In this document: positions 1 to 64,000 of the stretch, piece after piece
Position numbering within the stretch: position 1 is the stretch's first letter
How the letters are laid out: each line of letters opens with the position of its first letter
NCBI GenBank assembly: GCA_947494995.1
Contig: CANLWY010000002.1
Location: forward strand, 310,001-374,000
DNA: 64,000 bases
Origin: an uncultured Campylobacterales bacterium
GTDB taxonomy: Bacteria; Campylobacterota; Campylobacteria; Campylobacterales; Arcobacteraceae
Direction of reading: 5' to 3'
Program-made: the position numbers and the translations under genes
Notes under the pieces: generated by a model
Databases searched by the model: none
What the model saw: the letters and a program-made list of their open reading frames with translations, nothing else
Told to the model about the DNA's origin: nothing

Positions 1-496
1 ATTCCAGTTTGGAGCCCTATTTTCTTCACTTAATGTAATTGAAAATATTGGTATTATGTTAAAAGAAAACACTAAACTTCCTCAAGATTTAATAGAAGAT
101 ATTGCCTATACAAAACTAAAAATGGTTGGTCTTGATTCAAGAGTTGGAAAACTTTATCCAGAAGAGCTTAGTGGTGGTATGAAAAAAAGAGTTGCCTTAG
201 CACGTTCTTTAGCCCTTGATCCAGATATTGTATTTTTAGATGAACCAACTTCTGGTTTAGACCCAGCAAGTGCAAAGGCTTTTGATACATTGATTTCAGA
301 GTTAAGAGATATGTTAGGACTTACAGTTGTTATGATTACCCATGAATTAAATACAATTAAAAATGTGTTAGATAGATTCTTGATACTATCAAATGGAAAG
401 TTGGAAATTATAGGAACATATAAGGATGCTGTAAATGCAAATAATGATACAATTAATAGGTTTTTAAAACTATCAAAGGAAAATTTTGGAAAATAA
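1..496 (+). CDS. mlaF: MlaF-like ABC transporter ATP-binding protein (5' end outside window)
   Basis: ATPase of an MCE-type (Mla) phospholipid transporter at the inner membrane. The reading frame is already open at base 2 with the Q-loop segment QFGALFSSLNVIEN, so the internal ATG at 56 is not the start and the Walker A motif lies off the left edge. Visible in order are the signature LSGGMKKRVALARS, Walker B VFLDEPTSGLDP and the H-loop motif MITHE. QFGALFSS is typical of MlaF. The next gene begins 11 bases before this one stops, so the two are translationally coupled. The MlaE permease is presumably just upstream. Confidence 0.9.
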   Translation, partial: FQFGALFSSLNVIENIGIMLKENTKLPQDLIEDIAYTKLKMVGLDSRVGKLYPEELSGGMKKRVALARSLALDPDIVFLDEPTSGLDPASAKAFDTLISELRDMLGLTVVMITHELNTIKNVLDRFLILSNGKLEIIGTYKDAVNANNDTINRFLKLSKENFGK

Positions 497-1430
497 GGCT
501 AGATATACAATAGTTGGTCTATTTGTTTTAATTTTTGCAATAGCAATGGTTATTTTCATATTATGGTTAGCAAGATATGATGTTGAAGAGATAAATGCAA
601 AAGAGTTTCGTCTATATAGTAAAACATCAATTGCTGGATTAAATAAAAACTCTATGGTTGAGTATAAAGGTTTAGATATTGGAACTGTAAAAGATATAGG
701 TATTGATCCTAATAATCTTGAGCAAATAGAGGTAATCCTTAAAATAACAAATCCAAATGTTATAAAAACAAACTCTTACGCTATTATTCAATCACAAGGT
801 GTAACCGGAAATAAAATTATTGAAATTGAAGGGGGTACTCAAGAAGCTGAATTACTAGTACCTAAAAAAGGCTCTTTTTCAATTATTCCACTAAAGAAAT
901 CATTTATTGATAAACTAACTTCAAGTGCAGGAAATATAACATCACAAATAGAAACTGTATTAAAAAGATTTGAAGTTTTACTTAGTGATAAAAATATGCA
1001 AAATATTGAGCAAATTCTTAAAAATACTAATAATTCAACAAAAAGCTTAGATGAAGTAATGTTAAATGTAAATAACCTAATTGAAAAAGAGTTAGTAAAA
1101 ACCCTTAAAAATGTAGATAGCATGACAAGTAGTATAAATAGCGTTGTAAAAAAAGATATAAAAAATACTATCAAAAAAATCGATTCTTTATCTCAAAACT
1201 TTAATATCCTAAGTAAAGATATAAATAGTACTATAAACAAAGATGTAAAACTTTTAATAGAAGATTTAAGAAAAACAGCTAAATCAACTCAAGGTATTGA
1301 TAAGGTACTTGATGATTTAGAGGCTACTTTAAATAAAATAGATACTACAGTTGAAGAGTTTAGTTCAAACGGTGGAGATATGATATTTAAAACAAGAGAA
1401 GTTAAATATGGTCCAGGAGAACAAGAATAA
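486..1430 (+). CDS. mlaD: MlaD/MCE family lipid-transport protein
   Basis: Periplasmic, membrane-anchored lipid-binding subunit of the Mla-type transporter. The start is a TTG overlapping the mlaF stop; translation from it gives ENKARYTIVGLFVL, the usual MCE beginning, and no ATG lies nearby. One transmembrane helix spans about residues 9-29. An MCE domain follows at about 38-118, containing the conserved YKGLDIGTVKDIGI stretch. A long region, about 140-300, is rich in heptad-like Asn, Ile, Leu and Lys and is probably a coiled coil that forms the trans-periplasmic helical tube. The gene shares the overlapping bases of its stop with the next ATG. Confidence 0.92.
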   Translation: MENKARYTIVGLFVLIFAIAMVIFILWLARYDVEEINAKEFRLYSKTSIAGLNKNSMVEYKGLDIGTVKDIGIDPNNLEQIEVILKITNPNVIKTNSYAIIQSQGVTGNKIIEIEGGTQEAELLVPKKGSFSIIPLKKSFIDKLTSSAGNITSQIETVLKRFEVLLSDKNMQNIEQILKNTNNSTKSLDEVMLNVNNLIEKELVKTLKNVDSMTSSINSVVKKDIKNTIKKIDSLSQNFNILSKDINSTINKDVKLLIEDLRKTAKSTQGIDKVLDDLEATLNKIDTTVEEFSSNGGDMIFKTREVKYGPGEQE

Positions 1431-2029
1431 TGATAAAAACAACAATAACAATAATTTTAGGTACCCTATTTTTTAGTGGTTGTATTTCTATAACAAAAGA
1501 GATTCCTTCATATCAAACATATACTCTTTCATTAAAACAAGATATTAAAAAATCAAAATATATTGATAAAACAATTCATGTACTTGAACCAAAAGCTATA
1601 AATAGTATAAATACAAAAGCTATAAATTACTCTAAAGAGAGTTTTGAGCAAGAAAAATATGCACTTAGTAAATGGAGTGATAAACCTTCGAAAATGCTAC
1701 AACAAGTTATTGCAAATTATCTTGTAAATAAAAACTCTTATAAATATATAACTACATCAAATATTAAAGTCGATAATGACTATAAATTGATTAGTCAATT
1801 AGTTGATTTTAAACATACTTTTTCAAGAAATAGTTCATATGCTGACTTTTCCATAAGAATTTATTTAATTAATAACAAAACAGAAAAAGTATATTTTAAA
1901 AGTTTTACATATAATAAGAAAACTGAAACAAACGATGCACAGGGTCTTGTAAGAGCACTAAATAGCATTACGAATACTTTTCTTATAGATTTAAATAATT
2001 TTATAATAAAATCTTTAGAAGAGAACTAG
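1430..2029 (+). CDS. ABC-type transport auxiliary lipoprotein (PqiC-like)
   Basis: Probable outer-membrane lipoprotein partner of the MCE transporter. The N-terminus has a lipoprotein signal with lipobox FFSGC and lipidation at Cys18, followed by a roughly 180-residue domain resembling the ABC_trans_aux/PqiC family (SYQTYTLS near the start; later a conserved-looking FEQEKYALSKWSDKP stretch). The start ATG overlaps the mlaD stop (TAATG), so it is the third gene of the mlaF-mlaD operon. Family assignment rests on lipobox, size and context. Confidence 0.82.
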   Translation: MIKTTITIILGTLFFSGCISITKEIPSYQTYTLSLKQDIKKSKYIDKTIHVLEPKAINSINTKAINYSKESFEQEKYALSKWSDKPSKMLQQVIANYLVNKNSYKYITTSNIKVDNDYKLISQLVDFKHTFSRNSSYADFSIRIYLINNKTEKVYFKSFTYNKKTETNDAQGLVRALNSITNTFLIDLNNFIIKSLEEN

Positions 2030-2039
2030 TTTAATATGC

Positions 2040-2045
2040 TATAAT
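2040..2045 (+). promoter_or_regulatory. Candidate sigma70 -10 box for the Cache histidine kinase
   Basis: TATAAT preceded by GC, 26 bases before the ATG at 2072, in the 42-base gap after the lipoprotein gene. No clear -35 box, as is usual in Campylobacterota. Confidence 0.55.
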
Positions 2046-2071
2046 TGAATTATCCTACTCTATAAGAAAAT

Positions 2072-3985
2072 ATGTTGAATAGTAAAAATGAAAAAATAAT
2101 TGTAAAAATAATAAAATATGGGCCTGTCACTCTTATTTTATTATTATCTTTAATATTATCATTCTCATTATATATAAACAATCAAGCTGTTTATAATAAT
2201 GAAAAAAAACTTATTGAATCTGAACATATTCAAAGAAATAAACAATTAATTAAAAATCAAGTAGATAGCGTTTATAACTATATTGCAAAAGAACAAAAAT
2301 CTACAGAAACAAAATTAAAAGAGTCTTTAAAACAAAGAGTTTATGAAGCACATACAATAGCTACAAATATTTACAATGAAAATAAACATTTAGATAAAAA
2401 AATTGTTATGAAAATGATAAAAGATGCACTAAGAAATATACGATTTAACAATAAAAGAGGATATTTTTTTATCTACTCTTTTGATTATGAATGTATTTTA
2501 CTACCTGTTGCTAAACATCTTGAGGGAAAAAGTTTTTATAACTTTAAAGATGGTAAAGGCAATTTTTTAACTAGAGACATAGTTGAGCAAGTAAAAAAAG
2601 AGAAAGAAGGTTTTTTAACTTGGTGGTATCATAAACCCTCAGATATGAAGAACCAATATAAAAAACTTGGCTTCAATAAGCATTTCGAACCTTATAACTG
2701 GTTTATTGGTACAGGAGAATATATTGAAGACTTTGAAAATGATATAAAAAAAGATATATTAGATTATATACAAAATCTATCTTATCCAAACAAAGAATAT
2801 ATTTTTGTAATAGACTTTAACGGGAAATACTTAAGTCACATAAGAAAAAGTATAATTGGATTAAATGCACTTGAAGCAAAAGATACAAGAAGTCATCAAA
2901 CAATTCTAGATGCAATTGAAATATCAAGAAACAATGGAAAAGGTTATATAAGCTATGTGCAAACTAGAAAACCAGGATTAGATTTACCCATCATAAAAAC
3001 AAGCTATGTAAGAGGTTTTGAAAAATGGCAATGGTTCATAGGAAAAGGTTTTTATGAAGATGATATAAAAGATGTTGTATTAAGAAAAAAAGAGCTTCTT
3101 GAAGATAAATTTAAAGAAAATTTAAAACAAATAGCTATTATAACTATAGGTTTAACTACTTTATTACTATTTGTATCAATGCAAGTCTCAACTCTTTTAC
3201 AAAAAAGATTTAAAGCATATCAAAATGAAATCAAAAGTAATCTTGAAAAAATCACACAGCAACATGATATGATTGCACACCAATCAAAAATGGCAGCTAT
3301 TGGAAACATGATAGCAAATATTGCACATCAATGGAGACAACCACTTTCAATGATCTCAACAGCAGCAACAGGGATTAAACTAAAAAAAGATTTAAATATA
3401 CTAGAGGATGAAGATCTTTATAAGAGTATTGAGTATATAAATGATTCAACACAATATTTATCAAAAACAATTGATGACTTTAGAAACTTTTTCTCTAAAA
3501 ATAAAGAAAAAGAAGAATTTTGTATTATTGAACCAATCAATGTTTCTTTAAATATATTAAAGTCTCAATTTAAAAACAATGGTATAGAGATAATCAATAC
3601 TATAGGAGATTCAAAAATCTATGGACTTAAAAATGAATTAGTTCAAGTAATAATAAATATTATAACAAACTCAAAAGATGAATTTATAAAAAAAGAAAAA
3701 TTGAGAAAACTTATTCTCATAGATAGTTTTGAAAAAGAGGGTTTTGTATATATAACTATAAAAGATACAGCTGGTGGTATAGATGAAAAAATCATTGAAC
3801 ATATATTTGAACCATATTTCACAACCAAGCACCAATCACAGGGTACAGGGATTGGTCTTTATATGACTGAAGAGATTATTACAAAACATATGAAAGGAAC
3901 TATTAATATTAATAACTCTAACTTTGATTTTGAGGGTAAAAACTACACTGGTGCAAAAGTTACTATTAAACTAAAACTTGCATAA
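2072..3985 (+). CDS. Membrane sensor histidine kinase with two Cache domains
   Basis: Two-component sensor kinase of the inner membrane. Residues 13-33 form TM1. Two periplasmic Cache-like modules follow at about 100-225 (RGYFFIYSFDYE ... WFIGTGEYIED) and 240-340 (YIFVIDFNGKYLSH ... WFIGKGFYEDD), then TM2 near 350-370. The kinase core has the H-box NIAHQWRQP with phospho-acceptor His419, an N-box around IITNSKDEF, and G-boxes DTAGGIDE and GTGIGLYM. The HQWRQP box is the subtype abundant in Arcobacter-like bacteria. No response regulator is adjacent, so the partner is unknown. Small organic ligands are typical for such sensors (family knowledge). Confidence 0.92.
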   Translation: MLNSKNEKIIVKIIKYGPVTLILLLSLILSFSLYINNQAVYNNEKKLIESEHIQRNKQLIKNQVDSVYNYIAKEQKSTETKLKESLKQRVYEAHTIATNIYNENKHLDKKIVMKMIKDALRNIRFNNKRGYFFIYSFDYECILLPVAKHLEGKSFYNFKDGKGNFLTRDIVEQVKKEKEGFLTWWYHKPSDMKNQYKKLGFNKHFEPYNWFIGTGEYIEDFENDIKKDILDYIQNLSYPNKEYIFVIDFNGKYLSHIRKSIIGLNALEAKDTRSHQTILDAIEISRNNGKGYISYVQTRKPGLDLPIIKTSYVRGFEKWQWFIGKGFYEDDIKDVVLRKKELLEDKFKENLKQIAIITIGLTTLLLFVSMQVSTLLQKRFKAYQNEIKSNLEKITQQHDMIAHQSKMAAIGNMIANIAHQWRQPLSMISTAATGIKLKKDLNILEDEDLYKSIEYINDSTQYLSKTIDDFRNFFSKNKEKEEFCIIEPINVSLNILKSQFKNNGIEIINTIGDSKIYGLKNELVQVIINIITNSKDEFIKKEKLRKLILIDSFEKEGFVYITIKDTAGGIDEKIIEHIFEPYFTTKHQSQGTGIGLYMTEEIITKHMKGTININNSNFDFEGKNYTGAKVTIKLKLA

Positions 3986-4063
3986 ATGAGAAATTGTGTA
4001 ACCACCAGAGCTTCATAAATAAAATTTATATCTGTTTATTCTTTTTAATAATCTCAAATTAGC

Positions 4064-4069
4064 TATAAT
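4064..4069 (+). promoter_or_regulatory. Candidate -10 box for fumarase
   Basis: TATAAT in the context AGCTATAATC, 33 bases before the fumarase ATG, which itself follows an AAAGGA Shine-Dalgarno. Confidence 0.55.
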
Positions 4070-4102
4070 CTCCTAATTTCAATTTACAAAAGGATTGCAA
4101 GA

Positions 4103-5596
4103 ATGGGAAAAATTACAGAACAAGATATTATTAATAGTATAGCTGACGCTTGTCAATATATATCGTTTTATCATCCAGAAGATTTCGTTAAAGGAATGGT
4201 AGAAGCATATGAAAAAGAGCAAAGTGAATCAGCTAAAAATGCTATTGGACAAATCTTAATCAACTCAAAAATGTGTGCTATGGGACATAGACCACTTTGC
4301 CAAGATACAGGAAGCGTAAATATCTTTGTAAAAGTAGGTTTAAAAGCAGACTTAGATATTAGTAGAGATTTAGAAGATGTATTAAATGCAGGTGTAGCAA
4401 AAGGTTATACTGATCCAGATAATACACTTAGATTCTCTGTTGTTAGTGATCCAGCAGGAGAGAGAAAAAATACAAAAGACAATACACCAGCAGTTATCCA
4501 CTATAGTGTTGATGCAAACTCTGATGTAATTGATATTACAGTTGCAGCAAAAGGTGGAGGTAGTGAAAACAAATCTAAATTTGCAGTATTAAATCCATCA
4601 GATAGCGTTTATGACTGGGTAATGTCAAATGTTGAACAAATGGGAGCAGGATGGTGCCCTCCAGGTATTTTAGGAATTGGTATTGGTGGTAATCCTGAAA
4701 AATCAATGCTTTTAGCAAAAGAGTCTCTAATGGGTCATGTTGATATCCATGAATTAAAAGAGAGAGGTCCTCAAAATGCACTAGAAGAATTAAGACTTAG
4801 ACTATACGAAGATATTAATAAAATCGGAATTGGAGCACAAGGTCTAGGTGGTTTAACAACTGTTTTAGATGTTAAGATTTTAGATTATCCATGTCACGCG
4901 GCATCATTACCAGTTGCTATGATTCCAAACTGTGCAGCAACTAGACATATTCACTTTGAATTAAAAGGTGATGGACCAGCTAAATTTGAAAAACCAGATT
5001 TAGATATTTGGCCAGATTTAGAAATCCCAATGGATACAGTTAAAAAAGTAAATATTGAAGATTTAACTAAAGAAAAATTAAAAGAGTACAAATCTGGTGA
5101 TACATTATTATTATCAGGTAAAATTTTAACAGCAAGAGACGCTGCTCACAAGAAAATTGTTGAGTACAAAAATGCTGGTAAGCCACTTCCAAATGGTGTT
5201 GACTTAAAAGACAGATTTATCTACTATGTAGGACCAGTTGATCCAGTAGGAGATGAAGTAGTAGGACCTGCGGGACCAACAACTTCTACAAGGATGGATA
5301 AATTTACTAAAGACATGATGGAAATTGGTATCATGGGTATGATTGGTAAAGCGGAAAGAAAGCAACCAACTATCGATTTAATCAAAGAGTATGAATCTAC
5401 ATACTTAATTGCAACGGGTGGAGCTGCTTACCTTATTGCTCAATCAATCAAAGGTGCTAAGACTTTAGCCTTTGAAGAGATGGGAATGGAAGCTATTTAC
5501 GAATTTGAAGTAAAAGATATGCCTGTTACAGTTGCAGTTGATACCGAGGGTAACTCAATACACACAACTGGACCAGCTAAATGGAGAACTATTTAG
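4103..5596 (+). CDS. Fumarate hydratase, class I (iron-sulfur)
   Basis: Converts fumarate and malate in the TCA cycle using a labile 4Fe-4S cluster. It is a single 497-residue chain carrying both the N-terminal cluster/catalytic region (MGHRPLCQDTGSVN near residue 70, GGGSENKSKF, MIPNCAATRHIHFE) and the C-terminal swivel region (YYVGPVDPVGDEVVGPAGPTTSTRMDKF). The cysteines in CQDTG and PNCAATRH are expected cluster ligands. Full length for the single-chain class I type, unlike the two-subunit form. It stands alone between its own promoter and a bidirectional terminator. The L-tartrate dehydratase family is related, but the complete single chain favours fumarase. Confidence 0.93.
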   Translation: MGKITEQDIINSIADACQYISFYHPEDFVKGMVEAYEKEQSESAKNAIGQILINSKMCAMGHRPLCQDTGSVNIFVKVGLKADLDISRDLEDVLNAGVAKGYTDPDNTLRFSVVSDPAGERKNTKDNTPAVIHYSVDANSDVIDITVAAKGGGSENKSKFAVLNPSDSVYDWVMSNVEQMGAGWCPPGILGIGIGGNPEKSMLLAKESLMGHVDIHELKERGPQNALEELRLRLYEDINKIGIGAQGLGGLTTVLDVKILDYPCHAASLPVAMIPNCAATRHIHFELKGDGPAKFEKPDLDIWPDLEIPMDTVKKVNIEDLTKEKLKEYKSGDTLLLSGKILTARDAAHKKIVEYKNAGKPLPNGVDLKDRFIYYVGPVDPVGDEVVGPAGPTTSTRMDKFTKDMMEIGIMGMIGKAERKQPTIDLIKEYESTYLIATGGAAYLIAQSIKGAKTLAFEEMGMEAIYEFEVKDMPVTVAVDTEGNSIHTTGPAKWRTI

Positions 5597-5617
5597 TCTA
5601 TACCAGAGTTAAAAATT

Positions 5618-5639
5618 ACAAAGGCTTAATCGCCTTTGT
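5618..5639. terminator. Bidirectional terminator between fumarase and the chemoreceptor gene
   Basis: Perfect 8-bp stem ACAAAGGC / GCCTTTGT with a 6-base loop in the 44-base gap between convergent genes. T-rich tracts lie on both outer sides. Confidence 0.75.
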
Positions 5640-5640
5640 A

Positions 5641-8592
5641 TTATTTTATAAGTCTATTATTTACTACTGCAATATCATTTAAACAACCAAATACTCTTTC
5701 TGTAGCATCTTCAATATCTTTTGCAGTCTCTTTTAAAACTTTATTATCTGCTTTTCTTGCATTTAAATCTATATAATTTTGTATCTTTTCATGAACTTTT
5801 TCATGTGTCTGCTTTAAAATATTCCACTCATTTGTTCTTGTAAATGCTCTATTATCATTTTCCAATCTACTTGTCCAAGTACCTAAATTACATGAACTTG
5901 AATCTTTGATACTAAATGAATCAAAACTATCTAAATCTTTAAAACACTCTTTTTTGAAATTAATATGATCATTTTTATATTTTGATATATCTTGAATTAA
6001 ATCAATATCATCAACCATATCATAATATTTAGGATTAATTTGTGCCTTTTGTGTAATACCTAATAATCTATTTGAAAGATTTGCAACCTCTTTTGCTAAA
6101 TCATCAATATTAGCAGAAGTAGAAGCATTATTTTGAGTCATCTTATCTAAAAGATTAATTGCATCATTAATTTGAACCACTCCACTCTCCTGTTCTCTTA
6201 TTGCTGTTGTTACATTATCAATAATATCTTTTGTATCAACAATTTTTGAAGATAGAGTTTCATAACCATTAATCATATTAGTTGCAATCTCTTTTCCTTC
6301 ATTTGATTTAGAACTTGCATCTTCAACAAGTTTCTTAATCTGATTTGCTGCTTCTGCTGATCTACTTGCTAGAGTTCTTACTTCTTGAGCAACAACGGCA
6401 AAACCTTTTCCAGCTTCACCTGCAGTTGCAGCTTCAACTGCAGCATTTAATGATAAGATATTTGTTTGAAATGCAATTTGATCAATCACTGAAATTGCTT
6501 CACTAATTGCACTTACTTTTTCATTTATTTCATCCATAGAAGTAGATGTCTTAGTTGCTAATTCATTTCCACTCACTGCACTACTATTTAACTCATCTGC
6601 AATCATTAACATCTGCTCTACATCTTTACTACTTGATTTCATATTTCCAGTAATTTGTTCGATTGAAGCAGCTGTCTCCTCTAGAGATGCAGCTTGTTTT
6701 GTAGAGCTATTAGCTAAATGCTGCGAGGATTGAGTTAATGTCTCTGTATTTATTTCTAACTCTTTCCCTGCATTTGTAATCATTGCAATTAACTGAGAAA
6801 TAGCTTGTCCAAGAAGTATTGAGCCTGTTGATAGTGTTCCAAAATCACCATACATTCCAACCTTTTTCTCATCACTTAATCTATAATCATATTTCCCACT
6901 TGCATAATTATCAAGGACTAAATTTATATTGTTAATCTTATTTTTTGTATAGAAAATCATTTTATTAATAATCTCTCTTAAGGACTCAACTTCACTTGTT
7001 GCACCTTTTTCATGAATAGAGTATTCAAAGAAGCCATTTGATATTTTTACTACAACATCAGAAATTTCTGCAACTACTTTTTTATCTTGTTCAATAAACT
7101 TCTCTATCTTTTGAACTTGTTCATTCATATTACTAGTCATTTGAGCAAACTCATCAGTTCCTTTTACTTCCATAGGTTTGATGTACTCTTTTTCTCTTAT
7201 TACATATTGGAAAAAATACTCCAATCCTTGTTTAAATGTCTTAATTGACTGTGTAATTCTTCTAGTCATAAGTGTACTAATTGTAAATACTAAAACTAAC
7301 ATTACTACTATTAGAGAAACTACAAAAATAAGTTGGAAATTAATCTCATTGTTTTTTTTATCAATGAACTTTTTTATGTTTTCTACTAACATTTCATCAA
7401 GTTTATTAAAAAACTCTATTCTTTTAGAAGATACTTCAAACCATTTCTTAGAATCAGCTCCATATATATTCTTCTTTAGTTGTTTTAAAGCATTTAAAGC
7501 AACTGAATCGTCAATCATAATTAAAGAGTCTATTTCCTCTATTGTTTTTTGCTGTGCTTTATAGTCCATCACATCAAGTGAACTTCCTAAATAGTTATCA
7601 AAAACTCTCTTTACTTTTTTTAATAAGCTTTTTTCTTCTTTTGTAGTACCTTTTATTCTTCTATATTTATTTATATTTCTAGATATTGAAGAGTGGTACT
7701 TTTGGATTTTACTTGAATATTTAGTATCTCCTTTAACTACATAATCCTTGAAATTATGAATTAAACCTCCAAAACCAGCTAATTCCTGAATACTTGAAAT
7801 AATTTGATTTTTTTTACTTTTATTAAAAACAATATTTCTAAAACCTTCTACTTCGTTACAAGTATCACAATTTAATTTTTTTGTATAAATCTCTAGTTGT
7901 TCTTTTGTAGCTACTTTTTTAAATAACTTTAATAGTGTCTCTTGAGAAGCTACAGTAGAACTAAATTTATAGTAGTCACTGTTAGAAATAGATCCTTTAT
8001 TAAAAATCTCTCTTAATACTCTTCTCTCTTTTTCAGCCTCTTCAGTAAGATGGATAATTGATATATAAGCTTGAAGTTGTTTAGATATCTTTCCATTATT
8101 ACTGTAACTTAAAATATCATCTATAAAATAGAAAATCATATTTATTAAATTTGTATAATACTCTATAATCTGCTCATCACTATTAGAAATAGCCTCTGTT
8201 TTATTTCTAAAAGAGTTTATTTTAATAAGCTCTTTATTTAAAGGTGTAATCTTTTGTTTTAATTCATTAAAATAGTTGTCTACATTAAAATTTGTCAAGT
8301 ACTCTTTCAGATTACTAATACTTCTATCAGTTTTATCTTTTTGTGAAAAGAATTCACTTTTATACTCTTTTCCATAACTTAATGAATATACTAAACTATA
8401 TTCTCTTTCTTGTTGTAATCCAGTCAAAAGGTCATTTAGTCTTTTTGTAAATGTTAAATACTCTTTTGTTCTCTCTATAGAGTTTTGTTCAGAAATTTTG
8501 TTATATAAAACGTTGCCTGAAAGGATAAAAATAGTTATAATAGGAAGTAGTAAAATAACTAAGATTTTATTTTTTAGTAAAAGATTATTCAT
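5641..8592 (-). CDS. Methyl-accepting chemotaxis protein with NIT sensor and CZB domain
   Basis: Large chemoreceptor of about 983 residues. Domains in order: TM1 (near 8-26), a periplasmic NIT-type nitrate/nitrite-sensing region that begins with the [16 protein letters not shown] segment, TM2 (about 425-447), HAMP, a second HAMP-like linker, and the signalling hairpin with tip [20 protein letters not shown] and the AEVR-type helix. At the C-terminus is a CZB zinc-binding domain ([24 protein letters not shown]), whose Cys and His residues are the expected zinc ligands. Translation could start at a TTG at 8604, but the ATG at 8592 is preceded by GGAG at good spacing and is preferred. CZB domains sense zinc or oxidants such as hypochlorite (family knowledge). 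Confidence 0.92.
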
Positions 8593-8675
8593 CTTAATCT
8601 CCAAAATTATTAATTTTTTTGAAGTTTAACTAATGACTATTACACGGTGGTTACATAAAAGTATTATTTTTATTA

Positions 8676-9425
8676 TTAGATTTTATTTATAAATTCAAAT
8701 CCTCTAATACAAGAGCTTAGGTATGAGTTTCCAAATAAATTATAATGATTTAGATAGTGATAAAGATTATAAAGAATTTCTTTTGTTTCATATTCATAAG
8801 ATAATGGATAGTTTAAATTATAATTTTCATAAAAATCATTTGAAAAACCTCCAAACATATGTGTCATTGCAATATCAACTTCTCTATCCCCATAATATAC
8901 CGCTGGGTCAATTAAATAGATACTATCTTGATCAAAAAGTACATTTCCTGACCATAAATCACCATGAACTAAAGAAGCATGTTTTGTAGTATCATTAAAA
9001 AAATCAATAAGCCTTTTTTTATACTTCTTTAAAATAATCTCAAATTCATCTTTTATATTTTTGTTTTTTATCATTTGAACTTGAAAATCAAGCCTATAAG
9101 TAAAGAAAAACTCTCCCCAATTATCAGTTAAAATATTTTTTTGAAGATTCAATCCAATATAATTATCATAACTTAGTCCAAAATCAGGAAATTCTATTTT
9201 GTGTAGTTTTGCTAGTTCAATTCCAAGCCTCTTCATATGTTGTGAAGTTGAAATTTTAGAATCAATTTTTTCTATTTTTAATTCTTTTCTATCTACAGAG
9301 TAAACTCTAGGTATTTTAATACTACTATTTGAAGATAAAAGTATTTCCTCTAAAAGCTCTAAGCCTTTGGACTCTTTTATTAGACTATCATTATTTATAT
9401 GATTTTTCTTACAAAAAATTTCCAT
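8676..9425 (-). CDS. Fructosamine/ketosamine kinase-family protein
   Basis: Aminoglycoside-phosphotransferase-fold kinase of the fructosamine-3-kinase (YniA) family, which phosphorylates sugars attached to amines and so helps reverse glycation. Visible are the catalytic loop VHGDLWSGNVL (Asp and Asn for Mg-ATP) and the metal motif LIDPAVYYGDREVDIAM, followed by FGGF. At 249 residues it is shorter than E. coli YniA (286), mainly at the N-terminal lobe, where only a compact ESKGLELLEE segment remains. The start is one base after the stop of the upstream 115-residue gene, so the two are coupled. The substrate is not determined by sequence. Confidence 0.85.
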   Translation of the reverse strand: MEIFCKKNHINNDSLIKESKGLELLEEILLSSNSSIKIPRVYSVDRKELKIEKIDSKISTSQHMKRLGIELAKLHKIEFPDFGLSYDNYIGLNLQKNILTDNWGEFFFTYRLDFQVQMIKNKNIKDEFEIILKKYKKRLIDFFNDTTKHASLVHGDLWSGNVLFDQDSIYLIDPAVYYGDREVDIAMTHMFGGFSNDFYENYNLNYPLSYEYETKEILYNLYHYLNHYNLFGNSYLSSCIRGFEFINKI

Positions 9426-9426
9426 T

Positions 9427-9774
9427 CTACTTTAATCTATTTTTTGCAAGATCAATATCTGATTGATATTTATAAATCATATAATCAAACATCGTACAAT
9501 CTCTATTTTTACCAAAAAAAGATATCATCTCTAAGAATCTATATCCCATTCTAAAAAAAGCAGTAAAAGGAACAAGATAAGTAGCCATAGTTTCATATTT
9601 CCTATAAGGATAATATTTATCAAACTCTTCTTTAAGTTCTGTTAATATTTTATTCTCTTCATAAAGTTGTTCTTTAGTTTTTGAACTCATTGTTCTAAGA
9701 GCTAAAGTAAAATTTATAAAAAACATAATTAGGTTTAATTGCCAACCTAAAATAAAAATCTCTTCGTAACTCAT
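9427..9774 (-). CDS. Conserved hypothetical protein, 115 residues
   Basis: Not recognised. The N-terminus is hydrophobic (about residues 5-27, LGWQLNLIMFFINFTLAL), followed by a charged helix (KTKEQLYEENKILTELKEEF) and a second weakly hydrophobic stretch near 65-90 (MATYLVPFTAFFRMGYRFLEMISFF), so it is probably membrane-associated. It has a strong GGAGG Shine-Dalgarno and a TATAAT box at 9794-9799 on the minus strand. It is the first gene of a two-gene operon with the fructosamine-kinase-like gene, one base apart, suggesting a linked role. Confidence 0.7.
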   Translation of the reverse strand: MSYEEIFILGWQLNLIMFFINFTLALRTMSSKTKEQLYEENKILTELKEEFDKYYPYRKYETMATYLVPFTAFFRMGYRFLEMISFFGKNRDCTMFDYMIYKYQSDIDLAKNRLK

Positions 9775-9821
9775 TTATCCTCCATAAAACATAATTATAG
9801 CAACTTTTTTAATTGATTTCC

Positions 9822-10478
9822 TTATATTATTTCATATCTGCAATTATAAATGTCATCTCTAAATATTTTAATTGCAGAATTGTCAAATACTTTTTTGCAA
9901 GGTACTGCATATTTTAATTTTACTTGGTTTTTATTTATACCATGTTTTTCAATGTGTATCATTGCATTACTATGAAACTCTTTTATTTTTACATGATTTA
10001 TTGATTTTTCTTTTGTATAGTTTTTGCATTGTATCAATAGAACCTCATTTTCATTTACACAGATTAGATCTATTCCTTTATCCCTTTTACCATTTTCAAT
10101 TCCATTATATAGAACGTGATATCCTTTCCTTTCATAAATTTTCCCCGTCTTTAACTCAAACTCAATACCTTTTAATTTGTTTTTTTGATGAAACTCTCTT
10201 TGCCTTTTTTTTCGATTGTTTTCAAAACATTTCTTCTTATCTTCTATCTTCTTTAATTTTAAGAAATACTCTTCATCATCAAGTGCAATTGTACTATTTA
10301 TACTCTCTTTGTAATACTCTATTTTCTCCTTCTGTTTTCCCTTTTCTTCACTTTTTTTTGATTTTCTATCAATATTAATTGTATTTCTATTATGACTTAA
10401 TATTTCATCAATATATCTGGATTCTTCATTTTCTTTAGCTTTTACATCTTTAAAAAATCTTTTTAAAAAATTAATCAT
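9822..10478 (-). CDS. Mrr-like restriction endonuclease domain protein
   Basis: Predicted DNase of the Mrr/type IV restriction (PD-(D/E)xK) superfamily. The first ~110 residues are highly charged, helical and Lys/Glu-rich. The nuclease core is C-terminal: GIEFELKTG with the first acidic residue, RDKGIDLICV with the catalytic Asp, and LLIQCKNY with the QxK motif. The reading frame is open from a TTG at 10499, but the ATG at 10478 follows AAGGA with proper spacing, giving 218 residues. It stands alone, without methylase or specificity genes, which fits a modification-dependent nuclease or a membrane/DNA maintenance nuclease. Target unknown. Confidence 0.78.
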   Translation of the reverse strand: MINFLKRFFKDVKAKENEESRYIDEILSHNRNTINIDRKSKKSEEKGKQKEKIEYYKESINSTIALDDEEYFLKLKKIEDKKKCFENNRKKRQREFHQKNKLKGIEFELKTGKIYERKGYHVLYNGIENGKRDKGIDLICVNENEVLLIQCKNYTKEKSINHVKIKEFHSNAMIHIEKHGINKNQVKLKYAVPCKKVFDNSAIKIFRDDIYNCRYEII

Positions 10479-10519
10479 CTCACTTTCCTTTTTTCCCAAT
10501 GAAATTATTTTATCAGAAG

Positions 10520-10542
10520 CATGTCACAAAACATGTCACAAA
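10520..10542. promoter_or_regulatory. Tandem 11-bp direct repeat upstream of the Mrr-like gene
   Basis: CATGTCACAAA occurs twice at a 12-base period, about 42-64 bases before the nuclease ATG and close to where its -35 region would lie (a TAAAAT box is nearer the gene). Possible operator; the binding protein is unknown. Confidence 0.4.
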
Positions 10543-10652
10543 TTTAACAATAAAAATATATTCTTAATAATTATTTTATATTTTTTAATAAAGACATCTA
10601 AATAAGGGATTTATATCAATTTCTGTATAATTCTTTTTTTTAAAGGAAAACT

Positions 10653-11351
10653 TTGAAACTACTTGAGAAAAACATTTCACAAACTATTGATGAAATATAT
10701 TTAATAGAAACACTAAACTTAAATGACAAAAAAATTCTAGAACTTGGTTGCGGAGATGCAACAATGACAAAAAAAATTGCTTCAAATGGTTTTGGAAGAG
10801 AAATTATTGCATGTGAAGTTGATGAAATACAACATAAAAAGAATTTAAAACTTAATATAGATAATATTGAGTTTAAACTTTGTGGGGCTCAAAATATTGA
10901 TAGAGAAGATAACTCTATTGATATTATCTTTATGTTTAAATCCTTTCATCACATTCCAAAAGAACTAATGCCCCAAGCCTTATGTGAAATTAAAAGAATT
11001 CTAAAACCAAATGGTTTAGTTTATATCAGTGAACCATTATTTCAAGGTAAACAAAATGAACTTATAGCAATCTTCCATGATGAGGAGCAAGTAAGAATAG
11101 ATGCTTTTGAAGCTATAAAAAAATCTGTTGAAGATGAAGAGTTTAAACTTTTTAGAGAGTTTTTCTTTCAAAGTGAGATTACATATAAAAGCTTTGAAGA
11201 CTTTGAAAAAAAACAAATGAATTTAACTTATAACGACCATGATATGAATGAGAATATAAAGAAAAAAGTAAAAGAGAAATATGAAAGTTTTGGAAGCAGT
11301 AAGCTAACACTTTCAAAACCATTTAGAGTTGATATTTTACAAAAATTTTAA
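10653..11351 (+). CDS. Class I SAM-dependent methyltransferase
   Basis: Rossmann-fold methyltransferase of the Methyltransf_11 type. SAM-binding motif I is ILELGCGDATMTKKI (residues ~29-43), an acidic residue follows at the end of strand 2 (ACEVDE), and motif IV appears as IDIIFMFKSFHHIP. The post-motif segment EIKRILKPNGLVYISEP is also typical. The start is a TTG preceded by AAAGGA, and a TATAAT box lies at 10626-10631. It ends 9 bases before ligA and probably shares its transcript. The substrate cannot be told. Confidence 0.85.
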   Translation: MKLLEKNISQTIDEIYLIETLNLNDKKILELGCGDATMTKKIASNGFGREIIACEVDEIQHKKNLKLNIDNIEFKLCGAQNIDREDNSIDIIFMFKSFHHIPKELMPQALCEIKRILKPNGLVYISEPLFQGKQNELIAIFHDEEQVRIDAFEAIKKSVEDEEFKLFREFFFQSEITYKSFEDFEKKQMNLTYNDHDMNENIKKKVKEKYESFGSSKLTLSKPFRVDILQKF

Positions 11352-13317
<1,966 letters not shown>

Positions 13318-13404
13318 TGTAGAATAAATGTTACCATTCACTATCTTTTTAATATATTATAATCAATTTTAATAAATATACTTAAGCTTTTTAGTTAAAT
13401 ATTT

Positions 13405-13410
13405 TATAAT
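13405..13410 (+). promoter_or_regulatory. Candidate -10 box for the thioesterase gene
   Basis: TATAAT 30 bases before the ATG at 13440. Confidence 0.5.
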
Positions 13411-13439
13411 TGTTTTAGTTCAAATTAAAGGCTACAATT

Positions 13440-13922
13440 ATGGATAGTGTATTTAAAGGTGAAAAGTCAGTAACAATGACAATGTTAATGACACCAGACA
13501 AAGCAAACTTTTCAGGTAAAAATGTACATGGTGGAGAAATTCTAAAAATGTTAGACCATGTAGCATATGCATGTGCGGCAAGATATTCTGGGATGTATGC
13601 AGTTACACTCTCTGTTGATATGGTTTTATTCAAAAATCCAATTAAAGTTGGTTCTCTAGTTACTTTCCATGCTTCTGTAAACTATACAGGAAGAACATCA
13701 ATGGAAGTAGGTATAAAAGTTATTTCAGAAGATATTAAAGACCATACATTAAAAAATACAAATGTATGTTACTTTACAATGGTTGCAATGGATGAAGAAG
13801 GAAATCCTTCACCTGTGCCAAAACTTGAAATTAAAACAGAAGATGAGAAAAGAAGATATAACGATGCCATTAAAAGAAGAGAGATTAGAATGGCAACAAA
13901 ACAATTACATCCAAAAGGATAA
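13440..13922 (+). CDS. Hotdog-fold acyl-CoA thioesterase (YciA/BFIT-like)
   Basis: Hydrolyses acyl-CoA thioesters in the cytoplasm. The 160-residue single hotdog domain shows the family pattern: NVHGGEILKMLDHVAYACAARYS (start of the hotdog helix, with the Asp expected for catalysis), VTLSVDMVLFKNPIKVG, and VNYTGRTSMEVGIKV. The C-terminus is charged (RRYNDAIKRREIRMATK). It is monocistronic between its own TATAAT box and a strong terminator. Acyl-chain preference cannot be read from sequence. Confidence 0.87.
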   Translation: MDSVFKGEKSVTMTMLMTPDKANFSGKNVHGGEILKMLDHVAYACAARYSGMYAVTLSVDMVLFKNPIKVGSLVTFHASVNYTGRTSMEVGIKVISEDIKDHTLKNTNVCYFTMVAMDEEGNPSPVPKLEIKTEDEKRRYNDAIKRREIRMATKQLHPKG

Positions 13923-13946
13923 AAGAAAAGCATAGTCTTTTCTTTT
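13921..13946 (+). terminator. Rho-independent terminator after the thioesterase gene
   Basis: 10-bp stem AAAAGAAAAG / CTTTTCTTTT with a 6-base loop, directly followed by ATTTTTT. Confidence 0.8.
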
Positions 13947-14063
13947 ATTTTTTATATCTATTATCAAATACTCTAAAGTCTCAACAAATATTACTTTCCT
14001 CTTGTTCTTTTTTTAATATCATGTAACTCTATATTATAAATATATTTTTTTATTATAAAATGA

Positions 14064-14069
14064 TATAAT
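14064..14069 (+). promoter_or_regulatory. Candidate -10 box for the TGA-interrupted membrane gene
   Basis: TATAAT 37 bases before the ATG at 14106, with a possible AGGAAT Shine-Dalgarno in between. It suggests that the interrupted gene and its neighbour are still transcribed. Confidence 0.45.
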
Positions 14070-14105
14070 AATTCATATTTATAAGCTATATAGGAATAAT
14101 TAATT

Positions 14106-14426
14106 ATGTGAAAAGATACTCTTTTTAAAATTTTTGTAATTGTTTTTATAATTGGACTATTACTATTATTTTCGATACGACAATTACCAAAATCAACTAT
14201 TCAGCTTGAAGGAGTAAGTATTAGTAATGGTGCTTTAGAATCAGATACTGGTCCAAGTAAATTTTTAATAGTTAAATTAAAATCAAATAGAAATGTTAAA
14301 ATCTATATGCCTAAAGGAGCAATGCTTCTAATTGGTAAAAGAGTTTTAATTAATGAACAAACTACATATTTTTTTGATACTAAAAAATATCAGTTTAATA
14401 GATATGTAAAAGAGGAGAGAAAATAA
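14106..14426 (+). pseudogene. Small membrane protein with TGA at codon 2
   Basis: A 107-codon frame that begins ATG TGA AAA GAT and is then open to a TAA overlapping the next ATG (TAATG). An AGGAAT sequence sits about 9 bases before the ATG and a TATAAT box further up, so this looks like the intended start. After the TGA the product has one membrane helix (FKIFVIVFIIGLLLLFS), then a ~75-residue soluble domain (IQLEGVSISNGALES ... KIYMPKGAMLLIGKRVL). No other ATG, GTG or TTG lies in frame before codon 62. Either a nonsense mutation (TGG or TTA to TGA), a sequencing error, or use of a very rare start. Function unknown. Confidence 0.65.
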
Positions 14427-14686
14427 TGGAAAAAGTTGATATGGATTCATATTTCTTAAACAAATTTGTGTCTTGTAGTATTGGAAATGATATATATGAA
14501 ATAGATAACCCAAAGTTTGAATTACAACATGAGAAACTATTCTTAGTTGGAACTATTCCAAAAGGAGTAACTAATAATGACTGGGCAGAAGGTAAAAAAT
14601 GTGCTGTTGCTTGGGATAAGGTTACAGATTATATGGTTTTTGATTCTGTAGATGACTATATTAAAAGTTCAAAATTAGACACTTAA
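14426..14686 (+). CDS. Hypothetical protein, 86 residues
   Basis: Not recognised. Small soluble acidic protein with two Cys (CSIGNDIYEID, KCAVAWDKV) and a C-terminal YMVFDSVDDYIKSS segment. Its ATG overlaps the TAA of the TGA-interrupted gene, so its translation was probably coupled to that gene, and the interruption could lower its expression. The preceding AGGAGAGAAAATA provides a good Shine-Dalgarno of its own. Confidence 0.65.
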   Translation: MEKVDMDSYFLNKFVSCSIGNDIYEIDNPKFELQHEKLFLVGTIPKGVTNNDWAEGKKCAVAWDKVTDYMVFDSVDDYIKSSKLDT

Positions 14687-14703
14687 TCTCACTTAAAAAG
14701 AAA

Positions 14704-14715
14704 AGGCTTATGCCT
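14704..14715 (-). terminator. Short terminator at the end of ybiT
   Basis: AGGC / GCCT stem with a 4-base loop overlapping the ybiT stop; on the minus strand it is followed by TTTTCTTTTT. Short but U-rich. Confidence 0.45.
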
Positions 14716-16303
14716 CTTCTTTACTCTCAATGTACTCTTCGTAAGAACCTTTAAAGTCTACAATAGAACCATCTTCTTGAATTTCAATAATTCTATTTGC
14801 ATAAGCATCAAGTAATTCCCTATCGTGTGATACACAAATAACAGAACCAGGATACTCAAGTAATCCCTCTCCTAGTGCAATAATAGCTTCAAGGTCTAAG
14901 TGATTTGTTGGCTCATCAAGTACCATAAAATTTGGTTGCTCAAGCATGATTTTAGAAAGCCACATTCTATGTTTTTCTCCACCAGAACAAGCAGATACTT
15001 GTTTTTCTTGCTCTTGACCGTTAAATAACATTCTTCCTAAGCAGTTTCTAATTTCAGAAATATCAGCATCTCTATCAAAGCTTCTTAACCAATCATAAAG
15101 AGTCATATCTCCTGAGATTAAGTCTGTTGCATTCTGAGGGAAATATCCATTTTGAATAGTTGCACCCCAGTGAATCTCACCTGAATCTGCTTTTAGATTT
15201 TCAACAATAATTTCACATAAAGTAGTTTTACCAATACCATTTGGTCCAATTAAAGCGATTTTGTCACCTTTTTCAAGTGCAAATGAAACATCATTTAATA
15301 CTACTTCTCCATCAAATGATTTAGATACATTCTTAACAGATAGCAACTCTTTACCAACTTCCCTTTTTTGTCTGAAGATAATAGATGGATCTCTTCTACT
15401 TGAGATTTGAATTGCTCCAACATCAAGTTTATCAAGTTGTTTTTGTCTTGAAGTTGCTTGTTTTGCTTTTGAAGCATTTGCAGAGAATCTAGCAATAAAT
15501 TTTTCTAATTCTTCTTTCTCTTTTTGTTTCTTATTCATATCAGCTTGTTGTTGCTTAGCAAGAACTGTAGAAGCAATATACCAATCATCATATGTACCAG
15601 TAAACTCTCTAATTTGTTTATAATCAACATCTAAGATATGTGTACAAACAGCATTTAAAAAGTGTCTATCGTGAGAAATTACAACCATAGTACCATCATG
15701 ATGTTGTAATTGATTCTCTAACCAACCAATTGTTGCAATATCAAGGTTATTCGTAGGCTCATCTAAAAACAATACATCTGGTTTTGGATATAAAACCTGT
15801 GCAAGTAAAACTTTGAATTTATCTCCACCAGTTAATGTTGACATTAAATCAGTTTGTTGTGATGAAGGGAAACCTAAATCTTCTAAGATTTTTGTAATCT
15901 TTACATCATACTCATAAGTTGGATCTTCCTCAACACAAACAATTTCAAGCTCAGCAAGTCTATTATTTACTTCATCAGTAAACTCTGGACTCATATATAA
16001 TTCTTCTTTCTCTTTTATTGCATCATAAAGTCTTTTATTTCCTAAAAGAACTGTATCAAATAAAGAGTACTCCTCAAATGCAAATTGGTTTTGACTTAAT
16101 GTTCCAACTTTTTTACCATTTTGAACTTGTACTTCTCCCTCTGTTGCTTCTTCTTCACCTGAAAGGATTTTTAAGAATGTAGATTTACCAGCACCATTTG
16201 CACCAATAAGACCATATCTTTTCCCTGTATCTAATTTTAAATTTATATCTTGAAATAACACTCTTGAACCAAATGCTTTTTTAAGGTTTACTGTTTGAAC
16301 CAT
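14708..16303 (-). CDS. ybiT: ABC-F family ribosome-associated ATPase (YbiT type)
   Basis: Soluble twin-cassette ABC-F protein acting on the ribosome E-site. Cassette 1: Walker A GANGAGKST, QFAFEEYSLFDTV, Walker B VLFLDEPTNNLD. The linker carries FSANASKAKQATSR, a strong YbiT-type signature. Cassette 2: Walker A GPNGIGKTT, signature CSGGEKHRMWLS, Walker B FMVLDEPTNHLD. The length of 531 matches E. coli YbiT (530). The first cassette's signature is degenerate (LTGGDKFKV). It is transcribed alone from a GATATAATCGCG-type promoter and convergent to the 86-residue gene. Confidence 0.93.
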   Translation of the reverse strand: MVQTVNLKKAFGSRVLFQDINLKLDTGKRYGLIGANGAGKSTFLKILSGEEEATEGEVQVQNGKKVGTLSQNQFAFEEYSLFDTVLLGNKRLYDAIKEKEELYMSPEFTDEVNNRLAELEIVCVEEDPTYEYDVKITKILEDLGFPSSQQTDLMSTLTGGDKFKVLLAQVLYPKPDVLFLDEPTNNLDIATIGWLENQLQHHDGTMVVISHDRHFLNAVCTHILDVDYKQIREFTGTYDDWYIASTVLAKQQQADMNKKQKEKEELEKFIARFSANASKAKQATSRQKQLDKLDVGAIQISSRRDPSIIFRQKREVGKELLSVKNVSKSFDGEVVLNDVSFALEKGDKIALIGPNGIGKTTLCEIIVENLKADSGEIHWGATIQNGYFPQNATDLISGDMTLYDWLRSFDRDADISEIRNCLGRMLFNGQEQEKQVSACSGGEKHRMWLSKIMLEQPNFMVLDEPTNHLDLEAIIALGEGLLEYPGSVICVSHDRELLDAYANRIIEIQEDGSIVDFKGSYEEYIESKEEA

Positions 16304-16334
16304 AATTCTAAACTCCGTATTTTATTATGGCGCG

Positions 16335-16340
16335 ATTATA
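16335..16340 (-). promoter_or_regulatory. ybiT promoter -10 with GC-rich discriminator
   Basis: On the minus strand GATATAAT is followed by CGCGCC, a GC-rich patch in a very AT-rich region, 31 bases before the ATG at 16303. The same arrangement precedes thiI, dapE and mutS2. Confidence 0.6.
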
Positions 16341-16487
16341 TCGAAAAGAAACTATATTTCTAGTTAGATAAAAATTGACATTTAAAAAATAACTTTTCGA
16401 CTCACTATCTCTGATATAAATAATTACTTAATTTTAGACTTTAATAAATTATGATAATATAAAAATAATTTTATATAGAGTGAGAAG

Positions 16488-19400
16488 ATGAAAAGTTTAT
16501 CCATTAAAGCAAAATTAATATCCTTAGTAATAAGTTCAATTTTAATAGTATCTATGATTGTACTTATAGAATCAAGTAGTGCCCTTAATAAGACATCACA
16601 TACCTTAACAGAACACTTTGAAGAAGAGGCTTTCTTATCAAAAGAAAAAGAGCTGCAAAATAATGTTCAAATAGCTATAAAGGTAGTAAAAAGGTTCCAT
16701 GAAAAAGCATTAAAAGAACCTCATTTAACTAATAAATATAAAGAAGAGGCTTTAAAAACTATTGAAACTATAAAGTTTGGTAAAGATGGATACTTTTGGA
16801 TAAATGATTCTCAGCCTAAAATGTTAATGCATCCTACTCAAAAAAACTTAGTAGGTCAAATTTTAGAAGACTATAAAGATATTGATGGCGTATACATTTT
16901 TAAAGAGATGGCAAAAATTACATCTAGTGCAAAACAAGAAGGTCTTATTAGATATAAAACATACAAACCAGGATCAGAAAAGATTGTCTCTAAATTTTCT
17001 TATGTAATAAAATTTCAACCTTGGGACTGGATTATTGGAACAGGTGCTTATGTTGATAATATTGAAACATCTGTAAATAGTATGAAAGCAGTTTCAAAAG
17101 AGAATATAGTTAATACTATTATACTAAATATAATCACTATTCTATTAACAGTTATAATTTTAACTTTTATCATTTTATATATTGCAAAAAGAACTATTTT
17201 TAGACCTCTTGAAACATTTCAGCTTGGGCTATTAAACTTCTTTAAATACTTAAATGCAGAAACAAAAGAAGTAAAACTTTTAGAACATAAATCAAATGAT
17301 GAAATTGGAACTATGAGCAATGCTGTTAATAATGGTATTGAAAAAGTAAAAGATACAATGGATCAAAAGAATATTGAAGAATGGATAAAAGATGGAGTAA
17401 GTCAACTTAATCAAATTCTTATAAATGAAAAAGATATACAAAAGGTAAGTGACAAATCTATTGACTATATATCAACTCATATAAATGCAGGAGTTGGTGT
17501 ATTTTACATATTTGATGAAGAGGAAGAGAAATTATTACAATATGCAAGCTATGCACATGTTATTAGAGATGAACTTTCAAATAAATTTTCTTTAAAAGAA
17601 GGAATTATTGGACAAGTTGCATTTCAAAAAAAACCAATATTACTAAAAAATATTAAAAAAGATGAGGGTTTAATTACAACAGGGACTATTACACAATCTG
17701 CATTTAATACATATACTTTTCCTTTAGTATATAATGATAAACTATTTGGTGTTATTGAGATAGGTTCCTTTGAAGAAATTGATGAAAAAAGGATTAAATT
17801 CTTTGAAGCAACAAATAGAATTGTATGCCTTGCACTACAAAATGCTTTCCAAGATAAAAAAGTAAAAGAGTTATTAGAAAATACAAAAAAAGCAAATAAA
17901 CAGCTTGAAGTAAACCAGCAAAAACTTGAAGAAGCAAATGCTTATATGGAAGAGCAACAGCAACAACTTGAAGAAGCTAATGCAAATATGGAAGAACAAC
18001 AGCAGCAACTTGAGGAAGCTAATGCAAACATGGAAGAACAACAGCAGCAGCTTAAAATCTCAGAACAAAATTTAAAACTTCAAAACCAAAAACTAGAAGA
18101 TACTAAACAAGAGATTGAAAAGAAAGCAAATGAGCTAGAACAATCAGGTAAATATAAATCTGAATTCTTAGCAAATATGTCACATGAACTTAGAACACCT
18201 CTTAATTCTATTATTCTTTTATCTTCATTACTACAGAAAAACTCTAAACAAACACTATCTGACAATGATATAAAAAAAGCGAAAACAATATTTGAATCGG
18301 GGAATGAGTTATTAAGACTTATTAATGATATTTTAGATCTTTCAAAAGTTGAATCAGGAAAAATGCAAGTAATTATTGATAATTTTGAGAGTAAAGATCT
18401 ACTTGAACAAATGAAAGATATCTTTGAATTTACAGCAATTGACAAAGGTCTAAAGCTTAATATTATTGATGAATATAAAGGAAAAATATCAAATGACAAA
18501 GATAGAATTTCTCAAATTGTAAGAAATCTTATTTCCAATGCATTTAAATTTACGAAAGATGGTTCAATTACTATAAAAATTGCTCCATCAGAAGATAAAG
18601 ACTTTAAAATTTCTGTAATTGACACAGGAATTGGTATTGCAAAAGACAAACAAGAAGTGATATTTAAAGCCTTCACACAAGCTGAGGGAGGTACAAGTAG
18701 AGAATTCGGAGGAACTGGTCTTGGCCTATCTATTAGTAGAGAATTAGCTAAACTTCTTGGTGGTTATATAGAAATTGAATCAGAAGAAGGCGAAGGTAGT
18801 GCATTTAGTGTTGTATTACCAAATCTTCAAAGTGATGATATAGAACAACTATTTACAAAACCAATTGAAACGCCAGAAAAAAAGACTGAAATAATTGTTC
18901 CTAAAAAAAATGTACCTATTCTTGAAAATGTAAGTGATGATAGAAAAATTATGAATAATGATGATGAAGCATACTTAATTATTGATGATGATAAGATGTT
19001 TGCAGAAGTTGTATATGAAGAGATTAAAAAAGATGGAAACTTTGCACTTGTAGCATTAACAGCTACATCAGGTTTAGAGTTAATTAAAAAACACAAAATA
19101 AAAGGTATTCTACTTGATTTAACACTTCCAGATATGGATGGGGTAGATGTTCTTAAAGAATTAAAATCTAACTCTAGAACAAGACATATTCCAGTTCATG
19201 TAATTTCATCAAAAGATAAAAACAATGAAACTCTAGAATTAGGAGCTATTGGTTACTTGCAAAAGCCTGTATTTGATGGAGATATTAATAATGTAATTTC
19301 ATCTATTGATAACTTCCAAGAAAAACAGATTAAAGATTTGCTTATTGTAGAAGATGATAAAGTACATAGAGAAGCATTAATTGAACTTGTGGGAGTTGGA

Positions 19401-20126
19401 GTAAATATAAAAGGTGTTAAAACTGCCTCAGAAGCTATTATTGAAGTTAAAAAAGAAAAATATGACACAGTAGTTGTTGATTTAGGATTAATGGATGGAA
19501 GTGGTTATGAAGTTTGTGAGTTTATTAAAAATACACATCCAAAACTTCCTATTATTATCTATACAGGAAGAGATTTAAGTAATGAAGATAAAATAAAACT
19601 TCAAGAATATAGTAATAGTATTATTATTAAAACAGCTAATTCAAATGAAAGAATATTAAATGAAATAAACTTATTCTTACATAGAGACGAGCAAGATAAT
19701 GATGAAGAATCACATGAAATCTTTGAAAGTATTGACCTAGAAGGAACAAATATATTAATAGTTGATGATGATATAAAAAATATCTTTGTATTAGATGCTG
19801 CATTAAAAGAGTTTAATGCCACAACTTTTACAGCGTTTAATGGTCAAGAAGCTTTAGATTTTCTTCAAGAAGAACGTGATATTAAAATTGATTTAATATT
19901 AATGGATATAATGATGCCTATAATGAATGGTTACGAGGCAATGGAAAAAATAAGAGAGAATAAAAATATTAAAGATATTCCAATAATTGCAGTAACGGCA
20001 AAAGCTATGAAAGAAGATAGAGAGAAATGTATCCAATTAGGAGCAGATGATTATCTATCTAAACCTATAGATATAAATATCTTAGGTAACTTAATTAAAG
20101 TTTGGAGTAATAAAAAACATAAATGA
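16488..20126 (+). CDS. Hybrid sensor histidine kinase: Cache, GAF, HisKA, HATPase and three receiver domains
   Basis: A 1212-residue membrane kinase. TM1 is at ~8-27; a single periplasmic Cache domain at ~40-195 (KFGKDGYFWINDSQPKMLMH, WDWIIGTGAYVD); TM2 at ~205-230; a HAMP-like linker; and a GAF domain at ~310-455 (GVGVFYIFDEE, LKEGIIGQVAF). A Gln/Glu-rich coiled coil has three 14-residue repeats. The HisKA box is FLANMSHELRTPLNS with His566, and the HATPase has DTGIGIAKDK and GGTGLGLSIS. Three receivers follow at ~823-940, 945-1065 and 1085-1205, with Asp in LLDLTLPDMDG, VVDLGLMDGSG and LMDIMMPIMNG. The stop overlaps the CheB-CheR start by 4 bases. Confidence 0.93.
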   Translation: MKSLSIKAKLISLVISSILIVSMIVLIESSSALNKTSHTLTEHFEEEAFLSKEKELQNNVQIAIKVVKRFHEKALKEPHLTNKYKEEALKTIETIKFGKDGYFWINDSQPKMLMHPTQKNLVGQILEDYKDIDGVYIFKEMAKITSSAKQEGLIRYKTYKPGSEKIVSKFSYVIKFQPWDWIIGTGAYVDNIETSVNSMKAVSKENIVNTIILNIITILLTVIILTFIILYIAKRTIFRPLETFQLGLLNFFKYLNAETKEVKLLEHKSNDEIGTMSNAVNNGIEKVKDTMDQKNIEEWIKDGVSQLNQILINEKDIQKVSDKSIDYISTHINAGVGVFYIFDEEEEKLLQYASYAHVIRDELSNKFSLKEGIIGQVAFQKKPILLKNIKKDEGLITTGTITQSAFNTYTFPLVYNDKLFGVIEIGSFEEIDEKRIKFFEATNRIVCLALQNAFQDKKVKELLENTKKANKQLEVNQQKLEEANAYMEEQQQQLEEANANMEEQQQQLEEANANMEEQQQQLKISEQNLKLQNQKLEDTKQEIEKKANELEQSGKYKSEFLANMSHELRTPLNSIILLSSLLQKNSKQTLSDNDIKKAKTIFESGNELLRLINDILDLSKVESGKMQVIIDNFESKDLLEQMKDIFEFTAIDKGLKLNIIDEYKGKISNDKDRISQIVRNLISNAFKFTKDGSITIKIAPSEDKDFKISVIDTGIGIAKDKQEVIFKAFTQAEGGTSREFGGTGLGLSISRELAKLLGGYIEIESEEGEGSAFSVVLPNLQSDDIEQLFTKPIETPEKKTEIIVPKKNVPILENVSDDRKIMNNDDEAYLIIDDDKMFAEVVYEEIKKDGNFALVALTATSGLELIKKHKIKGILLDLTLPDMDGVDVLKELKSNSRTRHIPVHVISSKDKNNETLELGAIGYLQKPVFDGDINNVISSIDNFQEKQIKDLLIVEDDKVHREALIELVGVGVNIKGVKTASEAIIEVKKEKYDTVVVDLGLMDGSGYEVCEFIKNTHPKLPIIIYTGRDLSNEDKIKLQEYSNSIIIKTANSNERILNEINLFLHRDEQDNDEESHEIFESIDLEGTNILIVDDDIKNIFVLDAALKEFNATTFTAFNGQEALDFLQEERDIKIDLILMDIMMPIMNGYEAMEKIRENKNIKDIPIIAVTAKAMKEDREKCIQLGADDYLSKPIDINILGNLIKVWSNKKHK
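17925..18050 (+). repeat. Three tandem 42-bp repeats encoding a coiled-coil linker
   Basis: Units at 17925, 17967 and 18009 each encode LEEANA(N/Y)MEEQQQQ, 14 residues, which is exactly two heptads. Copies differ mostly at silent positions. They lie between the GAF domain and the phospho-acceptor domain of the hybrid kinase, where repeat number would change linker length without changing helical phase. Confidence 0.9.
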
Positions 20127-21775
20127 ATATGATTGCACAAGAGTTTGAAGATAAAACAAAAGTTATAATAGAAGAATTAGATAAACCCTCACAAATAAAA
20201 GAGTTTCTAAACCTTTTAGATAAAGAGTCATTCTTTGAAATAAGCTTTTTAAATATACAAATGCTTCCTAAAGAAGTAGTTATAAAACTAAATAAATTAA
20301 AAAATAAAGTCTCTATTTTTACAAATGAGTCTACACTAAAAAGCTATTTAATGAATCTAGGTTTTGAACTACATTTTAAAGATAACTATAGTAATAAAGT
20401 AAAATCTTTAAATTTAGAATATTTAACAATTGGAGGAAGTGCAGGAAGCCTTAAAAAGTTTATTGCAATTATAAAAGAACTTCCTAAATCTGAAATCTCA
20501 GTATTTATAGTTATGCATCAAAAAGCAGATAGTATTAGTTCTTTAAGTACGATACTTCAATCACATACAGAACACTACAAAGTTGTTGAAGCAAAGTCTG
20601 ATATGAAAATTGAACCTGCAACTATATATACAGCGCCACCAGGACGTCATATGATTGTTGCGGGTGGTTTTATTTTCTTAACAGATGAAGCAAAAAGAAA
20701 CTTTTCAAAACCATCTATTAGTACTACTTTTGAATCTCTATCAAACGAGTATAAAAATACATTATTAGCTGTTTTAGTTTGTGGATATGGAGCAGATGGA
20801 AGTGATAGTTTAGAACTATTAGAAAAAAATGGGTCAACTATTATTATAGAAACCCCTATTGAATGTAAAGCAACGCCTATGCTTGACAATGCAATCAAAA
20901 CAGAAAAATATGATCATATATTTTCAATGGAAGAGATAAATGAGTATATTTTACGTTCTATTGAAAATGATTTTTTTACAAATGAAGATTTAGAAAAGTT
21001 CCTAATAAAAATATATAAAATTTATGGATATGATTATACTGGATATAGTTTAAGTCATGTTAGAAGAAGAGTACACCTGTTTTATAGTACCTTAAGACCA
21101 AAAAACTTTATGGAGTTTGAAAAAATTGTTTTAACAAATAAGTCAATTTTCAAAGACTTATTTTTAAATATTTCAGTAAATATTACAACTTTCTTTAGAA
21201 ACCCTGAAGTATTTAAAATCTTAAAAAAAGAGATACTTCCAAAACTAGATAGTTTTATGGATATAAAAATATGGTGTGCAGGTTGTAGTAGTGGTGAAGA
21301 GCCCTACTCTATAGCAATTTTCTTAAAAGAGTTAGGATTATTAGATAAAAGTTTAATTTATGCAACTGATATCAATGATGTAATCTTAAAAAACGCAAAA
21401 AATGGCTTATACTCTAAAGAGAACTATAATCTATTTTTAAAACACTACTATCAAGCAGGTGGTGATGAAAGTTTTAGTAAATACTTTGATGATCATGATG
21501 ATTTTGTGGAAATAAATAACGACTTAAAAGAAAGAATACTTTTTTTTAGGCATAATCTTGCACTAGATGCAAAAATCAATGATTTTCAATTAATTTTTTG
21601 TAGAAATGTAATTATCTATTTTGATACAGAACTAAAAGAAAAAATATTTAAACTTTTTAAAAATTCATTAGATAATTATGGTTTTTTAGTTTTAGGAGAA
21701 AGTGAATCACTAGAGAATAATAATCACTATAAAGCAATTGATAAAATAAATAAAATATATAAGAGGAAAAAATGA
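20123..21775 (+). CDS. CheB-CheR fusion: protein-glutamate methylesterase and methyltransferase
   Basis: A 550-residue protein in which a CheB esterase domain lacking a receiver is fused to a CheR methyltransferase. Residues 1-95 form a small unassigned alpha/beta-like domain. The CheB domain (~98-270) has the catalytic triad motifs GGSAGS (Ser106), VMHQKA (His132) and GYGADGS (Asp225). The CheR domain (~280-550) has SHVRRRV in the substrate-binding helices, NITTFFRN, the SAM motif IWCAGCSSGEEPYS, YATDIN, and IFCRNVIIYFD. It overlaps the genes on both sides by 4 bases (ATGA type), so stoichiometric production with the two kinases is likely. No chemoreceptor is in the operon. Confidence 0.93.
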   Translation: MNMIAQEFEDKTKVIIEELDKPSQIKEFLNLLDKESFFEISFLNIQMLPKEVVIKLNKLKNKVSIFTNESTLKSYLMNLGFELHFKDNYSNKVKSLNLEYLTIGGSAGSLKKFIAIIKELPKSEISVFIVMHQKADSISSLSTILQSHTEHYKVVEAKSDMKIEPATIYTAPPGRHMIVAGGFIFLTDEAKRNFSKPSISTTFESLSNEYKNTLLAVLVCGYGADGSDSLELLEKNGSTIIIETPIECKATPMLDNAIKTEKYDHIFSMEEINEYILRSIENDFFTNEDLEKFLIKIYKIYGYDYTGYSLSHVRRRVHLFYSTLRPKNFMEFEKIVLTNKSIFKDLFLNISVNITTFFRNPEVFKILKKEILPKLDSFMDIKIWCAGCSSGEEPYSIAIFLKELGLLDKSLIYATDINDVILKNAKNGLYSKENYNLFLKHYYQAGGDESFSKYFDDHDDFVEINNDLKERILFFRHNLALDAKINDFQLIFCRNVIIYFDTELKEKIFKLFKNSLDNYGFLVLGESESLENNNHYKAIDKINKIYKRKK

Positions 21776-22968
21776 AAGATGAAATAAAGATATTAATTGT
21801 AGATGACGTTGAAGCCAATAGAGTATCTCTACAATACTTAATTCATGAATTTCTTGAAGATGTAGAACTTCTATTAGCTGAGAGTGGAGAAGAAGCTTTA
21901 AAAATTTCATATACAAATGACGTTGATATTATTATACTTGATATACAAATGCCTGGGCTTGATGGATTTGATACTGCTAAATACCTTAAAACAAATCCTA
22001 AAACACAAAATATCCCTATTATATTTTTAACTGCGGCATTTAAAGAAGAAGAGTTTAAACAAAAAGGTTTTGAAATCGGTGCTGTTGACTATCTAACTAA
22101 ACCAATAGAAAACCACCAGTTTATCAATAAACTAAAACTGTATATAGAAATTATTTTAAAAACAAAACAATTAGAACAAGTAAATGAAAACCTTTATGCT
22201 GCATTACAAAAAGAGATGAAATTAAAAGAAAAAATTCAAAAACAACAATTAGAACTTGTAGAACAAAGTAAAATGGCTGCATTAGGTGAAATGATTGGAA
22301 ATATTGCCCATCAATGGAGACAACCTTTATCAGTAATTTCAACTTGTGCTTCGGGTATGCAATTAAATCTAGAATTGGGGTTTGCAACTGAAGAGGATAA
22401 TCATTCTAACTTAAAGATGATTATGAAAACAACAGATGAACTATCAAATACAATTGAAACTTTTAGAGACTTTACGAATAAAGATAAACTTGTAGAGTTT
22501 GATTTATCAGAACTAATTGATAAATGCATTCAAACAGAAGCTTTCTTGATTGATGAAAATAATATTAATGTCGTTACATACCTAGAAGATAATGTTAAAC
22601 CAATAAGTCTTCCAAACTCTCTTCTTCAAGCGCTTATGAATATCTTTGTAAATGCAAAAGAGGCTTTAGATACTTATGAAGGGAATAAGTATGTTTTTAT
22701 TACAACAACTAGAGAAGAAAACAACGCTATTATCAAAATTAAAGATAATGCTGGTGGAATTAAAACAGAACATTTAAATAAAATATTTGAGCCATATTTT
22801 ACTACCAAACATCAAGCCCATGGTGTAGGACTTGGTTTAAATGTAGTATACAAAATAATACATGATACTATGAATGGTAAAGTTAGAGTTAGAAACAGTA
22901 GATATGTATATGAAGATGTGAATTATGAAGGGGCTGAGTTTACTATAACTGTACCTTTACAGTTATAG
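21772..22968 (+). CDS. Receiver-histidine kinase (N-terminal REC)
   Basis: A soluble 398-residue protein with an N-terminal receiver (ILIVDDVEANR, phospho-acceptor Asp57 in IILDIQMPG, Lys in DYLTKPI) joined by a coiled coil (~120-165) to a kinase core with NIAHQWRQP (His180), an N-box around NIFVNAKEAL, DNAGGIKTEH, and GVGLGLNVV. Such REC-first kinases take phosphate from an upstream kinase and relay or dephosphorylate it (family knowledge). It is third in the operon after the hybrid kinase and the CheB-CheR protein. Its stop lies one base from the stop of the convergent OmpA-like gene. Confidence 0.92.
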   Translation: MKDEIKILIVDDVEANRVSLQYLIHEFLEDVELLLAESGEEALKISYTNDVDIIILDIQMPGLDGFDTAKYLKTNPKTQNIPIIFLTAAFKEEEFKQKGFEIGAVDYLTKPIENHQFINKLKLYIEIILKTKQLEQVNENLYAALQKEMKLKEKIQKQQLELVEQSKMAALGEMIGNIAHQWRQPLSVISTCASGMQLNLELGFATEEDNHSNLKMIMKTTDELSNTIETFRDFTNKDKLVEFDLSELIDKCIQTEAFLIDENNINVVTYLEDNVKPISLPNSLLQALMNIFVNAKEALDTYEGNKYVFITTTREENNAIIKIKDNAGGIKTEHLNKIFEPYFTTKHQAHGVGLGLNVVYKIIHDTMNGKVRVRNSRYVYEDVNYEGAEFTITVPLQL

Positions 22969-22969
22969 T

Positions 22970-24175
22970 CTACTCTAAGAGATTAGAAATCTCTTTTATT
23001 GCCTCTTCATTTTTAAGACTAAGTTTAATTTCTATTCTTCTTGAAGCATCTTGGTCTTCTTTCCCCTCATTTGTAAAGACAGGGTCTAAAAATGATCTAC
23101 CACTTGCAGCAATCAATTTTTTAAGTTTCTCTTTTCTTTTAAAATCAAGTGTTAATAAAAAATCCATCACAGAGTATGCTCTTTTTTGAGAAAGCTCTAA
23201 ATTATAAAGATAGTTTCCTTTTGAGTTTGTATGTCCTTCAATTACTATTTTATCAATATGTCTGTTTATTTCATCATTGTCTAAAATAGTTTTAAAATAA
23301 TCATAAACAGCAACCTTTAAAACCTCTTGTGAACTCTGTTTTAATTCAAACTCTCCTTCATCAAATAAAACCTTTGAAGAGAGTCTTAAGCTTCCATTTT
23401 TAGGATCAATTTGTATTGATTTTCCAAGTTTATCTTTAAGTTGACTAATAACCTTTATTTTTATACCCGTAAAACTTTTGATTTTCTGTTTTGTTGCTGC
23501 AAGATTTTGAGCCATAACTTCATGCTCATTTTTAGAATGTTTTAATTGTTCTTGCATAACTATCATTTCATCGTTTAATAATTTTGTTTTCTTTTCAAAA
23601 GAACTAATCAAAGTCTCTTTTAATAGAACATCTTCTAATAACTTATTTAACTTTTCTTCTTTCTCTTTTGATAAAGTGTCTAACTTTTGCAAACTATCTT
23701 GTAGTTGCTCTTTTTCTAAAGAAATTTTATTTAATCTATTTTCAAAAGAAAATATTCTTTCATCTTTGTTTTTTAATTGATTATCAAGAGCATTAATACT
23801 ATCCAGAAGCTCTTTTTTCTTTTCATCTAAACTTTTTACTTTCTCTTTTAATTGATTATTTGAAAGAAGAAAGCTTTTTACTTCACTCTCTTTATTATTT
23901 AAGTCAATTTGTAATTTTTCATTTTCTAAAAGTCTATTTTTTAAATCCTTCTTGGTCTCTTCTAAATCATCAACTATTTTTTTTATTCTTTCATCTCTTT
24001 GTATCAAAGCAAGATGCTCTTTTTCTAAGTTTTCTTCTAGTTTGTCTGATTCTGTTTGTAATAAAGAGTATTTAACAATAATTGCTCCAATTAAAAGAAT
24101 AAATACAAAAAGAAGTCCTGCCATTAAATCAGCATAAGAAATCCAAAAGTTAGTATTACTATTTTTACTTTCCAT
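22970..24175 (-). CDS. MotB/OmpA-like stator subunit with long periplasmic coiled coil
   Basis: Peptidoglycan-binding subunit of an ion-driven motor-like pair. One membrane helix at ~15-37 begins FWISYADLMAGLLFVFI; Asp16 sits where the proton-carrying Asp of MotB, ExbD and ZorB lies. Residues ~38-240 are an uninterrupted Lys/Glu/Leu-rich coiled coil. The C-terminal OmpA-like domain (~265-395) has KVLFDEGEFEL, IVIEGHTNSKG and NLELSQKRAYSVMDF. Flagellar MotB has only a short linker here, so this is a distinct subfamily. It overlaps the MotA-like gene by 11 bases. Not adjacent to flagellar or Ton/Tol genes; cargo and function unknown. Confidence 0.85.
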   Translation of the reverse strand: MESKNSNTNFWISYADLMAGLLFVFILLIGAIIVKYSLLQTESDKLEENLEKEHLALIQRDERIKKIVDDLEETKKDLKNRLLENEKLQIDLNNKESEVKSFLLSNNQLKEKVKSLDEKKKELLDSINALDNQLKNKDERIFSFENRLNKISLEKEQLQDSLQKLDTLSKEKEEKLNKLLEDVLLKETLISSFEKKTKLLNDEMIVMQEQLKHSKNEHEVMAQNLAATKQKIKSFTGIKIKVISQLKDKLGKSIQIDPKNGSLRLSSKVLFDEGEFELKQSSQEVLKVAVYDYFKTILDNDEINRHIDKIVIEGHTNSKGNYLYNLELSQKRAYSVMDFLLTLDFKRKEKLKKLIAASGRSFLDPVFTNEGKEDQDASRRIEIKLSLKNEEAIKEISNLLE

Positions 24176-25235
24176 TTATATTTCCGCTTAAAAGCTCTTT
24201 TCCTAAATTTTTTAAATCACTTGAAACAAGTTCAAAGGAAGATAATACAGAATAAATCTCTGATTTAACAGCTTTTGAGTTTTTTTGCTGTTCATCTATT
24301 GAGTTTTCAAAAGATCGATTAGATGACTCTATAGAAACTTGAATTTTTTCAAAACCTTCTAAAAGCTTTTCTTGTTTTTTTGTAGTTTCTTCAAAAACTT
24401 TTGTAAGAGAAATATAACTTTTAGCAATTCTTTGTTCACTTTGCCTATACTCTTCCTCAAGATTCTCAATATGTGATAGTTTTGCTTTTGCAATATTATC
24501 TAAAGATGTTATATATTCAGGAGTAACTACATTTTCTATCTTTTCTAAGAACCTTTGATTTTGTTCTTGGTTCTCTAAAATTCTATGAAGTTCTATTTCA
24601 TCTTTATCCCATATTAAATCTCTGTATTGAAACTTTATCTCATCTAATTCATTTTGTATCTTGGTTAATCCTCTTTTTTCAAAAAAGACCCACCAAATAG
24701 ATAAAAAAATACCATAAATTGAAGCATAGAAAGCTGTTCCTACACCACTTAAAAGTACAGTAATTTCACTTTCTAAAGCCTCTTTTGATTCAACAGAAAA
24801 ATCAGGCATTGATATAGCTATTGCAGTAAAGGTTCCTAAAATACCAAGTGTTGGAAATATTGATGCAGCTATATTCGCAAAATTGTCATTTCTAATAGCT
24901 CTTATATGATTTTGAAAAAAAGGTTCAATATTTCCATATGCTTTTTTCTTTTGTGCAATAATCAATTGATTATTGAGTAGATAACTATCAACTTTTTCTA
25001 AAACATTTGGTAGTTCATTTTTAAAATTTGCAAAAGAGTACCAAGCATTATGAGAAATAAAAAATACAAATATCACTAAGATTAAAAAAATAATAAAAAT
25101 TGAGTGCATTTCAACTTTAAGTGGAATAAAACTGTTATACCCTAAAAGTAATAATAAAAAAAGAATTAGTGGAACTGAAAGAACCATAAAAAATCTTGGT
25201 GTCTGATTAATTTTTCGTTCATTAACTTGAATCAT
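24165..25235 (-). CDS. MotA/TolQ/ExbB-like proton channel subunit with cytoplasmic coiled-coil tail
   Basis: Partner of the MotB/OmpA-like protein. Two N-terminal helices (~15-36 and ~44-63) precede a cytoplasmic segment. Two channel helices follow: one with the family hallmark FPTLGILGTFTAIAIS (~125-147) and another LLSGVGTAFYASIYGIFLSIWW (~160-182). The rest, about 170 residues, is a charged cytoplasmic helical tail. Such a tail is long for TolQ or ExbB and recalls ZorA of Zorya defence systems, but no ZorC, ZorD or ZorE gene is adjacent. A strong AGGAGAG site precedes the ATG, with a TACAAT -10-like box. First gene of a two-gene operon. Confidence 0.85.
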   Translation of the reverse strand: MIQVNERKINQTPRFFMVLSVPLILFLLLLLGYNSFIPLKVEMHSIFIIFLILVIFVFFISHNAWYSFANFKNELPNVLEKVDSYLLNNQLIIAQKKKAYGNIEPFFQNHIRAIRNDNFANIAASIFPTLGILGTFTAIAISMPDFSVESKEALESEITVLLSGVGTAFYASIYGIFLSIWWVFFEKRGLTKIQNELDEIKFQYRDLIWDKDEIELHRILENQEQNQRFLEKIENVVTPEYITSLDNIAKAKLSHIENLEEEYRQSEQRIAKSYISLTKVFEETTKKQEKLLEGFEKIQVSIESSNRSFENSIDEQQKNSKAVKSEIYSVLSSFELVSSDLKNLGKELLSGNINGK

Positions 25236-25314
25236 AAAAACTCTCCTAAAAAGATTTGCTTAAAATTGTATCATAATTAAGGAAAAGAAATAGTGACAGA
25301 ATTAATTATCCAAA

Positions 25315-25335
25315 AGAGAGTTTGGTAAACTCTCT
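25315..25335 (-). terminator. Terminator at the end of thiI
   Basis: 9-bp stem AGAGAGTTT / AAACTCTCT with a 3-base loop, overlapping the thiI stop; on the minus strand TTTT follows. Confidence 0.65.
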
Positions 25336-26794
25336 ATGGTCTATAAACCTTTATGTTTTTATAGTTTTCAGAATCTATTAAATACTGAGCATGAAGCTGA
25401 CTTAGTATTCCTTTATCACAATAAAAAAGATACTCTTTATCCTGAGGAAGTTTTTTAAACTCATTTTTTAGATTATAAAATGGTATCTTTAAAACCTCAC
25501 AAGAAGCTTCAATACAAGCATCTCCTTGTCTAATATCTATAACTGTATACTCACCACTTGATAAATCATTTATAATATCAACTTCACCAATATCTTCTAT
25601 TTGGTCTACAATATCTTTTACATCAGTTTTAACTGCATCTTCTACTGCCTTATCTAAAACAGAATAATCAAACTTTAAAGCCTCTTTTTCCATTTTCTTA
25701 TAAGAACCATGAGTTACAGGATTTTTAGAAATTACACCACAATACTCAGGCATTGTCTCAGCAAATCTTTTTGTTCCTATTTGAGCTGAAAGATCAATGA
25801 TTTCAGGTTTATTCATTGTTGCAAGTGGTCTTAATACTAATTTATTACATGCTTGATCAATTAAAGCTAAGTTTCTAAGTGTTTGAGATGATACTTGAGC
25901 TACACTTTCACCTGTTACTAAAGCATCAATTCCCATTTCATCTGCAATTTTTTCACTTGCCATAAGCATAAGTCTTTTAAGAGTTACTCCCATATATGAC
26001 TCATTTGTTGACTTAAATATCTCTGTAACAACGTCTTCAAAAGGAACTGTAATAAATGATACATTATGAGAAGAACCATATTTATTCCATAGATAAAATG
26101 CAACTTGTTTTACACCAATTTCATGAGCTGTTCCACCAAGGTTAAAGAAAATAAAGTGAGTTTTCACTCCTCTTTTCATCATAAGATAACTTGCTATTGT
26201 AGAATCAAATCCACCAGACATCAAAGACAAGATATCTCCTTGAGTACCTAAAGGAAACCCTGATAATCCTTTATATTTATGAGTAATAATATTTAGCTGA
26301 TTGTTTAGAAGTTCAATATTTATTGTAATCTCTGGAGTTTTTAAATCAACACCCTTTGTATCATTGTGAGCTAACATATATCCACCAACAGTCTGCTCTA
26401 TATTTGTAGATTTAAAATCATGAGTACCAGATCTTTTTGCTCTTACAACAAAAGTTTTACCCTCTATTTCTTTATGCATTCTTTCATTTACTGCAACTTT
26501 AATATCATCTAAAGTTAACATATTATCAATTTGGATTGCTTCTAAAACCTGTTCTACTCCTGAAGTTTCTAATAGTTTTAATCTTACCTCAACAACTACC
26601 TCAACAGAACAAACAACCTCAATTTTGTCATAAAACTTTTTTAATTTTATATCTTCATCTATTCTTTTTAATATTTTTTCTAAATTTCCAAAAAGTTGAT
26701 CAACCATCTGTCTTTTTGCAGATTTTCCTTTTATCATAATTTCTGGGAAAAATTTAACTATAAATTTTTGAGTTTTAACCTCATTGTTGCTCAT
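25334..26794 (-). CDS. thiI: tRNA 4-thiouridine synthetase with C-terminal rhodanese domain
   Basis: Makes 4-thiouridine in tRNA; the rhodanese-bearing form also donates sulfur for the thiamine thiazole. In order: an NFLD/THUMP region (KFFPEIMIKGKSAKRQM; TFVVRAKRSGTHDF), the PP-loop ATPase with SGGFDSTIASYL, and a C-terminal rhodanese (YTVIDIRQ ... FYCDKGILSQ) with active Cys. A frame is open to 26887, but the ATG at 26794 starts the normal MSNNEVKTQKFIVKF N-terminus and sits 25 bases after the predicted transcription start, so the longer start is rejected. 486 residues, as in E. coli ThiI (482). Confidence 0.95.
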   Translation of the reverse strand: MSNNEVKTQKFIVKFFPEIMIKGKSAKRQMVDQLFGNLEKILKRIDEDIKLKKFYDKIEVVCSVEVVVEVRLKLLETSGVEQVLEAIQIDNMLTLDDIKVAVNERMHKEIEGKTFVVRAKRSGTHDFKSTNIEQTVGGYMLAHNDTKGVDLKTPEITINIELLNNQLNIITHKYKGLSGFPLGTQGDILSLMSGGFDSTIASYLMMKRGVKTHFIFFNLGGTAHEIGVKQVAFYLWNKYGSSHNVSFITVPFEDVVTEIFKSTNESYMGVTLKRLMLMASEKIADEMGIDALVTGESVAQVSSQTLRNLALIDQACNKLVLRPLATMNKPEIIDLSAQIGTKRFAETMPEYCGVISKNPVTHGSYKKMEKEALKFDYSVLDKAVEDAVKTDVKDIVDQIEDIGEVDIINDLSSGEYTVIDIRQGDACIEASCEVLKIPFYNLKNEFKKLPQDKEYLFYCDKGILSQLHAQYLIDSENYKNIKVYRP

Positions 26795-26825
26795 TATTCT
26801 AATGCCTTTTATTTTTGTAAGCGGA

Positions 26826-26831
26826 ATTATA
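26826..26831 (-). promoter_or_regulatory. thiI promoter -10 with GC-rich discriminator
   Basis: Minus-strand GATATAAT followed by TCCGC, 32 bases upstream of the ATG at 26794. Its position downstream of the longer start at 26887 supports the shorter ThiI. Confidence 0.6.
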
Positions 26832-26887
26832 TCATAAGAGTAGTAAAGTTTCATGATGAAACTACTATGATGTAGAAAGGCTTTCAA

Positions 26888-28030
26888 ATAAAAAAAACAG
26901 CAATAATAACCTTACTTTTTCTATCTATGACAACAATGATGTCAAATGTTGCTATAGTAACAGCCTTACCTAGATTTCAAGACTACTTTAGAGATATTGA
27001 AAATATTGAATTCTATTCAAGACTAATGCTTACACTTCCTTCTTTTATCATTGCTATATTAGCTCCTTTTTTAGGACATTTTGTTTTTAAAGTAGGGAAA
27101 AAGAAATCAGCTACTATTGCCTTATTGATTTTTGCTATTACTGGAAGTGCAGGACTATATTTAGAACAAATAGAAGCTTTTTTATTATCACGAGCGCTAT
27201 TTGGGGTAGCCGTTGCTACACTAATGATAGTATCTACATCTTTAGTAGGTGATTATTTTCAAGGAGAAGCAAGACATAAGTTTATGGGATATCAAAGTGC
27301 TTTTATGTCCATAGGAGGAGTATCTTTTGTACTTGCTGGTGGTTTTTTATCAGATATGGATTGGAGACTTCCTTTTGGTATTTATTTAATAGGGTTAATT
27401 CTTCTTCCAATGGCAATATACTTTCTATATGAAGTACCCAAAGAACAAATAGAACAAAAAGAAGAAGATATAATTCCTACAAATCTTTTGGGAATCTATT
27501 TTTTAGCTTTTTTTTATATGCTGATTTTTTTTATTCTACCAACTCAAGTTCCTTTCTTAATAATTGATCACTTTGGAGGAAGTGGTAAGATAGCAGGTTC
27601 AATTATTGCTATAGCTTTTTTATCAAATGCTTTTGGGGCAATTACATTCTCAAAATTAAAGAAAAAATATAACTTCTCAACTATCTATTTAATTGCACTA
27701 TTTATAATTGCATGTGGTTTTACTGGAATCGGTTTAGTTAAAAATATTTACTTCTTTTATTTTGTTACGCCACTTCTTGGTTTTGGTGGAGGAATAATGA
27801 TGACAAATGTTACAGCATGGATGTTAAGTAAAACTACTTTTGAAAAAAGAGTTAAATCCTCTGCATACCTTACAAGTTTTCTTTTTATAGGCCAATTTTT
27901 CTCACCTATTGTTTTTCATCCTCTAGTATCTAAAGTTGGTGTTCAAAACTTTTTTGAGATTATTGGAATCACTTTATTTACAATAGTACTTTTCACTTCT
28001 CTTTATAGAAAGTTTATTAGTAATTCTTAA
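26888..28030 (+). CDS. MFS transporter, probable AUA start
   Basis: Twelve-helix-type major facilitator superfamily exporter of unknown substrate. The first ATG (26927) would cut off half of TM1. Reading upstream in frame gives KKTAIITLLFLS before MTTMMSNVAIVTALP, a normal MFS N-terminus. The only position at proper distance (7 bases) after the Shine-Dalgarno AGAAAGG is an ATA codon at 26888, making MKKTAIITLL. Motif A-like HFVFKVGKKK follows TM2, and TM4-5 show SRALFGVAVATLMIVS and DYFQGEARHKFMGYQS. The 3' end overlaps the convergent arginase gene by 14 bases. An ATG-to-ATA change or genuine AUA initiation are both possible. Confidence 0.8.
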   Translation: MKKTAIITLLFLSMTTMMSNVAIVTALPRFQDYFRDIENIEFYSRLMLTLPSFIIAILAPFLGHFVFKVGKKKSATIALLIFAITGSAGLYLEQIEAFLLSRALFGVAVATLMIVSTSLVGDYFQGEARHKFMGYQSAFMSIGGVSFVLAGGFLSDMDWRLPFGIYLIGLILLPMAIYFLYEVPKEQIEQKEEDIIPTNLLGIYFLAFFYMLIFFILPTQVPFLIIDHFGGSGKIAGSIIAIAFLSNAFGAITFSKLKKKYNFSTIYLIALFIIACGFTGIGLVKNIYFFYFVTPLLGFGGGIMMTNVTAWMLSKTTFEKRVKSSAYLTSFLFIGQFFSPIVFHPLVSKVGVQNFFEIIGITLFTIVLFTSLYRKFISNS

Positions 28031-28979
28031 TTAGCATCTTTGTAACTAACTCTAATATATTAAAAATAGCAGTAGTTCCCCTATTGTTTTCATCATATTT
28101 TGGATTAATCTCTGTAATCTCCCAACAACAAACCTTTTCATTTTTTAAAATTTGCATATTTAATTGTAATGCTTGATCAAAACTAAGCCCATACTCACTT
28201 GGAGTACCAGTCCCAGGCAAGTATATTGGGTCTATACTATCTACATCAAAAGATACATAAATATATTTACAGTGATTTAACTTTTTAAATATCTCTTCAA
28301 CTACTGTCTTAACTCCTTTATAGGTTATATCTTTTGCAGTATATTTAGACATAGAGTTTCTATTTATTAATTCATCTTCTGCTCTTTCATAATCTCTTAA
28401 TGCACAAAAAACTATATTTTCTGGCTTTATAGAAGGTTCAATTCCTGACAATCCTTTTAGTCTCTCCCAATGTCTTTGTTCTTCAATAGTTGGATTGTTT
28501 ATTTTACTCTCAATATTATCTTGAGCTGTTACAATAGCTAGTGGCATTCCATGCATATTTCCAGATGAGCTAGTATAAGGAGAGTGTATATCAGCATGAG
28601 CATCTATATAGACTACTCCTATCTCATCATTAGGGTGAGCCATTTTAAGTCCATGCATTGTCCCTGCACTACTTGCATGATCACCAGATAAGACAATAGG
28701 AAAAAAGTTTTCTTCTCTTAAGTCTTTTATTCTACTTGCAACACGTTCTATTACTAAAGAAACCTTATCAATATACTTTGCATATTTATAAGAAGTATTA
28801 TTTAAAAAACTTGAATTCTCATCCAAAATCACCTCTGAAGAGTATTTTTTGAAATATCTAGAACCTTGTTCTTTACAAGAGTTCATAAGTGCATCTATTC
28901 CAAGTCCTGCACCCTTTCTTCTTCCTGCTATATCAGAATAAACTTGAACAATTTTTATAAATCTTGAAGCATCTTTCAT
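28017..28979 (-). CDS. Arginase/agmatinase-family ureohydrolase, probably arginase
   Basis: Binuclear manganese hydrolase that cleaves arginine to ornithine and urea. All metal motifs are present: VLSGDHASSAGTMHG (His), VYIDAHADIHSP (DAHADIH), SFDVDSIDPIYLPGTGTP (DVDSIDP) and the late Glu motif ITEINPKYD. The 320-residue length and the SGNMHGMPLA segment fit arginase more than agmatinase. The ornithine cyclodeaminase gene lies 3 bases upstream in the same direction, making an arginine to ornithine to proline path and supporting the arginase reading. Confidence 0.88.
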   Translation of the reverse strand: MKDASRFIKIVQVYSDIAGRRKGAGLGIDALMNSCKEQGSRYFKKYSSEVILDENSSFLNNTSYKYAKYIDKVSLVIERVASRIKDLREENFFPIVLSGDHASSAGTMHGLKMAHPNDEIGVVYIDAHADIHSPYTSSSGNMHGMPLAIVTAQDNIESKINNPTIEEQRHWERLKGLSGIEPSIKPENIVFCALRDYERAEDELINRNSMSKYTAKDITYKGVKTVVEEIFKKLNHCKYIYVSFDVDSIDPIYLPGTGTPSEYGLSFDQALQLNMQILKNEKVCCWEITEINPKYDENNRGTTAIFNILELVTKMLIKNY

Positions 28980-28982
28980 TGA

Positions 28983-29996
28983 CTACTCCTTAATTAAAGA
29001 GTATAAATCTTTTACATCATCTATTTGTGGAATTAGATTTAGCTCTTTTCCTATATTTAGTTCATTAGCAAGTTTATATGTTAATCTAAGAACTGAATAG
29101 TCTTGTAAAGCAAAACCAACGGAATCAAATATTATAGTTCCATCTTTTGATACATTCAAATCAATTTTCTTACCTATAACTTCATGAAGCTCTGGACATA
29201 TATAGTTTTTACCCATATGCTGTATTTCTCCCTCTATTTTAGATTGGCTTAAATACTCAACAACTACATGTGATTGTTCTACTAACTCTTTTTGAAGTTC
29301 TGTCTTCCCTGGACAATCTCCTCCTAAAGCATTAATAAATACATCCTTTTTAATCATATCTGAACTCAATATAGTTTGATATTTTTTATCTGCTGTACAT
29401 GTTGTAATAATATCAGCACCCTCTACACACTCCTTTGAGTTTAAACAAGGAATAAATCTTATATTATGATTTTTTAGATTTTTTTCAAACTTTTCCATTG
29501 CTTTATTATCTATATCAAAATATCTTACTTCTTTTATATCAAATAAATAAGAAAAGACTAAATATTGAAACTCTGCTTGAGCTCCTGTTCCAATAAGAGC
29601 TAGAACCTTAGAATCTTTTCTTGCAAGATATTTTGCAGCTAAGGCAGACGTTGCCGCAGTACGTAGAGCTGTTAAAAGTGTCATCTCTGAAAATAACAAA
29701 GGCTCTCCTGTCTCTACAAGAGATAACTGTCCTGTTGCCATAACTGTTAGTTTATTACTTTTATTAGGATTCTTTGGATGTCCATTTACATATTTAAAAG
29801 AGTATAAAGATTTATTTGATACTGGCATAAGCTCTATTACTCCACCATCAACATGTGTAGCAACACGAGGCATTTTATCAAACTCATCCCAAGCTTTATA
29901 ATCATCTTCTATAGTAGAAATCAGTTTAAAGAAATACTCTTTAAACCCTATTTTATTAATAATCTTTTTTATATCATCTATTTCTAAAACTAACAT
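28983..29996 (-). CDS. Ornithine cyclodeaminase family protein
   Basis: NAD-dependent enzyme of the ornithine cyclodeaminase/mu-crystallin family; converts ornithine to proline and ammonia. It shows the substrate-site region RVATHVDGGVIELMPVS, FKYVNGHPKNP, the Rossmann nucleotide motif LALIGTGAQAEFQ, and FINALGGDCPGKTELQ with the catalytic Asp in the GxDxxGK-like GGDCPGK. The frame is open to 30038, but the ATG at 29996 directly follows the perfect Shine-Dalgarno AAAGGAGTTAAT, giving 337 residues beginning MLVLEIDDIKK. It forms an operon with arginase. Confidence 0.88.
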   Translation of the reverse strand: MLVLEIDDIKKIINKIGFKEYFFKLISTIEDDYKAWDEFDKMPRVATHVDGGVIELMPVSNKSLYSFKYVNGHPKNPNKSNKLTVMATGQLSLVETGEPLLFSEMTLLTALRTAATSALAAKYLARKDSKVLALIGTGAQAEFQYLVFSYLFDIKEVRYFDIDNKAMEKFEKNLKNHNIRFIPCLNSKECVEGADIITTCTADKKYQTILSSDMIKKDVFINALGGDCPGKTELQKELVEQSHVVVEYLSQSKIEGEIQHMGKNYICPELHEVIGKKIDLNVSKDGTIIFDSVGFALQDYSVLRLTYKLANELNIGKELNLIPQIDDVKDLYSLIKE

Positions 29997-30063
29997 ATTA
30001 ACTCCTTTATAAAGAAGTGATATTTTAAATTTTAGCACTATTAAGAAGTTTTAGCAAGTAAAT

Positions 30064-30087
30064 TTAAAATCTATATATAGATTTTAA
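30064..30087. promoter_or_regulatory. 24-bp perfect palindrome upstream of the ornithine cyclodeaminase operon
   Basis: TTAAAATCTATA followed by its exact reverse complement, 68-91 bases upstream of the ATG. No U-tract, so an operator or cruciform is more likely than a terminator. The binding protein is not known. Confidence 0.4.
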
Positions 30088-30091
30088 GAAT

Positions 30092-30121
30092 AGTCAAAAT
30101 GAAACTTATTTCATTTTGACT
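30092..30121 (-). terminator. Hairpin after the nitroreductase gene
   Basis: Perfect 13-bp stem AGTCAAAATGAAA / TTTCATTTTGACT with a 4-base loop, 18 bases past the nitroreductase stop. The minus-strand tract after it is only weakly U-rich. Confidence 0.55.
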
Positions 30122-30138
30122 TTTATAGTTGTTTATAT

Positions 30139-30768
30139 TTAATCGATGTATTCTACTACATCTTCTAGTTTTTCTCTAAGTTGACTTGATTGTTCATTTA
30201 GTCTATATCCAAAAGGTACAATTACAGCTAATTGATATTTTGATGTATCAATATTTAAAGCCTCTTCAAGCTTCTCTTTTTCAAAACCTTCTATAGGACA
30301 AGAATCTATTCCTTTTATTGCGGCTGCTGTCATCATATTTCCAGCTGCAATATAGTTTTGTCTTGCTGTCCAAGCTAAAGTTTTTTCATCTGTTGATAAA
30401 GTATCAGATAAATGTTCAGAATAAAGATTTAAATAAAACTCATACTTCTCTTCTGGCATTGTTCTTCTTGCAAACTTTCTTTTAGGAACTCCTGATTCTG
30501 GTTTTACATCTTCAATTGCTGCAAGATATAAAACTAAATGAGAACAAGTAGTAATTTGAGGTTGATTCCAACAAAGAGGTTTAATCTTTTCTCTTACTTC
30601 ATCATTTGTAATAACTAAAAACTTCCAAGGCTCCATACCAAATGAAGAAGGAGACTTTCTTCCTGCTTCTAAAATAAACTCTAAATCTTCTTTTGAGATT
30701 TTTTTATTTTCATCAAAAATTTTACAAGCATGTCTAAAGTCCATAGCTTCCATAAATGTTTTGTCCAT
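30139..30768 (-). CDS. Nitroreductase family FMN oxidoreductase
   Basis: NAD(P)H-dependent flavoprotein of the nitroreductase/NfsB type. Typical features: FRHACKIFDENKKISKEDLEFILEAGRKSPSSFGMEPWKFLVI (FMN-binding arginine and Ser/Thr patch, here given as family hallmarks at residues 12-54), the central AWTARQNYIAAGNMMTAA helix, and the C-terminal PIEGFEKEKLEEAL ... VIVPFGYR. 209 residues, normal length. It begins 2 bases after the MdaB-like gene ends, so the two form an operon facing away from the HxlR regulator. A redox or electrophile defence role is inferred from this arrangement. Confidence 0.9.
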   Translation of the reverse strand: MDKTFMEAMDFRHACKIFDENKKISKEDLEFILEAGRKSPSSFGMEPWKFLVITNDEVREKIKPLCWNQPQITTCSHLVLYLAAIEDVKPESGVPKRKFARRTMPEEKYEFYLNLYSEHLSDTLSTDEKTLAWTARQNYIAAGNMMTAAAIKGIDSCPIEGFEKEKLEEALNIDTSKYQLAVIVPFGYRLNEQSSQLREKLEDVVEYID

Positions 30769-30770
30769 AA

Positions 30771-31364
30771 TTATCCTTTTAAATTATTTTCTAATATATT
30801 TGTAAATTTTTTCAATTCAGACTCTAGATTTAAATCACCTTTAAATATATCATGAACTGAATATGTTTCCGTTTTTTGTGCTCCACAAAACTGAAAAATT
30901 TTATGTACTGAATAGTTTACTTCATCTACACTTAATCCTTCAAAAAAGCCATCTTTGTTATCAAACTCTGAAGTTGGGCAGTTATATGTAAGACTTAACA
31001 TATACCTCTTTTTAAGCATAAGTCCACCACTTCCATATTTTTTTGAACTGTCATTTTTACTTCTACCATCATTTACATAGGTTACTGTATTACCACCAGC
31101 CATAGCTATTTCATCTATATATTTTTTTGTAAGCCAAGGTAAACCCATCCAATAAACTGGGTATTGAAGAAGAATAAAATCTGCCCAATTCCATTTTTCT
31201 AATTCTTCTTTTATGTCATACCCTTTATCAGGATGTGATATTTTTACTTCATATTCATTATCTAAAAGATGATTTTTAGCTGAATTAATATATTCATTTG
31301 TAAGACCACCTTCTGAAATACCCTCCCAAACTTGATGTCCATTTATAATTAATACGTTCTTCAT
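30771..31364 (-). CDS. mdaB: MdaB-like NAD(P)H:quinone reductase (flavodoxin fold)
   Basis: FAD/NAD(P)H two-electron quinone reductase of the MdaB/NQO family, which protects against quinone redox cycling. The flavodoxin-like fold is shown by VLIINGHQVWEGISEGGLT at the N-terminus, the flavin-contact segment ILLQYPVYWMGLPWLTKKYIDE (residues ~63-84), and LSLTYNCPTSEFDNKDGFFEG. 197 residues matches E. coli MdaB (193). First gene of the operon with the nitroreductase; divergent from the HxlR regulator, its likely controller. Confidence 0.88.
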   Translation of the reverse strand: MKNVLIINGHQVWEGISEGGLTNEYINSAKNHLLDNEYEVKISHPDKGYDIKEELEKWNWADFILLQYPVYWMGLPWLTKKYIDEIAMAGGNTVTYVNDGRSKNDSSKKYGSGGLMLKKRYMLSLTYNCPTSEFDNKDGFFEGLSVDEVNYSVHKIFQFCGAQKTETYSVHDIFKGDLNLESELKKFTNILENNLKG

Positions 31365-31420
31365 TTACTATCCTTTCAAACCATTTTGTAAATTATATTC
31401 ATAACAGACTTAAAGTAATC

Positions 31421-31442
31421 TTACTTTACTTTAGGTAAGTAA
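31421..31442. promoter_or_regulatory. Inverted repeat between mdaB and the HxlR regulator
   Basis: TTACTT and AAGTAA arms separated by 10 bases (CTTAC/GTAAG also match inside), centred in the 130-base divergent region, just upstream of the hxlR -10 box. Probable HxlR-family operator. Confidence 0.5.
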
Positions 31443-31464
31443 TATGATTAAAGTTTACTTATGA

Positions 31465-31470
31465 TATAAT
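31465..31470 (+). promoter_or_regulatory. Candidate -10 box for the HxlR regulator gene
   Basis: TATAAT in GATATAATTT, 25 bases before the ATG at 31495, which follows AAAAGGA. Confidence 0.55.
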
Positions 31471-31494
31471 TTCTTATAGAAAAAGGATAATTAT

Positions 31495-31869
31495 ATGTAT
31501 ATTATAAATGATAAAGAGTATAGATGTTCTGTATCAGTAACACTAGATATTTTCAATGATAGATGGAAACTAGCTATTATTTGGCATTTGTTAGATTCTG
31601 ATAAAAGATTTAAAGAACTTCATGAAGTAATTAGTGAAATTACTCAAAAGACACTTACAATCAAACTAAAAGAACTAGAAGAGAAAAATATTATTCATAG
31701 AGAAGTATTTGCTGAAGTTCCTCCAAAAGTTGTATACTCACTAACTAAATCAGGTAAAAAACTTGAACCCGTATTAAAAGAGATGTATAAATGGGGAATA
31801 GATTATGTAGAAACATACGGTAAGATAACTCCAGAAAATATCTGTGAAACTAACATTTGTGAAAAATAA
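31495..31869 (+). CDS. HxlR-family winged-helix transcriptional regulator
   Basis: DNA-binding repressor/activator of the HxlR family, often responsive to quinones, aldehydes or thiol stress. The family core is clear: LDIFNDRWKLAIIWHLLDSDKRFKE (residues ~19-43, with the WKLxIIWHL hallmark), ITQKTLTIKLKELEEKNIIHREVF (recognition helix) and PPKVVYSLTKSGKKLEPVL (wing). Three cysteines, Cys9, one in ENICETN and one near the C-terminus, could be redox sensors; Cys near residue 9 recalls the sensing Cys of YodB/HypR-type proteins (inference). Divergent from mdaB and nitroreductase. Confidence 0.9.
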   Translation: MYIINDKEYRCSVSVTLDIFNDRWKLAIIWHLLDSDKRFKELHEVISEITQKTLTIKLKELEEKNIIHREVFAEVPPKVVYSLTKSGKKLEPVLKEMYKWGIDYVETYGKITPENICETNICEK

Positions 31870-31937
31870 TTACTAACTTCACGATTTCTAAACATAAAAA
31901 CTGTATTATGTTACAAAATTTATTAATAGGAAAAAAT

Positions 31938-32666
31938 ATGCTTAAACTTTTTAAGACAATTTTCGTTGCACTTGCTTTAGTATCTTTTGCAAATGCAGCA
32001 ACTAAAATTTCAGATAAAGAGATTAAAGAGATGGAATCTCTTAAACTTTTTCAAGGTGCACAAGTTAAAATAAAACAAGGATATGACGCAGGAAGTCTTT
32101 ATATGTTAAACGTAACAGTTAGAGGAAAATCAGACCAAGTATTTTTAAGTAAAGACAAAAAATATTTAATTGCTGGAGATGTTATTAGTACAGAAAACGG
32201 AAGACCTTTAGAAGTACCTGTTGATTTAGCTCCTACTTTAGGAAAAGAAGCATTTACATTTGGTAAAGGGAAAGATGAATATGTTTTATTTACAGACCCT
32301 GAATGTCCATATTGTAAGCAGTTTGAATCTTATTTTCACCAAATTGAAGATAAAGTTAAAATTAGAGTATTTTTTTACCCTTTAGATTTTCATAAAGATG
32401 CAAAAGATATTTCAGTTTTTATTATGAGTCAAAAATCTTATGAAGATAAAGTAAAAGCAATGACTACAACAACTGCTAGTTCTAAAGAGTTTATAAATAG
32501 AAAAATTGATAAAGCAGAACTTGAGAAGTTAGAAAAACATTTAGCAGAGCAAATGGTAGTTGCAGGAAGACTAGGTGTAAGAGGAACTCCTTCTGTATTT
32601 GATAAAAATGGAAACAAAGTTTCTTGGGCAGAAATGCTACAAAGTTATGGTGTAGTGGTTAAATAA
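31938..32666 (+). CDS. Periplasmic DsbC/DsbG-like thiol-disulfide protein
   Basis: Exported thioredoxin-fold protein, probably a disulfide isomerase. A Sec signal peptide (LKLFKTIFVALALVSFANA) precedes a ~70-residue N-terminal domain like the DsbC dimerisation region. The catalytic domain follows with FTDPECPYCKQF (CPYC active site) and the cis-proline loop GVRGTPSVF. The frame is open from 31908, but the ATG at 31938 comes after AGGAAAAAAT and starts the signal peptide directly, so it is preferred (242 residues). It follows the HxlR gene after 68 bases. Confidence 0.87.
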   Translation: MLKLFKTIFVALALVSFANAATKISDKEIKEMESLKLFQGAQVKIKQGYDAGSLYMLNVTVRGKSDQVFLSKDKKYLIAGDVISTENGRPLEVPVDLAPTLGKEAFTFGKGKDEYVLFTDPECPYCKQFESYFHQIEDKVKIRVFFYPLDFHKDAKDISVFIMSQKSYEDKVKAMTTTTASSKEFINRKIDKAELEKLEKHLAEQMVVAGRLGVRGTPSVFDKNGNKVSWAEMLQSYGVVVK

Positions 32667-32700
32667 ACCACTCACTGTATCAATTTCATAAAATCTCTAC

Positions 32701-33069
32701 TTATCTACTTTTTTTCATTTTTTTAAGTTCATTATGTTCAATTAAGAAAACTCTAGTTTCACTTATATAATATTTAATAGCTTCAATATTTTTCTTATCA
32801 AGTTTTGTTAATTTATGAGCTCTTATTGTTTTACCATTCCCATATAGTAAATTATATTTATCTTCTAAGTTTGCACCTCTAAACCAGCCAATATGCACAT
32901 AAGAAGAGTATGTTTTAAGATAACAAAAACCACCCTCTTTTGATAAGAAAGAAGTTATATTTTCAGAATACTTCTCAGATACATCTTCACCAATTTCTTT
33001 TAATATAAGTTCTCTTACATCTAAAAACAAAGAGGAAAGAGGTGAAGTCATATCCTTATCAAATTGCAT
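32701..33069 (-). CDS. DUF1801-family protein
   Basis: Small cytoplasmic protein of the DUF1801/YdhG-like fold, role unknown. It shows the family pattern SPLSSLFLDVRELILKEI, GGFCYLKTYSSYVHIGWFRGANLED, and KTIRAHKLTKLDKKNIEAIKYYI. 122 residues, normal. It follows the GyrI-like gene by 4 bases and ends convergent to the DsbC-like gene. Confidence 0.75.
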   Translation of the reverse strand: MQFDKDMTSPLSSLFLDVRELILKEIGEDVSEKYSENITSFLSKEGGFCYLKTYSSYVHIGWFRGANLEDKYNLLYGNGKTIRAHKLTKLDKKNIEAIKYYISETRVFLIEHNELKKMKKSR

Positions 33070-33073
33070 ATTT

Positions 33074-33523
33074 TTATTTAATTGATATATAAATCTCTAT
33101 GCTGTTTTCTTTTGAATATTTTTCAAAATCAACTGTGTAAGCTCTTTCATATTCTGAATCTTCTTCAAAATATGCCCAAATATCTTGCCAACAATCAACA
33201 ACAATATCTGGAAGTTCACCCTCTTTTGAAAATACTAGATATCTTTGATTCTCAACTACTATTGCATTTTTAGGTTTTGTAACTTCCACACCTACAGTTA
33301 CTTTGTAATCACCAGTGACATCCGAAGTATAATCAGAATATACTCCATACATATCAAACTTTTTACTTTTATTAAAAGTTGAACCAAGTATATTTTTATC
33401 TTGATAATCTTCCCATAATTGCATAATTTTAGCACTTTCTGGATTCATCTCATTTTCATTGTTTGTAATTGTACTTAACCCTGATAACATCAATTTATCT
33501 ATTATTCTAACTGCAGTATTCAT
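33074..33523 (-). CDS. GyrI-like / AraC effector-binding domain protein
   Basis: Stand-alone small-molecule-binding domain of the SOUL/GyrI superfamily. Recognised by PESAKIMQLWEDYQDKNILG near the start, DMYGVYSDYTSDVTGDYKVTVGVEV in the middle (the first tandem half), and VVDCWQDIWAYFEEDSEYERAYTVDFEKYS at the end, where the Glu-rich loop normally contacts ligands. No DNA-binding domain is attached. It may bind a drug or metabolite. In an operon with the DUF1801 gene. Confidence 0.8.
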   Translation of the reverse strand: MNTAVRIIDKLMLSGLSTITNNENEMNPESAKIMQLWEDYQDKNILGSTFNKSKKFDMYGVYSDYTSDVTGDYKVTVGVEVTKPKNAIVVENQRYLVFSKEGELPDIVVDCWQDIWAYFEEDSEYERAYTVDFEKYSKENSIEIYISIK

Positions 33524-33552
33524 TTTCTTCCTTTTATATAAAACTACTTAAT

Positions 33553-33897
33553 CTAAGATTTTTTAACATACTTAGGTGTAATTTTAATAGCACCTACTCC
33601 TGAAATTTTACAGTCAATATTATGATCATCTGCACTTTCTACAAGTCTTATATTTTTAATTTTTGTACCAACCTTTACTACGGATGAACTTCCTTTTACT
33701 TTTAAATCTTTAATCACAGTTACATCATCACCACTTCTAAGAATTGCTCCATTTGAGTCTTTTACTGTAAACTCTTCATCTTCTTGCGAAGATTCATCTA
33801 ATGACCACTCATGAGCACATTCTGGGCAGATTAGTAAACTTCCATCTTCATAGGTGTATTCTCCATTACATTTAGGACAATTAGGTAATTGATCCAT
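33553..33897 (-). CDS. yjdM: YjdM/PhnA-family zinc-ribbon protein
   Basis: Small protein of the PhnA/YjdM family, named after a phosphonate gene but of unproven function. An N-terminal zinc ribbon ([16 protein letters not shown] ... [10 protein letters not shown], four Cys) is joined to a C-terminal SH3-like barrel ([39 protein letters not shown]). 114 residues is the usual length. Separate from its neighbours, with an imperfect palindrome upstream. Confidence 0.9.
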
Positions 33898-33921
33898 TTA
33901 AATCCTTTAAACTAGTTTCAA

Positions 33922-33939
33922 TTTCGTATCATATCGAAA
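33922..33939. promoter_or_regulatory. Imperfect palindrome upstream of yjdM
   Basis: TTTCG and CGAAA arms 8 bases apart with a partly symmetric centre, 25-42 bases before the yjdM ATG. Possible operator; weak evidence. Confidence 0.25.
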
Positions 33940-33946
33940 CTCTTGT

Positions 33947-33972
33947 TATAAGATAGTTTATTCTATCTTATA
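33947..33972 (-). terminator. Hairpin between the tautomerase gene and yjdM
   Basis: Perfect 10-bp stem TATAAGATAG / CTATCTTATA with a 6-base loop, downstream of the tautomerase stop. No strong U-tract follows, so it is either a weak terminator or an RNA-stabilising hairpin. Confidence 0.4.
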
Positions 33973-33997
33973 TCAAAAAAACAAATGTAAAAAGTAT

Positions 33998-34198
33998 CTA
34001 TTTAGCAAGTTCTTCTTTTAACTGTTTTACAGTTTTACCACCAATTGCAATGCTTGTATCATCTTTTTCATCAATTACCACAAAAAATAGTTCTTTTGGG
34101 ATACCTGTTATATCTGCACTTACATCTGTTAACTCTTTGATTAACCTTTCTTTTACTTCTTCTGATAACTCACCTGATTCAAATTTTATATATGGCAT
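33998..34198 (-). CDS. 4-oxalocrotonate tautomerase family protein
   Basis: Small homo-oligomeric tautomerase, 66 residues. Catalytic Pro1 follows the initiator Met (MPYIKFESGELSEE), and the family pattern continues with KERLIKELTDVSADITGIPKE, VVIDEKDD and the C-terminal IGGKTVKQL. The start follows an AGGAGGATAAT site. It follows the beta-propeller gene by 12 bases, so it is probably cotranscribed. The in vivo substrate is unknown. Confidence 0.88.
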   Translation of the reverse strand: MPYIKFESGELSEEVKERLIKELTDVSADITGIPKELFFVVIDEKDDTSIAIGGKTVKQLKEELAK

Positions 34199-34210
34199 TG
34201 TATTATCCTC

Positions 34211-35056
34211 CTATTTTAAATCTACAATAGATACCTTTCCTGCAATCATTTGAGGAATGTATAATCTATTTGTTTTTTCATCAATTATAAAGTCAGCTGC
34301 TCCATGTAACAACTGTGTTCCTAAAACACTCTCTTTTTTTGTTTTTGTATCATAGATTCTAATAACTCCTGAATTTTTAAAATTTACCCAGTCACTTACA
34401 TAAACTTTATCTCCAACTTTTTGAACACCATCTAAAATACCTTCAAAAGATGATAAAAGATTTAAACTTTTATTTTTTAAATCAATTCTGTATAACTTAC
34501 CTTTTGCATCAAACATTTTTTCACTTGAACTTCCAAGCTCTGCTGCGTATAATGCTCCATCTTCATAGTGAAGTCCATTTGCAGCATTAAAGTCTACTAC
34601 TTTCGTATAATCTTTTTTATCTAAATTTACTTCATAGATGGCATTTGCATCACTAGAACTTACAAATAAAGTCTTATCATCTTTTACTGTAATGTCATTT
34701 AAAAACTTAATACCTTTAAAAACTAAAGAAAAAACCTCTTTTTTTGTAGTCAAGTTATAAGCTTTTAAGGTATCAACATCTGCAATATAAAGTGTATTTT
34801 TTATAATCCCCATACCTTTTGGAGCATCAAGACCATTAATAAACTTCAACTCTATGATATTTCCATCTTCATCTAGTTTTGATATGAATCCATCACCATC
34901 TTTTGTAGTGGGCTCTAATTTTACTCCTACATTTGAAACATATACATTTTTATCTTTGATTATTACACTCTCAGGTGAGCTAAAACCTTCAATTACTTTT
35001 GAATCAGCCAAACTAATTGTAGCTAATAATGATAAACTTAAAAATACTCTTTTCAT
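34211..35056 (-). CDS. Exported SMP-30/NHL-like beta-propeller protein
   Basis: Periplasmic protein with signal peptide KRVFLSLSLLATISLA, then a six-bladed propeller suggested by repeated blades: PESVIIKDKNVYVSNVG, APKGMGIIKNTLYIADV, LNDITVKDDKTLFVSSSD, ANGLHYEDGALYAAELG, DGVQKVGDKVYVSDWV, AADFIIDEKTNRLYIPQM. It resembles gluconolactonase/SMP-30 or ATP/GTP-binding NHL proteins. Lactonase metal ligands are not securely identified, so it may be a binding rather than a catalytic protein. Upstream of the tautomerase gene in the same operon. Confidence 0.78.
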   Translation of the reverse strand: MKRVFLSLSLLATISLADSKVIEGFSSPESVIIKDKNVYVSNVGVKLEPTTKDGDGFISKLDEDGNIIELKFINGLDAPKGMGIIKNTLYIADVDTLKAYNLTTKKEVFSLVFKGIKFLNDITVKDDKTLFVSSSDANAIYEVNLDKKDYTKVVDFNAANGLHYEDGALYAAELGSSSEKMFDAKGKLYRIDLKNKSLNLLSSFEGILDGVQKVGDKVYVSDWVNFKNSGVIRIYDTKTKKESVLGTQLLHGAADFIIDEKTNRLYIPQMIAGKVSIVDLK

Positions 35057-35129
35057 ATTATTTCCTTTAATTTTAATGTAGGAAAAGTATATCCGTAAAA
35101 AATATTTTTTGTTTATCTCTTAGGTTTAA

Positions 35130-35975
35130 CTATTTATCTGTAAAGGTAGGTGTTTTATTAAAGTGTTGTTTATATACTCTTGTAAAGTGAGAATGAGTTT
35201 TAAATCCCACATCAATTGCAGCAGTACCAACATCATAACCAAGTTCATTTATAAGAAAATCTGCTTTTTGTACTCTTTTCTTTATAATCCATTTCATAGG
35301 TGTATCGTCAAATATGTTTTTAAACTCACTTTTAAAACCACTAAGACTTCTACCACTAAGTTTTGCATACTCTTCAATAGTAAGATTCTTCTCATAATTA
35401 TTTTCCATAAAACTTTTTAAATCTGTTTTATCTAAAGTAAGGTTTTGACAAAATCTTACAAAATTGTCTTTAAGATTTGTCCCAAGAACTAAAAAAATTA
35501 ACTCTTTTAGTTTTAAAGTGATTAGCTCATCACTAAACTTCGGTTTGTCTTCTAGATAGTTTTTTAAAGTATCAATAGTATTTTGTAAAGAATCCCCTAC
35601 TTCAAACTTAAATACATTTTGAGTATTGTTTGAGTTATTGTTGTTTAGTTTAAAAGGCAAATCTGAGATTAGTTTTCTAGCTTTATCATGATCAAAAAAG
35701 ATAAGCATACACTCATAATCATCTTCACCTATGACTTCACTCATTATATATTCACCCTTTGTGATAAAAAACGCCTCTCCCTCTTTTATCTCAATATTCC
35801 CATCTTTTGTGTGAAGTATTTTCTTACCCTTATATACAATATTTAAAAGATTACTTGATACATAAGAGCTATGTTTATAATTGCTTTGAACTGTACAAAA
35901 TCTAGCAAGAACTACATCATCTGAAATTATAGAATCATCTTTGAGATTTAATTTTACATACTCTAGTGCATCCAT
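35130..35975 (-). CDS. AraC-family transcriptional regulator
   Basis: A 281-residue activator with an N-terminal cupin-like sensing domain (about 1-150) and two C-terminal helix-turn-helix units: NLTIEEYAKLSGRSLSGFKSEFKNIF and RVQKADFLINELGYDVGTAAIDVGFKTHSHFTRVYKQHF, ending NKTPTFTDK, the AraC signature. It lies just upstream of the beta-propeller and tautomerase genes on the same strand and may control them. An AAAGGATGATAT stretch before the ATG is a good Shine-Dalgarno. Confidence 0.9.
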   Translation of the reverse strand: MDALEYVKLNLKDDSIISDDVVLARFCTVQSNYKHSSYVSSNLLNIVYKGKKILHTKDGNIEIKEGEAFFITKGEYIMSEVIGEDDYECMLIFFDHDKARKLISDLPFKLNNNNSNNTQNVFKFEVGDSLQNTIDTLKNYLEDKPKFSDELITLKLKELIFLVLGTNLKDNFVRFCQNLTLDKTDLKSFMENNYEKNLTIEEYAKLSGRSLSGFKSEFKNIFDDTPMKWIIKKRVQKADFLINELGYDVGTAAIDVGFKTHSHFTRVYKQHFNKTPTFTDK

Positions 35976-36112
35976 ATATCATCCTTTATATTATAAATGC
36001 ATTTTAAACTATTTGACCTTATACATTGATGTAACTTCAATTAGCATTTTTAAGTGATTTTAAAAAATTTACATTTTCTATTTGTAAAAGGTAAAACAAG
36101 TTAAAATAAGCA

Positions 36113-36643
36113 ATGAAAATATTAATACTTACAGATATATTTGGGGAAAAGGCAATACCATCTGAACTCTTAACAAAAGATAGCATAATTCTAGAACCTT
36201 ATGAAATTGATGAATCAATAAAAGACGAAAAACTTTTATATAATAACTTTATAAAAGAATCTGGACATGAAAACTATTTTCAATTAGCTTATAAAAGAGC
36301 TGTTGAATTAGATCCTGATATTATTATTGGTTTTAGTATTGGAGCTAGCATTGCGTGGAGATTGTCAAGTTTTAATTTCTCATCCAAGATAATTTGCTTT
36401 TATCCTTCTCAAATACGAAATCATTTAGATATAATCCCAAAAGTAGAGACAACAGTAGTTTTTCCTAAAAAAGAGTTGCATTTTAATCTAGATAAAATCA
36501 TAGAAGAATTAAGATTAAAAAAGAATTTAGAATTAAAAAAAAGTATTGCACTTCATGGATTTATGAATGAAAAATCAATAAACTATGATAAAAGTGAGAA
36601 ATTTAAATTTGTACAAATGATATTACAAAAATTTTACGAATAA
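36113..36643 (+). CDS. Alpha/beta-hydrolase-like protein (DLH-related), 176 residues
   Basis: Resembles small dienelactone-hydrolase-like proteins. A nucleophile elbow IIIGFSIGASIAW (Ser in GFSIG) and late His in ALHGFMNE are consistent with a hydrolase, but the expected acidic residue is not certain and the protein is short. Opening strand KILILTDIFGEKAIPSELL. Monocistronic, divergent from the AraC gene. A non-catalytic role is possible. Confidence 0.6.
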   Translation: MKILILTDIFGEKAIPSELLTKDSIILEPYEIDESIKDEKLLYNNFIKESGHENYFQLAYKRAVELDPDIIIGFSIGASIAWRLSSFNFSSKIICFYPSQIRNHLDIIPKVETTVVFPKKELHFNLDKIIEELRLKKNLELKKSIALHGFMNEKSINYDKSEKFKFVQMILQKFYE

Positions 36644-36693
36644 AATATATTACTCCAAAGACATCTATTATATTAGAAGGGTACTTGATAACT

Positions 36694-37326
36694 TTATTTA
36701 TCTTCGTAAGTATCCATAGCTACTTTTAAAAATGCTGTAAATCCTACATTGTCAGGGCTAAGAGATTTATCAATACTTGATTTCATTTTATCAAGATATT
36801 TAGTATACTTTTCATAAAACTCAAAACTAGGTTTTGGTTTATAAGTTAAACCCTCAAGCTCAAAAGTTTTGATAATATTTTTTGTAGTAGTTGGCTTAAT
36901 AAAGTACTCATCATGTCTTTTAATAGTATAAGGAACAACACTTACTATAGTCCATTTAGCAAGTTTGTACTGGGCTAAGAACGCTACTAAACCTTCAAAA
37001 CCTTCTTTTTTATTTCCATATAAAAGCTCATATATCTCGATACTTAACATATCTTTCTCATAAGAGTTTAGTGAGCTTATCATATCTCTTAGTTTCATCT
37101 TGTCATAAACAGATACAAATACAGACTTATTTATAACTTTTAAAAAACCTTCAACTACTAAGCTAGGATTTTGAAAGTTCTCTTTTTTTAATACATCTTT
37201 TGCAAATTCTTCAAGTTTGAAAGGATTGAAGCTTTTCATAGTAGCAAAGAAGTTCTTATCATCAAAGCCTTCAGGGTATTGTTCTAAAAACTCTACTTCA
37301 TAATCTTTTAGTTTTTCTATGTTCAT
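36694..37326 (-). CDS. Conserved hypothetical protein, 210 residues
   Basis: Not recognised. Soluble, mostly helical by composition, without signal peptide, membrane helix, cysteine or known motif. Segments such as EFLEQYPEGFDDKNFFATMKS and RDMISSLNSYEKDMLSIEIY (residues ~12-32 and ~80-99) and WTIVSVVPYTIKRHDEYFIKPTTTK suggest a folded globular protein. Good ATG start. It lies alone between the hydrolase-like gene (convergent) and dapE. Confidence 0.6.
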   Translation of the reverse strand: MNIEKLKDYEVEFLEQYPEGFDDKNFFATMKSFNPFKLEEFAKDVLKKENFQNPSLVVEGFLKVINKSVFVSVYDKMKLRDMISSLNSYEKDMLSIEIYELLYGNKKEGFEGLVAFLAQYKLAKWTIVSVVPYTIKRHDEYFIKPTTTKNIIKTFELEGLTYKPKPSFEFYEKYTKYLDKMKSSIDKSLSPDNVGFTAFLKVAMDTYEDK

Positions 37327-37431
37327 ATTCTTCTTTTTTTAGTAAAATGATAAAGTTACTTATCATTTATTGTAGTTTTCTTTAAAATGTAAACTAACTT
37401 TATCATTTTTTACAGATTAATTAAATAAGAA

Positions 37432-37462
37432 ATAAAAGCTTTGGAAAATCCAAAGCTTTTAT
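37432..37462 (-). terminator. Strong terminator after dapE
   Basis: Perfect 14-bp stem ATAAAAGCTTTGGA / TCCAAAGCTTTTAT with a 3-base loop, 12 bases past the dapE stop, followed on the minus strand by TTCTTATTT. Confidence 0.75.
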
Positions 37463-37473
37463 ATAGTTAGTTT

Positions 37474-38574
37474 TTAGAAGTTTTTAATTAAATCCACATA
37501 AACAGCAGTTAAATCTTCTACTTCTTTTACTGTTGTTCTTTCACCTACTGAGTGAATTGTATCATTGATTACTCCAAACTCGATAGCTTCGATTCCAAAG
37601 CTTCCAAAGTATCTAGCATCAGATGTACCACCAGCTGTTGAGTGCTTAGTAGTTATTCCAGTTACTTTTTGAATTGAGTCTTCCATTGCACGTACCACTT
37701 TTGATTCTTTGTTAGTTACAAAGGGGAAAGAACCTTGAGTAGTTCTAAAGTCATACTCTAGTCCCTCTAGGTTTTGATGGATGAACTCTTCTACAGACTC
37801 TCTTGTAGTATTTGTAGAATTTCTTACATTAAACATTAGTTTTAACTCATTTGGAGTTACATTTGTAACTTCCATTCCACCTCTAATATCAGTGATTACC
37901 ATCTTAGAAGGTGCGAAGTACTCATCACCATTGTCTAAGTTATGTCCTGCAATTTTTGGTAAAACATGAGCAAAATTATGTACGGGGTTTATACACTTTT
38001 CAGGATAAGCGGCATGACCTTGCTTACCTTTGATAGTAATATATCCATTGATACTTCCACGTCTTCCTACTTTAATAGCATCGCCAAACACATCTTCACA
38101 AGTTGGCTCTGCTACTACTGCGTATTGAGGGATAAAATCTATCTCTTTTAAATGCTCAAGCATTTTGATAGTTCCGTAAGTTCCCTCACCTTCTTCATCA
38201 GAAGTCATAAGAATACTTAAAGTACCATCGAAATTTTCTGCGTGCTTACATGCATATAAAAATGCTGCATCACCACTTTTCATATCTTGAGTTCCACGTG
38301 CTGTAATAACTCCATCAATAATATCTGCAGCAAATGGGTCAACATCCCATCCTTGTCCTGGAGGTACTACATCTATATGTCCTGCAAAACATAGGTGTTG
38401 AGGATTATCATTAAATTTTTTGTAATAAAATCTATTTTTAACACCTTCCATATCTACAGAAATACAACTCCAAGTATCCCCTAAATACTCTTCAATAAAA
38501 TCAAATGCTCCATCATCATCTGGTGTAACTGATTTAAATCTTAATAATTTTTGAAATAATTCTATAACTGTCAT
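37474..38574 (-). CDS. dapE: Succinyl-diaminopimelate desuccinylase
   Basis: Zinc peptidase-family enzyme of lysine and peptidoglycan precursor synthesis; hydrolyses N-succinyl-LL-diaminopimelate. The motifs are standard: LCFAGHIDVVPPG (first zinc His/Asp), ARGTQDMKSGDAAFL (bridging Asp), MTSDEEGEGTYGT (catalytic Glu), GRRGSINGYITIKGKQGHAAYP in the dimerisation lobe, and HSTAGGTSDARYF and the final ligand His in DTIHSVGER. 366 residues, full length. Transcribed alone from a GATATAATCGCGG promoter 21 bases upstream. Confidence 0.96.
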   Translation of the reverse strand: MTVIELFQKLLRFKSVTPDDDGAFDFIEEYLGDTWSCISVDMEGVKNRFYYKKFNDNPQHLCFAGHIDVVPPGQGWDVDPFAADIIDGVITARGTQDMKSGDAAFLYACKHAENFDGTLSILMTSDEEGEGTYGTIKMLEHLKEIDFIPQYAVVAEPTCEDVFGDAIKVGRRGSINGYITIKGKQGHAAYPEKCINPVHNFAHVLPKIAGHNLDNGDEYFAPSKMVITDIRGGMEVTNVTPNELKLMFNVRNSTNTTRESVEEFIHQNLEGLEYDFRTTQGSFPFVTNKESKVVRAMEDSIQKVTGITTKHSTAGGTSDARYFGSFGIEAIEFGVINDTIHSVGERTTVKEVEDLTAVYVDLIKNF

Positions 38575-38595
38575 TTAATTCCTTTTATATCCGCG

Positions 38596-38601
38596 ATTAT
38601 A
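38596..38601 (-). promoter_or_regulatory. dapE promoter -10 with GC-rich discriminator
   Basis: Minus-strand GATATAAT followed by CGCGG, 22 bases before the ATG, so the predicted leader is about 15 bases. Confidence 0.6.
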
Positions 38602-38624
38602 TCCAAAGTGTTATTTTATTTTGC

Positions 38625-38630
38625 TATAAT
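38625..38630 (+). promoter_or_regulatory. Candidate -10 box for the DUF748 gene
   Basis: TATAAT in TTGCTATAAT, 27 bases before the ATG at 38657; an AAAGGG site follows. Divergent from the dapE promoter 24 bases away. Confidence 0.55.
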
Positions 38631-38656
38631 AAAAAGAATAACTAAAAGGGTTACTT

Positions 38657-41600
38657 ATGAAAAAGAATAGTTTATTATTAATATTTTCATCCTTAATTGC
38701 AATTTATGCAATCATTGGATTTGTAGCAGTTCCTAAAATAGCTAAACCTCAAATAGAGAAAGCTCTTAATGAAAACTTGACACAAAACAGTAGTTTAGAA
38801 AAAATTGATTTCAACCCCTTTTTACTCAAATTTACAGCACATAAACTAAAAATATTTAATGAAAAAGAGACAACTTTTAGTGTAGATAAACTTTTTGTTG
38901 ATTTTTCTATTTTTAAATCAATTGATGAACAACATATAAGCTTTAGTAACCTAGAGCTAGTCAAACCATTTATAAATGTTATTGAGTATGAAGATGGTAC
39001 CTTAAACTTACAAAAGCTTGTAAAAGAGAAAGTAGAATCACAAAAAGAAGAAGAAAAAGAATCGGATAAAAAGTCTGATGTAAAATTTCAAATTTATAAA
39101 ACTATATTAGATAATGCAAGAATTAAATTTACAAAACTTATACCAAATGAAAAGCCTTTTAAACTTGATATTGACAAACTAAACTATACTTTCTACGATA
39201 TAGGAACATATAGAAACACTCTAGCTTCACATAATCTAAGAATTCTTATTAATAAAAACAGTGAACTTATTATTAAAGGTGGACTAAGACTAGACCCTTT
39301 TAAAATGCATGGAAATGTAGAACTTAAAAACTTTAGACCAAATCACTTTTTGACATATAAAAAAGAGATGCTAAATTTTGATTTAAGTAATGACACATAC
39401 CTTAACTTAAAATTTGGATACCAAGTTGATGCAACAGATAAACTAAAAATTGCAGTAGATAAAACATATTTAGATTTAAATAATTTAGATTTAAAACAAA
39501 ATGAAAACTCTATTTTATCCCTTAAAAACTTTTCTATAGAAAACTTAAATCTAAACTATCCTGAAAATATTGTTACTATTGATTCTATTTTCTTAAATGA
39601 TTTAAATACAAAAGCAATTGTTGATAAAAATGGAACTTTAAACTTTACAAATCTTATAAAAAATGTTGAACCAAAAAAAGATTTAAAAGAGATGGAAGAA
39701 GAGAAAACTAATATTGAAGTTCAAAATAGTACAAAGGAAGTAAAAGAACCAAAAATTGTACAACAAAATACTCCTTCATCAAATCAAAACCCTTGGAAAG
39801 TAATATTAAAAAAATTCAATGTTGAAAACTCAAATGTAAGTTTTAATGACCTCTCAAATACTCTTTTTCTAAATACAAAAAACATAAATATAGATATGAG
39901 TAACTTTAAATTAAATGGAAACGATTTTACACTAGAGAATTTAGCACTTTTTAAACCATCAATATCATTTAAAGATGAAAAAAATAAGCTAGATGTTTTA
40001 ACAAAAGATATTGAAATAAATATAAACAACCTTACTTCAAAAAATGGAATAATTGATTTAAATAGTTTAAATCTTAAAAATATGGGAGTCAATTTAAAAG
40101 ATTTGAAAAACTCAATCTCTCTTAAAACGAGCACTCAAAACCTAAAGCTTACAAGTTTTAATTTAAACGGTGAGAAAATAACTCTTGATAATATTGATAT
40201 AAATACTAATAATATATCATTCAATGACAATAAAAACAAAACATCAGTACAAACAAAGTCAATAAAAGTTGCTTTAAATAAACTACTTCAAGAAAAAGAG
40301 AAAATAAATCTAAATAAAGTAAATATTACTGTTCCAAAACTTACATTTAAAGATAATAAAAATAAACTTCAAGTATTTACAAAAACAACAACTGCAAATA
40401 TTTCAAACATAGAAAAAGTAAAAGATCAAATTTCAATTGATAATATAATTGTTAAAAATCCTTCTATTTTTGTAAGAGATTATAAAAACTCTTTAAAAAT
40501 AGTTACAAACTCTCTATCTCTTGAAACACAAGCCCTAAATCTCAATGGTTCAAATGTAAAACTAAAGAAAGCAAAACTAAAAACACCATCAGTTAAGTTT
40601 AATGATTTAAAAAACAAACTTGATATTACAACTAAAAATATCAATCTGATTGCAACAGATACAAGTTTAATAAAAGAGAGACTAAAAGTAGCATATTTAA
40701 GTCTAACAAAACCATCAATTTATATGATTGATAATAAAAATGATAAAAATATAATTGCAAAAAGGATATCACTAAAACTAAACGGTATTAATAACTACAA
40801 AGATTCATTATATATCTCAAAAGTAAACCTATATGAACCAGATATTAGAATAAAAGATAAAAAAGCAAAGACAGATATAGTAGCAAAAAACATCTATGTA
40901 AACGTAAGAAAAATATCAAATAAAAAGAATAAACTAAAAATTGTAAGTTCAAGTATAAATAAGCCATATATTTCGGTTACTTTAGGAAAGCAAGCCCCTA
41001 AACCAAAAGAAGAGATAAAACCAGTTAAAATAGATGAAAATAAAAAAGTTACAAAAACTACTAAAAACAAAAAGAAAAGTGACTTTGACTTTGATATAGG
41101 TCCTGTTAAAATAAAAAATATGAAAATGACTTTTGAAGACAAAAATCTTCCTATACCATTTAAAACAGATATTACAGAACTTAATGGAAACTTCTCAAGA
41201 CTTCACTCAAGTAGTTCAAAACCAACAAAACTACAACTTGAAGGAAAAGTTGATGAGTATGGATATACAAAGATTACAGGTACAGTTGATATAAATGATA
41301 TTAAACTATTAACTGATACGAACCTTTTATTTAAAAATATTGCAATTAAAAACTTCACTCCATATACAGGAAAGTTTGTAGGAAGAGAAATAGAGAGTGG
41401 AAAGTTAAATCTTGATTTAAAATATAATATTAAAAAATCAGATTTAAAAGCCTCAAACTCAGTTATAATAAGTGATATTAAACTAGGTAAAAACATCGAA
41501 AGTCTTGATGCTGTAAATCTACCACTTGAACTAGCAATTGCTCTTTTAGAAGATACTAATGGTGTTATAGATATAGACCTTCCTGTAAGTGGAAATGTAG

Positions 41601-42271
41601 ATGATCCTCAGTTTTCAATAGCTCCTATTGTATGGAAAGTTTTCTTTAATCTTATTACAAAAGCTATAACATCACCTTTTGCACTTCTTGGAGCTATGCT
41701 AGGTGTAGATGAAGACCAAATGAAAAGCTTAGAGTTTGAGTTTGGGGAAAGTGATATACTAGCTTCTGAAAAAGAGTCTTTAGACAATATCGCAAAAATA
41801 CTTGCAAAAAAACCAAAACTAGCAATTAAGATAAAACCTGTCTATAATCCAACCAAAGACAAAATTGCTCTACAAAATATAAAGTTTGAGCAGTTCTTAA
41901 TAAAAGAGATGGATAAAATCCCTGAAGGAGATGAATACAAAGAAGCTTTAGAAGATATATATGATGACTTAGATGGAGTTAAAGATATAGATGATGTTGA
42001 AAAATCATTTATTACAAAAGATAAAGATGGGAAAAAAGAGTTTGATAATGATGCCTATGTAGAGTATCTTAGAAATTTCCTAACTTTAAGACAAAAGGTA
42101 AGTGATAAAGAACTAATAGACATGACAAAACAAAGAGTATCAAAAATCATGAAATACCTATTAATTGATAAAAAAGTCTCAAAAGAAGCAATAATTATAG
42201 AAGAAATTGCAAAACAAGATAAAAATGACAACAAATGGGTAATCTTTGAATTAGGAGTTAGTACAAAATAG
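38657..42271 (+). CDS. DUF748/AsmA-like envelope protein, 1204 residues
   Basis: Large inner-membrane-anchored periplasmic protein of the AsmA-like/DUF748 superfamily, whose better-known members bridge the envelope and move lipids. TM1 is at ~5-27. Residues ~375-780 hold eight or nine repeats of about 42-48 residues, each with an LxxPxIxFxDxKNKLxxxTKxI-like core (KPSISFKDEKNKLDV, TVPKLTFKDNKNKLQV, TPSVKFNDLKNKLDI, KPSIYMIDNKNDKNI). The conserved DUF748 C-terminal part follows (IGPVKIKNMKMTFEDKNLP, VSGNVDDPQFSIAPIV, LLGAMLGVDEDQMKSLEFEFG). Monocistronic. Lipid transport is inference from the superfamily. Confidence 0.87.
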   Translation: MKKNSLLLIFSSLIAIYAIIGFVAVPKIAKPQIEKALNENLTQNSSLEKIDFNPFLLKFTAHKLKIFNEKETTFSVDKLFVDFSIFKSIDEQHISFSNLELVKPFINVIEYEDGTLNLQKLVKEKVESQKEEEKESDKKSDVKFQIYKTILDNARIKFTKLIPNEKPFKLDIDKLNYTFYDIGTYRNTLASHNLRILINKNSELIIKGGLRLDPFKMHGNVELKNFRPNHFLTYKKEMLNFDLSNDTYLNLKFGYQVDATDKLKIAVDKTYLDLNNLDLKQNENSILSLKNFSIENLNLNYPENIVTIDSIFLNDLNTKAIVDKNGTLNFTNLIKNVEPKKDLKEMEEEKTNIEVQNSTKEVKEPKIVQQNTPSSNQNPWKVILKKFNVENSNVSFNDLSNTLFLNTKNINIDMSNFKLNGNDFTLENLALFKPSISFKDEKNKLDVLTKDIEININNLTSKNGIIDLNSLNLKNMGVNLKDLKNSISLKTSTQNLKLTSFNLNGEKITLDNIDINTNNISFNDNKNKTSVQTKSIKVALNKLLQEKEKINLNKVNITVPKLTFKDNKNKLQVFTKTTTANISNIEKVKDQISIDNIIVKNPSIFVRDYKNSLKIVTNSLSLETQALNLNGSNVKLKKAKLKTPSVKFNDLKNKLDITTKNINLIATDTSLIKERLKVAYLSLTKPSIYMIDNKNDKNIIAKRISLKLNGINNYKDSLYISKVNLYEPDIRIKDKKAKTDIVAKNIYVNVRKISNKKNKLKIVSSSINKPYISVTLGKQAPKPKEEIKPVKIDENKKVTKTTKNKKKSDFDFDIGPVKIKNMKMTFEDKNLPIPFKTDITELNGNFSRLHSSSSKPTKLQLEGKVDEYGYTKITGTVDINDIKLLTDTNLLFKNIAIKNFTPYTGKFVGREIESGKLNLDLKYNIKKSDLKASNSVIISDIKLGKNIESLDAVNLPLELAIALLEDTNGVIDIDLPVSGNVDDPQFSIAPIVWKVFFNLITKAITSPFALLGAMLGVDEDQMKSLEFEFGESDILASEKESLDNIAKILAKKPKLAIKIKPVYNPTKDKIALQNIKFEQFLIKEMDKIPEGDEYKEALEDIYDDLDGVKDIDDVEKSFITKDKDGKKEFDNDAYVEYLRNFLTLRQKVSDKELIDMTKQRVSKIMKYLLIDKKVSKEAIIIEEIAKQDKNDNKWVIFELGVSTK

Positions 42272-42364
42272 AATTATAAGATTAAATTATATATTAATTA
42301 TTTAATTTACTTATAATTATAGATAAGATATTATTCGTAAAATTTATTTTAAATAGGAAATTTT

Positions 42365-42913
42365 ATGAAGAAAATATTTTATCTTATTCCCTTAGCTATT
42401 GTCCTGTTTTTTGCATATGGGATAATCACAAATATAGAAAAAACTAATTCAAAAAAGAAAAAAAGAGTCTCTTGTCAAGAAAAAACAATTACTTTTGAAA
42501 AAATTTCAAATAAAAACTTGGCAAAAGATGCTATAACACTTTTAAAAACTGGAAACTACACTATTAAATCAAGAATTGAAAAATCTAAATATATGAAGTC
42601 TCAAATTTTAAATCATATTACTATTGATAAAGCAAATAGTTTTTTTGAAAATAGCATAAAGCCTTATCTAAAAGAGCTTAAAAATTTAGATAAAAAGGTT
42701 TTAATAGACTATTATATATATGAAAATGATAAAGAAGATAAAGGCAAAAAAAGTTCTAAGGCAAAGCTTTATGCAGGATATCTTGTAGTTGAATTTAAAC
42801 TTGACAAAAAACAAATTTATAAGATACAAACAGACTATATGAAAATGGATACAAGTGATATCCCTGAACGTATGGATTGTGTTGTACAATCATTTATAAC
42901 AATCGAAGAGTAA
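42365..42913 (+). CDS. Hypothetical membrane-anchored protein, 182 residues
   Basis: Not recognised. One N-terminal membrane helix or uncleaved signal (FYLIPLAIVLFFAYGIIT), then a Lys-rich periplasmic domain with two cysteines, one in RVSCQEK and one in MDCVVQSF, that could form a disulfide. Preceded by a TAGGAAATTTT site. It ends in a bidirectional hairpin shared with mutS2. It may belong functionally with the DUF748 gene 93 bases upstream, though no evidence shows it. Confidence 0.6.
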   Translation: MKKIFYLIPLAIVLFFAYGIITNIEKTNSKKKKRVSCQEKTITFEKISNKNLAKDAITLLKTGNYTIKSRIEKSKYMKSQILNHITIDKANSFFENSIKPYLKELKNLDKKVLIDYYIYENDKEDKGKKSSKAKLYAGYLVVEFKLDKKQIYKIQTDYMKMDTSDIPERMDCVVQSFITIEE

Positions 42914-42926
42914 AGTTTTACTCTTC
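42905..42926. terminator. Bidirectional hairpin between the 182-residue gene and mutS2
   Basis: Perfect 10-bp stem GAAGAGTAAA / TTTACTCTTC with a 2-base centre, overlapping the stop of the plus-strand gene. The U-tracts are weak on both sides. Confidence 0.45.
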
Positions 42927-42937
42927 AATTGTCTCTA

Positions 42938-45136
42938 CTATAAAGTAATAACTTTAGCCCCAAAGCCACCTTGGCTTGGATGGGCATCAGTATAGCCTTT
43001 AACCTTAGGATGCTTATCTAAAAACTGTTTTACTGCATAACTTAACTTTCCTGTTCCTATTCCATGATAAACTAAAATTTCATCAAAACCTGCAATTAGA
43101 GCATCAGATAAAAACTTATCTAAATTTTCTATAGCTTCATCAGCTCTTTGCCCATGTAAATCTAATTTTACATGTCCTGAATCTGGTTTTTGAACAGTTA
43201 CAGTACTTTTTGGTTTAGGTTTAACTTTTGGAGGGTTTCCACTTCTTTGTAAGTCTGATAATAAAACCTGTAACTTCATTCCCATCTCATTTTCAATAAA
43301 GGCTTTTTTACCTTTTATAGAAACAATCTCACCTTTTGAAGTTCTATATTTTACCCTATCACCTACTTTAAAGGTTTCTACTTCTTTTACTTTTTCTGTT
43401 TTTATTGATTGAGCTTTAGAGTGAGATACATTTAGATGATGATGTCCCTTTGCAACTTTTGCTTTAATAGCTTTTTTTGCTTCATCTCTAGCATCTTTAT
43501 ACTCTCTATGAAGTTTTGATTTCTCTTGATAAATATGCTCATCTAAATTCTCTTTTTCTTCTTTTAAGTTTCTATTTAATCGTTGATTCTCTGCAATCTC
43601 ATAGTTTAATTCTTCAATCTTCTGTTTATACTCTATTTCTAAAGCTGAACTTCTCTCAATAAGTTCATTTAACTTATCTTTATCTTCCCCATAAACTACT
43701 TTTGCTTTTTTAATTACATTTTGAGGAATTCCATATCTTGTTGCTGTTTCAAAAGCATATGATTTTCCAATAGTACCTTGTAAAAACTCATACGTAGGTC
43801 TTTGATTCTCTTCATCATAAAGTGCAGCAACTAACTCGACATCTTTATTTGAAGCCATTAAAGCAGCTAGTCTTTTATGGTGAGTTGTAATAATAATCTT
43901 AATATCTTTTTGAATTAACTCTTCAATAATCACCTTAAATAAACTTGCAGCCTCATCAGAGTCAGTACCTAATTCAATTTCATCTACTCCAACAATTGCA
44001 TTTTTTGAAGAAAAAAGATTAGAAAACTCTACCATTCTTCCTGCAAATGTTGAAATATCATTTTTTACACTTTGAGGATCATCTAATACTGCTGTTATCT
44101 CTTTAAAAGTACCTATTTGAGTATCTTTATGTGCATTATAAGGTAAAAGATATTTAGACATTAAAACAGCTGATAAAATTGATTTTAACATCATTGTTTT
44201 ACCACCTGCATTTACACCAGTAATCATAACTACAGATTTAGAAAAATCTATTGTTATTGGTTTTGCTTCATGTAAAGCTGGATGCTTAAAAGCTACAAGC
44301 TTATTACTATTTTTTTTAGATGGTAAAATAAAGTTTTTATCCCCTATTTTTGCAAAAAACAGTCTTGCTTGATAATGGTCAAACCTATCAAATTCCTTAT
44401 TTATAAACTTTAAAAAAAGTAAGTTTTTTTCAAACAATGAACTTACTTCTTTACATACTTTTAATAAAATTTCTTCTTGTTTATTAAGTAAATCACTCTG
44501 TTTTTGTTTTAAAGAGCTTACACTATGTGGTACTACATAAAAAAACCCAGAGTTTGATCTATCTATAACAGAAGCTTTTAATACATGATTAAAACCTCCA
44601 CGAACAAGTAGACACTCTTCACCATTTATATAATGAACTTGAGAATCTACTAGATAAGACCTAAGCTTACTAGCGTTGATTATTTTATAAAGCCCTTGCT
44701 TTATCTCCTGTTTATTCTTGTATATTGCATCTTTAATTGCATCATAATCTTCATTTACACCAGTTTTTAAATTTGATTTTTCATCAAAATAGCCCAATAC
44801 TTTTGAAATATCACTAGGCACAATAATTCTATCAATCCACTCTTGTAGTTTACCCTCAAAATTAAAACGTTTTAGGTAGTTAAAGTAATTTACAATTTTT
44901 ACAAACTCATAAATTTCATATACTTTTAAAATACCTTGTTTTTGGATATGCATTAAAGCTCTATCGAGGTTCTCTACCTTTGGTGGCTCCTTAAACTCAA
45001 AGTTTGAAAGCTCTTTTATAAGTCTATAATGAAGATTAATATCGCCTTCCAAAATAATCGATTTTTCTCGTGAAAAAAGTTTTGAAAAAGAATCAATATA
45101 ATCTAATAAATCTAATTTTTTAAATATATCTTGCAT
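42938..45136 (-). CDS. mutS2: MutS2 (ribosome-rescue/anti-recombination ATPase with Smr domain)
   Basis: MutS-family ATPase without mismatch-recognition domain. A helical clamp region comes first, then the ATPase with Walker A GVNAGGKTMMLKS, Walker B IVGVDEIELGTD, and ITTHHKRLAALM. A coiled coil (~490-590) and a KOW-like segment (FKVGDRVKYRTSKGEIVSIKG) follow, ending in the Smr nuclease domain LDLHGQRADEAI ... VYHGIGTGKLS ... HPSQGGFGAKVITL. 732 residues, within the family range. Family members suppress recombination and rescue collided ribosomes. The promoter places the predicted transcript start at the ATG. Confidence 0.94.
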   Translation of the reverse strand: MQDIFKKLDLLDYIDSFSKLFSREKSIILEGDINLHYRLIKELSNFEFKEPPKVENLDRALMHIQKQGILKVYEIYEFVKIVNYFNYLKRFNFEGKLQEWIDRIIVPSDISKVLGYFDEKSNLKTGVNEDYDAIKDAIYKNKQEIKQGLYKIINASKLRSYLVDSQVHYINGEECLLVRGGFNHVLKASVIDRSNSGFFYVVPHSVSSLKQKQSDLLNKQEEILLKVCKEVSSLFEKNLLFLKFINKEFDRFDHYQARLFFAKIGDKNFILPSKKNSNKLVAFKHPALHEAKPITIDFSKSVVMITGVNAGGKTMMLKSILSAVLMSKYLLPYNAHKDTQIGTFKEITAVLDDPQSVKNDISTFAGRMVEFSNLFSSKNAIVGVDEIELGTDSDEAASLFKVIIEELIQKDIKIIITTHHKRLAALMASNKDVELVAALYDEENQRPTYEFLQGTIGKSYAFETATRYGIPQNVIKKAKVVYGEDKDKLNELIERSSALEIEYKQKIEELNYEIAENQRLNRNLKEEKENLDEHIYQEKSKLHREYKDARDEAKKAIKAKVAKGHHHLNVSHSKAQSIKTEKVKEVETFKVGDRVKYRTSKGEIVSIKGKKAFIENEMGMKLQVLLSDLQRSGNPPKVKPKPKSTVTVQKPDSGHVKLDLHGQRADEAIENLDKFLSDALIAGFDEILVYHGIGTGKLSYAVKQFLDKHPKVKGYTDAHPSQGGFGAKVITL

Positions 45137-45142
45137 TCGCGG

Positions 45143-45148
45143 ATTATA
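45143..45148 (-). promoter_or_regulatory. mutS2 promoter -10 with GC-rich discriminator, predicted leaderless
   Basis: Minus-strand GATATAAT, then CCGCGA, then the ATG. Only six bases separate the -10 box from the start codon, so transcription would begin at or next to the A of ATG. No Shine-Dalgarno is possible on that transcript. Confidence 0.55.
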
Positions 45149-45265
45149 TCTAAAATGCTATAAACCTATTATAAATACTTAATTAATATATTTTTTAGTC
45201 TTTTTTGGTATTATATTAGACTTTTATATAAAGAGATTTAAATTATTAAAAACTAGGAAGAAGTT

Positions 45266-46240
45266 ATGTTAGAAAAAGAGGGATCGATTCTTTCAGTAAG
45301 AGAAGACTTAAAAGTATTTGACTGTACTATTAGAGATGGTGGATTAGTAAATAACTACCATTTTTCAGATGCATTTGTAAAAGCACATTATGAGATGTGT
45401 GTAGCAGCAGGTATTGATTACATGGAAATTGGGAAAAATGTATCTCCTACTGTTATGAGTGAAGATGAGTATGGTTGTTGGAACTTCTGTAAAGAAGAAG
45501 ATATTAGAAGAATTGTTGGAGAAAATGACACTAATTTAAAAATTGCAACTATGGCAGATGTGGGAAGAACTATTAAAGAAGAAATTCCTCATAGAGATGA
45601 TAGTGTTGTTGATATGATTAGAGTAGCAACTTATATTCATCAGCTTCCAGAAGCTATTGAATTAATTGAAGACTTTCATGCAAAAGGTTATGAAACAACA
45701 TGTAATGTAATGGCTATTTCAAAATCATTTGATGATGAATTAAATCAAGTATTAGAGCAGCTATCAAAAACAAATGTTGATATTATCTATATTGCAGATA
45801 GTTTTGGTTCTTTCTATCCAGAACAAATTAATAAACTTACAGAAAAATACTTAAGTTATGCAAAACCTGCTGGCAAAAAAGTTGGTATTCATGCACACAA
45901 TAACTTAACTCTTGCATATGCAAATACACTTGAAGCTATGATTTATGGGACAAGCTATCTTGATGTTACTGTTTCAGGATTAGGAAGAGGAGCAGGAAAC
46001 TGTTCAATGGAATTATTAGTTGGTTTCTTAAAGAATCCAAAATATAAATTTTTACCAATATTAAAATTTATTGAAGAGTATATTGCTCCTTTAGAAAAAG
46101 AGCTTGATTGGGGACCAAGTGTACCATACGTTATTACTGGACACTTAAACGAACACCCAAGACCTGCTATGAAAGCTAGAGATACAGGTGATACTGAATA
46201 TGTTAAATTTTATAACAAATTAACAGAAGAGTATAGCTGA
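45266..46240 (+). CDS. DRE-TIM metallolyase-type aldolase
   Basis: TIM-barrel aldolase/Claisen-condensing enzyme related to HMG-CoA lyase and 4-hydroxy-2-oxovalerate aldolase. The divalent-metal site is clear: FDCTIRDGGLVNNY (Asp, Arg) and VGIHAHNNLTLAYAN (HxH). SGLGRGAGNCSMELLVGF is the family's glycine-rich closing motif. It lacks a DmpG-type C-terminal communication domain and instead ends with a short ~70-residue tail. A dehydrogenase partner is not adjacent, so the substrate is unknown. AGGAAG precedes the ATG. Confidence 0.8.
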   Translation: MLEKEGSILSVREDLKVFDCTIRDGGLVNNYHFSDAFVKAHYEMCVAAGIDYMEIGKNVSPTVMSEDEYGCWNFCKEEDIRRIVGENDTNLKIATMADVGRTIKEEIPHRDDSVVDMIRVATYIHQLPEAIELIEDFHAKGYETTCNVMAISKSFDDELNQVLEQLSKTNVDIIYIADSFGSFYPEQINKLTEKYLSYAKPAGKKVGIHAHNNLTLAYANTLEAMIYGTSYLDVTVSGLGRGAGNCSMELLVGFLKNPKYKFLPILKFIEEYIAPLEKELDWGPSVPYVITGHLNEHPRPAMKARDTGDTEYVKFYNKLTEEYS

Positions 46241-46275
46241 AATTTCGTAGAAGAAGAATTAGCTTCAAACTTATA

Positions 46276-46308
46276 AAAAGGTTAGTCAATTTTGACTAGC
46301 CTTTTTTT
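46276..46308. terminator. Bidirectional terminator between the aldolase and rhodanese genes
   Basis: 12-bp stem AAAAGGTTAGTC / GACTAGCCTTTT (one G-U pair) with a 6-base loop, followed by TTT on the plus strand and A-rich on the other side, between convergent genes. Confidence 0.8.
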
Positions 46309-46310
46309 AT

Positions 46311-46703
46311 TTAACAACCACAGATGAAGTTTTTTGCTTCTCTAGCATTTTCACCTTCAGTTCCATAGCCATCTCTAATCCACCAATCTAAACCACCTAT
46401 TAACTCTTTTACTCTAAACCCTAAAGTAGTCATATTTAAAGCACCTTTTGTAGAAGCATTACACCCTATTCCATCACAATAAGTTACATATAATCTATCT
46501 CTTGGCATATCTTTTGTTGTTTCATCATTCATTATTCTATGAGGAATATTTATTGAATCAGGTATTCTTTCTTTATCATAAGCTTCTTTACTTCTTGTAT
46601 CAATTACAATAATTTCATCTGAAAACTTTATTGATTCACTTAAGTCCCAAGAGTCTATTTCATATTTTAATTTATCTTCATAATGTTTTATTTGTTCATT
46701 CAT
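46311..46703 (-). CDS. Rhodanese-like sulfurtransferase
   Basis: Single rhodanese domain, 130 residues. It has the CH2A-type motif IIVIDTRSKEAYDKERIPDSINIPH and an active-site loop VTYCDGIGCNAST with Cys at the catalytic position and a second Cys three residues after it. The protein ends in NFICGC, adding two more Cys near the C-terminus. It starts 8 bases after the PNPOx-like gene and forms an operon with it and the DJ-1 gene, all divergent from a MocR regulator. The acceptor is unknown. Confidence 0.87.
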   Translation of the reverse strand: MNEQIKHYEDKLKYEIDSWDLSESIKFSDEIIVIDTRSKEAYDKERIPDSINIPHRIMNDETTKDMPRDRLYVTYCDGIGCNASTKGALNMTTLGFRVKELIGGLDWWIRDGYGTEGENAREAKNFICGC

Positions 46704-46711
46704 CTATTCTC

Positions 46712-47308
46712 CTAATTATGAAACTGCTTAATTAATTCTAAGGTTTCTAAATCTTTTTTTCTTCCTCTTTGCTCTAAATGTTCACAAACTCTTTTATATC
46801 TTTTTTCATTAAAGTGTTGCCCTAAATAAAACTTTGCACTTATCTCTTTTTTTACTAACTTATAAATACAAGTTGCATTTACAATTTTTTGATACATCTC
46901 ATCATCTAAAGATTTATAACCACCCTCTTTTTGATATTTTTCCATCAAAGAAGTTAAAGCTTTTATCTTTTCATTATAATCTTCCACAAACTCAATTTGT
47001 CCATCAATTATAACAGACTTATAAAGATGTGTAGCAGGACTAGCATCTCCTTTATCATTTGAAAAGTAAGAGGGAAGAAAAGATATAGGCTCAACTACAT
47101 TAAAAGAACCATAAGGATTTGATTCCATTATAGATATTTTTTTACCCTTTTTTGCACCATGAAAATAGATATTTCCATCTTGTTCAACAAAATTAATTGG
47201 TAAAGAATAAGGCTTATTATCCATACAAAGAGCTAAATTACCAAATTCAACATAATCTAAAACCTCTTTTATCATCTCTTCATTTCTTATCTCAAAAGCT
47301 TTTTTCAT
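46712..47308 (-). CDS. Pyridoxamine 5'-phosphate oxidase-like flavin protein
   Basis: Split-barrel FMN-binding protein of the NimA/PNPOx-like family. Seen: EVLDYVEFGNLALCMDNKPYSLPINFVEQDGNIYFHGAKKGKK, the usual barrel beginning (residues ~12-55), and SVIIDGQIEFVEDYNEKIKALTSLMEKYQ (~115-143). The frame extends to 47332 inside the DJ-1 gene, but the ATG at 47308 starts MKKAFEIRNEEM two bases after the DJ-1 stop region and is preferred. Its setting next to a MocR regulator, a family that often controls B6 metabolism, hints at a B6-related role (inference). Confidence 0.8.
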   Translation of the reverse strand: MKKAFEIRNEEMIKEVLDYVEFGNLALCMDNKPYSLPINFVEQDGNIYFHGAKKGKKISIMESNPYGSFNVVEPISFLPSYFSNDKGDASPATHLYKSVIIDGQIEFVEDYNEKIKALTSLMEKYQKEGGYKSLDDEMYQKIVNATCIYKLVKKEISAKFYLGQHFNEKRYKRVCEHLEQRGRKKDLETLELIKQFHN

Positions 47309-47309
47309 C

Positions 47310-47894
47310 TTAATTATTTCTACTCCAATCAAACTGCATTTTTCTTGCTACTTTTAAAGCTAATTCTTCATCTTTTATTTTAGATACTAAATGCAAACTC
47401 ATATCGATTCCTGCTGAAATACCTGCTGATGTTACAATATCTCCTTCATCAACCCATCTTACATCTTCAACAACATCAAGTAAAGGATAATCATTTTTTA
47501 AATCAGATATATCTTCCCAATGAGTTGTAACTTTATGGTTTGTTATAACATTAGCTTCAGCTAAAAGGAAAGCACCTGTACACACGGAAGCTATAAGTTT
47601 TACTTTTTTAGACTCTTCTTCAATCCATTTAATAACTGAACTCTTTTTTAACTCATGGATATGAACTCCACCAACTACAACTAAAACATCTAATGAAGGA
47701 TGATCTTCAAAAGTAAAATGTGTATTAACTCTATATCCACCTCTAGCAATAATCGTTTTTTCCTTTTCACTAAGTAAAAATACATTAAATTTTTCATCTT
47801 CTTGCAAAAATCTTGAAGCCACAGAAAAGACTTCAAAAGGACCAGAAAAATCTAAAACTTCTGCTTCTTCATAAATATAAATACCTATATTCAT
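47310..47894 (-). CDS. DJ-1/PfpI family (GlxA-like) glutamine amidotransferase-like protein
   Basis: 194-residue class I glutamine amidotransferase-like protein. It starts IGIYIYEEAEVLDFSGPFEVFSVASRF, with the conserved Glu of DJ-1 near residue 17. The nucleophile elbow is LIASVCTGAFLLAEA with Cys, followed by VTTHWEDISDLKNDYP. It lacks the C-terminal AraC domain found in GlxA-type regulators, so it is the enzyme-only type, possibly a glyoxalase/deglycase or an isonitrile-hydratase-like enzyme. First gene of the operon facing away from the MocR regulator. Confidence 0.85.
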   Translation of the reverse strand: MNIGIYIYEEAEVLDFSGPFEVFSVASRFLQEDEKFNVFLLSEKEKTIIARGGYRVNTHFTFEDHPSLDVLVVVGGVHIHELKKSSVIKWIEEESKKVKLIASVCTGAFLLAEANVITNHKVTTHWEDISDLKNDYPLLDVVEDVRWVDEGDIVTSAGISAGIDMSLHLVSKIKDEELALKVARKMQFDWSRNN

Positions 47895-47983
47895 TTTATT
47901 TCCTTTTTAAGTTTTTTGAGTACTATATCAGATAACTGTACTTATGACAAGTGCCAAATTGTTTAAGATTTATGGGGACAGAT

Positions 47984-49366
47984 ATGTATTTAATTGACCA
48001 AGCAGCGAAAAAACCTTTATGTGTTCAACTCTATACACAAATGAAAAAAGATATTGTAGAAAATTATAAAGTGGGAGAGAAAATTCCTTCTATTAGAAAA
48101 ATATGTTCTACTTACAATTTAAGTAAAAATACTGTAGAAACTGCCTATTCTCAACTTGTAGTAGAAGGTTTTGTAGATAGTATTCCTAGAAGTGGCTATA
48201 TAGTAACTGATATGTTGTATAAAGAGTTTGAAGAGAAAAAACATACATACAATGAAGAAAAAAAAGAAGAGATACTATATGATTTTTTTCCTGCAAGATT
48301 ATCAAAAGATTCATTTCCTTTAAAATTGTGGAAAAGAATATATTCAAAAGTGATTGATGACTCAATAGATTTTGGTATGTATCAAGAAGGACAAGGAGAG
48401 TTAGGACTACGTGAACAAATAGCCTCTTATCTTATAAAATCAAGAGGTGTAAAATGTTATGCTAAGCAAATAGTTATTTGTAATAGTTTTGCAGACTCTA
48501 TGGGATTAATATCTCGACTTTTAAAAGATGAGTATAAAAGTTTTGCAATAGAATCTCCAGGTTATCATATAGCTAGAAAAGTTTTTGACTCCAATAACTA
48601 TAAAATAAAAGACATCCCTCTTACAAAAGATGGCATAGATTTAAAACTATTAAAAGAGTCCAAATCAAAACTTGTATATATTACTCCTTCTCATCAATAT
48701 CCAACTGGTATAACAATGCCCATATCAAAAAGACAAAAGCTTTTAGAATGGGCAGAAGAAAGAAATGGATATATTATAGAAGATGATTATGATAGTGAAT
48801 TAAATTATGAAAATAGACCTATTCCCTCTTTACAAGGACTTGACAAAAATGACAGGGTTATTTATATAGGTACTTTTTCAAAATCCCTATCTCCTGCAAT
48901 AAGAGTTGCTTATATGGTTTTACCAAAAACAGTTCTTGAAAAGTTTAAAAACTTTTATGAATATAGAGCTTCAAGAGTTTGTATAACAACACAAAAAGTT
49001 TTAGAGAAATTTATTGAAGATGGACATTGGGATAGACATTTACGTAAAATAAGAACACTAAATAAAAAAAAACATAATCTTATGAAAAAGTGTCTAAAAG
49101 ATACTCTATCAAATACAATAAAAATAGAATCCCAAGGCGCAGGTTTGGCAATTTTGATAAATCCAAAAGTTCCAATGGACTGGGAAAAGTTAGATTTATT
49201 AGCTAAAAAAGAAAAAATAAAACTATATTATGCAAAAGAACGTACAAGTGATAAATGGCAAGCTCTAATGATGGGGTTTGGTGGATTAAAAGAAGAAGAG
49301 ATAGAAGCAGCTATAAATACCTTTTCAGGTATTTGGTTTCAATCAATTATTGATTTAAAAAGTTAG
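47984..49366 (+). CDS. MocR-family regulator (GntR DNA-binding plus aminotransferase domain)
   Basis: PLP-binding transcription factor. The N-terminal winged helix shows QLYTQMKKDIVENYKVGEKIPSIRKIC (~10-36) and LSKNTVETAYSQLVVEGFVDSIPRSGYIV, the GntR pattern. The rest is a fold-type I aminotransferase with YITPSHQYPTGITMP, EDDYDSELNYE and the PLP-lysine motif GTFSKSLSPAIRVAY. The frame is open from a GTG at 47951, but the ATG at 47984 follows GGGGA at normal spacing and gives the standard MYLIDQAAKKP start. Divergent from DJ-1, PNPOx-like and rhodanese genes across ~90 bases, so it likely regulates them. Confidence 0.9.
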   Translation: MYLIDQAAKKPLCVQLYTQMKKDIVENYKVGEKIPSIRKICSTYNLSKNTVETAYSQLVVEGFVDSIPRSGYIVTDMLYKEFEEKKHTYNEEKKEEILYDFFPARLSKDSFPLKLWKRIYSKVIDDSIDFGMYQEGQGELGLREQIASYLIKSRGVKCYAKQIVICNSFADSMGLISRLLKDEYKSFAIESPGYHIARKVFDSNNYKIKDIPLTKDGIDLKLLKESKSKLVYITPSHQYPTGITMPISKRQKLLEWAEERNGYIIEDDYDSELNYENRPIPSLQGLDKNDRVIYIGTFSKSLSPAIRVAYMVLPKTVLEKFKNFYEYRASRVCITTQKVLEKFIEDGHWDRHLRKIRTLNKKKHNLMKKCLKDTLSNTIKIESQGAGLAILINPKVPMDWEKLDLLAKKEKIKLYYAKERTSDKWQALMMGFGGLKEEEIEAAINTFSGIWFQSIIDLKS

Positions 49367-50105
49367 CTAAACTATCCGTGTATTCATTAAATAAAGTGAT
49401 ATCATTATGATTTGCATTTTGAATTAAAATAATATCCAAATGATCTTTTTTAAATGCCTTTATTAGATTTTCTGTTCTTTGAGAATTGATAACTTCATCT
49501 TTTGCTCCATATACTATCAAAGTCTTGGCATTTATATTTTGTACATAGTTAATAGACTCAAATTTATCTTTTAACAATAAACTAACAGGTAAAAGCATAT
49601 ATGCATCTTTTGCAACATTTAAAATACTATCAAAAGGAGTTACTAATACTAACTTTTCAATCTCTCTTTGTGAAGCTACATAACTTGCAACTCCTGAGCC
49701 AAGACTTCTGCCCATAAGAGAAACTGTTTTATATTCTGTTTTAATATTATCAAAGATATTTAAAGCATCTTTAAAAAGATTATCTTGGGTAGGATTTCCC
49801 TCACTTTTTCCATAACCTCTATAGTTGATTAGATAAACGGTTCTATCCATAAATTGCTTTTTAAAAAAATCAATATTTTGCTCAATATTTTCCGCATTTC
49901 CACCATAATAGATTAAAGCTTTTTCTTGTCCTTTATTTACAACCCAGCCTTGAAGTCTATAGGAATTGGATTCAAAATAAACCTCTTTAGTACCCTCTAT
50001 TTTGGTATAAGAAGTAGGAAAATATAGTAAATTTCTCTGAGAAATATACATAATTAAAGATATACCCATATACACAAAAACTGTTGTAAATAATATTTGC
50101 TTCAT
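49347..50105 (-). CDS. Membrane-anchored alpha/beta hydrolase (Bem46/YfhR-like)
   Basis: Serine hydrolase of the BEM46/YfhR group. N-terminal anchor LFTTVFVYMGISLIMYI, then RNLLYFPTSYTKIEG, the oxyanion region LIYYGGNAENIEQN, NYRGYGKSEGNPTQ, the nucleophile elbow LMGRSLGSGVASYV (Ser), IVYGAKDEVI (Asp), and ILIQNANHNDI (His). 252 residues, typical. Its 3' end overlaps the convergent MocR gene by 20 bases. It lies 5 bases downstream of the SelW-like selenoprotein gene, probably in one transcript. Substrate unknown. Confidence 0.87.
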   Translation of the reverse strand: MKQILFTTVFVYMGISLIMYISQRNLLYFPTSYTKIEGTKEVYFESNSYRLQGWVVNKGQEKALIYYGGNAENIEQNIDFFKKQFMDRTVYLINYRGYGKSEGNPTQDNLFKDALNIFDNIKTEYKTVSLMGRSLGSGVASYVASQREIEKLVLVTPFDSILNVAKDAYMLLPVSLLLKDKFESINYVQNINAKTLIVYGAKDEVINSQRTENLIKAFKKDHLDIILIQNANHNDITLFNEYTDSLANFLNQ

Positions 50106-50110
50106 TTTAG

Positions 50111-50341
50111 TTAAAGATTTAACTCTTTAATACGCTTAGTAATTTCAAAAATTCTTGGAAATTCTTGCGTGATATTTTTATCGTAGATAAGTTTTTCATC
50201 TACAAATACCTTAAAATCAATCTGTGCATTTTTTTGTATTTTAATATTCGACTCAGGGAAGCTCTCCCTTATTTCCTCTTCTACCCTAGAAGCTCTTGAC
50301 GAATATGTTCATTTTCCACAATAATAAATTTCTACATTCAT
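50111..50341 (-). CDS. SelW-like (Rdx family) selenoprotein with in-frame TGA
   Basis: A 76-residue thioredoxin-like protein that ordinary gene calling misses. Reading ATG (50341) through a TGA at 50311-50309 as selenocysteine gives MNVEIYYCGKU TYSSRASRVEE, which places U exactly in the CxxU redox motif of the SelW/Rdx family, followed by the expected family pattern (SFPESNIKIQKN, FKVFVDEKLIYDK, FPRIFEITKRIKEL) and a TAA at 50113. A 6-bp hairpin with GGG loop begins 17 bases after the TGA, as in bacterial SECIS elements. Likely a cytosolic thiol/selenol oxidoreductase. A nonsense mutation is unlikely, because the rest is intact and the stop falls on the catalytic residue. Confidence 0.85.
50278..50292 (-). 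promoter_or_regulatory. Bacterial SECIS-like hairpin
   Basis: In the RNA, stem CUUCUA / UAGAAG with loop GGG. The loop starts 22 bases after the UGA, within the 16-37 base window known for bacterial SECIS elements, and carries the required guanines. A second hairpin (AGGGAG / UUCCCU) follows further downstream. Confidence 0.75.
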
Positions 50342-50422
50342 TTGTAATCCTTTTAACTAGACAATTATAACAAAACAAAACTATTTTTAATAAGTAATAT
50401 TAATATTACATTAAATTTAATT

Positions 50423-50428
50423 TATAAT
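50423..50428 (+). promoter_or_regulatory. Candidate -10 box for the DUF4920 gene
   Basis: TATAAT in TTTATAATTT, 39 bases before the ATG at 50467; divergent from the selenoprotein gene. Confidence 0.4.
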
Positions 50429-50466
50429 TTGCTATTATTATTTTAAATTAATTTATGGAGAAAAAT

Positions 50467-50913
50467 ATGAGAATATTATCTATTACATTAGCTCTATTAG
50501 TAGCTTTAAGTTCAAATCTTTTTGCAAAAGATAAAGTTTATGGAGAAGGTATTTCTTTAACAAATATTACAAAAGTATCAGAAATTTTGGCAAAACCTGA
50601 AGAGTTTGAAGGGAAAAAAGTTCTTATAGAAGGAATGATTACTGGTGTATGTGAAGCAAGAGGATGCTGGATGAGTATTGCAAGTGACAAAAACTTTCAA
50701 GAGATTAAAATCAAAGTTTTAGATGGAGTAATTGTTTTCCCTATGAGTGCATATGGAAAAGTTGCAAAAGTTGAAGGTGTAGTAGAAGATTCAGCAAATT
50801 TAGATGCTTATGAAAAAAAGCATTATAAAGGGAATGAAGCAAAACATAAAAAATATAAGCAAAATGAACCTAGTTATAGAATTAGAGTATCTGGTGCAAT
50901 TATATCAGAGTAA
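50467..50913 (+). CDS. Exported DUF4920-family protein
   Basis: Small periplasmic protein with signal peptide RILSITLALLVALSSNLFA and one DUF4920 domain: KVYGEGISLTNITKVSEIL, GKKVLIEGMITGVCEARGCWMSIA (the conserved GVCxxxGCWM with two Cys) and FPMSAYGKVAKVEGVVE. Probably an OB-like fold; the Cys pair suggests metal or redox binding (inference). The first in-frame ATG is 50455, but GGAG then lies inside the coding part; the ATG at 50467 uses that GGAG as its Shine-Dalgarno and starts the signal peptide. Three bases upstream of the PepSY-type gene. Confidence 0.8.
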   Translation: MRILSITLALLVALSSNLFAKDKVYGEGISLTNITKVSEILAKPEEFEGKKVLIEGMITGVCEARGCWMSIASDKNFQEIKIKVLDGVIVFPMSAYGKVAKVEGVVEDSANLDAYEKKHYKGNEAKHKKYKQNEPSYRIRVSGAIISE

Positions 50914-50916
50914 TTT

Positions 50917-51474
50917 ATGAATTTAAAAAAGATAAATTTTGTACTTCATCGTGATATTGGATATTTATGTATAGGATTAACTATACTCTATGCAATATCA
51001 GGTGTTGCTGTTAATCATATTGATGACTGGAATCCTTCTTATGAGATTACAAAACAAAGTCAAAATATAGGGAAAGTTGAGAGAAAATCTGTTATTCTTA
51101 CAAAAGAAGAAGTTTTAGAAGTTTTAAAGAAAGTTGGTGCAACACAAGAGTTTAAAAACTATCACCAACCAAGAGAAAATAAACTAAATATCTTTCTAGT
51201 AGATAATAAAATAAATGTCAATCTAAAAACAGGTGAAGTAGAACAAACAATTTCTAAAAGACGTTTTTTACTTTTTGAATCAAATTTTTTACACCTAAAT
51301 CATCCAAAAAAACTTTGGACTTATATAGCTGATTTATATGCCATTGGGCTTTTGATTCTTGCTATTACAGCTTTTATTATGATGTTTGTTAAAAAGAAAA
51401 TCAAATATAGAGAAATAGGACTAACAGCGGTAGGTTTCTTAATACCCATCGTATTTTTGGTACTATACCTATAA
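50917..51474 (+). CDS. PepSY-associated transmembrane helix protein
   Basis: Inner-membrane protein of the PepSY-TM family. It begins KINFVLHRDIGYLCIGLTILYAISGVAVN (TM1, with the family's H-R-x-x-G motif), then a periplasmic PepSY-like domain (VILTKEEVLEVLKKVGA ... INVNLKTGEVEQTISKRR), then FLHLNHPKKLWTYIADLYAIGLLILAITAFIMMF (His plus TM2) and a final TM3. Such proteins often have heme- or iron-related reductase roles. Cotranscribed with the DUF4920 gene and followed 9 bases later by a LysE-type gene. Confidence 0.85.
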   Translation: MNLKKINFVLHRDIGYLCIGLTILYAISGVAVNHIDDWNPSYEITKQSQNIGKVERKSVILTKEEVLEVLKKVGATQEFKNYHQPRENKLNIFLVDNKINVNLKTGEVEQTISKRRFLLFESNFLHLNHPKKLWTYIADLYAIGLLILAITAFIMMFVKKKIKYREIGLTAVGFLIPIVFLVLYL

Positions 51475-51483
51475 AGGAAATAA

Positions 51484-52113
51484 ATGGAAAATGTTTTAGA
51501 ATTTTGGGTCTTGTATATTATAACTGTATTTGTAGCATCAATTATCCCTGGCCCTAGTATGCTTTTAGCACTAACACATGGACTAAAATATGGAACAAAA
51601 ATATCTATTGCTACAGCTTTAGGAAATACTACAGCTTCAATGATACAGGCAACTATAGCTGTTACAGGACTAGGAATAGTTCTAACTACATCTACTACAC
51701 TTTTTATGATAATAAAATATGCAGGTGCTTTATACCTAATCTATTTAGGAATAAAACTATTTAAAACACCATTTCATATAGAGAGTCAAAATAGCCCAAA
51801 AAAAGAAGATGTAAAACTAAAAAAACTATTTACAGAAGCTTTTATAGTAGCAGCATCAAATCCAAAAGCACTAGTATTTTTCACAGCACTATTCCCTCAG
51901 TTTATAAATGAAGGACAAAATAACTTACTACACTACTCTTTACTTGTACTAATTCTTGGGATTATAGCATTTATTTGTATGATGATTTATTCTGTTAGTG
52001 CTTATTTTATAAAAGATGCATTTAATAAAACTTCCTTATCTAAATATTTTGGAAAAGTAATAGGAAGTCTATTTATAAGCTTAGGTGCAGGACTAGCGTT
52101 AGTTAGAAAGTAG
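51484..52113 (+). CDS. LysE/RhtB-family amino-acid exporter
   Basis: Six-helix exporter of 209 residues. The family hallmark IIPGPSMLLALTHGLKYGTKISIATALGNTTAS lies in TM1-2 (residues ~20-52), followed by KYAGALYLIYLGIKLFK and a cytoplasmic loop, then FIVAASNPKALVFFTALFPQF, another RhtB-type motif. The substrate (homoserine, threonine, leucine or similar) cannot be told. It overlaps the 3' end of the convergent vanZ-like gene by 15 bases. Confidence 0.9.
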   Translation: MENVLEFWVLYIITVFVASIIPGPSMLLALTHGLKYGTKISIATALGNTTASMIQATIAVTGLGIVLTTSTTLFMIIKYAGALYLIYLGIKLFKTPFHIESQNSPKKEDVKLKKLFTEAFIVAASNPKALVFFTALFPQFINEGQNNLLHYSLLVLILGIIAFICMMIYSVSAYFIKDAFNKTSLSKYFGKVIGSLFISLGAGLALVRK

Positions 52114-52440
52114 TTTTTTAGTAAAAATACCTAAAACTGTACCTATAACAAGACCTAAACTGTTTGCTAACATATCTAGCCATTCTCCATAACGATTTAC
52201 ATATGGTTGAATCAATTCAATCATACCACTACAAAACAAGAAGAAAAGCATAAGAAATATCCAATTTTTTGGTAATCTAAAAGCAACAGGAAATGCTAGT
52301 GCAGCATATGCAATAAAATGATGTGTCTTATCAGTTCCAGGCACATCAGGCAGTTTATCAGCAGGATATAAAGATAAAGTCGTAATACAAAGAAGTATAA
52401 AAATACTTATTTTTAAATAGTGTTCGTCTAATAGTTTCAT
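52099..52440 (-). CDS. VanZ-like small membrane protein
   Basis: 113 residues with three or four membrane helices (HYLKISIFILLCITTLSLYPA, HHFIAYAALAFPVAF, WIFLMLFFLFCSGMIELIQPYV, MLANSLGLVIGTVLGIF). The segments DKTHHFIAYAALAF, GMIELIQPYVNRYGEWLDMLANSLG are the VanZ/phosphotransbutyrylase-like signature. Despite the name, most members have no link to glycopeptide resistance. The promoter at 52448-52453 puts the transcript start at or next to the ATG. Confidence 0.82.
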   Translation of the reverse strand: MKLLDEHYLKISIFILLCITTLSLYPADKLPDVPGTDKTHHFIAYAALAFPVAFRLPKNWIFLMLFFLFCSGMIELIQPYVNRYGEWLDMLANSLGLVIGTVLGIFTKKLLSN

Positions 52441-52447
52441 TATTTGG

Positions 52448-52453
52448 ATTATA
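52448..52453 (-). promoter_or_regulatory. vanZ-like promoter -10, predicted leaderless
   Basis: Minus-strand TATAAT followed by CCAAATA and then the ATG at 52440, seven bases apart. Second candidate leaderless gene in the window. Confidence 0.5.
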
Positions 52454-52500
52454 TAGTTTTTTAAGTTAAAAAAATCTCATAGTTTAATTAAAATATAACT

Positions 52501-52554
52501 CAAACTTTTCTTGGGCAAATTTTTTAACATCATATTGGTATATTTGATACGTCT
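52501..52554. repeat. 54-bp direct repeat, displaced copy
   Basis: The first 49 bases are identical to 55610-55658, then one mismatch and four more matches. It matches the 3' part of the modE-like gene; here it reads TYQIYQYDVKKFAQEKFELYFN and a stop on the minus strand, a detached C-terminal remnant. Forms one boundary of the 3-kb accessory segment. Confidence 0.85.
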
Positions 52555-52731
52555 AGAGAAAAGGAGAAAAGGTGACAGTCCCCTTTATCTGATATGCTTC
52601 ACTTGCTTCATTTGTAGCTATTATAAATCCTATGGCTGTACCTATTGGTCCTAGTCTTCTTATAATGCCTTTATAATTAACCCTATCTGTTTCTGTATTT
52701 CTTCATTTGCTTTTTCTATAGTATATGCCAT
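52553..52731 (-). pseudogene. Frameshifted gene remnant beside the repeat
   Basis: Starts MAYTIEKANEEIQKQIG, its ATG overlapping the stop of the 162-residue gene (TAATG). A stop follows after 23 residues, but adding one G to the GGG run (plus-strand CCC at 52681-52683) restores a frame that continues VNYKGIIRRLGPIGTAIGF and IIATNEASEAYQIKG until it runs into the palindrome and the 54-bp repeat. The hydrophobic, glycine-rich part recalls C-terminal regions of secreted toxins or holin-like proteins, but no family is recognised. Both frameshifted and truncated. Confidence 0.55.
52568..52586. repeat. 19-bp imperfect palindrome AAAGGtGACaGTCcCCTTT
   Basis: Symmetric except for one mismatch pair and the central base. 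The GGGGACTGTC core resembles REP-like palindromes handled by RAYT (IS200-type tyrosine) transposases in other bacteria, but no transposase is in the window. It sits between the displaced repeat and the broken gene, at the junction. Confidence 0.4.
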
Positions 52732-53219
52732 TACTTTTCACCTCTTAAATATTTAACTTCAACATTAATTTCGGAAAGTTGTTTTCCCAAAAACTCATAA
52801 CCTCGTGCAATCATAGCTTCTTTAATAAATTCAATTATTTCCTCTTTTGAAAGTTCTTTAAGTGACTCAGGTTTGTTTATAGATAAAATATCCCATCTCA
52901 TACGAAAAGGTTTTTTATTTATATTTTTACTCCCTTCTTTATTATTTTCATGCATAATTACTTCTATATTCTCCCCCTTGTAATGAAGTACATAATAATC
53001 TTCACCTGTATTCATTGGGGGATTATCATCTTCAGTTCCAATTCCAAGTAGCATAAACCATAAATTTCTCTCCCTATCTACCATCCACGGCTTTTCATCC
53101 ATTAATCCTTCTCGTAAAGCATATCTATCTTTTGCTAATCTTGAATAATGTTGATGTAATTCTCTTATTCCATACTTTTCTATATCTTTTTCAGATACAT
53201 ACTCATTTACAAATCCCAC
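52731..53219 (-). CDS. Hypothetical accessory protein, 162 residues
   Basis: Not recognised. Soluble and charged, with no signal peptide. It has VNEYVSEKDIEKYGIRELHQ at the start, then WMVDRERNLWFMLLGIG (several Trp) and a helical Glu/Lys-rich end (ELSKEEIIEFIKEAMIARGYE). It overlaps the start of the frameshifted gene, so the two were a coupled pair, an arrangement common for effector and immunity genes, though nothing proves it. GGAGAAA lies before the ATG. It lies within the repeat-bounded segment. Confidence 0.6.
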   Translation of the reverse strand: MGFVNEYVSEKDIEKYGIRELHQHYSRLAKDRYALREGLMDEKPWMVDRERNLWFMLLGIGTEDDNPPMNTGEDYYVLHYKGENIEVIMHENNKEGSKNINKKPFRMRWDILSINKPESLKELSKEEIIEFIKEAMIARGYEFLGKQLSEINVEVKYLRGEK

Positions 53220-53318
53220 TTTTTCTCCTTTACATTTTTATTTATTAAATTATCTATCTAAAAATAAATAGATAAAAAACTTACTTCTAACACTTTTGAA
53301 TATTTAAATCTAACTTTA

Positions 53319-53936
53319 CTAATATAACTCTATCTCTTTAAAAATATTAATCCACTCTTTTAACTCTTCTTTAGAAAAAGGAAGTTTATCATTTATCATT
53401 GCATCTCTTTTCCATGAACGATGCATGATATAAAAGTCTTCTTTTCCTTTTATTACTAAGTATAACCCTAGTTCACTAACACCTTTTGGCAGTCCAGCAG
53501 TTATATTGTTTGGTATTTTTTTCAATCCTAAAAGAAACATAACTCCTGTATATTCATATATTTCTACATCTGACAACTCTTTAAATACTAATTGTGAAGA
53601 AGAGATATTTTTCATATTGTTTACTAGTGATAGTTTTATATGATTAGCTGTTAAATCTTCTCTTTGGGCAAGATTCTTAAAACTTTGAATAGTCAACATA
53701 TCTTTCCATGTTTCTAGTTCCTGCTCTTTTGGAATAAACTCCATTATAAAAGCATTTTTTGACTCATTTCTATATGCTCCTTTCCATTTGTTAGGATGTT
53801 TCCACGATAGTGTCTGACTATAGACTTTCATAACACTATTTACGTATTTAACTTTTTCCAATTCAGAAGGGTCTATTATATTCTCCTGTGAATAACTAAA
53901 TATTGCTAAAAGCAATACAACTAATATTTTTCTCAA
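53319..53936 (-). CDS. Exported hypothetical protein, 205 residues
   Basis: Not recognised. Signal peptide RKILVVLLLAIFSYS, then a periplasmic domain with NAFIMEFIPKEQELETWKDMLTIQSFKNLA (residues ~48-77) and YLVIKGKEDFYIMHRSWKR. The pattern of a substrate-like pocket near W, E and a conserved-looking HRSWKR is only descriptive. It directly follows the spermidine-synthase-like gene by 32 bases in the accessory segment. Confidence 0.65.
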   Translation of the reverse strand: MRKILVVLLLAIFSYSQENIIDPSELEKVKYVNSVMKVYSQTLSWKHPNKWKGAYRNESKNAFIMEFIPKEQELETWKDMLTIQSFKNLAQREDLTANHIKLSLVNNMKNISSSQLVFKELSDVEIYEYTGVMFLLGLKKIPNNITAGLPKGVSELGLYLVIKGKEDFYIMHRSWKRDAMINDKLPFSKEELKEWINIFKEIELY

Positions 53937-53968
53937 TTTTTATTCCTTTCTTTAAGTTTTTCTAAGAT

Positions 53969-55312
53969 TTATTTTTTTGTTGCCAATTCTAAGACATTTA
54001 TTTTATTATCTGTATATACAACATTATCAATTTTTGATACACAAGAATAGATTATATTAGTCCTTGATATGTTATATTCCAATGGTTCTACTGTACAATT
54101 GAATAATGTATTAACTGTTTGATTAAAGTGCCTACTATATGCATTTTTAAATTTTGGTGAACCAATAAAGTTAATTAAAAGAATTGCATCAGTATTTAGA
54201 TGTTTATCAATTTGATTAAAGAAGTTTTGAGTTAAAAGAAATGTAGGTATCGTGATATTATTTGAAAATGCATCAAGAACAATAATATCATACTTGGTTT
54301 TATCTTTTGTGAAATGATATCTTATATCATCTACTAAAAACTTACCATTTATTTTTTGTTTTAATAAATATTTTTCAGAAAAATCCTTTAAATCCTCATC
54401 TATATCTATATATGTATATTTATTGATTTTATCATTTAATGAAATAGTAAAGCCACCTGCCCCAATAACCAAAATATTTTTTGATTTCTTTTCATCAATA
54501 CTCTTTATATAGTCTTGCATCTTTAAAATATATTTGAAATTAGAGTTTTTTGTTACTGGATTAAATGAACTAGAGAAAGAGTTGTTAATATTGAGATATC
54601 TAACCTTATTCTTGTCTTCATATAAATTAACATTTGAGTACTCATTTGAATATCCATAAATATCTCTAAAATTCACAATAAGTGTTATTAAAAATATCAA
54701 CGCTACTCTTGAATAAAAATAGATTTTATTTAAGTTAATATACTTTTGTAATATAAAAATCAATATACATAACATAAAAACATATACTAGTAATGTATTT
54801 TGAACACCAAGATAATTAAGTAAAACAGTACTTGTAAGAATAGAACCTACAAAAGAACCAACTGTTGATAAAAACAAAAGAGTTCCGTTTATTTTAGAGT
54901 TATCATTATATTTAATAAAATTAGTGATAATTGGTATTGTCTGCCCCAACAAGTAAGTTATAGGTGCAACCACTAAAAAAACAAAAGCTATAAGCCCATA
55001 AATATTACCAATATTTTCAAATAAACTAAAGTGCCAACTAAGATACAAACTAGATAAACCAAGACTAACCAAAATAGAACTGTTTATTAAATTATTAAGT
55101 AGAATTTTCTCAAAATCTTTTACAATAGTTCCACCCTTATAGTAACCAAAAGATAAGAACAGTAAAAACACTCCAATGATTATAGAAGTATTTAATATAT
55201 TAGACCCTACATAAGGTACAACTTGCCTAATTGCAAATATCTCTACACCTATTGAAATAAATCCTTCTATTAGCACTATTAAAAATAGTAGTCTTTTTGA
55301 ATCTTTAATCAT
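53969..55312 (-). CDS. Membrane-fused spermidine-synthase-like protein
   Basis: A 447-residue protein with seven or so N-terminal membrane helices (residues ~8-210, e.g. GEFISIGVEIFAIRQVVPYVG-type TM1, PITYLLGQTIPIITNF) and a C-terminal Rossmann domain (~255-430). The latter has the SAM/dcSAM-binding loop ILVIGAGGFTISL, TYIDIDEDL and IIVLDAFSNN. Family: MFS-fused polyamine aminopropyltransferase-like. The typical DxxDP catalytic motif is replaced by LDAFS, so true spermidine synthesis is doubtful. The start of the accessory segment's operon. Confidence 0.78.
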   Translation of the reverse strand: MIKDSKRLLFLIVLIEGFISIGVEIFAIRQVVPYVGSNILNTSIIIGVFLLFLSFGYYKGGTIVKDFEKILLNNLINSSILVSLGLSSLYLSWHFSLFENIGNIYGLIAFVFLVVAPITYLLGQTIPIITNFIKYNDNSKINGTLLFLSTVGSFVGSILTSTVLLNYLGVQNTLLVYVFMLCILIFILQKYINLNKIYFYSRVALIFLITLIVNFRDIYGYSNEYSNVNLYEDKNKVRYLNINNSFSSSFNPVTKNSNFKYILKMQDYIKSIDEKKSKNILVIGAGGFTISLNDKINKYTYIDIDEDLKDFSEKYLLKQKINGKFLVDDIRYHFTKDKTKYDIIVLDAFSNNITIPTFLLTQNFFNQIDKHLNTDAILLINFIGSPKFKNAYSRHFNQTVNTLFNCTVEPLEYNISRTNIIYSCVSKIDNVVYTDNKINVLELATKK

Positions 55313-55568
55313 ATTAATTCTTTTTCCTTATTTTTGAAGTTAAAAGAGAGAAAGAAAATCCTATATCTTGATTTAATACATTTAATTTTACTATCGTAGT
55401 GAATTTTTTGGTACTATTGAGATTAGTTTTTCAGATAGAGTTACTACTCTTCCAACTGTTTTTATTATCAATTTTGCTATATATTCATATAAAAATATGG
55501 CAAAATATTATCATTAAATATATTAATTAGTTATTAATTTTCAAATAAATAATAAAAAAGTATAAGGA
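55313..55568. other. Intergenic region between the accessory segment and the modE-like gene
   Basis: AT-rich, 256 bases. The minus strand from about 55508 to 55391 is open and would encode a short piece with AKLIIKTVGRVVTLSEKL before a TAG, without a start; it may be a gene fragment. No promoter or terminator stands out. Confidence 0.3.
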
Positions 55569-55931
55569 TTATTTGGTAGTAGTTATTTTATAATTTTCTC
55601 TAAACTCTTCAAACTTTTCTTGGGCAAATTTTTTAACATCATATTGGTATATTTGATAAGTCTGAAGGATTTCTCTCGCTTCTGCTGTAAGTCGATAAGA
55701 AGCTTTTGAGTTTTTTTTCAAGCTTTGAGTTCTAAGAATCATCTCTTCTTTATTGTTATCCTCAAGAATTTGCAAATGTTTAAAAACATTCTCTTCACTC
55801 ATTTTAAGCTCTTTTGCTGTTTCTTCAATAGAACTTGTTGAATCTAAATATTGTAAAACTAAATTCTTACCATCACCAAAAACTAAATTTTCATCTTCGT
55901 TTTCAATCCATAGTTTAACTTTTAGTCTCAT
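55569..55931 (-). CDS. ModE-like winged-helix DNA-binding protein (divergent copy)
   Basis: 120 residues corresponding only to the N-terminal DNA-binding part of ModE; no molybdate-binding MOP/TOBE domain. It shares KVKLWIENEDENLVFGDGKN with the other ModE-like gene here (KVKIWIEDNEGNLVFGGGK), but the recognition helix differs (MSEENVFKHLQILEDNN versus MNYKKAWSHIKILQEY). The C-terminus after KFAQEKF was probably replaced at the 54-bp repeat: here EEFRENYKITTTK, in the remnant ELYFN. Last gene of the tup operon, one base after tupC. Confidence 0.8.
   Translation of the reverse strand: MRLKVKLWIENEDENLVFGDGKNLVLQYLDSTSSIEETAKELKMSEENVFKHLQILEDNNKEEMILRTQSLKKNSKASYRLTAEAREILQTYQIYQYDVKKFAQEKFEEFRENYKITTTK
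55610..55663. repeat. 54-bp direct repeat, copy inside the modE-like gene
   Basis: Second copy of the repeat at 52501-52554, same orientation, lying within the last third of the modE-like coding sequence. Confidence 0.85.
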
Positions 55932-55932
55932 A

Positions 55933-56964
55933 TTAAATCCAACAAGCTTTAGAGGTATCTATATTTACGTATATTCTATCAGAGGGTAAAAACCTTTGTT
56001 CTTGCATAGTTTCTCTTGTAACTCTGCAATTAAAGCTAATTCCACCAATTGTAAACTCAACTAAAAGAAACTCTATTGAGTGTTGCTGTTGAATTGAAGA
56101 TACTACTCCAATCATCGTATTCTTTGTAAACATATCCTCACAATCATTTCTACAAATAGTTATAGCATCAGAATCAATCATTACTACAGAATCTCTTTTT
56201 TTAGATTTACTATTCTCTATAGTTAAACACTGTCCATCAAGAAAAATTTTCATAAGATTTCCATCTTCATCTTTTTCCCAAGGTGCGAAAAGTAAATTTA
56301 CACTACCACTTTCTACTAAATTTCCTTGAAATAGTGCTACCTTTTTATCACATATATTGTTTAACCAGTTATGATCATGACTTGAGATTAAAATTGTAGT
56401 ATTCCATTTTTGCTTTGCACTTAATATTGCTTCTTTTATAAGCTGTGCAGAGTTTGTATCAACACCTGTTGTAGGCTCATCTAAAATCAATACTTTTGGA
56501 TGAAGAATAAGTCTTGCTGCAAGAGCAACTCTTTGTGCTTCTCCTCCTGAAAGTTGACTCCATTTTCTTTTACTAAAAGATTCATCAAGTCCTACTAAAG
56601 ACAAAGCTTCTAAGACTTTTTCACCTAGATTAACTGTACGGTTTCTTATTTTTAAACCATAAGCGATATTTTCAAAAACTGTTCTTTTAAGTAAGTAAGG
56701 ATTTTGAGGTACCATTACTACACTTTGTTTTATTTCATTATCAATTTTTGAATTATCTATACCATTAAACTCTACTGTTCCAAAAGTTGGTCTATTTACA
56801 AAAGAAAGAAGAGAAAAAAGAGTTGATTTTCCACTACCATTTGGTCCAAAAAAACCAATAATTTGCCCCTCTTCTAAAGATAGATTACTTATATTTAATA
56901 CTTTTCTACCATCATAATGTTGTTCAACATTTCTTAACTCATAAAGTTTACTCACTGTGTCCAT
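55933..56964 (-). CDS. tupC: Tungstate ABC transporter ATP-binding protein
   Basis: ATPase of the tungstate (or molybdate) importer. Walker A GPNGSGKST, Q-loop MVPQNPYLLKRTVFEN, signature LSGGEAQRVALA, Walker B VLILDEPTTGVD, and H-loop ISSHDHNW. A C-terminal extension of ~115 residues (SIEFLLVEFTIGGISFNCRV) looks TOBE-like and may sense the oxyanion. Its start overlaps tupB by 13 bases, and the modE-like gene follows one base after the stop. Tungstate versus molybdate is inferred from TupA and TupB. Confidence 0.87.
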   Translation of the reverse strand: MDTVSKLYELRNVEQHYDGRKVLNISNLSLEEGQIIGFFGPNGSGKSTLFSLLSFVNRPTFGTVEFNGIDNSKIDNEIKQSVVMVPQNPYLLKRTVFENIAYGLKIRNRTVNLGEKVLEALSLVGLDESFSKRKWSQLSGGEAQRVALAARLILHPKVLILDEPTTGVDTNSAQLIKEAILSAKQKWNTTILISSHDHNWLNNICDKKVALFQGNLVESGSVNLLFAPWEKDEDGNLMKIFLDGQCLTIENSKSKKRDSVVMIDSDAITICRNDCEDMFTKNTMIGVVSSIQQQHSIEFLLVEFTIGGISFNCRVTRETMQEQRFLPSDRIYVNIDTSKACWI

Positions 56965-57647
56965 CTCCTTTTTAACATAGATAAAGCAATATTTACAGAT
57001 AAAGCAACTACAAACAGTACTAAACCTAAAGCAATACCTGTTACAAACTCACCTTTTCCAGTCTCTAAAGCAATTGCAGTTGTTACTGTTCTTGTATGAT
57101 ATTTAATATTTCCACCAACCATCATAGAAATACCAATTTCTGTAATAATTCTTCCATATGCAGTCATAGCAGCTGTCATCAATCCAAATCTAGCTTCAAC
57201 AAGTGTTGCTATAAGAATCTGTTTAGATGAAGCACCAAGTCCCTTTAAAGAAGTATATAAACGTTTATCTACAGCTTCAACTTGTGTTGCAGTTAATGCA
57301 ATAATAATAGGTAGTCCTAAAACTATTTGTCCTATTATTATCGCTTTTTGAGTAAAAAGAATACCAAAACTACCAAATGGCCCAGCTTGCGATAACATCG
57401 TATAAGCAATAAGTCCAATAACAACAGTTGGAAGAGCCAACAAGGTATCAACAATAGTTCTAACAATTGGTTTACCTGGGAAATTATAATAACCAAGGAA
57501 AAATCCCAAAGGTAGTCCAATAATCAAACTAATAAGTAAAGACCAAGAAGATACTGTTATCGTAGTAGTAATTGCTGAATAAACAGATTCATTACCTGAT
57601 ACAAGTAGATCTATAGCCTCATTAAAACCATTGGTAAATAAATTCAT
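56952..57647 (-). CDS. tupB: Tungstate ABC transporter permease
   Basis: Inner-membrane permease with five or six helices. The C-proximal EAA-type loop (LKGLGASSKQILIATLVEARFGLMTA) is typical of binding-protein-dependent permeases. TM segments include SWSLLISLIIGLPLGFFLGYY, TVVIGLIAYTML, and the C-terminal VTGIALGLVLFVVALSVNIAL. TupB-type permeases share the SIGxxxxxGGN region, seen here as IGISMMVGGNIKYHTRTVTT. Between tupA (14 bases upstream) and tupC. Confidence 0.87.
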   Translation of the reverse strand: MNLFTNGFNEAIDLLVSGNESVYSAITTTITVSSWSLLISLIIGLPLGFFLGYYNFPGKPIVRTIVDTLLALPTVVIGLIAYTMLSQAGPFGSFGILFTQKAIIIGQIVLGLPIIIALTATQVEAVDKRLYTSLKGLGASSKQILIATLVEARFGLMTAAMTAYGRIITEIGISMMVGGNIKYHTRTVTTAIALETGKGEFVTGIALGLVLFVVALSVNIALSMLKRRWTQ

Positions 57648-57661
57648 TCTTTATTTAACCC

Positions 57662-58477
57662 TTATTTTCCAGCGTTTGGAATAAATAATGCTTGACCTAA
57701 TAATCTAAAATCTGCAATTACTTTTTGAGTTTCAGGACTTACAACCCAGTTAGTAAACTTTTTTGCAAGTTCTGGTTTTACATTTGAACATTTTTCTTTA
57801 TTAATAGATACAACTGAGTATTGGTTAAATAATGATTTATCACCTTCAACAACTACTTTCATTGTATTTTTATCACCCTTTTGAGACATATATTTAATCC
57901 AAGTTCCTCTATCAGTCATTGTATATCCAGTTTTTTCAGCAGCCATATTAATAGTTCTTAACATACCTTGTCCTGTTTGAACATACCAAGAAGATTCAGA
58001 TTTTGCATCAACATTTGCATTTTTCCATAAAGAAAGTTCTTTTTTATTAGTTCCTGAATTATCTCCTCTTGAGAAGAAATTAGCTTTTTTGTCTTTTATT
58101 TGTTGTAAAGCAGGACTTGGTGCCATACCACTTACCATTGCAGGGTCTTTTTTATCTCCAATGATAATAAAGTCGTTGTACATAACTTGTTGTCTATCAG
58201 TTCCAAATCCAGTTGCAATAAACTTCTTTTCAGAAGCTGGTGCATGAACAAAAAGAATATCAACATCACAATTTCCACCCATTTTAAGAGCTTTACCAGT
58301 ACCTGTAGCAACCCACTTTAAAGTTACACCTGTATCTTTTTCAAACTTAGGTGCTAAATAATCTAATAATCCAGTGTTGTCTGTACTTGTTGTTGTAGCC
58401 ATCATTAATGCATCTTTTGCCATAAGTGATGACGCTAAAATTGCCGATAATCCTAATGTTACTAATGTCTTTTTCAT
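57662..58477 (-). CDS. tupA: Tungstate-binding periplasmic protein
   Basis: Substrate-binding protein of the Tup importer. Signal peptide KKTLVTLGLSAILASSLMA, then MMATTTSTDNTGLLDYLAP, the diagnostic TTTSTxxTGLL motif whose Thr/Ser residues hold the oxyanion in TupA proteins, VDILFVHAP, FSRGDNSGTNKKELSLW (GDxSGTHxxE-type motif with Arg), and GYTMTDRGTWI. 271 residues, full length. TTTS plus RGDxSGT distinguishes TupA from ModA and WtpA. GGAGAAATAAT precedes the ATG; a direct repeat GTATTAT-AAA-GTATTAT lies upstream. Confidence 0.93.
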   Translation of the reverse strand: MKKTLVTLGLSAILASSLMAKDALMMATTTSTDNTGLLDYLAPKFEKDTGVTLKWVATGTGKALKMGGNCDVDILFVHAPASEKKFIATGFGTDRQQVMYNDFIIIGDKKDPAMVSGMAPSPALQQIKDKKANFFSRGDNSGTNKKELSLWKNANVDAKSESSWYVQTGQGMLRTINMAAEKTGYTMTDRGTWIKYMSQKGDKNTMKVVVEGDKSLFNQYSVVSINKEKCSNVKPELAKKFTNWVVSPETQKVIADFRLLGQALFIPNAGK

Positions 58478-58509
58478 ATTATTTCTCCTTCATAATACTT
58501 TATAATACG

Positions 58510-59742
58510 TTAATTAAATATATTTGCCTGTTCTTTTAAATAAGAACAATTAAAACTAATCACTTTGACGCTCTCTCCTACATCAATTTGTGCTTTAGAC
58601 TCGTCTGTGACAACAATACTATTACTTTCATCAAGTACAGTAATCATTCCTGAACCATATTTATTCTTTTTTGTTACCGTATATTCTCCTTTTTTACAAG
58701 TTCCAAGTACTACATTTACTCGGCCTGTTTTTGTTTTAAATTGTTCAATATTTTTTGCATACGTTATGTCATGATAGATTTCACAACTTCCTTGAATTTT
58801 ATTCAATACAGGAATTGCAAAAAGATGCATATTAACCATTGCTGTAAGTGGATTTCCTGGCAAACACATTACAAAAGTTTTATCCATTCTTCCCATCATA
58901 ATTGGTCGTCCTGGTTTTATGTTTACCCCATGAAAAATAGTCTCTAAACCATTTTCTAAAAAAGCTTGACCTACAAAGTCAGCATCCCCCATAGAAATAC
59001 CACCTGTTGTGATAATCACATCATACTCTTTTAAAGAACTTACAAACTCAATTGACTTTTCTAAACTATCTGGTACTACATTCATATAATTAGAATCAAA
59101 GCCCTTCTCTTTTAAAAGAGTAATTAAAGCATAAGAGTTACAATTGTATATTTCATCTTCGCTTGCTTCTTCCCAAGGCTCTTTAAGTTCATTTCCAGTT
59201 GATACTACAGCAATACTAAGCTTTTTATATACTTCAAGTTTTGTAATACCTTGTGAAGCTAAAACAGCAACAGTAGAAGAATTTATTACTTCACCTTTTT
59301 TAAATAAAATATCATCTAAGGCTTTCTCTTCTCCTTTTACTCTAAGACAAGAACCTTTCTTCACTTCTTCTTTAAATGTTGCAACATTATCTTCAAAAGA
59401 TATTACATCTTCAATAGGAATAATAGTATCTGCATCACTTGGAACTTTTGCTCCAGTCATGATTTTATAACATTCATTCTCTTCTAAACAAGCTTCTACA
59501 CTATCTCCTGCAAAAATTATTTTTTTTACTTTTAAACTCTTTCCTGCATCACTAGCTTTAATAGCAAAACCATCCATTGCAGAGTTATTAAAAGAAGGTA
59601 GATTCTTAATACATATTATGTCTTTAGAGATAACTCTTCCTAAAGAATCTTCTATATTTACTTCTTCAATTGAACTAATTGTTTTTGCATTTTCAAGTGA
59701 CTTTTCAACTGCAATATTAAAATCTAAAAATGTCTTTACCAT
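58510..59742 (-). CDS. moeA: Molybdopterin molybdotransferase
   Basis: Inserts molybdate or tungstate into adenylylated molybdopterin. Characteristic motifs: LPSFNNSAMDGFAI near residue 48, MTGAKVPSDADTIIPIED, AVVSTGNEL, the active-site region VIITTGGISMGDADFV, and FVMCLPGNPLTAMV with PGRPIMMGRM before it. 410 residues, normal MoeA length. In the minus-strand locus between the NifS-like gene (9 bases) and tupA (33 bases), which ties metal import to cofactor assembly. Whether it is specific to tungsten cannot be told. Confidence 0.94.
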   Translation of the reverse strand: MVKTFLDFNIAVEKSLENAKTISSIEEVNIEDSLGRVISKDIICIKNLPSFNNSAMDGFAIKASDAGKSLKVKKIIFAGDSVEACLEENECYKIMTGAKVPSDADTIIPIEDVISFEDNVATFKEEVKKGSCLRVKGEEKALDDILFKKGEVINSSTVAVLASQGITKLEVYKKLSIAVVSTGNELKEPWEEASEDEIYNCNSYALITLLKEKGFDSNYMNVVPDSLEKSIEFVSSLKEYDVIITTGGISMGDADFVGQAFLENGLETIFHGVNIKPGRPIMMGRMDKTFVMCLPGNPLTAMVNMHLFAIPVLNKIQGSCEIYHDITYAKNIEQFKTKTGRVNVVLGTCKKGEYTVTKKNKYGSGMITVLDESNSIVVTDESKAQIDVGESVKVISFNCSYLKEQANIFN

Positions 59743-59751
59743 AAATTTCTC

Positions 59752-60726
59752 CTAGCTATTTAAAGCAATAATTTGTCTATATTTTTTACCTAAAGTTTTT
59801 ACAACTTTTTTAATAGTTTCTTCACTTAAATCTTCACTAAAATTTAAACTCAAAGCCCATCTTGATTCAATCTCTTTATAACCCATCTCTTGCAAAATTC
59901 TAGAAGGTTTTGATAAACCTAAAGAGCATCCTTCTCCATTTGTTACAAATATTGAAGTTAATGATAAAGTTCTTATAATCTCTCTGGCTTTTATACCTTT
60001 AAGTCCAAAATGAAGTGTATACTCTAAACACTCATTAGGCTTTACAAAATAAAAAATGTTATCATTAAACTCCTCATTAAGAGTTTCCACAAACAGACTT
60101 TTATACTCTGTTTTTACAGTAACTTTTTCAATTGCTTTTTCAATTTGGAAAATAGATACTGTATCAATCTCAGAAGTAACAGCTTCATCTAAGACATCAT
60201 TGTATAAGAGTATTGAGCCTAAAGAGTATCCAGTTAGTTTATAAGAATCTAAAATTACCATATCACTAATACTAGGGTTTAATGTCGCACTTATATTTGA
60301 AATTAATGTTGCAGAACTTAACTCTTTTACTTTTTGTAAATCAACTTTTACATATGTATCCATTACATAAGAAGAACAAAATATATAGTCACATTTTGAT
60401 ATTTTTTCGTACTTTAAAGTACCCTCTTTTTCTAAAGGAATAAACTCCAAATCAAAACCTAATTCTTTATAACTTTTTGCTGCTTGAACAATTGCTTCAC
60501 TCTCACCTAGACTTACTAAAATTCTTCCTTTTAGACTTAGCATTAAACCTAATATTCCATCTTTAGAAAGTGAAAAAGTTTTTAGGTTTTTAAAGTTAAA
60601 TTTTGATGCAAATTTTAATATTCTTTCTTCGATAAAAAAATTATCTTTTAATGGTTGCATAGTAATTTTTTCATCAAAATCAAGCTCTAACACATTTGGG
60701 TATTGCAATGAATTTAACTTAATCAT
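59752..60726 (-). CDS. NifS/IscS-like class V aminotransferase-fold protein, truncated
   Basis: PLP enzyme related to cysteine desulfurases but 324 residues instead of about 400; the N-terminal ~60-70 residues of NifS/IscS are largely missing. The PLP-lysine motif is present as DSYKLTGYSLGSILLY (Lys163), and the mobile catalytic loop is present as NGEGCSLGLSKPSRIL (Cys267, aligning with the active Cys of IscS in SACTSAS). The His that normally stacks on PLP appears to be Ser/Glu (GESEAIV). It overlaps the ModE-like gene and precedes moeA. A dedicated sulfur donor for FdhD is proposed from context. Confidence 0.8.
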   Translation of the reverse strand: MIKLNSLQYPNVLELDFDEKITMQPLKDNFFIEERILKFASKFNFKNLKTFSLSKDGILGLMLSLKGRILVSLGESEAIVQAAKSYKELGFDLEFIPLEKEGTLKYEKISKCDYIFCSSYVMDTYVKVDLQKVKELSSATLISNISATLNPSISDMVILDSYKLTGYSLGSILLYNDVLDEAVTSEIDTVSIFQIEKAIEKVTVKTEYKSLFVETLNEEFNDNIFYFVKPNECLEYTLHFGLKGIKAREIIRTLSLTSIFVTNGEGCSLGLSKPSRILQEMGYKEIESRWALSLNFSEDLSEETIKKVVKTLGKKYRQIIALNS

Positions 60727-61093
60727 TCTCTTTTCCCTTGCTACAATTAATCATTTTTTCCTCATTTTCAAAGAGTTCTTTAAATCTTTTGTCATTAAAC
60801 TCTTTCACTTCTTTTTTCAATATTTTGAAGTTTTCTACCAACTCTTTTGCTTTTGCAGTAAGTTTAGTTCCACCTGAATTTCTTCCTTTACTTACTATTA
60901 CCAACTCATCATCAATATACTCTTGAAGTATTTTTATATGTGACCAAGCTTTTTTATAGTTCATTCCTGCTCTTTTTGATGCTTCTGAGATTGAACCTGT
61001 TTCATCAATTAACTCTAATATTTGAGTTTTTCCTCCTCCAAATACTAGGTTTCCTTCATTATCTTCAATCCAGATTTTAACTTTTGATTTCAC
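60719..61093 (-). CDS. ModE-like winged-helix DNA-binding protein (canonical copy)
   Basis: A roughly 124-residue protein equal to the ModE DNA-binding domain without the molybdate-sensing MOP domains. Pattern: KVKIWIEDNEGNLVFGGGKTQILELIDETGSISEASKRAGMNYKKAWSHIKILQEY (residues ~3-58; helix-turn-helix SISEASKRAGMNYKKAW), then the ModE wing RNSGGTKLTAKAKEL. The frame extends to 61150, but the GTG at 61093 follows AGGAAGG and gives the usual short start. It overlaps both neighbours. It probably binds the TATGCA palindromes or a similar site in this locus (inference). Confidence 0.82.
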   Translation of the reverse strand: MKSKVKIWIEDNEGNLVFGGGKTQILELIDETGSISEASKRAGMNYKKAWSHIKILQEYIDDELVIVSKGRNSGGTKLTAKAKELVENFKILKKEVKEFNDKRFKELFENEEKMINCSKGKEND

Positions 61094-61499
61094 GATGACC
61101 CTTCCTTTCTTTAAAACATCCAAGTTGACAATAAGTAACTTCAGTATCACTATTTTTTACAGTATTTCCAACTCTTCTTAGACTACTCTGCTGTGCAATA
61201 TACCAAAGTGTCTTACAAGTAATATCTCTATTTTGAGTAAAGTTTTGCTTTATCTTATTATAGATTGTTGTTTCAGCATCTTGAAACTTGATTTTTCCAA
61301 AAACTCCAAGCTCACAATTACTGATTTTGATATTTATACTTTCACACACTTCTGACATTTGTATTGGTTTAACCCCAATCAATCTAGAGACTTTAAAAGC
61401 TTTTAAACAAGACAATGTTCCATCATTATCTAAATTCATTAAAATAAGCTCTTTTTGAGTTTCATCTAATACAACTCTCTTATCAAACCTTTTATTCAT
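61077..61499 (-). CDS. Unrecognised protein with internal duplication, in the FDH locus
   Basis: A 140-residue protein, family not recognised. Two halves align by eye: residues 29-67 (LSCLKAFKVSRLIGV ... IKISNCELGVFG) and 93-129 (ITCKTLWYIAQQSSLRRVG ... EVTYCQLGCF). Each has an early Cys (31, 95) and ends with an (N/Y)C(E/Q)LG(V/C)F motif, so two pairs of Cys (31/62 and 95/124, plus 128) could bind metal or FeS. The helical arrangement suggests a tandem helix-turn-helix-like unit. It starts 1 base after the fdhD stop and overlaps the ModE-like gene. Confidence 0.65.
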   Translation of the reverse strand: MNKRFDKRVVLDETQKELILMNLDNDGTLSCLKAFKVSRLIGVKPIQMSEVCESINIKISNCELGVFGKIKFQDAETTIYNKIKQNFTQNRDITCKTLWYIAQQSSLRRVGNTVKNSDTEVTYCQLGCFKERKGHREIKS

Positions 61500-62288
61500 C
61501 TAAGCGTCAATTCTTCCTGCATGAGTATATATATTCATTTTTCTACCTCTTGCAAAACCAATTAATGTGATTCCATGAGTATGTGCTGTTTTTACTCCAA
61601 GGTGAGTAGGTGCAGTTCTTGATACAATAATTGGAATTCTATGCATAACTCCTTTTACTACCATCTCCGAACTAAGTCTTCCTGATACAAATAATACTGA
61701 TTTTGTTGTATCTAAACCTTTTAATTTACATTTACCAACAACTTTATCAATAGCATTATGTCTTCCAATATCTTCTGCTGTAACAGTCGTTCCATCTTCT
61801 AAATATAGCATTGCTTTGTGTACACAACCTGTTAGTAAATAAAGTTCACTATCATCATAAAACTGTTTTATTTCACTTAATATAGTCTCTGGTTTAGTAC
61901 TCATTGCTATTTGATTAAAAGGAACTTCTACATTTCCTGCAATATTTCCAGTAACACCACCACCACAACCAGAAGTTAGTGTTTTCTCTTTATATAAGTT
62001 TTGAAGCATATTTTCATCAACTTCTGCTTCAATATATACTTCTAATCCATCTTCTTTAATTTCTATATTTTTAATATCATCTACTTTTGATATTACATTC
62101 TCACTCATCAAAAAACCAATTGCATGAGCTTCTTGATCCTTAGGAATACACATCATTGAAATTGTTTTTTCACCATTTAGATATATATTAATTCGTGACT
62201 CATCAATAACTACATCATCTTTTTCTATAAGTTCTCCACCAGAATACTTATCAATAATAATCTTTTTTAAGTATTTTGTATTATCCAT
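61500..62288 (-). CDS. fdhD: Formate dehydrogenase accessory sulfurtransferase FdhD
   Basis: Carries sulfur from a desulfurase to the molybdenum/tungsten cofactor, essential for active formate dehydrogenase. Motifs: IPKDQEAHAIGFLMSENVI, TLTSGCGGGVTGN with the catalytic Cys108, LLTGCVHKAMLY, EDIGRHNAIDKVVG, VLFVSGRLSSEMVVKG and THTHGITLIGFARG. The second Cys of the E. coli CxxC (Cys124) is Gly here (CGGG). The frame extends to 62324, but the ATG at 62288 follows AAAAGG and gives the usual MDNTKYLKK start; the earlier ATGs would put the upstream palindrome inside the gene. First gene of its operon. Confidence 0.94.
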   Translation of the reverse strand: MDNTKYLKKIIIDKYSGGELIEKDDVVIDESRINIYLNGEKTISMMCIPKDQEAHAIGFLMSENVISKVDDIKNIEIKEDGLEVYIEAEVDENMLQNLYKEKTLTSGCGGGVTGNIAGNVEVPFNQIAMSTKPETILSEIKQFYDDSELYLLTGCVHKAMLYLEDGTTVTAEDIGRHNAIDKVVGKCKLKGLDTTKSVLFVSGRLSSEMVVKGVMHRIPIIVSRTAPTHLGVKTAHTHGITLIGFARGRKMNIYTHAGRIDA

Positions 62289-62308
62289 ATAATTTTTGCC
62301 TTTTCTAA

Positions 62309-62325
62309 TATGCATTTTTTGCATA
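62309..62325. promoter_or_regulatory. 17-bp palindromic operator candidate 1 (TATGCA-N5-TGCATA)
   Basis: Perfect 6-bp arms around TTTTT, 21-37 bases upstream of the fdhD ATG. Same format as the second site 36 bases away. Confidence 0.7.
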
Positions 62326-62344
62326 TTTTAATACTTTTTTTAAT

Positions 62345-62361
62345 TATGCAAAATCTGCATA
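62345..62361. promoter_or_regulatory. 17-bp palindromic operator candidate 2 (TATGCA-N5-TGCATA)
   Basis: Perfect arms around AAATC. Centres of the two sites are 36 bases apart, and a TATTAAAAT -10-like sequence lies between them. Probable binding sites for a dimeric regulator, most simply one of the ModE-like proteins encoded downstream. Confidence 0.7.
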
Positions 62362-62376
62362 TTTAAGTATACTAAA

Positions 62377-62411
62377 AAATAGTTTATCCCTATATTAGGG
62401 ATAAACTATTT
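62377..62411 (-). terminator. Strong terminator after fdhC
   Basis: Perfect 16-bp stem AAATAGTTTATCCCTA / TAGGGATAAACTATTT with a 3-base loop immediately after the fdhC stop, followed on the minus strand by a T run. It separates the fdhABC transcript from fdhD. Confidence 0.9.
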
Positions 62412-63368
62412 TTATACTCCATCAAGAACTTCTGGATGAAATTCTTCTAGATACTCTTTTGGATATTTTCCAGTAATTAAACCAGGTAAATAACCTCTTA
62501 TTGCTACTACATAAGAGTAGATTGTTTCACCTACGAAAAATGTAATAACAGCACTTCCCATAAAGTGTCCAAATAGAATCAATCTTCTATATTGAATTGC
62601 ATCTGCAAATGCAAATACATCCATACTTAAAAACCAAAGCCAAAATCCACTAAAGATAAGAACAAAACCAAAAGCAACAAAAGCTAAATAGTTAATTCTT
62701 TGTCCATGTGTATATAGACCTTTTAAGAAGATTTTTCCCCACTTAGGACTTAATCTTTTAAAATGTTTATGATCTTTAAATGCAATTACTGTAATTAATA
62801 ACCACATTGGAATCCAAAACAGACCAACAATTTCATGGGTCTCTCTCATGAAGAAACCTATTGCTCCTCCACCTACAATATTTCCAAATGTAATTGAAAA
62901 ACCAGTAATAAAAAGATATAACATAATTAAAATGTTTCCTAAAACTGCAATTCTTTGAAATAATGAGTGTACTTCAATCATTTCAGAATCTTTTCTTGTT
63001 TTAGGACCTTTTCTTCCACCTTGAGCTATCAACATTACTGTAAAAATACAAAACTCTGCTAAAAATACATAAGGTAAAAGGTGTTGTCTCTCTTCAAATG
63101 CTCTAATAACTTCAGGTGCAATTGCCTCATATTGAGGTCCATAAATTGAAACATAACCTTGTTCCAATCTAGTTAACTCATTATAAGGAATTAATTGTCC
63201 TGTAAAGTCCAAAGTAAACATTTTTAAAACATATTGCCATATATACGTAAGGTCAGCAATTGTTGCTAACCAAAAGTACCAATATGTAAGCAAGGCAAAA
63301 AGCCCTGCTACAATAATATATGGCATATATTCGTTAAAAAAACCTTTTTTCTGTGCTTTATTTTCCAT
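62412..63368 (-). CDS. fdhC: Formate dehydrogenase cytochrome b subunit
   Basis: Diheme membrane anchor that passes electrons from FdhB to the quinone pool. Helices include YIIVAGLFALLTYWYF, LPYVFLAEFCIFTVMLIA, ILIMLYLFITGFSITFG, IVGLFWIPMWLLITVIAF and FGHFMGSAVITFFVGETIYSYV; His residues in TRETHEIVG, FGHFMG and near the C-terminus are likely heme ligands. The frame extends to 63407, but the ATG at 63368, overlapping the fdhB stop by 11 bases, gives MENKAQKKGFF and is preferred. About 318 residues with an N-terminal extension relative to E. coli FdnI, common in Campylobacterota. Confidence 0.93.
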   Translation of the reverse strand: MENKAQKKGFFNEYMPYIIVAGLFALLTYWYFWLATIADLTYIWQYVLKMFTLDFTGQLIPYNELTRLEQGYVSIYGPQYEAIAPEVIRAFEERQHLLPYVFLAEFCIFTVMLIAQGGRKGPKTRKDSEMIEVHSLFQRIAVLGNILIMLYLFITGFSITFGNIVGGGAIGFFMRETHEIVGLFWIPMWLLITVIAFKDHKHFKRLSPKWGKIFLKGLYTHGQRINYLAFVAFGFVLIFSGFWLWFLSMDVFAFADAIQYRRLILFGHFMGSAVITFFVGETIYSYVVAIRGYLPGLITGKYPKEYLEEFHPEVLDGV

Positions 63369-63969
63369 ATGCTTTGTCCCATCCATAAGGCATTGATTGT
63401 ACCCCATGTCCTGCTGACATTACCCTTTTTCTATAAATATTAGAAACTTCTTCAGCATCACCAACTAATAGTGCTTTTGTAGAACACATAGCAGCACAAA
63501 CTGGAACTTTTCCTTCAGAGATTCTGTTTTGTCCATAAAGCTCTCTCTCTTCATGAGAGTTAGTCTCAGATGGTCCACCTGCACACATTGTACATTTATC
63601 CATAACACCTTTTGTATTAAATGCTCCATCTTTTGGAAACTGAGGTGCTCCAAAAGGACAAGCATATAAACAATATGCACAACCTATACATGTTTTTTTA
63701 TCGTGTAATACGATACCGTCTTCTCTGATATAAAAACAATCAACTGGACAAACTTGTTCGCAAGGTGCATCAGTACAATGCATACAAGCAACAGATAAAG
63801 AGAACTCTTTACCTTGTTTACCTTCATTAATTGTTACAACTTTTCTTCTGTTAACGCCAACAGGTAACTCGTGAGCTTCCGCACAAGCAACAGAACAACC
63901 ATCACAATGGATGCATCTGTTTTCGTCACAGTAAAATTTCATTCTTGAAAAATCTGGTCCACTACTCAT
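63358..63969 (-). CDS. fdhB: Formate dehydrogenase iron-sulfur subunit
   Basis: Electron-transfer subunit with four 4Fe-4S clusters. Cys clusters in order: CDENRCIHCDGCSVAC, CMHCTDAPCEQVCPVDC, CIGCAYCLYACPFG and CTMCAGG ... CAAMC, the usual FdhB/HybA set. 203 residues, without the C-terminal membrane helix of E. coli FdnH, so it is held by FdhC and FdhA. AGGAGTAAAGT precedes the ATG. Between the fdhA stop (9-base gap) and fdhC. Confidence 0.95.
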   Translation of the reverse strand: MSSGPDFSRMKFYCDENRCIHCDGCSVACAEAHELPVGVNRRKVVTINEGKQGKEFSLSVACMHCTDAPCEQVCPVDCFYIREDGIVLHDKKTCIGCAYCLYACPFGAPQFPKDGAFNTKGVMDKCTMCAGGPSETNSHEERELYGQNRISEGKVPVCAAMCSTKALLVGDAEEVSNIYRKRVMSAGHGVQSMPYGWDKAYGK

Positions 63970-63978
63970 ACTTTACTC

Positions 63979-64000
63979 CTAAGCTCTTTCAACTCTACAA
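63979..64000 (-). CDS. fdhA: 3' end of fdhA (formate dehydrogenase catalytic subunit), off the right edge
   Basis: Only the last codons are visible: RVERA then TAG on the minus strand, ending 9 bases before the fdhB start. Short C-terminal basic endings of this kind are usual for molybdopterin-domain catalytic subunits. The call rests on gene order (fdhA-fdhB-fdhC). Confidence 0.55.

What the first reader, a model, noticed from the sequence alone, without database searches (positions are those of the whole stretch)
50111..50341. SelW-like selenoprotein gene hidden by an in-frame TGA, with a SECIS-like hairpin
Seen: a 77-codon minus-strand frame with good start and stop, interrupted only by TGA at codon 11. 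The TGA lies at the fourth position of C-G-K-stop, exactly the CxxU redox motif of the SelW/Rdx family, and the rest of the protein follows that family. A 6-bp hairpin with a GGG loop starts 17 nt after the TGA (loop at 22 nt), inside the known bacterial SECIS window. Known: SelW-like selenoproteins have been reported from related bacteria. Inference: this one is expressed, probably with the adjacent Bem46-type hydrolase, and automatic annotation would miss or split it.
Basis: partly seen in the sequence, partly recalled or inferred. Interest (0 to 1): 0.82.

Follow-up and report, generated by a model that had tools for sequence, protein, structure and literature searches.

The report
Ordinary SelW-type selenoprotein gene, unusually diverged
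A small gene that looks broken by a stop codon is in fact almost certainly a normal bacterial selenoprotein W gene whose "stop" is read as selenocysteine, a type already known from related bacteria but easily missed by automatic annotation.

Summary
Window 50341-50111 (minus strand) encodes 76 codons plus stop, open except for TGA at codon 11, in C8-G-K-U11. With TGA read through, it matches Pfam Rdx/SelW at E=2e-16. The same genome holds selD (itself with an in-frame TGA), a tRNA-Sec with anticodon TCA, selA and selB in one cluster about 25 kb beyond the window, plus three formate dehydrogenase genes with in-frame TGA. All 16 of 104 same-family genomes with an Rdx gene have exactly one TGA in it. 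In 43 of 43 homologues read out, TGA sits at the same place, and the hairpin 17-31 nt after it keeps five base pairs through double compensatory changes. Cys paralogues in two genomes carry Cys exactly there. The hairpin alone is not significant in this one sequence; only the comparison shows it. SelW-like selenoproteins of Campylobacterota are published, NCBI has a family model, and the C. jejuni one has been seen by Ribo-seq and mass spectrometry. So this is a new member of a known kind. The operon with the Bem46-like hydrolase is unsupported beyond close spacing. New here: this copy has lost residues (nearly) invariant in 42 relatives (P15, G41), and its closest homologue is in another genus.

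The parts
50111..50341 (-). selW-like ORF, 76 residues + stop, read with TGA = Sec: MNVEIYYCGKUTYSSRASRVEEEIRESFPESNIKIQKNAQIDFKVFVDEKLIYDKNITQEFPRIFEITKRIKELNL
   Evidence: Pfam Rdx 60.2 bits vs cut-off 22.6; TIGR02174 47.1 vs 34.2
50309..50311 (-). TGA read as Sec11, last position of CxxU
   Evidence: TGA at the same alignment position in 43 of 43 homologues; Cys there in two paralogues
50278..50292 (-). SECIS apical hairpin, CTTCTA-GGG-TAGAAG
   Evidence: covariation over 27 distinct sequences; 38/38 keep five pairs; model hit 52.7 bits (this sequence is in the model)
50348..50353 (-). Shine-Dalgarno-like AAAGGA, 6 nt before ATG
   Evidence: sequence
   Evidence: linkage not found in any other selW locus held

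Best explanation
This is a SelW-type (Rdx family, thioredoxin-like fold) selenoprotein gene of an Arcobacteraceae-like bacterium. The UGA at codon 11 is decoded by tRNA-Sec, delivered by SelB bound to the hairpin that starts 17 nt downstream. The 76-residue product carries a CxxU redox pair, most likely forming a selenenylsulfide in small-thiol or protein redox reactions. Shown here: the homology, the Sec/Cys position, the covarying SECIS and the complete Sec machinery in the same genome. Inferred: that this copy is expressed, and its redox role.
For: Rdx match through the TGA. selD with in-frame TGA, tRNA-Sec TCA, selA and selB clustered at C2:399320-403668. Other TGA-containing genes in the genome: selD with its own 6-bp GGG-loop hairpin, and three formate dehydrogenases with ..RxU-H... 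One in-frame TGA in all 16 Rdx genes of the family and nearly all in the phylum sample. Same position and hairpin in 43/43; covariation; 38/38 vs 5.9 expected. Cys at the Sec position in tandem paralogues of G358 and G256. All 13 near-complete family genomes with Rdx have SelA. C. jejuni SelW: ribosome occupancy, termination peak and peptides past the Sec site (PMC11955535).
Against: This copy lacks residues invariant or nearly so in 42 homologues (P15 to S, G40 to Q, G41 to I, F53 to Y) and sits on a long branch (0.78 vs 0.10 for its sister), so its activity could be altered or decaying. NF041051 is matched below its curated cut-off (60.4 vs 88 bits). No expression data for this organism.
Confidence: 0.95

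Rival explanations
1. A decaying selW: the gene was a selenoprotein gene but this copy is under relaxed selection and no longer makes a working redox protein.
For: Four of 20 conserved columns changed, the most of 43 sequences; long branch; NG86 dN/dS about 0.52 against its sister versus 0.14-0.40 in four other pairs; presence is patchy in the genus, 3 of 16 genomes.
Against: Frame, C8, U11, SECIS, Shine-Dalgarno and the remaining conserved columns (Y7, R19, E23, F43, K55, F61, P62, E66) are all intact; one TGA and no other stop; dN below dS by NG86. YN00 gave dN above dS for the same pair, but the sequence is short.
Confidence: 0.1
2. An ordinary nonsense mutation in a Cys-type Rdx gene (pseudogene), with TGA by accident.
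For: None beyond the stop itself.
Against: Same TGA in homologues across three families of the phylum, conserved SECIS, Sec machinery present.
Confidence: 0.01
3. Two separate short genes or a chance open frame.
For: A hairpin this good arises in 13-19% of synonymous recodings, so the hairpin alone would not exclude chance.
Against: Rdx match over the whole frame at E=2e-16, with homologues continuous across the TGA.
Confidence: 0.005

Closest known systems
SelW-like selenoproteins of Epsilonproteobacteria/Campylobacterota (Cravedi et al. 2015, PMC4607533; NCBIfam NF041051 SelTWH_Campy; C. jejuni SelW on CJnc60, PMC11955535)
   Same: CxxU at the same place, length about 75-81 aa, 5-6 bp apical SECIS hairpin with invariant loop G, sel machinery, often missed in annotation
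   Different: this copy scores under the NF041051 cut-off and lacks P15 and the GG motif; different neighbours
SelW-like Sec proteins of other bacteria (PMC1794560; listed as PF10262, CxxU in PMC13188914)
   Same: family, motif, predominance of Sec over Cys forms in Sec-decoding organisms
   Different: other phyla
Rdx proteins of solved structure (2p0g, Selenoprotein W-related protein; 2fa8)
   Same: weak sequence match over the whole query (E 0.0017 and 0.012)
   Different: about 105 aa long; only distant relatives

Membership tests
Rdx/SelW (PF10262, TIGR02174) | domain match above curated cut-off | tested here: met
   60.2 vs 22.6 bits and 47.1 vs 34.2 bits
Rdx/SelW (PF10262, TIGR02174) | CxxC/CxxU near the N-terminus | tested here: met
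   C8-G-K-U11, aligned in 43/43
SelTWH_Campy (NF041051, equivalog) | score above curated cut-off of 88 bits | tested here: not met
   60.4 bits (query had Cys for Sec); a relative rather than a formal member of that equivalog
bacterial selenoprotein gene | in-frame TGA aligned with Sec or Cys in homologues | tested here: met
bacterial selenoprotein gene | SECIS hairpin with loop G downstream of UGA | tested here: met
   bSECISearch itself was not available
bacterial selenoprotein gene | selA, selB, selC, selD in the genome | tested here: met
   selC 46.8 vs gathering 47 bits, called tRNA-SeC(tca) by ARAGORN
bacterial selenoprotein gene | Sec incorporated in the protein | not testable with these tools
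   needs 75Se labelling or mass spectrometry

The most novel reading that the evidence does not exclude
The diverged copy, lacking the otherwise (nearly) invariant P15 and G41 and set next to an alpha/beta hydrolase, has taken on a changed redox partner or function, after transfer between genera of Arcobacteraceae.
Probability: 0.1. Interest if true: 0.35.

Novelty: new member of a known kind. Interest (0 to 1): 0.15.

Why it matters
It adds a well-supported, easily misannotated selenoprotein gene to Arcobacteraceae, with a covariation-backed SECIS shared by 42 relatives read out here. It does not change the picture of bacterial selenoproteins. The mildly interesting points are the fast-evolving copy, and the Sec-to-Cys tandem paralogues in which the hairpin appears lost.

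Tried and rejected
Rfam scan of the locus: no hit at all. Genome scan with the SECIS model for further selenoprotein genes: only this locus is strong; three of the next hits (E 0.03, 0.07, 0.95) were checked and have no TGA at the right place or no open frame around it. Search for close named relatives with the window protein: none; with an alignment: eight, mostly Arcobacter or Campylobacteraceae records. Hydrolase linkage in relatives: none. Promoter scan: no more sites than in shuffles. The named C. jejuni record was not held, and the 2017 Campylobacter selenium paper was not held.

Full report
Observation. The minus-strand frame 50341-50111 starts with ATG behind AAAGGA, ends with TAA, and has a single stop inside, TGA at 50311-50309, codon 11, giving C-G-K-U. 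With the TGA read through, the protein matches Pfam Rdx (60.2 bits, cut-off 22.6) and TIGR02174 (47.1 vs 34.2). It also matches NF041051, NCBI's own model for the Campylobacterota SelT/SelW/SelH (seleno)protein, but below the curated cut-off (60.4 vs 88). A whole-genome search with Rdx finds this place alone, with one TGA inside.

Sec machinery. The genome has selD (341 bits, with one TGA in the frame), selA (566 bits) and selB (301 bits) next to each other at C2:399320-403668. Between selD and selA, on the other strand, is a tRNA-Sec with anticodon TCA. The window is C2:310001-374000, so the cluster lies about 25 kb beyond its end. Three formate dehydrogenase alpha genes also have an in-frame TGA at ..R(L/I)-U-H.., and selD has its own six-pair GGG-loop hairpin after the TGA. 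The organism therefore very probably decodes UGA as Sec. Named relatives of the gene are mostly Arcobacter or Campylobacteraceae records, so the source is taken to be Arcobacteraceae-like; the genome itself is unnamed.

Relatives. In the same family 16 of 104 genomes have an Rdx gene, and every one carries exactly one TGA. In a sample of 397 genomes of the phylum 117 have a match, nearly all with one TGA. In 43 genes read out, the TGA is at the same codon of CxxU in every case. Two genomes have a tandem second copy with Cys in place of Sec (YCSSC, YCNVC), and their downstream sequence no longer shows the hairpin by eye. All 13 family genomes with Rdx and at least 90% completeness also have SelA; the two Rdx genomes without SelA are 74% and 86% complete.

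SECIS. In the window alone the hairpin proves nothing: 13-19% of synonymous recodings do as well. Over 27 distinct sequences, the five outer pairs are formed in every sequence, three of them with changes on both sides (UA/GC/AU/CG, CG/UA, CG/UA/AU/GC). The covariation score is 0.455 against 0.143 in shuffles, and sliding the arms destroys it. All 38 distinct sequences keep five pairs where 5.9 are expected from recoding. These sequences are related, so the counts are not independent events, but the several different pair types at one place point to repeated compensation. This agrees with the published 5/6-bp apical hairpin with an invariant loop G in epsilonproteobacterial selenoprotein genes (PMC4607533).

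Prior knowledge. SelW-like selenoproteins of Epsilonproteobacteria, including ones wholly missed in annotation, were described in 2015 (PMC4607533). SelW-like selenoproteins have few or no Cys homologues in Sec-containing organisms (PMC1794560). In C. jejuni the SelW frame on CJnc60 shows ribosome occupancy, a termination peak after the full-length stop, and peptides beyond the Sec site (PMC11955535). A 2026 review lists the family as CxxU, PF10262, predicted with high confidence (PMC13188914). The find is a new member of a known kind.

What is unusual. The window copy differs at four of 20 columns conserved in its relatives (P15S, G40Q, G41I, F53Y), more than any other of the 43. It groups with a gene from another genus (99/96 support) rather than with the two copies of its own genus, and its branch is about eight times as long as its sister's (few columns, so the tree is weak overall). 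dN/dS against that sister is about 0.5 by NG86, higher than in four other pairs, but the gene is short and YN00 gives a different picture. Together with presence in only 3 of 16 genomes of the genus, this suggests transfer or repeated loss with relaxed or altered constraint. It is a lead, not a demonstration.

Neighbourhood. The alpha/beta hydrolase begins 5 nt after the selW stop, so co-transcription is plausible, but no other selW locus held contains it. In the closest homologue's locus the genes just upstream are rhodanese-like (my reading of the translations), and a cold-shock-like gene is downstream on the other strand. A functional link to the hydrolase is therefore not supported.

Noticed in passing
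L096 (G358:C1) and L097 (G256:C1): Tandem selW pairs in which one copy has Sec (TGA, SECIS kept) and its neighbour Cys at the same place with the hairpin apparently gone; L098 (G207) has two tandem copies with TGA. A natural series of Sec-to-Cys exchange.
   Followed up: partly
L099 (G184:C1:253075-253275): A related selW-like frame whose start region has no clear CxxU (IAIV before the stop), possibly a frameshifted or decayed copy.
   Followed up: no
L014 (G036:C1), 651-1448: The closest homologue of the window gene has two rhodanese-like genes just upstream, a possible sulfur or selenium transfer context; identified by eye only.
   Followed up: no
L011 around 1489-1580 (C2:399308-399400): selD of this genome is itself a selenoprotein gene (GUAAK) with a six-pair GGG-loop hairpin after the TGA.
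   Followed up: yes
L080, L082, L083: Three formate dehydrogenase alpha genes with in-frame TGA; two lie within about 10 kb beyond the window's end.
   Followed up: partly
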